The notes under the pieces are model-generated. The model was not told the origin of the DNA and made no database searches. It worked only from the letters and a program-made list of their open reading frames with translations. Below are positions 1 through 26,484 of a stretch of 26,484 bases of DNA, piece after piece. Source of the stretch: a virus; IMG/VR virus record IMGVR_UViG_3300035698_003689, positions 1 through 26,484 of that record. One strand, written 5' to 3'. Both the position numbers and the translations under genes were made by a program. Position 1 is the first letter of the stretch, and every line of letters starts with the position of its first letter.

Positions 1-196
1 AAGATATTAAAAAAGGGCTTGATTTCCAATGATGCATAACATCTCCCCCGCATAGCACAGGACAATCATATTCCTTCTGAAGGGCTTGGATGAATTGAAG
101 TTTCAGAGTCATTGCTCTCCAGTAATCGTCCGTCCGGCAGACGGGGGTGTCCTCCCGGAGGTGAAGGTCAGAACATATGATGGCAGTGGGTTTCAT
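1..196 (-). CDS. Mre11/SbcD (gp47)-like nuclease, N-terminal fragment
   Basis: The first 65 residues are visible and the frame runs off the window edge. The start ATG at 196 overlaps the stop of the Rad50-like gene in an ATGA junction. The N-terminus reads CSDLHL, with D10 and H12 in the DxH motif of calcineurin-type phosphoesterases. CGGDVMHH at residues 49-56 supplies the GD motif of the second metal site. In this family the Mn-dependent nuclease works with a Rad50/SbcC ATPase to process double-strand ends. The ATPase is encoded directly upstream and is translationally coupled, which supports an Mre11-Rad50 pair. It differs from the other phosphoesterase in the window (3942-4766). The C-terminal part and the GHxH motif lie outside the window. 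Confidence 0.8.
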   Translation of the reverse strand, partial: MKPTAIICSDLHLREDTPVCRTDDYWRAMTLKLQFIQALQKEYDCPVLCGGDVMHHWKSSPFLIS

Positions 197-1239
197 TTCA
201 ACTCTCCTCCGCAGATTGGGCAAGTGTCCGGCATCTCTTCCTCCAGCTCCTTCACCGTGGCCTTGCGTTTTTCCAGCAGTTCCTCTTCATCCTTGATGCT
301 CTTGCCCAGGAGGTTCAGCTCATTGATGCCCTGCTCCAGGGTACCAAGCTCGTCGGACACATCCTCCAGCCTGTCCAGCTCCTTCTCCACGGAAGAAAGG
401 TCCACCTGATCCTCCAGGCCCTCCTCCCACTTCTCTATCTTGAAGATCAGCGTCTCCAGCTCGGAGGTGTCCTGGTCCAGGTCAATGTAGTCGGCGGACA
501 TGGTCTCTAAGGAATCCAGCACCTTCATGGAAAGGTATGGATCTACGAAGCCTTCCAGATCTGCCTCCAGCTTCGCAATCCCCTCCACCATTCCTGTGAG
601 GTCCTCTTCCTGCTCTTCCAGGGTGTTGATCTCTTCCTGCATGGTTTCCAGGTATGCCAGCTGAAGGTGAAGCTCCTTGAGTCCCTGGTAGGCTTCCAAG
701 TCTTTGGCAATCTCCTCCACCCGGGCTTCCACTTCCTTCTGGGAGGCCATGGCGGTCCGGATCTTGGAACCTACGTTGGAGAGGGAGGTGTCTATGGAAT
801 CGATGCTGGCCACTTCGTTGAGGACTCGGGCCACCTCCCCAGGGGTCTCGGAAAGGAGGAAGGGGGAGTCGAGCTGGGCCTGAACATTAACGTGGTGGAA
901 GTTGAGGGCTTTTGTGATCTCGTCGGGGACTCCCTGGTTGAAGGAGGAGAAATCATCCACCATATTGTCGTGGCCATGGGAATAGGAGTTCTTGGTCTTG
1001 TGCTTGAAACGGGTAATGTCTTCTTTGTCAGACAGGATCAAGCCCACAGAGGTAGGCCCACCCCAGTTGCTCCGGAAAGCCTCTCCTCCCGGTTTATTAT
1101 TGATCACCCAATTTAGAGCTCGAAGGATGGCTGTCTTGCCACTATCCGATCTTCCTTTCAAAAGATTGACGCCCTTGTGGAAGTTGAGGGTGGTGTCCTC
1201 ATGGCTCTGAAAGTTTTGAATTGTGAGGGACTTGATCAT
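193..1239 (-). CDS. Rad50/SbcC-like AAA ATPase ending at the zinc hook
   Basis: The N-terminal sequence resembles SMC/Rad50/RecF ATPases: SLTIQNFQSHEDTTL, then Walker A GRSDSGKT at residues 29-36. A Q-loop-like segment, QLDSPFLLSETPGEVA, lies near residues 122-137. Residues about 165-335 are rich in Glu, Leu and Lys in heptad style, as expected for a coiled coil. The protein ends with CPICGG at 340-345, the CxxC zinc hook. A full Rad50 would continue with a second coiled coil and a C-terminal Walker B/signature half; here the 348-residue protein stops just after the hook. It is ATGA-coupled to the upstream zinc-ribbon gene and to the Mre11-like gene downstream. Its likely role is end processing in phage recombination. 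RecF-type loading is an alternative. Confidence 0.8.
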   Translation of the reverse strand: MIKSLTIQNFQSHEDTTLNFHKGVNLLKGRSDSGKTAILRALNWVINNKPGGEAFRSNWGGPTSVGLILSDKEDITRFKHKTKNSYSHGHDNMVDDFSSFNQGVPDEITKALNFHHVNVQAQLDSPFLLSETPGEVARVLNEVASIDSIDTSLSNVGSKIRTAMASQKEVEARVEEIAKDLEAYQGLKELHLQLAYLETMQEEINTLEEQEEDLTGMVEGIAKLEADLEGFVDPYLSMKVLDSLETMSADYIDLDQDTSELETLIFKIEKWEEGLEDQVDLSSVEKELDRLEDVSDELGTLEQGINELNLLGKSIKDEEELLEKRKATVKELEEEMPDTCPICGGELK

Positions 1240-1799
1240 TCCTCTTCTCCAAGCTTATCCCAATCCACATCCATCATTCCAATAATCGTAAATTCACAAT
1301 CATGTACATTACTTTCTGAACTAGTAAGACAAGGCCTAAAACTTGTCCAGAAAGCAGATCCTGTTATACAATCACATAATGTGCTGAGATCAAAAGATTT
1401 CTCAAATTTAGGCAGGGGCTCTTTCAGGGTGGCCACACCTGTGGACTCTTTGAGAGTTGATACTCTTCTCCGGACGGTCCTTGTCTGGGTGCGGGGTTGC
1501 ATTTCTTCCCCGCACTTCCTACAAACCAATACAGTGTGGCTTGTTGTGCCCCCGGTAGGCGTGCCACATTCATAGCATTCGTCCGGCTCCACTATGATCT
1601 TTTTTTTGCAGGAGGGCACATCATAACACTTGCCCCTTTTCCTCCATCTATGGGTATGCCCGTTGGAGTCCTTACCTCTCCACTTCATATCAGGTCTTGA
1701 CTCTGGCCCTTCGACCATTTCACTTTCCATGCTTTGGGTCAACTCTATTCCCAAGCATCCTTTAACAAGGTTTTTTTGAGGCATTGTTATGCCATTCAT
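1236..1799 (-). CDS. zinc-ribbon protein of unknown function
   Basis: I do not recognise a family for this 187-residue protein. It has a four-cysteine ribbon: C75-x2-C78 and C93-x2-C96, separated by a Gly/Thr-rich turn, plus C58 and C64 just before it. This is typical of a structural zinc site in a nucleic-acid-binding protein. The region after residue 105 is basic, with RTVRRRVS. The C-terminus holds a CDC pair and an acidic tail. The start at 1799 was chosen because AGAGG lies about 8 bases upstream and the gene begins one base after the RuvC-like stop. It is ATGA-coupled to the Rad50-like gene, so it may take part in recombination or transcription, but this is only context. Confidence 0.65.
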   Translation of the reverse strand: MNGITMPQKNLVKGCLGIELTQSMESEMVEGPESRPDMKWRGKDSNGHTHRWRKRGKCYDVPSCKKKIIVEPDECYECGTPTGGTTSHTVLVCRKCGEEMQPRTQTRTVRRRVSTLKESTGVATLKEPLPKFEKSFDLSTLCDCITGSAFWTSFRPCLTSSESNVHDCEFTIIGMMDVDWDKLGEEE

Positions 1800-1800
1800 T

Positions 1801-2265
1801 CTAATATCCTCTCTCTATTCCCAATCTTCTTGCATACTCTGCCATAAGTAAAGAATCTGCTGTATCATGTATCACCTTTATGTCTGGAAACATCCTCTGC
1901 GCTGCGGCCTTGGACACGTTCTTATCCCCACCAGTCTTGCAACTCATTTCCTTTTGCCATTTCTGAGGGGTCACGAACTCCCACCTCACTCGCACCGCTG
2001 TCAGCACTCCCTGCAGGAATCCAAAGTGCATCCCGAATGTGAAGCTACTGGCCACCCCCTGCTTGGGCATTGAGTGCACCTTCTCCAAAAGGATCAGAGC
2101 AAACTTATTGCCCAGCTTGTATTGCTTCGTCTTGAACAAGTAAAGCTGCATCCACTGATCCATGAAAGTGAGCTTGGTCCGGATGATCTCCATGATATTC
2201 CCTTCTTCATCAAGGATGGCCAAGGCCCCTTTTTTCCCAGGATCGGCAGCGGCATACAGTTTCAT
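1801..2265 (-). CDS. RuvC-like Holliday junction resolvase
   Basis: The 154-residue protein fits the size and acidic residue pattern of RuvC/RNase H-fold resolvases. The first strand carries D8 in AADPGKKGALAIL (DxGxxGA type). The second acidic residue is E61 in LILLEKVHSMP. The C-terminal pair is D134 and D137 in HDTADSLLMAEY. Together these make the usual four-carboxylate metal site. Family members cut four-way junctions; in phages they resolve recombination intermediates and debranch DNA before packaging. The gene is ATGA-coupled to the small diphosphohydrolase-type gene upstream and sits beside Rad50/Mre11-like genes, which fits a recombination role. Confidence 0.85.
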   Translation of the reverse strand: MKLYAAADPGKKGALAILDEEGNIMEIIRTKLTFMDQWMQLYLFKTKQYKLGNKFALILLEKVHSMPKQGVASSFTFGMHFGFLQGVLTAVRVRWEFVTPQKWQKEMSCKTGGDKNVSKAAAQRMFPDIKVIHDTADSLLMAEYARRLGIERGY

Positions 2266-2621
2266 TTCTTTGCTTCTTCCTCTTTTTTCAGCACTTCATG
2301 GAGGAGCCCCTGGACATTAAACATGAGCCCACACAGGGCATCCACCAGGGTCACTTCAGATCCGTCCTCGTTAGCCCGGACCTTATATCCCCGAAGTAGC
2401 ATCCACACATCAAACCAGTGACGCCAAGCGCTCTTGCGGTAGACCGGGATGGGGATGCCCTTCTGCCAGTTGTCGGAGTCCCTGACCTCCCCATCCGCCT
2501 GGGTGCGGTGCTTGTTCATGTACTTTGCGAAGGCCTCCAGGGCTGGTCCGGAAAGGAAGCCATCGAAATCCAGCTTGCCCTCTTCTGCGTTCCTGGTGGC
2601 GCCTGTCTCAAATTCCCTCAT
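2262..2621 (-). CDS. dATP/dGTP diphosphohydrolase-type small phage protein
   Basis: The 119-residue protein starts MREFETGATRNAEEGKLDFD and continues with AFAKYMNKHR, SDNWQKGI and KSAWRHWFDVW. From memory this matches a widespread phage family annotated as the N-terminal domain of dATP/dGTP diphosphohydrolase (MazZ type). Such enzymes remove pyrophosphate from purine dNTPs. No purZ-like gene is in the window, so I do not infer a 2-aminoadenine genome. The start at 2621 gives an ATGA overlap with the deoxynucleotidase stop at 2618. A longer in-frame opening up to 2723 lies inside that gene and is rejected. The downstream RuvC-like gene is ATGA-coupled. Function rests on family annotation only. 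Confidence 0.7.
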   Translation of the reverse strand: MREFETGATRNAEEGKLDFDGFLSGPALEAFAKYMNKHRTQADGEVRDSDNWQKGIPIPVYRKSAWRHWFDVWMLLRGYKVRANEDGSEVTLVDALCGLMFNVQGLLHEVLKKEEEAKK

Positions 2622-3136
2622 CGTAATTTCCTTTCTAGTAGTACTAAGTTTTCTTTCGGCGTCCAAAGACATCCATTCCAGGGAGCTGGCCAAACATGAG
2701 CAAGACCTCCTGCCTTTGCCCACTCCGCACAGTTCTTTGGATTGTCGTCAATAAGAATCCTACCGGGAGCTGCCAGCATTTCTTTCTCCGCACAGAGGAA
2801 ATACTCATTGGGATGGACCTGCCTTCCTAAGAAGCGGGAAAGCCAGAGGAGTTTCCCGGTCGCGCTGTTCTCTGTCAGGCAGGGGGTGGTGCAGAAGAAT
2901 ACTTTCTCTGCGTTCTTCTTACATAATTCGTACAACTCCCTGGCGCATGGAAGTTCTTCAAGGTTCTCCCAGAACGCAATGGAAGAGATTCTTTCCCAGA
3001 ATTTGTTGTTGGACATGCCCCAGAGTTTCCAGAAGTCATACACCAAGTCATCTTCCACCCATGGTTTCCCATGTGCTTCAAAGGCTCCCTTGGCGAAGTT
3101 CACCAGCACCTCATCCATGTCAAGAAACACTATCAT
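2618..3136 (-). CDS. HAD-fold 5'(3')-deoxyribonucleotidase
   Basis: The 172-residue product begins MIVFLDMDEVLVNF, the DxDxV nucleophile motif of the HAD superfamily (D6 and D8), in the form seen in 5'(3')-deoxyribonucleotidases. A later segment, ILIDDNPKNC, supplies the acidic motif IV. Family enzymes dephosphorylate deoxynucleoside monophosphates and tune dNTP pools, which fits its neighbours. The start at 3136 is chosen because the HAD strand begins there. The open frame continues upstream to 3205, but that part only translates a pentanucleotide array. No Shine-Dalgarno sequence is visible: the (GCAAA)4 end of the array lies directly before ATTATTATG. The stop is ATGA-coupled to the next gene. 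Confidence 0.8.
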   Translation of the reverse strand: MIVFLDMDEVLVNFAKGAFEAHGKPWVEDDLVYDFWKLWGMSNNKFWERISSIAFWENLEELPCARELYELCKKNAEKVFFCTTPCLTENSATGKLLWLSRFLGRQVHPNEYFLCAEKEMLAAPGRILIDDNPKNCAEWAKAGGLAHVWPAPWNGCLWTPKENLVLLERKLR

Positions 3137-3143
3137 AATAATC

Positions 3144-3208
3144 TTTGCTTTGCTTTGCTTTGCTACACTTTGCCACGCTCTGCATCGCAATGCGGAGCTT
3201 CGCAATGC
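3144..3208 (-). repeat. degenerate pentanucleotide array 1
   Basis: Thirteen consecutive pentads of form NNNGC on the plus strand (GCNNN in the sense direction). Twelve have GC at positions 4-5 and one is TACAC. The four pentads nearest the downstream start codon are perfect TTTGC; the rest vary at the first three bases. It fills the gap between the 187-residue conserved gene and the deoxynucleotidase. Confidence 0.9.
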
Positions 3209-3223
3209 TCAGGAGCACTAAAA

Positions 3224-3787
3224 TCATTTCCGTTTCCATTTCTCTACCACGAATTTCCCATACACTCCCCGATAGGTTCCAAGGCCAATGGCCATGCCCC
3301 CACGGTCGAAGAGGTGCCTGATCTCCTTTTCAGAGACTTCATCATTGGGCCACACCGTTAGATCGAAGGCCAGTTCCCATGGGGTGTCAATGAGGGGTCG
3401 TTCCTGGGGGCTGGGGATTCCACCCTTGAGTCTGGCTACTGCCTTATGCAGGGAGATGCCATTCCTACCGAAGCCCTTGAACTCAAGTTGCTTTCCTTTT
3501 CGTGTGAGAGGAATCTCGAACGGCTCCAAACTGACGAAGCCCAGGATCGCCTGTGCCACTTTCTTGTAAATCTTCATGTCGTAGAACAGCTTTACTGCAC
3601 TCTTTGTGTTTTCCGCACAAAGGAAGCTCTGTATATTCGCGGAGGGAATCACCAGTTTCCCGTTGGGGTCCCGGTAGAACTTTTCCTCCGGGGGGAGGAC
3701 TGTCTTGTTGTCCCCCGCATAGGGATTTAGCATAATCGGCCTGATCCCCTTCAGCATAACGCTCACCGTAACTTTGTCCTGCTTCAT
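3224..3787 (-). CDS. conserved phage protein of unknown function (GLGTYRGxYGKF type)
   Basis: The 187-residue protein has several blocks that I recall from many phage genomes without a known function: IMLNPYAGDNKT near the N-terminus, KLVIPSANIQSFLCAEN in the first third, RPLIDTPWELAFDLT in the middle and MAIGLGTYRGVYGKFVVEKW at the C-terminus. The Gly-rich end resembles RAMP-like folds in character, but I would not claim homology. The start at 3787 has AAGGAG seven bases upstream. A small frame from 3854 overlaps it in another register and is treated as doubtful. Context is between a metallophosphoesterase and a deoxynucleotidase, with pentad arrays on both sides. Confidence 0.75.
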   Translation of the reverse strand: MKQDKVTVSVMLKGIRPIMLNPYAGDNKTVLPPEEKFYRDPNGKLVIPSANIQSFLCAENTKSAVKLFYDMKIYKKVAQAILGFVSLEPFEIPLTRKGKQLEFKGFGRNGISLHKAVARLKGGIPSPQERPLIDTPWELAFDLTVWPNDEVSEKEIRHLFDRGGMAIGLGTYRGVYGKFVVEKWKRK

Positions 3788-3860
3788 TCTCGGTCTCCTT
3801 GGTTAGGTCCGCCTCGTCCACCAGCATGCTCTTTATAACATTCACTTTTGGCATAATGTC

Positions 3861-3935
3861 TTCGCTTTGCTTTGCTTTGCTTTACTTTGCCCAGCCGTGC
3901 AATGCCCCGCGTCGCAGTGCAAGGCATAGCCCTGC
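3861..3935 (-). repeat. degenerate pentanucleotide array 2
   Basis: Fifteen consecutive NNNGC pentads (plus strand). Fourteen have GC at positions 4-5 and one is TTTAC. The end nearest the downstream gene is a near-perfect TTTGC run; the far end is degenerate. The array fills the space between the phosphoesterase stop (3942) and an ATTATG at 3852-3857. Confidence 0.9.
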
Positions 3936-3941
3936 TATGAA

Positions 3942-4766
3942 TCATACCTTTATCGCTGTTGCCCTGTGGCTTTCAATTTCTACTATCTCACTCGTGAAGT
4001 CCATCTTCCCTTTGTCACATTCAAAAACCACTGCTCCCCAATGGACAATGCCGGAACATTCCCTGGATCCATACTTGGTCCCCATGCCCTGGAGGGCCGG
4101 GAGGGTCATGGCCCACCTGGGTTTATGCTTGATGATCTGCATCAGGGCTATGTGGTAATGCACATGGGCCCGGAGCAAGACGTCGGCCTGGGGCTGAAGT
4201 CCTTCCACAGCCCACAGCTCATTCCAGAGCATCTCCCTGGCGGCTGCCGTGAATCGTCCATGAGGAATGGTGGAGCTTCCCACTTTGTGCTTGAGGTCGA
4301 AGACAACTCCCTCCACATCAATCCATTCATGCCCACCGATCTTATCCACGCCGGCGTCCTTGGCCACGATGTTCTCCCAGTCCTCCCCGTCTTCCGAGGT
4401 GTGGTACTTGGTGCCGTAGACGGAGTACATCTTCATGGGTCTCTTGTTCCTGCCATGGAGGCGGACGGTATTGAGGACATTCACATTCATGTCGGCCTGT
4501 TCTTCCAGGGAGGTGGTGATCTGCTCAGTCCCGCCAGACTTCCTACCCTTCCCATCCAGGCCATCCCCGGCGAGGAGCACGAAATCATAGGGCTCATGCT
4601 TCTTGAGGATCTTCTTGAACGAGTTCCAAGTCTCATGCTGGACCTTGGCATATTTATCCCACTTGGTGTTACTCCCGGACTTCTTTGGCTTCATCTGCCA
4701 GGCCGGAGGAGTGAGCCCCACCACGCTCCCACAATGTGGGTCTGCTAATACAATTCCTCTTTTCAT
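3942..4766 (-). CDS. calcineurin-like metallophosphoesterase
   Basis: The 274-residue protein has the metallophosphoesterase motif series. LADPHCGS gives D9 and H11 (DxH). VLLAGDGLDG gives GD at 67-68 and D71. YGTKYHT near residue 120 matches the G(N/T)xxH region, and RAHVHYH near residue 200 is a GHxH-like block. It begins almost directly with the first metal motif and is ATGA-coupled to the SprT-like gene upstream. The substrate cannot be told from sequence; phage relatives are annotated as DNA or nucleotide phosphoesterases. It is a separate gene from the Mre11-like one at the window start. Confidence 0.8.
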   Translation of the reverse strand: MKRGIVLADPHCGSVVGLTPPAWQMKPKKSGSNTKWDKYAKVQHETWNSFKKILKKHEPYDFVLLAGDGLDGKGRKSGGTEQITTSLEEQADMNVNVLNTVRLHGRNKRPMKMYSVYGTKYHTSEDGEDWENIVAKDAGVDKIGGHEWIDVEGVVFDLKHKVGSSTIPHGRFTAAAREMLWNELWAVEGLQPQADVLLRAHVHYHIALMQIIKHKPRWAMTLPALQGMGTKYGSRECSGIVHWGAVVFECDKGKMDFTSEIVEIESHRATAIKV

Positions 4767-5089
4767 ACGTCTTCTTCCACTGTCTTTCTGAATATCTTAG
4801 CATAGGTCACACCCCATTTACTAGAATGGGGATTGGTTTCAGACCAGTCGGTTATTACGTGGGCATATTCATGTATGAGAGTATCTTTTTGAATCCTTGT
4901 TGGATGGGCTCTGTTGATCCTGATAAGAAAGTGGGAGCCCATGTCTTCCGTTTCTCCAAAATCTCGTTCATATGGTTTCTTACTGGTATCTAATTCAGTA
5001 GTACATCGGATGACTCTTACTGGTTTTGGAGGAGGAAATTCTTTTTGTAAAAATTGTTTGAATTCAAGTGTGGTCATTCTCCTATTCAT
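4763..5089 (-). CDS. SprT-like zinc metallopeptidase
   Basis: The 108-residue protein carries HEYAH at residues 73-77, a HExxH zinc-protease motif preceded by a helix (TLIHEYAHVI). The downstream segment HSSKWGVTYAKIF is the usual place for further metal ligands in SprT/WLM proteins. Eukaryotic relatives (Spartan) digest DNA-protein crosslinks; small phage versions are common in replication regions, and their substrates are not established. The start at 5089 forms an ATGA overlap with the upstream membrane protein. A second ATG at 5077 with AGGAG very close to it is possible. The stop is ATGA-coupled to the phosphoesterase. Confidence 0.75.
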   Translation of the reverse strand: MNRRMTTLEFKQFLQKEFPPPKPVRVIRCTTELDTSKKPYERDFGETEDMGSHFLIRINRAHPTRIQKDTLIHEYAHVITDWSETNPHSSKWGVTYAKIFRKTVEEDV

Positions 5090-5364
5090 AGCATCTTCTC
5101 CAATTCCTTATTCAATCGAGCGTACTTCAAAGCCAATAGGACCCAGGCAGTATTCCCTATCACCAGGAATGCTCCTCCAGCAAAGGAGGCCCACTGCCCA
5201 AGGGATGGGTAATAGTAGAGGTTCCACCATCCCCACAGGGCAAAGAATGCTTGGACAGGCCAGTAGACCCCCTGCACCTTCCGGTCTTTCCTGATCTTGG
5301 CCACATTCAGCCAGCACAGGATTCCACCTAAAAGTTCAAAGGAGCCATTGATCCAGTCGTTCAC
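5086..5364 (-). CDS. three-helix membrane protein, SemiSWEET-like in outline
   Basis: This 92-residue protein has three hydrophobic stretches, about residues 5-24, 32-52 and 58-82, joined by a short basic loop (RKDRKVQGVYWP). The pattern of helix, KxRKxxxVxGV loop, aromatic-rich helix (FFALWGWWNLYYYP) and a third helix with GNTAWVLLA resembles PQ-loop/SemiSWEET half-transporters in layout, though a clear PQ pair is missing. It therefore likely sits in the host inner membrane. Function is unknown. It is coupled to the SprT-like gene (ATGA) and to the zinc-binding protein upstream. Confidence 0.65.
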   Translation of the reverse strand: MNDWINGSFELLGGILCWLNVAKIRKDRKVQGVYWPVQAFFALWGWWNLYYYPSLGQWASFAGGAFLVIGNTAWVLLALKYARLNKELEKML

Positions 5365-5579
5365 GCCGCTACCTTCTTCCCTTTCTTGGGACCGCTACCC
5401 ATCTTCATTGGCTTGGGAGGGAAGGGGCTCTTCTCCGTCATGGGCTGGAGCTTGCAGCATTGCCCACAATATCCCTCAATGAGGACTTCCATGCCCTGTC
5501 CTGGGATTGGGATATACCTCTTTTCAACCTGTGGGGGCATCCAGTTTTGATTGCCGTTGTGACATATCGAGCACCACAT
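5361..5579 (-). CDS. small CxxC-pair protein
   Basis: The 72-residue product has C3-x2-C6 near the N-terminus and C38-x2-C41 (followed by C42), consistent with a single zinc site. The C-terminal third is basic and Pro/Lys-rich (KPMKMGSGPKKGKK), a possible DNA- or RNA-contacting tail. I do not recognise a family. The start overlaps the RecA-like stop by one base (TAATG), so it is translated in the recombination operon directly after recA. The stop is ATGA-coupled to the membrane protein. Confidence 0.6.
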   Translation of the reverse strand: MWCSICHNGNQNWMPPQVEKRYIPIPGQGMEVLIEGYCGQCCKLQPMTEKSPFPPKPMKMGSGPKKGKKVAA

Positions 5580-6634
5580 TATTCAAATCTCCTTTTCCTG
5601 TTCAGCTTCAGGCTCTCTTCCACCTTGATCCATTTATCTCCTACAAGCTTCTTCAGCCGGCTTTCCATGTTCTTGTCCTCGATGGCCTGGATGAGCTTGT
5701 CCCTGGTGAGCTCCCCAAACTTCTTGGTGATGATTGTCTGGCCCTTCTTCTCCCCCTTCTTCCCTTTCTTCTTCCAGAATCCGTTCTTCACCAGCCAATC
5801 CACGCAGGACCCAATATCGTCGATGCCCATGTCATAGTAGATGGGGAACTGAGCTTCCCGGACTTTCCCCGTCAAAGAATTCTTCTCGATCTTTACGATG
5901 GAGTTGACCCCAATCTGCCTTTCCAGTCCAGAGACCGTCTTCTTGAGGCGACCTTGTTTGTAGAGCCACATCTCATGGGTGGCCGCATGCCCCAGGGCCA
6001 TTCCCCCTGTCCGGTAGATCTTCTTTTCAAAGGCGCCAGCATCCATGTTCATACGGACTTGGGAGATGATGATGAGCAGGCTGTCGGTATCCTGGAGCTT
6101 GCCCTTGATCTTCCTGAACAGGACATTGAGCTCTGCCACCTTTCTTGCCCCACCATAACCAGCTTGGTCATCTGGTGGGATCAGGAAGTCAAAGCAGTCC
6201 AGAACATAGATAATCTTCTTGCCGGCATCAAGCAAAGTGAGGAGGTCTTTCTTCCAATCCTCCACAACCCAGTTGGCTGGATTCCCCTTTCCCATGTCAA
6301 GCCTGTCTTTCAATTTGGAACCGAATAAATACCCTATATCCATCTTGAAACGGGCCTCAACATCCCGGAAGTGCAATTCGTATTCATCCAGCTCTTCCCT
6401 TTGGGCCACCGATGCCAGGCACGACAAAGAAAGCATGGTCTTGCCTGCGGACTTGTCCCCAATGGGATTCACAATTGTCCCTGGTGCCCAGCCCCCGTCC
6501 GGCCTGTCTGAGCAGGCACAATCGAGGAGCGTGGAGCCGGTGGGTATGAGCTTGATCTCGCTCTCCACCGGCCCCTTCGCGCCATTGGCGACCTGGGAAG
6601 CCACATCACTCGTATCTGACTTCTTGGTCCGCAT
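5579..6634 (-). CDS. RecA/UvsX-like recombinase
   Basis: The 351-residue protein has Walker A GDKSAGKT at 59-66 and a Walker B-type strand, IIYVLDCFDFL, near 140-150. LLIIISQVRMNM in the L2 region and the ALGHAATHEMWLY segment resemble phage UvsX/RecA strands around the second DNA loop. It lacks the exact bacterial RecA motifs, so a phage UvsX-type protein is most likely. It would form filaments on single-stranded DNA and drive strand exchange. It follows the gp32-like SSB and a UvsY-like gene, the same trio that works together in T4. The C-terminal 60 residues are strongly basic (KKKGKKGEKKG). Confidence 0.88.
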   Translation of the reverse strand: MRTKKSDTSDVASQVANGAKGPVESEIKLIPTGSTLLDCACSDRPDGGWAPGTIVNPIGDKSAGKTMLSLSCLASVAQREELDEYELHFRDVEARFKMDIGYLFGSKLKDRLDMGKGNPANWVVEDWKKDLLTLLDAGKKIIYVLDCFDFLIPPDDQAGYGGARKVAELNVLFRKIKGKLQDTDSLLIIISQVRMNMDAGAFEKKIYRTGGMALGHAATHEMWLYKQGRLKKTVSGLERQIGVNSIVKIEKNSLTGKVREAQFPIYYDMGIDDIGSCVDWLVKNGFWKKKGKKGEKKGQTIITKKFGELTRDKLIQAIEDKNMESRLKKLVGDKWIKVEESLKLNRKRRFE

Positions 6635-6636
6635 TG

Positions 6637-7683
6637 TTACCAGTCCTCGTCATCTTCGTCTTCGTCTTTGCCCTTATCTTCCTTGTCGTCCTTGCCCTTG
6701 TCGTCGTCATCGCCATCGTCATCGTCCTTCTTCTTCGGGGCTTTGACGTATCCGTCTCCGTCGCAGGGCTTGCATTCCTTACCCTTGGAGTTCTCTCCTG
6801 AGCCCTCACAGGCTTTGCACTCTACACAGCCATCAGGAATTTCATTGTCTTCGTCCTTCTTGCCGTCGCCCATTGGGATATTGTCTTCGTCCTCGTCTTT
6901 TTTCTTGTCCTTCTTGTCCTTGTCATCATCATCCTCGTCAGATGAACCTTCGAGCATCTTCTCGATGTCCTCGTAGGATTCCTCGATGAGCAGGGAGTCA
7001 AGATCATGGACTTCATCCAGGATCTCTTCGTCGTAGTCCTTTTTGCGCTCCACGAACTTGATCTTGTCAATTTCGTAGTACGTGTTTTTCCCGAACTTCT
7101 CTTCCGAGAACTTGGCCTTCAGCGTCTTGCCATCTTCCAAGTTGGCGAAGTCGGCGTTCTCTTCCCCGTCGTCCTCGTCATTGATCTCGGAGTCCAGCTT
7201 TTTCCCGAACAGGTGGTAGCTGTAGTCCCAGACTTGAACGCCCTTTTCCTTGTCTTCTTTGTCAATGACATTGAAGAGTTGGCGTTTCTTGGGCAGGAGG
7301 GATTTAAGAACGTCCTCGTCCGCATCCTTGTCCTGGTTCATCCGGGCCACTTCCTTGCACACTGGGCAGGATTTACCGAAGGTCTTGCTCAGACAGATGA
7401 CCGTTTTGTTCTCTGGGCCAATGCCTCTGTGGGTATAGAAGGTTCTCTCATACCATAGATCCCCGATGTCGATCTTGCCATCAAGCACCAGAGGATGGTT
7501 CGCATCCTTCACTTCATAGAGAAGAATATCGAACTCATTCTTCTTGCCCACTTTGAACTTTTCGGCATCCACTGGGATGCTTAGGTACGTACTGCCACCG
7601 CCCTTGCTTCTTTCCTTGGCAGCGTCCTGCACCTTCTTCTTATTGATCTTCAGTGATCGTTTCTTTTTGTTAGCGCGTCCCAT
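6637..7683 (-). CDS. gp32-like single-stranded DNA-binding protein with acidic tail
   Basis: The basic N-terminus (GRANKKKRSLKINKKK) precedes a core with H85, C97, C106 and C109. This His-Cys-Cys-Cys spacing (11, 8 and 2 intervening residues) is close to the zinc site of T4 gp32 (12, 9 and 2). After residue 225 the protein becomes extremely acidic with Asp/Lys runs, as in SSB tails that recruit partners, and it ends EDDEDW. Within the tail there is a second cysteine module, CxxCxxCxGSG followed by CxxCxGDG, similar to half of a DnaJ zinc domain. At 348 residues it is longer than gp32 (301). AAGGAG lies ahead of the ATG. UvsY- and RecA-like neighbours support the call. Confidence 0.8.
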   Translation of the reverse strand: MGRANKKKRSLKINKKKVQDAAKERSKGGGSTYLSIPVDAEKFKVGKKNEFDILLYEVKDANHPLVLDGKIDIGDLWYERTFYTHRGIGPENKTVICLSKTFGKSCPVCKEVARMNQDKDADEDVLKSLLPKKRQLFNVIDKEDKEKGVQVWDYSYHLFGKKLDSEINDEDDGEENADFANLEDGKTLKAKFSEEKFGKNTYYEIDKIKFVERKKDYDEEILDEVHDLDSLLIEESYEDIEKMLEGSSDEDDDDKDKKDKKKDEDEDNIPMGDGKKDEDNEIPDGCVECKACEGSGENSKGKECKPCDGDGYVKAPKKKDDDDGDDDDKGKDDKEDKGKDEDEDDEDW

Positions 7684-7804
7684 CTCGACTCTCCTTCGCT
7701 TTCTTGATGCTGGTTAGAATGCCTTTCGTAATCAACCTAGCTGCGATGTACAATACATATGGTCCCAACAGACAGGCCAGTATTATGTATGGCAACCGTT
7801 CCAC
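7670..7804 (-). CDS. 44-residue single-pass membrane protein
   Basis: A short frame begins with GTG at 7804, just after the UvsY-like stop, with AAGGA about 8 bases upstream, and ends at TAA 7670-7672. It overlaps the SSB start by 14 bases. The product begins MERLPYIILACLLGPYVLYI and forms one hydrophobic helix (about residues 4-25), followed by a basic tail rich in Lys and Arg. This gives an N-out or N-in single-span topology with positive residues on the cytoplasmic side. It fills what would otherwise be a 122-base gap in a tightly packed operon. Function is unknown. Confidence 0.55.
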   Translation of the reverse strand: MERLPYIILACLLGPYVLYIAARLITKGILTSIKKAKESRDGTR

Positions 7805-7805
7805 T

Positions 7806-8321
7806 TTAGTCGTCCTTTCCTTTCTTCAGTTTTCCAAGTACCTTGTCACTTGCCTTGGCGTGCGCTCCATTCTCCAGGTACTCCTTGCCCAAGTCCCTGG
7901 GCTCCCTGGGAGCGGAGAAGTACTCCATCCCCAGCAGGCGGACAAGGTTCTCCAAGGCCACCTTCCTCTGGTCGAATGCCCGGACTGCTGCCTGGAGCAA
8001 TTCATATTCGTATTTGGCTTCAAGGTATTCATGATTGGCTTCTTCATACTTGGGATGCTGTACGACGGCACCAGAAACCGTAGTCTCCGTGAGCTTGGCA
8101 ATGCCATACTTCTCTGGGTCTGCCCGCACCCTGCTGTCTGCCTTGGCTCGCACCACATCCAGTTCCTCTTTGAGTCCGTCCACCCTTTTCCTTGCCTTGG
8201 CGGCGAGGGCGGCGTACTTCATGAACTGACTGGGCTGGTCCAGGAACTCTATGTCCAGGGCGTTGGGATCGATCCTCAGATCGTCCTCATAGTTGTATTC
8301 GGTGAGTTTACTTTTTCTCAT
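7806..8321 (-). CDS. UvsY-like recombination mediator
   Basis: The 171-residue, largely helical and charged protein starts with EYNYEDDLRID and contains a long coiled-coil-like centre (AKARKRVDGLKEELDVVRAK), a KYGIAKLTE block and RAFDQRKVALENLVRLL near the C-terminus. From memory this matches phage proteins annotated as UvsY-like mediators, which help load RecA/UvsX onto SSB-coated DNA. Position agrees: it is followed by SSB and RecA-like genes. The GAAGGGGG of the promoter-like motif at 8331-8360 also provides its ribosome binding site. I assign the role from resemblance and context, not from a catalytic motif. Confidence 0.65.
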   Translation of the reverse strand: MRKSKLTEYNYEDDLRIDPNALDIEFLDQPSQFMKYAALAAKARKRVDGLKEELDVVRAKADSRVRADPEKYGIAKLTETTVSGAVVQHPKYEEANHEYLEAKYEYELLQAAVRAFDQRKVALENLVRLLGMEYFSAPREPRDLGKEYLENGAHAKASDKVLGKLKKGKDD

Positions 8322-8330
8322 AATCCATCC

Positions 8331-8360
8331 CCCTTCATTATATTATATACCCATACCCCC
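8331..8360 (-). promoter_or_regulatory. promoter-like motif A
   Basis: Sense strand reads GGGTATATAATATAATGAAG with a G-rich stretch just upstream. It lies in the gap between the clamp loader stop and the UvsY-like start. The same motif occurs at 18987-19016 and 24503-24530. A TATAAT is present at a suitable distance to begin a short leader, but no TTGACA-type -35 is visible. Confidence 0.6.
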
Positions 8361-8361
8361 T

Positions 8362-9234
8362 CTACTCACCCAAAATAACTTGGGCACAGGAGAGGACAAG
8401 ACCTGCTTTTCCACTCGTGAAATAATCATCTTCAAAGGCTTCAATGACCTTTATCGCATCCATGTTCCCCTGCAAAGCGGACCATGCCATGAATCCAATG
8501 ACAGCCCTCCGGATGCTTTCCGGTTCCTTCTGGAGGCCGTTGAGGATCTTACACACAGAAGACCATTTGGTCCCGCTCCTGAGTAGGGCCTTGTTCAGCT
8601 CCATGACCTCGTTCTTCTCCTCTGCATGGCGCTTGGCTACCAGGGCCATCTTCTCCTTGGGCAGGTCGATCACTTTCTCCAGGATGGAGAGGGCAATGCC
8701 TGGACTACCAGCAGAATCACCAATGATCTGGTTCCCCACGTCCTTTGGAATCTTTTTGTCTTCCTTGTCCAGGACAGTTCGAAGCATCTTCTTCATCTCG
8801 TCTTCACTGGTCGGCTGTAAATGAAATTCAGCGCACCGTCTTAGAAATGCCTTCTTGGTGATTTTTTCAGGTTCGGATGTGGCCAGTGTGAAGTAGACAT
8901 GGTCAGGGGGTTCTTCCAAAAGAGGTAAAAGATCCTCCTTTGCAGCAGTCGTGAGTCGATGGCATTCTTCCATATGCCAAACACAAACACCAGCTTTACC
9001 CATGGGCTTGTACTGGACAAACTGCTTTAGATTCCTGATTTCCTCCACCCCACCTTTTCCTGGTTCGATCACATGGTAGTTGAATTCATCACACCCTAAC
9101 CGATCCGCAGTGATCCTGGACAGAGTTGTTTTTCCTGTACCGGAATCCCCTGTAAATAGGAACGCATGGGGGATATCCTCTTTGTCTCTTTTGAGTAGGG
9201 TGTCCAGGGCCTCCACCGTCAGGAAGTTGCCCAC
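8362..9234 (-). CDS. clamp loader AAA+ ATPase (RFC/DnaX-like), N-terminus interrupted
   Basis: Residues from GTG 9234 include Walker A GDSGTGKT at 29-36, a Walker B-like VWHMEECHRL near 85-94, sensor 1 ATSEPEKI, and AFLRRCAEFHL in the place of the SRC motif. This is the standard order for clamp loader subunits, which open the sliding clamp at primer ends. The clamp itself is encoded at 14343-15341. The frame extends upstream through RPKDLDSFVGN, the family's conserved first box, to ATG 9279 with AAAGGAG at ideal spacing. However, TAA at 9262-9264 interrupts it after five codons. Either translation restarts at GTG 9234 or the stop is a mutation or sequencing error. Confidence 0.8.
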   Translation of the reverse strand: MGNFLTVEALDTLLKRDKEDIPHAFLFTGDSGTGKTTLSRITADRLGCDEFNYHVIEPGKGGVEEIRNLKQFVQYKPMGKAGVCVWHMEECHRLTTAAKEDLLPLLEEPPDHVYFTLATSEPEKITKKAFLRRCAEFHLQPTSEDEMKKMLRTVLDKEDKKIPKDVGNQIIGDSAGSPGIALSILEKVIDLPKEKMALVAKRHAEEKNEVMELNKALLRSGTKWSSVCKILNGLQKEPESIRRAVIGFMAWSALQGNMDAIKVIEAFEDDYFTSGKAGLVLSCAQVILGE

Positions 9235-9261
9235 AAAAGAATCCAGGTCCTTCGGTCTATG

Positions 9262-9285
9262 TTAGTTTGCCAGTCCCATTTTCAT
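9262..9285 (-). other. natural start region of the clamp loader, closed by an in-frame TAA
   Basis: ATG at 9285 makes an ATGA overlap with the preceding gene, and ATG at 9279 has AAAGGAG seven bases upstream. Both read in the clamp loader frame: MKMGLAN, then TAA, then HRPKDLDSF. Related proteins usually read Lys-Tyr-Arg-Pro-Lys here, so the stop stands where a Lys codon is expected, one base change away. Confidence 0.7.
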
Positions 9286-9506
9286 TCTCCTTTAGGTAGC
9301 CATGCCATGCATCGTGTCAAAATAAAAGCATTCCCATGCTGTTTACATATCTCGTAGAAACGTGCAGCTATAGTACAATGGTCTGGTTCATCTGGTTTCA
9401 TTCGATCACAATGGTGGCACATACAATGCTCATTTCTCATCGCGTCCATGAAAGGTGTTTCCCATGTCAATTGATTATATTTTGATACTTGAATTGGTTT
9501 TTCCAT
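9282..9506 (-). CDS. small cysteine-rich phage protein
   Basis: The 74-residue product has cysteines at about 28, 30, 33, 44, 54 and 66 in the order CMCHHCDRMKP, CTIAARFYEIC and TRCMAWLPK. I recall similar short proteins in other phages, and a zinc site is likely. No function is known. The start at 9506 overlaps the polymerase stop by one base (TGATG); the longer opening to 9530 lies inside the polymerase and is rejected. The stop makes an ATGA overlap with the natural start of the clamp loader at 9285. The gene thus sits between polymerase and clamp loader, which suggests a replication accessory, but this is inference. Confidence 0.65.
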   Translation of the reverse strand: MEKPIQVSKYNQLTWETPFMDAMRNEHCMCHHCDRMKPDEPDHCTIAARFYEICKQHGNAFILTRCMAWLPKGE

Positions 9507-10855
9507 CACTTCACCTCTTTCATTTCCCACCAGTTGCCATTCACGTCACTCCGCTCCGTCTCGATCTGAAGCGGCACAATGATCCAATCCCAATGCTCCC
9601 GGATCTTCTTCTCACAAATCTCCTGCATGATGTCCTGGAGGTCTTGGGCTTCCCCAGGGGGATGGTCCGTGATGGCTGAGTCGTGGATCTGCCCTACGAC
9701 CAAGGCCTTCATCTTGTACTTCCGGATGGCCTTGAGCAACTCCACCAGGCTCCACAGCAGCCAGTGGAAGGCTGTGCCTTGGATGGGTCGGTTGATACAC
9801 TCATTCTTGGTGAGGAGCTCATGACAGCGAAAGCCGGTGAGCATATCCAGGTACCCCTTGGAGCAGTACTCCTCCCAGAAGTCCTCCTTCCACTGGTCGT
9901 ACACCTTGAAGCGATCGTGCCAGAAAATTCGTTCTACTTCCTTGATGTGCTCGGTGAACTTGGGGAGGTTCTTTATCCCCTGGGCCTTGAGGTGATCCTT
10001 CAAGGAAATGTTAGAGACAGCCGTCCTCAGCTTCATAGTCCGGATGGCCTCCCACATATTCTTGGCGCAGGCAATGTAGTAGTCACCGAAGAATTGGGGG
10101 AACACAAACTTGTTTTTCCCGCAGTACCTCGTTTCCTTGGAGACCTCCTCCATGGCCAGCATGTAGCAATCCATGGCCACGTCCCGGTGCATGTCCTTGG
10201 TCTCATCCTCCAGGTACTCAATCATTACGGGGTCAAAGTGGTAGCAGGCAGCGGACTTGATCTCGTTGCCCTTGAAGTCGAACTCGGTGAGCTGGTTCCC
10301 GGGCCGGCACTTAATCCCCATCCTCATGATCTGGGCCAGCTCCTTATCCCTCTTGTACCAGTTCTGCCCGTTCACCGAGTCGGAAGAAGAACGGTAGGAC
10401 CTGGCAAGGTGCAGGTTGAAGAAGGGGCGCAGGATGCCTCCCTCGCTCTCGCGGAGCACGTCGTCGATCTTGTCCTTGAGGCCCTTGAGCTTATTCTTCT
10501 TCACCCACATCCGGACCATGGAGCTGTCCACTTTGGAAAGGTCGTCCTGCTTGGTGGAGGGCTGCCCAGACTTCTCGGTGAAGACCTCTGCTGTGTAGCC
10601 AAGCTCGTTGAAGAGCATGTCCCCGAGCTGGAGGCCGGAGTCCATATTGAACTTGCTCCGGTACTTCTTCTTCCAAGCCATCCCGTCCTCAGATTCTTCT
10701 ATGTGGGAGCGCAGGTTTTTGATCTTCCTGGTGAGGTCCTTGGAGTGCTCCTCGTAATAGGGTACGTCGACCGCCATGCCCGTGGACTCAATCTCCGCCA
10801 TAGCTAGGAGCCCCTTGTGGACCAAATCGTATGCGTCTTTGCGGGTGGCGATCAT
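9506..10855 (-). CDS. family A DNA polymerase, polymerase domain only
   Basis: About 449 residues cover the thumb and palm/fingers of a Pol I-type enzyme. SGLQLGDMLFNELG matches the helix before the thumb tip, and RSSSDSVNGQNW corresponds to the RxSSxxPNxQN block. Motif A is TEFDFKGNEIK with the catalytic Asp near residue 193. Motif B is RYCGKNKFVFPQFFGDYY. Motif C is VGQIHDSA, with HDS in place of the common HDE. The 3'-5' exonuclease is missing and is encoded separately at 12044-13222, two genes upstream. The ATG at 10855 gives an ATGA overlap with the PAPS-reductase-like gene and is preferred over GTG 10864. Confidence 0.88.
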   Translation of the reverse strand: MIATRKDAYDLVHKGLLAMAEIESTGMAVDVPYYEEHSKDLTRKIKNLRSHIEESEDGMAWKKKYRSKFNMDSGLQLGDMLFNELGYTAEVFTEKSGQPSTKQDDLSKVDSSMVRMWVKKNKLKGLKDKIDDVLRESEGGILRPFFNLHLARSYRSSSDSVNGQNWYKRDKELAQIMRMGIKCRPGNQLTEFDFKGNEIKSAACYHFDPVMIEYLEDETKDMHRDVAMDCYMLAMEEVSKETRYCGKNKFVFPQFFGDYYIACAKNMWEAIRTMKLRTAVSNISLKDHLKAQGIKNLPKFTEHIKEVERIFWHDRFKVYDQWKEDFWEEYCSKGYLDMLTGFRCHELLTKNECINRPIQGTAFHWLLWSLVELLKAIRKYKMKALVVGQIHDSAITDHPPGEAQDLQDIMQEICEKKIREHWDWIIVPLQIETERSDVNGNWWEMKEVK

Positions 10856-11706
10856 AGTCCACACATCCCTTCACATTCTACTGCCAATCCAAAGCCTTGG
10901 TTCATGGGTTCCTTTGTGGTGAGATCTGCTCTTTCAAGAGGAACACAGGAACGGTGGCAGTAAAGTAGCAGGTCCTGTTTTTTCCTATGGGCCATATTTT
11001 CTTTTGATCGTAAAGAGTTATCTATCTCTACTGCCCTGGCCCAATCTTTGGCATTTCTTTTTACTCGTCTCCATTCTTTATTCGTGTGGTATGGGCAGAA
11101 TACACAGGCAGACCTGGGAGTAGGGTGTGGCACCCTTTTCTCTAACCATCCAATGACACCCTTTCTATCCGTATTTGTTTCAAACAAAGGGAAGTGAGGG
11201 GTGGACCATGGGATGGACCAATACCTTTTTCTAACTCGAAGAACTCTATTTGGTTCGTCAAAGGAAAGCCCAAGGTATTGGTGGATGTGTACATCTTTTA
11301 TTGGCATTCTTTGTCTTGGCTTCATCCCTGCAATTTCTCGCCGTATTACTTTTTCTACTACAGCCACCTTGTACTCCATAGAACATTGTCTTCGAATCAT
11401 ACCAGGATTCTTGTCCCCTTCCATAGCCCCGGTAAAAGCTGGAATAGAAGCGAACCTTTGCCCGGTAGAATTTCTTCCAGTTTGCAAATCATCTCCTAGC
11501 CTAGAACCAGCAGACCTCACTAAAATCTCTGGACCCTTCAGACTCTTCAACCATTCCAAATGATGGTATACGTCCTCGGGTTCTTCCCCTGTATCAGCGA
11601 AGATAGCTAAAGTAAAGGGGGCCACTTCATGCTTTTCACAAGCTAATAAATAAAGCATGGTTGATTGAACCCCAGCTCCAAGATTCAAAATATGGTGTTC
11701 CTTCAT
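10852..11706 (-). CDS. PAPS-reductase-like PP-loop protein
   Basis: The 284-residue protein begins with LNLGAGVQSTMLYLLA, a PP-loop (adenine nucleotide alpha hydrolase) signature, followed by LAIFADTGEEPEDVYHHL. This is the order seen in phosphoadenosine phosphosulfate reductase family members from phages. CVFCPYHTNKEW near residue 202 and ECEGMCGL at the C-terminus add conserved cysteine pairs. Such phage proteins are common and mostly uncharacterised; true sulfate reduction is unlikely. Chemistry on a nucleic acid or small molecule through ATP adenylation is plausible. It is ATGA-coupled on both sides and lies between the exonuclease and polymerase halves of the phage DNA polymerase. Confidence 0.75.
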   Translation of the reverse strand: MKEHHILNLGAGVQSTMLYLLACEKHEVAPFTLAIFADTGEEPEDVYHHLEWLKSLKGPEILVRSAGSRLGDDLQTGRNSTGQRFASIPAFTGAMEGDKNPGMIRRQCSMEYKVAVVEKVIRREIAGMKPRQRMPIKDVHIHQYLGLSFDEPNRVLRVRKRYWSIPWSTPHFPLFETNTDRKGVIGWLEKRVPHPTPRSACVFCPYHTNKEWRRVKRNAKDWARAVEIDNSLRSKENMAHRKKQDLLLYCHRSCVPLERADLTTKEPMNQGFGLAVECEGMCGL

Positions 11707-12047
11707 TCTGGTTCCCCAAGCATCACCGTCTTATCTGGAAACATCACACTCACCCTATTTTGCCCATACAGATCTCGAAGGAACTCCGCCATATCGAGAG
11801 CTCTGTCCTGAAGTTGTTCTGGCGTCGAAGGGAAACGTGGGTAGTTGATCAGTCCAATTACTACTCCAGGATCTTTACCGTCTTTGTAGATAAATTCTGT
11901 GGGGGTTAATGTGACGCAGATTGGTTTTTTGGTGCATAACCCTTTTAATGTCTTTCTCACTTGCCGGACACTATGCTTGTGCCGGGAATACCCAACACGA
12001 AGCCCCAGAAAAATCTTGGCCCAATATGTTTTGACTTCCTTGTTCAT
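11703..12047 (-). CDS. hypothetical protein, 114 residues
   Basis: I do not recognise a function. The sequence opens with VKTYWAKIFLGLRVGYSRHKH and contains VTLTPTEFIYKDGKDPGVVIG and a C-terminal segment AEFLRDLYGQNRVSVMFPD. It looks like a compact alpha/beta domain without cysteines arranged for zinc and without membrane segments. ATGA overlaps link it to both the UDG-exonuclease gene upstream and the PP-loop gene downstream. Codon use and spacing are like its neighbours, so it is a real gene of the polymerase operon. Confidence 0.6.
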   Translation of the reverse strand: MNKEVKTYWAKIFLGLRVGYSRHKHSVRQVRKTLKGLCTKKPICVTLTPTEFIYKDGKDPGVVIGLINYPRFPSTPEQLQDRALDMAEFLRDLYGQNRVSVMFPDKTVMLGEPE

Positions 12048-13222
12048 ACTCCTATCTCCTTTCGTTGATCCATCCCCACCCTGTACTCCAGCAGGGAATC
12101 AATCCCACAGTACAGCATGAGTTCCTCCAGGGGTATCTTATCTACCTGATTAAATCCATTGGCGCCATGGGCCCCTTCCTCTTCCTCAGTGCATTTCAGC
12201 AGGTGGCTCAGGTGGCTATCATAATCAAGTAGCCCGTACCTTACCGCGGCCTGGAACTTGACCGACGTGATGCTCTTGCGGTTGTCCTGGACGTGGGCGC
12301 AGTTCATCGTACACCAGCCCCAGCTCTTTACCTTCGTGCCCAGGATTACACGGCTCCAGGCTTCTTCAAACTTCAGGTTGGAGGCGATCTTCCTGATCTT
12401 GGCACATTGCAGAATATAGATGAAAGCCGCTCGCACCATGTCATTCTCCAAGGTGAAGGCCACGGCCTTATGCCACTTCCAGGCAATGGAGACGCAGACG
12501 ATCCTGTGCCCCTTTCTATGGGGCTTGAGTCCAGTGGTCTCATAGTCAAAGGCTATCGGAACAGGATTCTTCCGGAGCCAATTAAGAAACTTCATAGCTC
12601 TTCCAGTATCTAAAATCTCTACCATGCCCTTCTCGTCTTCGAAGACAGGGACGGGCTTGTCCAGCATGGCTAGGGCTCGCTTCAAATCCTCTTTGAATAG
12701 AACCTCCGCGGCAGGAGGGGTCTTGTCGTAGGAAAGGAAAGCCGGATGATAGGTGGGGCAGACCCAGCAATTGTGCTCCCTGTCGGGAATGGTCCAGCCC
12801 CTCCAGCGGGTGATGCCTCCAAAGTTTGCCTTCTTCCATCTGTGCCCCAGGTAGGACTGGACGGCGGGGGTCCCAAGGAGCAGAACGAGGTTTGGTTTCT
12901 TCTCCATGTTCTTGAGGACCATGGGCCGGCAGTATCCTATCTCGGCGTCATTGGGAGTTCTGTTCTTGGGTGGCCGGCAGTTGACGGCGTTGGTCTTCCA
13001 GCAGTCTTGGTCCAGGTCTATGTCTAGTCTGTCCAGGCTCCCGCGGAGGTACTTCTCTTTGCCGGGGGTTTCAGAGATGATCAGGATCTTCTTCTTGCCC
13101 TCCCCGGTGGTCTCGACCTTGGAGTCCTCACTCTTCTTGTGCAGGCCACAGGCTCCACACCCACGGACGTTGGCCCGCTTCACTTCGGCCTGTGTTTCCT
13201 CTTCCTGGAAGAATCCCTTCAC
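12044..13222 (-). CDS. uracil-DNA-glycosylase-like domain fused to 3'-5' exonuclease
   Basis: Residues 20-170 resemble family 4/5 uracil-DNA glycosylases: C22-x2-C25, then C82 in VNCRPPKNRTPND and C98, a spacing that fits the 4Fe-4S cluster. SETPG at 50-54 stands for the GEAPG motif, and PTYHPAFL at 157-164 is the HP motif. Residues 215-392 form a DnaQ-like proofreading exonuclease: DYE at 226-228, NLKFE for motif II and YCGID for motif III near the C-terminus. In SPO1-like phages these domains precede a Pol I domain in one chain. Here the chain stops, and the polymerase domain follows two genes later. The glycosylase domain may be only structural. Confidence 0.82.
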   Translation of the reverse strand: MKGFFQEEETQAEVKRANVRGCGACGLHKKSEDSKVETTGEGKKKILIISETPGKEKYLRGSLDRLDIDLDQDCWKTNAVNCRPPKNRTPNDAEIGYCRPMVLKNMEKKPNLVLLLGTPAVQSYLGHRWKKANFGGITRWRGWTIPDREHNCWVCPTYHPAFLSYDKTPPAAEVLFKEDLKRALAMLDKPVPVFEDEKGMVEILDTGRAMKFLNWLRKNPVPIAFDYETTGLKPHRKGHRIVCVSIAWKWHKAVAFTLENDMVRAAFIYILQCAKIRKIASNLKFEEAWSRVILGTKVKSWGWCTMNCAHVQDNRKSITSVKFQAAVRYGLLDYDSHLSHLLKCTEEEEGAHGANGFNQVDKIPLEELMLYCGIDSLLEYRVGMDQRKEIGV

Positions 13223-13449
13223 TTATGGGCCTCCATTGCTTTATTGAGAAAATGAGAGATGTCTTTCAAACAGCTTTCTGAGAAGAAACAATCCCGCTCA
13301 GGAAAGAAACAGTACTTTCTCCATCCATTATGCCACTTAACTTCACCGAGGAAAATTTCGCTCCGGTTATAGCAGTACCATACTACTGTTTTTCTATTGA
13401 CCCTGCCCCTGCCTCCATCGAATCGAATGTGTTTGAATTGGGTTTTCAT
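13219..13449 (-). CDS. small conserved phage protein (WKxCFFP type)
   Basis: The 76-residue product contains VVWYCYNRSEIFLGEVKW, then WRKYCFFPERDCFFSESCLKDISHFL. I recall many short phage and bacterial proteins with this strand-turn-strand pattern ending in a CL(K/A)DI helix; none has a function known to me. The start at 13449 makes an ATGA overlap with the methyltransferase stop. The longer opening to 13545 lies inside that gene. The stop is ATGA-coupled to the UDG-exonuclease gene. A small alpha/beta domain is likely. Confidence 0.65.
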   Translation of the reverse strand: MKTQFKHIRFDGGRGRVNRKTVVWYCYNRSEIFLGEVKWHNGWRKYCFFPERDCFFSESCLKDISHFLNKAMEAHK

Positions 13450-14150
13450 AATCCAAATCCTTTTGGGACATCCTTCACGATTTCTTTTCCAATCTTCACT
13501 TCCCCACCCCCTCCTCTCGCTATTCGCTTGGCCGCTATCTCGCAATACTTCTCCTCGATCTCTATACCGATTGCCTTGCGCTGTAGATCCTTGGCGGCTC
13601 GCAGGGTCGTGCCCGATCCCATGAATGGGTCTAGGATGGTGTTGTTGGTCCCGTGTTTATCTGCCTGCTCAATACACCACGCAACCACCTCAAGCGGCTT
13701 CATTGTTGGGTGGTGCCTGGTTTCGTGCTTTCGACCAGCCTGTTGTAGCATTCCCTGCCACTTGTATGTTTTCATGCGAACGGCTTGAGGTAGGTTTGTC
13801 CATGCCATTTCGCAATCTGCGAAGTCTGTCTTTCCGTTGTCTTTGTCCCATATCAGCCAACACGATGATGGCGGCAGGGCGTAATAGTTCCCTCCGAAAC
13901 AAATGGCGCGAGGAGCCAACGTCAACATTTCCCACAATAAACCATAGTTGACTGGTTCATTGTCCCATGAATCGCACCCGTAATCTTTTGATACAGCAAT
14001 ATGCCCCCGGCTCTTATTCTTGCCAGCCGCCTCACCAATCCCATACGGCGGGTCAGTCAGCACAAGGTCGACCCGATCCAGCGTTGGCAGAACCTCGCGG
14101 CAGTCCGCGTTGTAGATCGTGACAAACGAGTCTTGGTAGTATGGTTTCAT
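13446..14150 (-). CDS. N4/N6-type DNA methyltransferase (DPPY)
   Basis: About 234 residues carry motif IV DPPY at 33-36 within VDLVLTDPPYGIG and motif I DPFMGSGTT near residue 190, followed by IGIEIEEKYCEIA. The DPPY-before-FxGxG order defines the beta group of N6-adenine or N4-cytosine methyltransferases. No restriction endonuclease gene is next to it, so it is an orphan enzyme, probably for host-restriction evasion. The start at 14150, with AAAGGA upstream, is preferred because the open frame further upstream runs into the tRNA gene. The C-terminus GFGL is ATGA-coupled to the next gene. Confidence 0.85.
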   Translation of the reverse strand: MKPYYQDSFVTIYNADCREVLPTLDRVDLVLTDPPYGIGEAAGKNKSRGHIAVSKDYGCDSWDNEPVNYGLLWEMLTLAPRAICFGGNYYALPPSSCWLIWDKDNGKTDFADCEMAWTNLPQAVRMKTYKWQGMLQQAGRKHETRHHPTMKPLEVVAWCIEQADKHGTNNTILDPFMGSGTTLRAAKDLQRKAIGIEIEEKYCEIAAKRIARGGGGEVKIGKEIVKDVPKGFGL

Positions 14151-14173
14151 GTATTCCTTTCGTGAGCAGTAGA

Positions 14174-14250
14174 TGGTGGGCAAGGATGGACTTGAACCAC
14201 CGACTTCCACATTAACAGTGTGGCGTTCTGACCAGCTGAACTACTTGCCC
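14174..14250 (-). tRNA. tRNA-Asn (anticodon GTT)
   Basis: A 77-base cloverleaf with encoded CCA. The acceptor stem pairs GGGCAAG with CTTGCCC, followed by discriminator A and CCA. The anticodon stem is CCACA/TGTGG around loop CTGTTAA, giving GTT. The T arm is GGTGG-TTCAAGT-CCATC and the D arm starts GTTC. It lies between the clamp gene and the methyltransferase, 14 bases from a pentad array, with a TATTAT hexamer 5 bases before its 5' end. Confidence 0.95.
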
Positions 14251-14264
14251 TCTTCATAATATCC

Positions 14265-14329
14265 TTTGCTTTGCCCTGCCTCGCCCCGCTGTGCCGCGCA
14301 TTGCCATGCTCCGCCATGCATAGCGTGGC
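14265..14329 (-). repeat. degenerate pentanucleotide array 3
   Basis: Thirteen consecutive NNNGC pentads on the plus strand, all with GC at positions 4-5. The two units nearest the tRNA are TTTGC; the others are degenerate. The array lies between the clamp stop (14343) and GATATTATG just ahead of tRNA-Asn, the same placement as arrays 1 and 2 relative to ATTATG. Confidence 0.9.
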
Positions 14330-14342
14330 CTTGGTAAAATTC

Positions 14343-15341
14343 TTACATCAAGCTCGCGACATGAATGAATCCTTCCCCGTCCAGCTTCAGGCTGTTCTCC
14401 CCCACGGTCACCGTGTCCAGGAGGTCCAGCATGTCCACCAGGAAGTCCGGGTTGATAGAGAACTCCACCGGCTTGCCCTCATACTCCAGCTTGCACTTCT
14501 CTTTGAACCATCCGCCTTCTCCCTTGGCGTGGATCATGAGCTTGCCCTCTTCGATGGTGATATCCACCTGGGAGTCCTGGGCAAAATCCGTCTTGGCAAA
14601 GATGCCCGCTCGCTCCAGCATGCCTTTCATCCGGACAGCAGGGAACTTGATCTTGTCCCCTTCCACGTCCAGGAGAGCGCTCATGTCCGGGTACTCCTTG
14701 TCATAGGTCCGGCAGGAGAATATCACATCTCCACACTTGAAGTGGAGCCAACCACTGGAAAGGCTGTAGGAGGTGGGCTCGTACTTGAGGAGTTCCTTGG
14801 CAGCCAAGGCCGGGAGGAGAAACTCCTCATCCCCTATGGAGCCATCCATTGTGACTACGGTGAGACGGTAGTTGTCACAAGAAGTAACGAGGGAACCTCC
14901 CACGTTCAGGCAGGTCAGGACCGGCTTGGTCATATCGCTGGACACCGAGAACAGGCAGAACCGCATTGCCTTCTTGAAGTCCTTGGGGAGCTTCGTGGGT
15001 TTGCCAGGCTTGCTTACCTGATCCAGAGGCAGGTTGATCTCCGCCTCCAGTTTGATGCCAGCCCTTGAGGATTTGGTCTTGAGGAGCAGCTCGGTCTCCG
15101 TGGCCTCCAGCTCCAGCTCCTTGGCCTTGGATTTGTTGAGGAGCCTGTAGAACTCGTCGGACTTCACGGCCCCTTCTATGTCCAGGTCAGTCTTGCAGGA
15201 CACCGCGATTTCATCATTGTAGGTGGTGACCTTCCCTCCCCTGAAGATGAAAGACTTGGACTGCTCGATGATCTCCTTGCCTGCCAGTCCGGGTTGTACG
15301 CTCGCCAAGGTCTCCAGTAGTTCTTTACGATTTACTTTCAT
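14343..15341 (-). CDS. sliding clamp, DnaN-like processivity factor
   Basis: About 332 residues starting MKVNRKELLETLASVQPGL, typical of the first helix of bacterial beta clamps (often RxxLxxxLxxVxxxx). Further matches are VSCKTDLDIEGAV, SDMTKPVLTCLNVGG in the position of the RxxLxGV block, CDNYRLTVV (SDxxRLA-like) and a C-terminal SINPDFLVDMLDLL (NPxYLxDxL). These give the three repeated clamp domains, slightly shortened from the usual 366. It encircles DNA and tethers the polymerase; the clamp loader is at 8362-9279. The start at 15341 with AAGGAAG upstream is preferred over the opening to 15386, which overlaps another small gene. Confidence 0.85.
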   Translation of the reverse strand: MKVNRKELLETLASVQPGLAGKEIIEQSKSFIFRGGKVTTYNDEIAVSCKTDLDIEGAVKSDEFYRLLNKSKAKELELEATETELLLKTKSSRAGIKLEAEINLPLDQVSKPGKPTKLPKDFKKAMRFCLFSVSSDMTKPVLTCLNVGGSLVTSCDNYRLTVVTMDGSIGDEEFLLPALAAKELLKYEPTSYSLSSGWLHFKCGDVIFSCRTYDKEYPDMSALLDVEGDKIKFPAVRMKGMLERAGIFAKTDFAQDSQVDITIEEGKLMIHAKGEGGWFKEKCKLEYEGKPVEFSINPDFLVDMLDLLDTVTVGENSLKLDGEGFIHVASLM

Positions 15342-15483
15342 TTGCCACTTCCTTCCATGTTGCTTTTCTGAATGGTATTGGCCCAATGATGTCCCAGTAG
15401 GAAATCAAAAGGCATATTACATCTCTCTCTCTCTTCATCACAGGTAAATCAAATGGCTCTGCTGCGGCAAACAGGATCTTCAT
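15325..15483 (-). CDS. small MKILFA protein, copy d (frame intact)
   Basis: The fourth and last member of a tandem family. ATG 15483 has AAGGAAG upstream and overlaps the predicted end of copy c in an ATGA junction. The 52-residue product starts MKILFAAAEPFDL, has KRERDV encoded by a GA-dinucleotide run, then LLISYWDI and a tail PFRKATWKEV. It overlaps the clamp start by 17 bases. Unlike copies a-c, both conserved blocks are in one frame, so it shows what the family should look like. Function unknown. Confidence 0.6.
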   Translation of the reverse strand: MKILFAAAEPFDLPVMKRERDVICLLISYWDIIGPIPFRKATWKEVANESKS

Positions 15484-15636
15484 TTCTGCTTCCTTATAGT
15501 TTCAAACACTTTATCACAGGTTAAAATCTCTTCTTTGATATGATAGTAGGACAGGAGTCTCCTGGGGGATAGGAAGCATGGGCATCCTCTCCGTGGCTTC
15601 ATTCCCCGGAGCGGTGGTTGCAAGGTAGATCTTCAC
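15480..15636 (-). CDS. small MKIYLA protein, copy c (needs +1 shift)
   Basis: GTG 15636 has AGGAG seven bases upstream and begins MKIYLATTAPGNEATER. In that frame it stops at 15514. The block RRLLSYYHI...KVFETIRKQK lies in the +1 frame and ends at TGA 15480-15482, a perfect ATGA overlap with copy d. This 27-residue block aligns without gaps to that of copy a. The shift could occur at a run of five C just before the AGG AGA codons. A weak alternative is that the 0-frame, which also contains LLSYQ, is the product. Confidence 0.5.
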
Positions 15637-15752
15637 TTATCAACTCCTGTTTGTCTCGAAGAAAAAAGTAAGAAAATAAACGACAAGGAACTAATTGTAA
15701 CCACCGTCTCTCTCTCTAGTCCAAAAGCATCCCCTGCAAAATAAATCTTCAT
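15599..15752 (-). CDS. small MKIYFA protein, copy b (needs +1 shift)
   Basis: ATG 15752 has AGGAG six bases upstream and overlaps the predicted end of copy a (ATGA). The 0-frame starts MKIYFAGDAFGLERET and ends at 15633, where it overlaps the GTG of copy c (GTGA). The conserved block RLFSYFFLRDKQE is in the +1 frame, which stops at 15599. So this copy has evidence for both frames. Its C-terminal tail after the block no longer matches copies a and c, and it may be decaying. It shares an 18-base GA-rich stretch with copy a. Confidence 0.45.
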
Positions 15753-15899
15753 CCTCTTCTCCTAATCATTTCAAAAGCTTGTGGTATCGAAAACTGGTCC
15801 TGTTGGATATCCCAATAAGAAAGTAACCGTCTTTTGAGAATTTCTTGCCACCGTCTCTCTCTCTACTATCCCAGGAGTTCCAGCTAAGTAAATTTTCAT
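15749..15899 (-). CDS. small MKIYLAG protein, copy a (needs +1 shift)
   Basis: ATG 15899 overlaps the DpdA-like stop (ATGA). The 0-frame reads [20 protein letters not shown] and stops at 15771 after 42 residues. The conserved block RRLLSYWDIQQDQ...AFEMIRRRG is in the +1 frame and ends at 15749 in an ATGA overlap with copy b. The +1 frame has stops upstream and no start codon before the block, so it can be reached only by a shift between about 15864 and 15828, a stretch holding a (GA)5 run and a CAAAAG. Function unknown; first of four tandem paralogs directly downstream of dpdA. Confidence 0.55.
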
Positions 15900-16786
15900 A
15901 ATCCGAACCCTCCCCCGGACTTGAGCTTGAATGCCCAGGGCCACTCCGGCATGGACTTCTCCAGGTCCAGGAAGTACTTGATGTTGATCTCATCCCTTTG
16001 CTTGCAATCGTTGGACAAGCCCGGCTCAATGATCGTCTCCACCAATCTCTTCCCAGTCTCCGTCTTTTTCTCAGCCCACTTCTCATTCTCCTGGAGCTCG
16101 TAGGATGCGCTACAAGTGGCGAACTCGCTGGACCCTAGTCCATATCCCTTTTCCGCGAAATAATCCGTTATGGCCCCCTTACTGGCCGGGGAAAGGGTAT
16201 CTACGTGCTTCCCCGCTTCTCCTTTGCCCGGAGATCGAGAGGAAATGCATATTTTCCAGCTATCCTCGTCATACACATACTCACCCCCCCGAAGCCTGGG
16301 GACGTACACAGAACCCAGTCTCCCCGTGATTACCCAGGAGGTGGAGTCAACGCTGTACCAGGGGTAGCGGAGCATGAGCTTGAGGGAGGTCATCCCGAAG
16401 CCATGGATCTTCACCTTGGGGTTGCCCTTGCTGTCGCAGATGTAATCGGAGAACAGGGTATCCAGCCACTTGGCCAAGTCCCTGGTAGAGATCGGGACCA
16501 TGCCTCCTAGGGCGACGTAATCGTGATGCTTCAAATAGTACTTCAGGAAGTCTGGGTCTTCCCCATAGTGGTAACAAGGCAAAGGATTGAGGCCGGCCTC
16601 TTGCATCCTCTTTTGGTTCTTGAGGGTGGCATCAGGATCTCCAATGACATCCAGGTTGGCATAGACTGCCAGGACTTCTTTATGTTCCTGGATGAAGGCG
16701 ATGTATTCGTCCAAGTCGATCTCCACGTTCTGGGAGAATGCCGAGTAGGCTCCGCTGTCCAAGAATAATTCCACTTTGTTTTTCAT
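15896..16786 (-). CDS. dpdA: DpdA-like DNA-guanine transglycosylase
   Basis: The 296-residue protein has the TIM-barrel sequence pattern of phage DpdA/TGT-type enzymes: [13 protein letters not shown] at 8-20, [18 protein letters not shown] at 41-58, YVALGGMVP at 90-98, and [26 protein letters not shown] at 126-151 (D147 is a candidate nucleophile). In known phages DpdA exchanges guanine in DNA for a 7-deazaguanine base such as preQ0. The supply enzymes FolE, QueD, QueE and QueC are all encoded just upstream, which makes the call strong. It is shorter than many DpdA proteins and starts almost directly with the FLDSGA strand. It is ATGA-coupled to the FolE fusion and to the small-protein array. 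Confidence 0.82.
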
Positions 16787-17637
16787 CCAATCAACCTCAT
16801 AAGCTCTGCCCGGGTCTCAGGCTTGTCCATGAACACCCCGGTCAGGCTGGAGGTCTTCATAACTGCATGCTGTTTGCCTACTCCCCGCATCTTCATGCAC
16901 AGGTGCTCTGCTTCAATGATGCAGGCCGCTCCCTTTGGCGCGAGCATTTCCATGAGGGCAGTTGTGACCTGCTGTCCAAGCCTCTCCTGGATCTGCAGGC
17001 GCTGGGCGTAGATGTCCAAGAGCCGGGCGAGCTTGCTGATGCCTATCACCTTGCCATCCGGGATGTAGGCGATGTGGGCCTTGCCAATAAAGGGCAGGAG
17101 GTGGTGCTCGCAGGTGGAGTAGAGTTCAATGTCCTGGAGGAGAACGATCTGGTCACAGGCCCCGTCCTTGAAGATCTTACAAACGTCCTCAGGTTTCTTG
17201 TTGTAGCCCTGGAAGATCTCCCCCCAGGCTTTGACCACCCGCTTGGGAGTTTCCAGGAGGCCTTCCCTTGTGGGGTCCTCCCCGATGAACTGGAGCTGGC
17301 GCAGGACGGCATCCTCAATGGACTTCTCCTCGGACCCTTCCCAGGGAAACACTATCCATCCCATTTCATTGTCGACGGGATTGTCCAGCTTATTGACAAG
17401 GGCGTGAAAGCGTTTGTCCGGATAGAGCTTTTCGTACTCATCCCGCGTCTTCCCTGAATCAATGATGTCATCCAAGATCACATCCGCTATGGCAGGGTCT
17501 GTCACATTCTCAGCGAAAGTCAAGAAGCCAGCCACGAGCATTCCCCCGCGAGGAACTCCATATACTTTGATCCCAGCTTCGTCTATCAGATTCAGTCGAA
17601 CCATAATATCATTCCATGTCAGATGGGTTTTCTTCAT
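16783..17637 (-). CDS. folE: phosphoribosyltransferase-like domain fused to GTP cyclohydrolase I
   Basis: Residues 110-284 are a complete GTP cyclohydrolase [20 protein letters not shown], zinc site CEHH at 176-179 with C247, [11 protein letters not shown] and [12 protein letters not shown]. This enzyme makes dihydroneopterin triphosphate, the first step to preQ0. Residues 1-100 match a compact phosphoribosyltransferase: [12 protein letters not shown] at 25-36 and the PRPP-binding strand [12 protein letters not shown] at 53-64, ending with WIVFPWE at 94-100. The two acidic residues and the GKT of the PRPP loop are intact. The fusion is unusual. Its role may be nucleotide salvage or base handling in the deazaguanine pathway. 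ATGA-coupled to queC and dpdA. Confidence 0.88.
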
Positions 17638-18302
17638 CCCTGCTCCTCGTATGTTACTGGATCTATTCGACCATTCTCTTCAAATGCTTCCAATCTTTCG
17701 CAACAACTCCCGCATTTACCACAAGCCAATTCCTGATCCTTGTAGCAGGTCCGCGTGAGCCGGTATGGGACGCTGAGGTCCAGGCCCTTGCGCACGATCC
17801 CTATCTTGTCCGTGTTGAGGAAGGGAGCCAGGATCTCCACCCGCTTATCCGTGCCCAGGTAGATGGCCGCGTCCATGGCCTTGAAGAACTCTGTCCTGCA
17901 GTCGGCGTAGATGGCATGATCGCCCTCGTGAATCCCAATGGCTATGTGAGAAGCCTTCACGCTCCAGGCTACCCCCGCGGCAATAGAAAGGAAGATGATG
18001 TTTCTGCCGGGCACTACAGTTCTCTCCATGGAGGTGTCGGTGTAGTGGCCTTCCGGGATGTCCCCGCCACTCTTCAGAAGATCTGAATCGAACTCCCCCA
18101 TGACGGAGGACAAATCAATAAGTTGGTAGGGGGTGTTGTAGGCATGGGCTATTTCCCTGGCTGCCTTGTTCTCGTAGAGATTGTGCTTGGAGCCATACGT
18201 GAATCCTATGGCATGCACATCCCACCCCTCTTCCAAGAGGAAAGCCAGGAGGGTTGTAGAGTCCAACCCTCCCGACAAGCTTATGACAGCCTTCCTGTTC
18301 AT
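17634..18302 (-). CDS. queC: 7-cyano-7-deazaguanine (preQ0) synthase QueC
   Basis: The 222-residue protein begins [18 protein letters not shown], the PP-loop SGGxDS at 10-15, followed by [12 protein letters not shown]. The central [17 protein letters not shown] and [21 protein letters not shown] blocks are characteristic of QueC. The C-terminus carries the four-cysteine zinc site in [19 protein letters not shown]. QueC converts 7-carboxy-7-deazaguanine to preQ0 using ATP and ammonia. Length agrees with the family (about 220-230), and there is no amidotransferase fusion as in the Gat-QueC phages. It is ATGA-coupled to the Lys/Ala-rich gene upstream and the FolE fusion downstream. Confidence 0.93.
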
Positions 18303-18955
18303 TTGACTTTGTACTTCCCGTCCTTGCTGATCACGTCGATGTCGCGCTCTTTGTTGATCCGGTTAGGGACCTGGACATTGATCGTCTTGCCCATGGCTTC
18401 AGCGGCGCGCTCCGGGAATCTCTTCACCAGCTTGGCCAGGATCTTTTCTTTCGTAATCCCTTTCTTACTGGCTTCCAGGAACTCAATGATGGAAGCGATT
18501 ACCCCCGGACCTTTCTTCTTGGCCGGCTTGGCATCTTTCTTCTTCGCAGCAGCCTTCTCAGCAGCAGCTTCTTTCTTCTTCGCGGCGGCGGCTTTTGCGG
18601 CGGCCTTCTTGTCATCTTTCTTCGGGCTCACTGGCTCTTCCTCCTTTGGGGGTTCTTCATCTTTGTTCTCACCATCGTCTCCCTGGAGGGCCTTGATGAT
18701 GTCCCAGGTACCTGAACCCAGGTTCTCGTCATCGTCGTCCGAGTCGACTACCTGCTTCTCCAGCTCCTTGGCTGTGAGCTCCTTGGCTTCACGAACGATG
18801 GCGACTTCCAGTGCCTCCTCGGTCATCTTGCCCACGGTAGCATCTTCATCCTTCTCAGCACCGATTGCAGGCACCAGCCCCAGGACCTCATTCATGTCCT
18901 GTGCAGCTTTCCTCAGTGCATTCACTCTCTTCTTTCCCTCTGTGTTCTTGGGCAT
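18299..18955 (-). CDS. Lys/Ala-rich protein with C-terminal winged-helix-like domain
   Basis: About 218 residues. The first 85 are acidic and helical; residues near 90-155 are a low-complexity Lys/Ala/Glu linker (KKAAAKAAAAKKKEAAAEKA) like histone H1 or SSB-type tails. The last 65 residues (VIASIIEFLEASKKGITKEKILAKLVKRFP) look like a small helix-turn-helix domain. I do not recognise a family; DNA binding is likely. The start at 18955 has AAGGAGG seven bases upstream. An alternative ATG at 18994 overlaps the QueE stop (TAATG) and would add 13 residues. It sits inside the deazaguanine cassette, behind promoter-like motif B. Confidence 0.6.
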   Translation of the reverse strand: MPKNTEGKKRVNALRKAAQDMNEVLGLVPAIGAEKDEDATVGKMTEEALEVAIVREAKELTAKELEKQVVDSDDDDENLGSGTWDIIKALQGDDGENKDEEPPKEEEPVSPKKDDKKAAAKAAAAKKKEAAAEKAAAKKKDAKPAKKKGPGVIASIIEFLEASKKGITKEKILAKLVKRFPERAAEAMGKTINVQVPNRINKERDIDVISKDGKYKVK

Positions 18956-18986
18956 CTCGTTTCCTCCTTTGTTTCCGAATTCTCCG

Positions 18987-19016
18987 CCCTTCATTATATT
19001 ATATCACCACCCCCCT
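18987..19016 (-). promoter_or_regulatory. promoter-like motif B
   Basis: Sense strand: G-rich stretch, then GATATAATATAATGAAGGG. It shares the core ATATAATATAATGAAGGG with motif A and overlaps the queE stop codon (TAA 18994-18996). It precedes the Lys/Ala-rich gene, queC, folE and dpdA. Confidence 0.55.
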
Positions 19017-19656
19017 CGTTCAGTGCACAAATTTTATGAATCTGTACGTTTAACAGGGTTTTATAGAGTTCGTCTTTTTTCATCCATTCATACAGCTGGG
19101 CATGGGTTAGAGGGGGTGCAGCTGATATGGCTGTGTCGACTTCCGATGCGTCCAGGAAGGGAAGAACTCCTTTGGCGTGTTCATAGTCCTCCCTGGTCTG
19201 GCACACAAATTTGACAATGCCCCGGCAACTTCGGCAGAGGGGAGCGAAGATGGATATGTCCAGCATCTTGTCCGTCATCCCAGAAGAGGGAAGCTTGTAA
19301 TCCATCACCCAGTAATCCACTACACGCTGCAAGGCTGGTCCTGGAGCTATGGTGCCGTTTGTTTCCACAGTGATAGTAGCTCCTACTTTGAACTCTCCAC
19401 AAAGATCCAGGAGCTCCCCATGGTCCTGGGTTAGTGGCTCTCCTCCGGATAGGACTATATTCTTGAGTCGAATATGTTGAACAATACTATCTACAGATAG
19501 CTCTACTCCACTATCATTCTCCTGGGCTCGTTCCGTATCACACCAGGAACAGCGCAGGTTGCATCCAGCGAACCGGATGAAGGTCACCCAGGTTCCTTGT
19601 GGGACCAGTCCCACCTCCCCAGATATACTCGTGAAGATTTCCTGTACTCGCAACAT
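18994..19656 (-). CDS. queE: 7-carboxy-7-deazaguanine synthase QueE (radical SAM)
   Basis: The 220-residue protein opens VQEIFTSISGEVGLVPQGTWVTFIRFAG followed by CNLRCSWCDT, with C32, C36 and C39 in the CxxxCxxC cluster motif of radical SAM enzymes. NIVLSGGEPLTQ supplies the GGEP motif for SAM binding, and ETNGT follows. The opening FTSISGEG-like segment is typical of QueE, which contracts carboxytetrahydropterin to 7-carboxy-7-deazaguanine. The start at 19656 has AGGAG eight bases upstream, three bases after the queD stop. The last 60 residues contain an HAQLYEWMKKDEL helix and HKICALNEGG, as in family C-termini. Confidence 0.92.
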   Translation of the reverse strand: MLRVQEIFTSISGEVGLVPQGTWVTFIRFAGCNLRCSWCDTERAQENDSGVELSVDSIVQHIRLKNIVLSGGEPLTQDHGELLDLCGEFKVGATITVETNGTIAPGPALQRVVDYWVMDYKLPSSGMTDKMLDISIFAPLCRSCRGIVKFVCQTREDYEHAKGVLPFLDASEVDTAISAAPPLTHAQLYEWMKKDELYKTLLNVQIHKICALNEGGGDII

Positions 19657-19659
19657 GAT

Positions 19660-20061
19660 TTAGCTCCTCTCGTATTCTGCCCAGCCCGTGGCGGTCTCGT
19701 GGACCCGGACCTTGTGGGTCTGGGCTGCTTGTAGGGCCTCTTCAAGAATCTTATCCCACAGGTACTTCGCCATGTTCTCTGCCGTGGGATTGAATGGGAC
19801 TAGGACAACGTCATTCCCCGGGTAGATTCTTCCTGGTTTGTAGGAAGACATGAGCTTATGATCCCAGGCTTCAATGATAGGCTTCACTGTTTCCCCAAGC
19901 AGCTTGAAGTCCATAACCATCCCATCCACATTCAGTCGCTCTGCAGAGATGAATACCTCCACGATGTAACTGTGCCCATGAATAGCTTGGCACTCTTTGG
20001 AGTAACTACTCTCCAATCGGTGTGCTCCTTCAAAACGAAAAACTTTTCTGATTGTATACAT
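19660..20061 (-). CDS. queD: 6-carboxytetrahydropterin synthase QueD
   Basis: The 133-residue product begins MYTIRKVFRFEGAHRL, the usual QueD opening with a zinc-binding His in GAHRL. ECQAIHGHSYIVEVF contains the catalytic Cys and the HGHxY zinc pair. MVMDFKLL and EAWDHKLMS match the conserved DF and DHxxL blocks, and NPTAENMAKYLW and VHETATGWAEY complete the family series. It converts dihydroneopterin triphosphate to carboxytetrahydropterin. The start at 20061 has AAGGAG at good spacing; a longer opening to 20139 runs into the helicase gene and is not used. QueE follows after three bases. Confidence 0.92.
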   Translation of the reverse strand: MYTIRKVFRFEGAHRLESSYSKECQAIHGHSYIVEVFISAERLNVDGMVMDFKLLGETVKPIIEAWDHKLMSSYKPGRIYPGNDVVLVPFNPTAENMAKYLWDKILEEALQAAQTHKVRVHETATGWAEYERS

Positions 20062-20072
20062 CTTCCCTCTCC

Positions 20073-20690
20073 TTACTTGTAACTTCCTATGCAGGGCCTT
20101 CCCTGTTCGAGGCACTGCAATACATTCACTACCGTCCACACTGAAAATGCTCCCTCACGAACCAGGACCCCATTCACCCGCATGATCCCCAGGTCCTTCT
20201 CCTCTGGAGTTTGGTTGAGTCCGAACATAGCCGTGACGTGCATGTACTTTTCCTTGGACTCCGCGAAGTGAGTCATCTTGAGGAGTTGAGCATCATAGCT
20301 CTTGGAGTCAGTCTCCGTGCTGGAGATCACCAGGCACTTCCTTTTCAAACGCATGCCCGACATAGCTCCCCACTTGCCGGCCTCCTTGTGCCGGACGTCC
20401 TCAGTCCTGTTCCCTGGCTCGCAGTCCAGGTTGTCAGCCATGTCCACTATCACCACATCTGGCATGAACCCACCATCCCTTTCCCAAATGTCCAGTTGGT
20501 TATTGATGCCGGTGACGGAGATGCCGTCGTTGGGGTAGGACATGAAGCGAAACTTCCTGCCGCGGTACTTCTTGGAGAACTTCTCCCCGAACTCCAGGCT
20601 CTCCCTCCAGGTAAGAGGCTTGACCTTTTCACGGATCTTGTACCAGATAGTCCCCCTGAACTTCCTCTTTCCATTCTTGCGGCAATAGAT
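20073..20690 (-). CDS. replicative helicase, C-terminal part downstream of in-frame TGA
   Basis: This continues the frame of the gene at 20691-21632 after a single TGA. It reads IYCRKNGKRKFRG, then KIREKVKPLTWRESLEFGEKF, MSYPNDGISV, Walker B PDVVIVDMADNLD, RLKRKCLVISSTETDSKS and a C-terminal VNGVLVREGAFSVW. This is the second half of the RecA-fold ATPase, needed together with the Walker A in the first part. Internal restart at ATG 20543 is possible, with only a weak AGGAAG upstream. The uninterrupted coding character over this stretch suggests the stop is recent, artefactual or read through. Confidence 0.65.
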   Translation of the reverse strand: MYCRKNGKRKFRGTIWYKIREKVKPLTWRESLEFGEKFSKKYRGRKFRFMSYPNDGISVTGINNQLDIWERDGGFMPDVVIVDMADNLDCEPGNRTEDVRHKEAGKWGAMSGMRLKRKCLVISSTETDSKSYDAQLLKMTHFAESKEKYMHVTAMFGLNQTPEEKDLGIMRVNGVLVREGAFSVWTVVNVLQCLEQGRPCIGSYK

Positions 20691-21632
20691 TCAGGGCTTG
20701 TACTTGGAGCTGGCATGCCGGAAGAGGGTCTTGGCATTGCTGTCCTCATCTTCTTCGTCCCGGACGCCCTTGTTGCATTCCCTGGCCTCCATCCTGCAAG
20801 AGTTGTCCTGATTGTGGACGCAGTCCAGGACCGGCACCATCATCTCCCCGCAGTACTTGGCCAGGTTGGATCTGCCAGAGAGCCGGATGTGAAAGCGCCT
20901 GAGCACTTGGTTCCTGCTCATGTCCCCCACCTGGAAGAAGGCCACGTTGCATCTGGCCTTGAGGGCCCTGTAGGCCAACTCCTCCAGCCACCAGCTCTTC
21001 CCCATCTTCTCACGGCCCATTACACCCACCAGGCTCTCTCTGAGGAGGTGTTCGTTGAGCAGGTCACCCAATGCCCCTGGTAGAGTGAACAATGGCTCTG
21101 ACTGCTGTTCAAAGGCTTCCCTGATGGAATCCTCATCCGTGTAGAGGTCAATCCCCTCTGAGGTGGGCCTGAGCACCGGCTTATGGGAGGATAGGGCCAG
21201 AGCGGCTCCTTCCTGGTCCCCGTTGGCCAGGGCAGCTTCTACATCCTCCACCAGCCCTTTGAGGGCCCGAAAGTTGTAGAGCTTCTCAGCCTGGTCCAGG
21301 ATGTATTCCACATTCAGCTTCTTGGCATCCTCATATTCATCCGAGATGTTGGCCAGGAATCCGGAGATCAAGTCCATGGTATCCTCGTCGGCGTTCTCTT
21401 CCCTGGCATGGGAGTTGAAGATGTCCTGCATATGCTTCTTGGGCGCCCTCTCATACTGCTTCCAGTAGTCGTTGCACCATCCCCCCACCTGCCTGGCGAA
21501 GGGGGTCCGCATGAGCTCCGGCTTGTAGATGGGCTGGATGCCGCGGAGGAACTTGGTGGACACAATCATGCCGGTGACGATCTGCTGTTCAAGCCTGCTG
21601 TCAATCTTTCTGATCTTCACTCGTCTGGACAT
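20691..21632 (-). CDS. DnaB/RecA-type replicative helicase, N-terminal part
   Basis: The first 313 codons encode an N-terminal helical domain (LEQQIVTGMIVSTKFL, YERAPKKHMQDIF) like phage replicative helicases, then a RecA-fold domain with Walker A GREKMGKS at 206-213 and AFFQVGDMSRNQVLRR at 231-246. A cysteine insert follows: C271, C279 and C286. TGA stands at codon 314, and the next residues IYC put C317 three positions later. The stop therefore sits at the first position of an expected CxxC zinc pair, and related phage helicases that I recall have Pro-Cys there. Without readthrough, Walker B would be lost. The queD gene follows. Confidence 0.75.
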   Translation of the reverse strand: MSRRVKIRKIDSRLEQQIVTGMIVSTKFLRGIQPIYKPELMRTPFARQVGGWCNDYWKQYERAPKKHMQDIFNSHAREENADEDTMDLISGFLANISDEYEDAKKLNVEYILDQAEKLYNFRALKGLVEDVEAALANGDQEGAALALSSHKPVLRPTSEGIDLYTDEDSIREAFEQQSEPLFTLPGALGDLLNEHLLRESLVGVMGREKMGKSWWLEELAYRALKARCNVAFFQVGDMSRNQVLRRFHIRLSGRSNLAKYCGEMMVPVLDCVHNQDNSCRMEARECNKGVRDEEDEDSNAKTLFRHASSKYKP

Positions 21633-21635
21633 TCC

Positions 21636-21929
21636 CTATCCCTTCCGCTTGTAGGTGATTACCCAATGAGAAAAAGCATCCTGTATTCCCCCTGAGAATA
21701 TGAGGCAGTCCCCGATGATAACCAGCTTGGCTACATTTACGCTGTCAGGACGGACCTTCATCCTTTGACCTACCAGCAATGAAATGAGTTCTTCGGCCTG
21801 TCCGGTCAGGGTGTTCATGTTGATGGGAAGCCAGTCCTCTGCCAGCTCTGGGTACTTACTCACATTGTGGATGTCCGTGTTGATGTGGACCTCATGGATT
21901 TCATAATCGTTATTGATGTAGATGATCAT
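21636..21929 (-). CDS. hypothetical protein, 97 residues
   Basis: I do not recognise this protein. It opens MIIYINNDYEIHEVHINTDI and ends with CLIFSGGIQDAFSHWVITYK, giving a compact alpha/beta pattern with two short hydrophobic strands and no cysteine cluster or membrane segment. AAGGAG lies six bases before the ATG at 21929, so translation is well supported. It ends three bases before the helicase start, indicating a shared transcript with the replicative helicase. Confidence 0.55.
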   Translation of the reverse strand: MIIYINNDYEIHEVHINTDIHNVSKYPELAEDWLPINMNTLTGQAEELISLLVGQRMKVRPDSVNVAKLVIIGDCLIFSGGIQDAFSHWVITYKRKG

Positions 21930-21953
21930 GTTGGCTCCTTGTACCTTTTGGGT

Positions 21954-22157
21954 TCACCATGTTCTGTCGGGCAATGTGATATATTCATCACGTTTGCCTT
22001 TGCAAAATTGACACGTATTATTCACCTTCGGATCGGCCTTCGTGAAATCTCTCTTGGCTACCCACAGTCCCTTGTCGAGCCACTCCTTAACAGCGTCAAC
22101 AGACTTGCTGAATGCAGTGACCCTTTCACAGTGTTGACACTTGGCGACGTACATCAT
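21954..22157 (-). CDS. small zinc-ribbon protein
   Basis: The 67-residue product begins MMYVAKCQHCERVTAF and later has NTCQFCKGKRDEYI. The two CxxC pairs are about 40 residues apart, a typical zinc-ribbon spacing with a helix between (VDAVKEWLDKGLWVA). The start at 22157 has AAAGGAG seven bases upstream and overlaps the methyltransferase stop (ATGA). The in-frame opening to 22196 is inside that gene and is rejected. Function unknown; possibly a transcription or DNA-binding accessory. Confidence 0.6.
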   Translation of the reverse strand: MMYVAKCQHCERVTAFSKSVDAVKEWLDKGLWVAKRDFTKADPKVNNTCQFCKGKRDEYITLPDRTW

Positions 22158-22936
22158 GCCTGTTCTCCTTTGTGGTGTTCTGTCGATATGTCGCAAATAC
22201 GGGTCTTAGCCACTTCGCACCATTCCTCATCATTATCTATGCCGATGAATTTCCTGTTCAGGTTTCTACAGGCCACCCCCGTGGTTCCGCTTCCCATAGT
22301 GAAGTCCAAAACAGTATCCCCCTCGTTGGTGTAAGTCTTAACGAGGTACTCCATCAATTCGATAGGCTTCTGGGTTGGGTGTTTGGTTTTCTCTTTGCCT
22401 GATGCTGTATTGAACTTCTGCCAGCTTGACGGAACACGCATCTTTCCAAGCGTTATATCCTTGCCCTTAAATGTCCCGTATGCCCTTGTTTTGTTTCCCT
22501 TGTCTCTCTGGACTTGACCAGACATACCAATTCCCCCGCCTGTCCTCGGTTGCATCTGACGGTTATACGTCCACTTGCCCTCAGAGAATATCAAGACTAC
22601 TTCATGCTCCTTCATAGGCTCTCTGACCGTGTTGGCAAAGTTGCTCCCTCGGTTCTTGATCCATACCCATTCATGTCGGAACATGCTTGGGTTGCTCATC
22701 ACCAAAGCAGAGCTGAACGGCTGAGATGCGCTCATCGCCACTACCCCTCTACTTTTTAGAAGATACTTAATGCCACCCCACATCGGCTCAAATGGTATCA
22801 CTGCGTCCCACTTGCATCGCGTGGTGCCGTAGGGAGGGTCCGCAAGCACCATGTCCACGGGGGGCAACTCTTTCATCACTTCTATGCAGTCACCATAGTA
22901 TAATTCCGTGTTCTCGTTTTGGTAATACAGGGCCAT
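22154..22936 (-). CDS. N6-adenine/N4-cytosine DNA methyltransferase (beta group)
   Basis: The 260-residue protein has DPPY at 33-36 in DMVLADPPYGTT and VLDFTMGSGTTGVA near residue 220, with KHPTQKPIELMEYLV between (the motif before FxGxG). The DPPY-first order is the beta arrangement of N6-adenine and N4-cytosine enzymes. AAGGAGG lies seven bases before ATG 22936. It differs in sequence from the other methyltransferase at 13446-14150, so the window has two distinct orphan enzymes. No endonuclease partner is visible. A likely role is defence against host restriction or regulation of phage DNA transactions. Confidence 0.87.
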   Translation of the reverse strand: MALYYQNENTELYYGDCIEVMKELPPVDMVLADPPYGTTRCKWDAVIPFEPMWGGIKYLLKSRGVVAMSASQPFSSALVMSNPSMFRHEWVWIKNRGSNFANTVREPMKEHEVVLIFSEGKWTYNRQMQPRTGGGIGMSGQVQRDKGNKTRAYGTFKGKDITLGKMRVPSSWQKFNTASGKEKTKHPTQKPIELMEYLVKTYTNEGDTVLDFTMGSGTTGVACRNLNRKFIGIDNDEEWCEVAKTRICDISTEHHKGEQA

Positions 22937-22981
22937 TTCAGTCCTCCTTATTCCTTAAGTGTTCTATCGGTACATGATAAT

Positions 22982-23203
22982 TCATACCACCGCATCCATA
23001 CAACACCGCTTGAATCTCTTCCCACTCCCACACACACACTTGCTGTTCCTGCTGACTGTGGTCCTCCCAGACTTCAGCGCCATGATCCTCACCCGCTGGC
23101 ACAGGGTCTCCATCCTTACCGGCTTCATGGCAAACCCCTTCACCCCATGGTACTTTTTTCCCTTGAGCGGTTTCTCGTATGACTTTGGCTTGGTCAGTTT
23201 CAT
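22982..23203 (-). CDS. SEC-C motif protein
   Basis: The 73-residue protein ends with SKCVCGSGKRFKRCCMD, the SEC-C zinc motif (CxC-x8-CC; C56, C58, C67 and C68), first known from the SecA C-terminus. The first 50 residues are basic (KLTKPKSYEKPLKGKK). Stand-alone SEC-C proteins bind zinc and probably mediate protein or nucleic-acid contacts; here the partner is unknown. AGGGAA lies before the ATG. It sits between the replication-initiation-like gene and a methyltransferase. Confidence 0.72.
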   Translation of the reverse strand: MKLTKPKSYEKPLKGKKYHGVKGFAMKPVRMETLCQRVRIMALKSGRTTVSRNSKCVCGSGKRFKRCCMDAVV

Positions 23204-23209
23204 ATTTCC

Positions 23210-24235
23210 CTAAACTTTCGCTTTACCTGTCAACAGTTCAAGACCCAGGCTGTCCTCCTGGTGCCTCACAAATCTCCGCCACACCTCCCCCTTCACCGAA
23301 AGCATCTTGGGCCTCATGTCTTTCCATCCATGATATTTGTCCTCCACGAAGCTCCGGTAGTTCCCCATGAACTCCCTCTTGCCCCCGGTGAACCTGACCC
23401 TGACTTCCTTGTCCATGCCGTCAAAGTATTCCAGGATCTCCTGGCCGGCAGGATAGAAGGTCTGCTCCTTCTCCTTAGCGCCGGTGACTTGGTTGTAAGC
23501 ACTGGCCAGAACCTTGGCTGCTTTCCTTACGTCCCTGGGTGGGGGCTCTGGCTCGTCAGGCTTCTTGATGATGTACTCGTCCTCCCAGCCCTTCTGATTG
23601 AACCACGAGGACCCGTTCTTGTAGTGGAGCTCTGGGAAGTCGGTGGCCTGGCGGTGAGTAACGTAGGCAATGTATCTTTTCATCCCTGTCATGATCTCTT
23701 CCTGGGAGGTGCCAGCTTCCCTGGCCCTGGAGTACTTCAAGAAGGAATCATCTTTTCCTGTTTTGGATGGGTAGAGTTTCCAAACTATTACAAATTCTTC
23801 TTTAAGTTGTGCTGGTTTTGGGGGGTCTTTTTCTTTGTCTTTGTCTTTATCCTTGTCTTTGTCTTTGTCTTTAAGGGTATGGATACCCTTTAGATACCCT
23901 TTATACAGAGAATACTTTTGGAGAAGTCTTATTACATGAAGGTGTGGTCTGCAGTCCTCACTGAGCTTTCCATACTGAAAATCAATGAACTTCTTGATCC
24001 ACCATTTGTCTCCCCCATCAAAGACAAGGATGCGACCTTTTCCCCATTCCTCTAGGATATGATCTTTGTCATATTCACACCCAATAAACATGCCGGCCAG
24101 CTCAAGGTCCACGTCCCATACTCCAGAGGCATCACATTCATCCAGAATGTAGAACCATAGGAGCTTTTGTTCTTGGGAGAGACGACGGAACCATGGGTCT
24201 CTCCATTTCTGTGTTGCAGTGAATCTCTTAGCCAT
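23210..24235 (-). CDS. replication-initiation-like protein with KD-repeat linker
   Basis: The 341-residue protein has an N-terminal helical/winged-helix domain: KWRDPWFRRLSQEQKLLWFYILDECDASGVWDVD, a segment typical of phage replication organisers and DnaD-like proteins. This is followed by a linker of alternating Lys-Asp (KDKDKDKDKDKDKEKD near residues 123-138). The C-terminal part has YPSKTGKDDSFLKYSRAREAG and YKNGSSWFNQKGWEDEY, found in phage helicase-loader or initiator C-domains. Such proteins bind the origin and recruit helicase. The primase and helicase genes are nearby. The start at 24235 has AAGGA upstream. The linker is encoded by a hexanucleotide microsatellite. Confidence 0.72.
   Translation of the reverse strand: MAKRFTATQKWRDPWFRRLSQEQKLLWFYILDECDASGVWDVDLELAGMFIGCEYDKDHILEEWGKGRILVFDGGDKWWIKKFIDFQYGKLSEDCRPHLHVIRLLQKYSLYKGYLKGIHTLKDKDKDKDKDKDKEKDPPKPAQLKEEFVIVWKLYPSKTGKDDSFLKYSRAREAGTSQEEIMTGMKRYIAYVTHRQATDFPELHYKNGSSWFNQKGWEDEYIIKKPDEPEPPPRDVRKAAKVLASAYNQVTGAKEKEQTFYPAGQEILEYFDGMDKEVRVRFTGGKREFMGNYRSFVEDKYHGWKDMRPKMLSVKGEVWRRFVRHQEDSLGLELLTGKAKV
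23826..23874 (-). repeat. hexanucleotide microsatellite encoding the KD linker
   Basis: Tandem copies of AAAGAC/AAGGAC-type units in the sense direction keep the frame open at any copy number and give the (Lys-Asp)n linker. Copy number change would alter linker length without a frame shift. Confidence 0.85.
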
Positions 24236-24238
24236 GGA

Positions 24239-24496
24239 TCAGTCCTTGGTTTTGAGCTTGTCGAATTGATCAGAAAATAGACTGCCTGCGGCCCCATTGA
24301 ATCCGGAGGCATAGCGGAACCTGTCCCCTCTGGAATTGGGTCTGATAGGATGCTTCCCTGGTCTCTGTCCTCCGGGCCTTTCTTTCTTGGAGTCGGTAGG
24401 GTCACACTCGTAGCACTTGAATCTCCTGCGGTCCTTGGTGGTAAATTTATTCATGCATTGTTTACACAGCAGCTCTCGTCTCGTTTTCGTCACCAT
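24239..24496 (-). CDS. small zinc-finger protein
   Basis: The 85-residue protein has two CxxC pairs, LCKQCMNKF and KCYECDPTD, 13 residues apart, forming one zinc ribbon, followed by a basic, Gly/Arg/Pro-rich stretch (KKERPGGQRPGKHPIRPNSRGD). It is the first gene behind promoter-like motif C, with GGAGGGAG as the ribosome binding site. It ends three bases before the replication-initiation-like gene. DNA binding is plausible; I do not recognise a specific family. Confidence 0.62.
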   Translation of the reverse strand: MVTKTRRELLCKQCMNKFTTKDRRRFKCYECDPTDSKKERPGGQRPGKHPIRPNSRGDRFRYASGFNGAAGSLFSDQFDKLKTKD

Positions 24497-24502
24497 TGAT
24501 CT

Positions 24503-24530
24503 CCCTCCATTAAATTATATACCCATCCCT
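24503..24530 (-). promoter_or_regulatory. promoter-like motif C
   Basis: Sense strand: GGGATGGGTATATAATTTAATGGAGGG, given here as the element spanning 24503-24530. It aligns with motifs A and B around TATATAATxTAATG and the following GAGGG/AAGGG. It lies in the 70-base gap after the primase gene and ahead of the small zinc-finger gene. Confidence 0.55.
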
Positions 24531-24566
24531 ATGGTTGGGGGCAAAAATAGTTTAGTTCCTTAAGGT

Positions 24567-25436
24567 TTATGTAGATACCAATTCTTTCATAAGCTCTTTT
24601 GCGTCTTCATCTGTTAACTGTGCTGGGTCCCCACTCTCCAGGGAACATAGGTTCACATCCCCAGGGAATACGTCCAGCGTCTCCCCCAATACCTCCGCTC
24701 CCTCTGATGCATCCGGATCGAAGAACACCACCTTGTGCTCGAACCTCCTCAGCAATTTCAACTGGGCCTTGGTGTAAGCCGTTCCGAAAGTACAGACGGC
24801 CCCAGGCCCCAGGCGCCATACATCGGTCACCCCTTCCACCACCACCACTGTATCCCCCTTTGCTTTGTCCAGCCCGTAGACCGTCTCCTTGATGTTCATG
24901 GCCGCCTCATCGTCCGGGCAAGCCAAGTACTTGGGGATCTGCAGGTCAGTCACATCCCGGGCCTGCCAGTTCACCATTTTGTTCTTGTGCATGATGGGGA
25001 TGATGAGCCGGAACTTGTATTCCCCGAAAGGACCTACTCCGTGCAGGCCCCATTCCTTCACCAGCTTCTCCCAGTCGAAGTTCCGTTTTGTTAGGTAACT
25101 TTTGTGCATGGTCCCGAGTGGCTCCGTGCCCTTGGGGAGCTTCACAGAGGAACGTATCTTGGCCTCCACTTTGGGGGTGGGAGCCTCCTGCTGTTTCGTG
25201 CCTCCGTACTTCTGGACGATTCCCCGGACTTCCCCCTCCTTGCATTGTAGAAGTTTCTGGAGGGTGGGGTAGAGCTTCTTGCCTCCGCACCTCAAGCAGT
25301 TGAAGTAGTCCTTGGAGGAGCTGTAGCCCAGGTGCATTCCGGAGTCGGGGCAGAGGGGGCACTTAACGTTCACCCATCCCCTGCTCTTCTGTGAGAAGGG
25401 CACTGACATATCCTGGCATAGCTTGAGGAAGTTCAT
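24567..25436 (-). CDS. DnaG-like primase with zinc finger and Toprim domain
   Basis: The 289-residue protein has an N-terminal zinc finger with C26-x2-C29 and C47-x2-C50 (CPLCPDS and NCLRCG), as in CHC2-type primases. A linker and partial RNA polymerase-like region (YKFRLIIPIMHKNKMVNWQARD) follow. The Toprim motifs are VVVVEGVTD (E201) and VVFFDPDAS (D240 and D242), which hold catalytic metals. The last segment is short, so no helicase domain is fused; the helicase is the separate gene at 20073-21632. The primase makes RNA primers for lagging-strand synthesis. It may instead be primase-like without synthesis, but all key acidic residues are present. Confidence 0.88.
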   Translation of the reverse strand: MNFLKLCQDMSVPFSQKSRGWVNVKCPLCPDSGMHLGYSSSKDYFNCLRCGGKKLYPTLQKLLQCKEGEVRGIVQKYGGTKQQEAPTPKVEAKIRSSVKLPKGTEPLGTMHKSYLTKRNFDWEKLVKEWGLHGVGPFGEYKFRLIIPIMHKNKMVNWQARDVTDLQIPKYLACPDDEAAMNIKETVYGLDKAKGDTVVVVEGVTDVWRLGPGAVCTFGTAYTKAQLKLLRRFEHKVVFFDPDASEGAEVLGETLDVFPGDVNLCSLESGDPAQLTDEDAKELMKELVST

Positions 25437-25485
25437 TCTGGGTACAATTCCTTTAGGTCTTCAAGAAGTTCTGTGCCTCTCACCG

Positions 25486-25773
25486 TTAATCATCCTGGGA
25501 CGCTTCCTCCACTATGTTAGAAGCTTTTGTAAAGACTTGAATCTTCCCATCTACTATTACAACGCTAGCCGGTTCTGTGGTTACTTTCAATTTACCATTT
25601 GCGGTTTTTTCTGTCTCGGCTATCTTCCCACCAGATAGGATGACGCAAGCCAGTTGTTCCCGTTCTGTCAGTTCTGTGGCATCCCCATACGTTTTTATTT
25701 TCCTTACTACGTTTTCTAAAAGAACACCCATCTCAGAATAGAATTTAGAGACAACATCCTTTTCGATACTCAT
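25486..25773 (-). CDS. hypothetical protein, 95 residues
   Basis: This is unrecognised. It begins MSIEKDVVSKFYSEMGVLLENVV and contains TELTEREQLACVILSGGKI and VTTEPASVVIVDGKIQVFTK, suggesting an N-terminal helix and two beta strands. No cysteine cluster or membrane segment is present. The start overlaps the SNF2-type gene by ATGA, so the two are translated together. A 49-base gap follows before the primase. Confidence 0.55.
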   Translation of the reverse strand: MSIEKDVVSKFYSEMGVLLENVVRKIKTYGDATELTEREQLACVILSGGKIAETEKTANGKLKVTTEPASVVIVDGKIQVFTKASNIVEEASQDD

Positions 25774-26484
25774 CCTCTCATCTCCTCCATTAGTTCCATT
25801 AACAAAGATCTGCTCTCCACTTCTTTCCCGTCAAGTACCTGGCTCAGGACCTCCCTCTTCCCATCCAGCAGCCTCATGATCCTTTCCTCCACAGTCCCCG
25901 CGGCGATGAGGTAGTTGATGTTTACCCCGCGGGCCTGCCCCATCCTGCATAGCCTGTCCTCAGCCTGGTCCAGGAAGCCGGGGACCATGGGCAGCTCCAC
26001 GATGGCCATGTTGGAGCATTGGTGATGGAGGTTCATGCCCTGTAGGACCTTGAGGTTGCCCACCATGAGCTTGGAGCCTCGGTCCCCGTTGAATAGGTCT
26101 ATGTTCTTCTGCTTGAGCCCTGGGGAGGTCTTCCCGTCCATCCTAAGCGTCCCAGGAAACTTATCCATGAATGCTTTCACCACCCCGGTATGGCAGCACC
26201 CCACCAGGAGCTTCTCCCCCGATTCCAGGAAGTTCTCAGTCCAGGAGAGACATTCAGCCATCTTTCCCATGGCAGAGAGCTTCCTGAGACCTGCCAGCTG
26301 GGCCAGGAACGGGGCTCTACGGGCTTTCTCCGCCTTGGATGGGTCTTTGCCTTGTAGCCAGGAAATGAAGTCCTCCTCGGCCATCCTGTAGTCTTTGAGG
26401 TTGTCGAGGTCCACCTGGAGGATGGTTCTGGTCTTGGGGGGCAGCTCGGGAAGGACCTCCTCCTTGGTTCGGCGGATCATGCAA
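25770..26484 (-). CDS. SNF2/superfamily 2 helicase, C-terminal part
   Basis: The frame is open to the window end, so the N-terminal ATPase lobe is outside. The visible part starts MIRRTKEEVLPELPPKTRTI, the segment that follows motif III in SNF2 proteins. Motif IV-like KLLVGCCHTGVVKAFMDKF is near residue 95. Motif V is LMVGNLKVLQGMNLH. Motif VI is QAEDRLCRMGQARGV with the arginine fingers. Such phage proteins translocate on double-stranded DNA and may assist replication or recombination. AAGTVEERIMRLLDGK is the usual C-terminal helix. The stop is ATGA-coupled to the next gene. Confidence 0.85.
   Translation of the reverse strand, partial: CMIRRTKEEVLPELPPKTRTILQVDLDNLKDYRMAEEDFISWLQGKDPSKAEKARRAPFLAQLAGLRKLSAMGKMAECLSWTENFLESGEKLLVGCCHTGVVKAFMDKFPGTLRMDGKTSPGLKQKNIDLFNGDRGSKLMVGNLKVLQGMNLHHQCSNMAIVELPMVPGFLDQAEDRLCRMGQARGVNINYLIAAGTVEERIMRLLDGKREVLSQVLDGKEVESRSLLMELMEEMRG

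Follow-up and report, generated by a model that had tools for sequence, protein, structure and literature searches.

Four small genes that lie in tandem between dpdA and the sliding clamp gene of a virus (IMG/VR virus record IMGVR_UViG_3300035698_003689, positions 1 to 26,484; this 26,484-nucleotide (nt) stretch is hereafter referred to as the window) each encode a free-standing version of the N-terminal ~50 residues of DpdA, a phage DNA-guanine transglycosylase. The array very probably represents phase-variable contingency genes, the products of which correspond to strands 1 and 2 of the DpdA barrel, would be switched by slippage at simple repeats and, as we infer, act on DpdA. The initial annotation, made from the sequence alone, had described a +1 frame change in three of the four genes and had explained it by programmed +1 frameshifting, by decay or by a switch that works through repeat slippage; it did not recognize the two conserved blocks of these genes as the N-terminal module of DpdA. 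The relatives of the array strongly support a switch by slippage, with frame changes in both directions, many tract types, one-unit length differences and a near-identical contig pair, and the pattern of repeats and frames, as far as sequence can tell, is the signature of phase variation and not of programmed +1 frameshifting or ordinary decay.

Organization of the array and its neighbourhood

The array, dpdA, the clamp gene and the preQ0 pathway cluster all lie on the minus strand. The dpdA core (15896..16786) begins at barrel strand 3, without the N-terminal strand 1–2 module, and is followed by the module genes a (15749..15899), b (15633..15752), c (15480..15636) and d (15325..15483), and then by the gene for DNA polymerase III beta, the sliding clamp (14343..15341; PF02767/PF02768). 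Reading of the window DNA and its translations bore out the four starts of the initial annotation (15899, 15752, 15636 and 15483, that of c being GTG), the N-termini MKIYLAG, MKIYFAG, MKIYLAT and MKILFAA, and the exact ATGA overlaps of a with b and of c with d. Gene a (subtype AGTPG...WDI) is broken in frame, its second block (RRLLSYWDI...RRRG, 27 residues) lying in +1; its assignment as one gene is based on the match of the joined frame to single-frame relatives and to the fused DpdA N-terminus. Gene b is out of frame as well: its frame 0 stops at a GTGA overlap with c, and its +1 block, RLFSYFF, continues into c. Gene c (subtype APGNE...GMLDIPRRLLSYYHI) likewise carries its second block (RRLLSYYHI...RKQK, 27 residues) in +1, whereas gene d (subtype AAxEP...LLSYYDI..IPFRKxTF) is in frame through its LLISYWDI block. 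Judged by frame, a, b and c are predicted to be OFF and d ON in the window.

The three frame changes had been thought to fall at the same place. This holds for a and b, in both of which the frame changes at an 11-nt (AG)n tract 35 nt past the start (15854..15864 and 15707..15717, respectively), but not for c, where the frame-0 residues NEATERMPMLPIP match NEAWRERGMLNIP of the in-frame relatives, agreeing through ...MLPIP, and the shift lies ~30 nt further into the gene than in a and b, most likely at a C5 run (15564..15568), a weaker repeat than the others. Gene d contains a 13-nt (GA)n tract (15422..15434) that is in frame in the window. The window tracts, of 11–13 nt and C5, are thus short and lie toward the lower limit of the lengths known for contingency repeats. 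Our first assumption that all shifts are GA-run events was dropped, since the DNA shows G, C, A and TA runs and c shifts elsewhere.

The preQ0 pathway cluster (16783..20139; PF01227, PF06508, PF04055 and PF01242) contains genes for FolE (16783–17637), QueC (17634–18302), a QueE-like radical SAM protein (18994–19656) and QueD (19660–20139). As preQ0 is the base inserted by phage DpdA (PMC6884629), these four proteins would supply the base for the DpdA of the window. The window FolE has ~100 extra N-terminal residues with a YGVPRGG motif, which by eye have the look of a phosphoribosyltransferase-type domain, and FolE with such a phosphoribosyltransferase-like N-terminal fusion also occurs in several relatives. 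Two genes resembling site-specific DNA methyltransferases, with DPPYG motifs recognized by eye, flank the deazaguanine cluster (13446–14210 and 22154–22936).

Relationship of the small genes to DpdA

None of the four small proteins was assigned to a family in PHROGs or Pfam, and queries with copy a and two other subtypes returned no convincing stand-alone module from 50,697 named phage records; copy a gave weak chance matches to microvirus capsids, which were rejected, and the two other subtypes matched nothing. The window dpdA matches phrog_887 (queuine/DpdA transglycosylases) with E=1e-56, only from profile position 56 on, and alignment with module-bearing DpdAs revealed that the dpdA genes beside modules in relatives carry both blocks fused at the N-terminus. 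In a profile–profile comparison with hhalign, 64 stand-alone modules matched 20 fused DpdAs with a probability of 97 and E=9e-11, and copy a shares 60% identity with the start of the fused DpdA of locus L053 (E=3e-16).

The model of this fused L053 DpdA (pLDDT 88) has strands at residues 2–6, 24–28, 55–59, 88–92, 129–131, 148–152, 183–187 and 202–204, which we interpret, by their order, as the eight barrel strands; strands 1 and 2 come from the module. A sequence search of solved structures gave no match, but structural comparison aligned the fused model from residue 1 with tRNA-guanine transglycosylase (TGT) from residue 40 on (Z 18), and also with the solved DpdA 7ui4. Because the fused model aligns with both enzymes and takes its first two strands from the module, the module most likely corresponds to the first quarter of the TIM barrel (strands 1–2, β-α-β-α). 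A model of a lone module was poorly ordered, without strands (pLDDT 68), which is compatible with a part that needs a partner and proves nothing. The modules thus match the N-terminus of DpdA in sequence and comprise strands 1–2 only; they lack the catalytic aspartates and barrel strands 3–8, and the DSGAF and later motifs reside in dpdA. The modules are predicted not to be enzymes by themselves.

When copy a was read across its frame change, nine relatives were found in viral contigs, with 43–71% identity over the whole length. Eight of the nine encode the protein in one frame, so the joined protein is real; the remaining relative, L008, changes frame in the opposite direction at this GA run, and a constant +1 shift is therefore not the rule. 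Scans with the module, DpdA and three subtypes yielded about 150 loci, many of them overlapping, from which 79 non-redundant loci (520 kb) were kept. A two-block profile gave 199 hits, representing 198 module copies, on the gene strand of these loci and none on the opposite strand, and the two-block match is therefore not due to chance. A locus holds up to six copies, frequently with ATGA coupling, and by eye the copies form at least seven subtypes, three of which include a, c and d of the window.

The modules are co-located with dpdA, and the two also appear to be linked in their distribution, which bears indirectly on a putative association of module and core. Among the 24 loci that have a truncated dpdA and no module directly upstream of it, 23 contain one or more free modules at another place in the locus. 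On the dpdA tree, 17 changes of the fused state are needed, at least 9 of them forced by well-supported branches, and fusion or fission has therefore occurred many times; the same subtypes are found both fused and free. From the retention of modules, the repeated fusion or fission and the shared subtypes, we infer that the modules work with DpdA.

Frame changes and repeat tracts across the family

The frame is broken between block 1 and block 2 in 28 of the 198 copies (21 in +1 and 7 in +2), and the other 170 are in one frame. Most of the frame changes coincide with a simple repeat, namely (GA)n, G8–9, C8–9, (TA)n or A6, and the linkers as a whole contain GA, G7–9, C7–9, TA, CT and TC repeats, all in the same part of the gene. 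Counted blind to frame, the linkers hold 59 of the 85 simple repeats while making up 20 kb (3.9%) of the 520 kb (binomial p=1e-62). Copies with a linker repeat are more often out of frame (19/55) than those without (9/143; Fisher p=2e-6), the latter nine lacking a repeat at the threshold used. The linkers of in-frame copies contain 36 repeats, as compared with 8.7 ± 2.4 in synonymous codon shuffles, indicating that the repeats are kept beyond what the amino-acid sequence needs.

In the subtype of copy a, the distance from the start to RLLS is 75 nt in 10/10 in-frame copies and 73 or 77 nt in four out-of-frame copies, which have exactly one GA unit fewer or more than the in-frame genes; the distance in window copy a is 73 nt. 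A frame-setting repeat within the reading frame, as at contingency loci, is therefore seen both in the tracts of a, b and d and in these ON and OFF lengths one unit apart. L062:4088 and L085:4088 represent the same module gene in two phages, 99% identical downstream and separated by a ~29-nt linker deletion; neither version is in frame, and the frame is not the same in the two. The module at L035:3903-4022 is in frame through block 2, has an AG15 tract beyond this block and is cut short, which suggests that the C-terminal tail may be subject to switching by tracts as well.

Tract-length polymorphism between close strains was found in a related phage group represented by five contigs. L130 and L156 are identical at 3129/3130 positions, and their sole difference is G7 (OFF) in L130 versus G8 (ON) in L156, a comparison to be read with caution since the L130 tract is ~120 nt from the contig end. 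Between L157 and L158, one gene has G8 (OFF) versus G9 (ON) and another C8 (ON) versus C9 (OFF); these tracts are internal to the contigs, and the two contigs have substitutions elsewhere too. The differences between these contig pairs look like the pattern expected of slipped-strand phase variation in a population. The end of L130 (L130:1-10) falls in a C tract that in the near-identical L156 belongs to the preceding module gene, as if the assembly had broken at a variable tract. A viral contig scan for variants of the window tract gave no match to a second strain of the phage of the window, and tract variation in the window is for this reason deduced from relatives.

Programmed frameshifting, in which the ribosome or RNA polymerase slips at the repeat and makes a fixed fraction of joined product despite the genomic frame, is an unlikely explanation for the family. 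A single conserved site and direction, which it would entail, were not found: shifts occur in both directions at the same tract type, aligned DNA has no common shift site, the tract kinds are several, most copies are in one frame, and the genomic tract length itself varies, even between near-identical contigs. On the other side stand the slippery nature of G8, A6 and GAGAGA, the conservation of the downstream blocks in out-of-frame copies, and the orthologous modules L003:1432 and L095:4400, which have a common frame change at a CAAAAAAC run and are the best candidate in the family for real ribosomal or transcriptional slippage. Some product may nevertheless arise from OFF genes through slippage of the ribosome or the polymerase.

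A reading in which redundant paralogues decay at mutation-prone repeats, and the repeats play no part in switching, would fit small and redundant genes, single modules that may be dispensable where dpdA can be fused or separate, and the nine out-of-frame copies without a clear repeat. We nonetheless regard it as very unlikely, because the conserved blocks of OFF copies score at least as high as those of ON copies (21.9 versus 21.0), the in-frame genes hold fourfold the synonymous expectation of repeats, which is not a product of decay, and the dpdA core has one frame change in 78 loci; this sole case is a second, damaged dpdA-like gene (L038:2092-2676). Sequencing or assembly error at the repeats is hardly credible: although no type of error is more common than indels in homopolymers and dinucleotide runs, and modified G in GA-rich DNA could conceivably disturb sequencing, the same tract positions recur in independent metagenomes, the tracts are equally long in in-frame genes, and the excess of repeats belongs to the sequence rather than to the reads. 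A GA motif has been reported for some deazaguanine-modified phages; we considered this motif as a general cause and dropped it, because G, C and TA tracts serve equally.

Putative role of module switching

The slippage-switched array can be pictured as follows. A simple repeat sits between strand 1 and strand 2 of each module, and slipped-strand mispairing during DNA replication would add or remove repeat units and thereby bring strand 2 into frame or take it out, with the result that phage genomes within one population would differ in the modules they make. The modules may then affect DpdA in one of two ways, by supplying in trans the part of the barrel that the truncated enzyme lacks or by replacing its active-site face, and switching would determine if a 7-deazaguanine base is placed in the phage DNA, or which sites are modified. 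In the simplest picture, some of the progeny would, through module switching, have a DpdA with altered activity or a different choice of sites. A more specific version, which we put forward tentatively and consider somewhat doubtful, is that whichever module is ON supplies the missing part of the truncated DpdA in trans, each module conferring a different site preference or activity, and that combinatorial DNA-modification states against host restriction thus arise within a clonal phage population. Phage 7-deazaguanines shield DNA from restriction (PMC6884629).

The array has partial counterparts in known systems. Bacterial restriction-modification genes such as mod and hsdS encode phase-variable methyltransferases, in which repeat tracts or rearrangements similarly switch a DNA-modification activity or specificity part, whereas the present case involves a phage base-exchange enzyme with separate quarter-barrel modules, and a change of specificity is only putative here. 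The phase-variable genes of Campylobacter phages reportedly concern host-receptor binding and use poly-G tracts. Poly-G phase variation in these phages (Sorensen et al. 2021 Cell Rep 35:109214, as cited in PMC10877375 and PMC8713573) resembles the present array, as far as the citing papers describe it, in that hypermutable repeat tracts in a phage lead to mixed populations; here, by contrast, parts of a DNA-modification enzyme are concerned, several kinds of tract occur, and the family extends across many uncultivated phages. Phage DpdA (PMC6884629; structure 7ui4) belongs to the same enzyme family and is accompanied by a preQ0 gene cluster, and fused relatives carry the module as strands 1–2, whereas these strands are absent from the DpdA of the window, whose gene precedes the four individual module genes.

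Reports of phase variation are few for phages, whereas in bacteria the phenomenon is familiar. A limited literature search found no paper on phase-variable DpdA parts; phage phase variation itself is already known, but an array in which parts of a DNA-modification enzyme are phase-variable appears to be new. If the proposed function is correct, a switchable array of enzyme parts would illustrate how the DNA camouflage of phages becomes diverse within a single population, and a TIM barrel that draws one quarter from small, exchangeable proteins would be unusual in enzyme evolution. Small phage genes that are called broken, or that gene finders overlook, may belong to a large family and be switched off.
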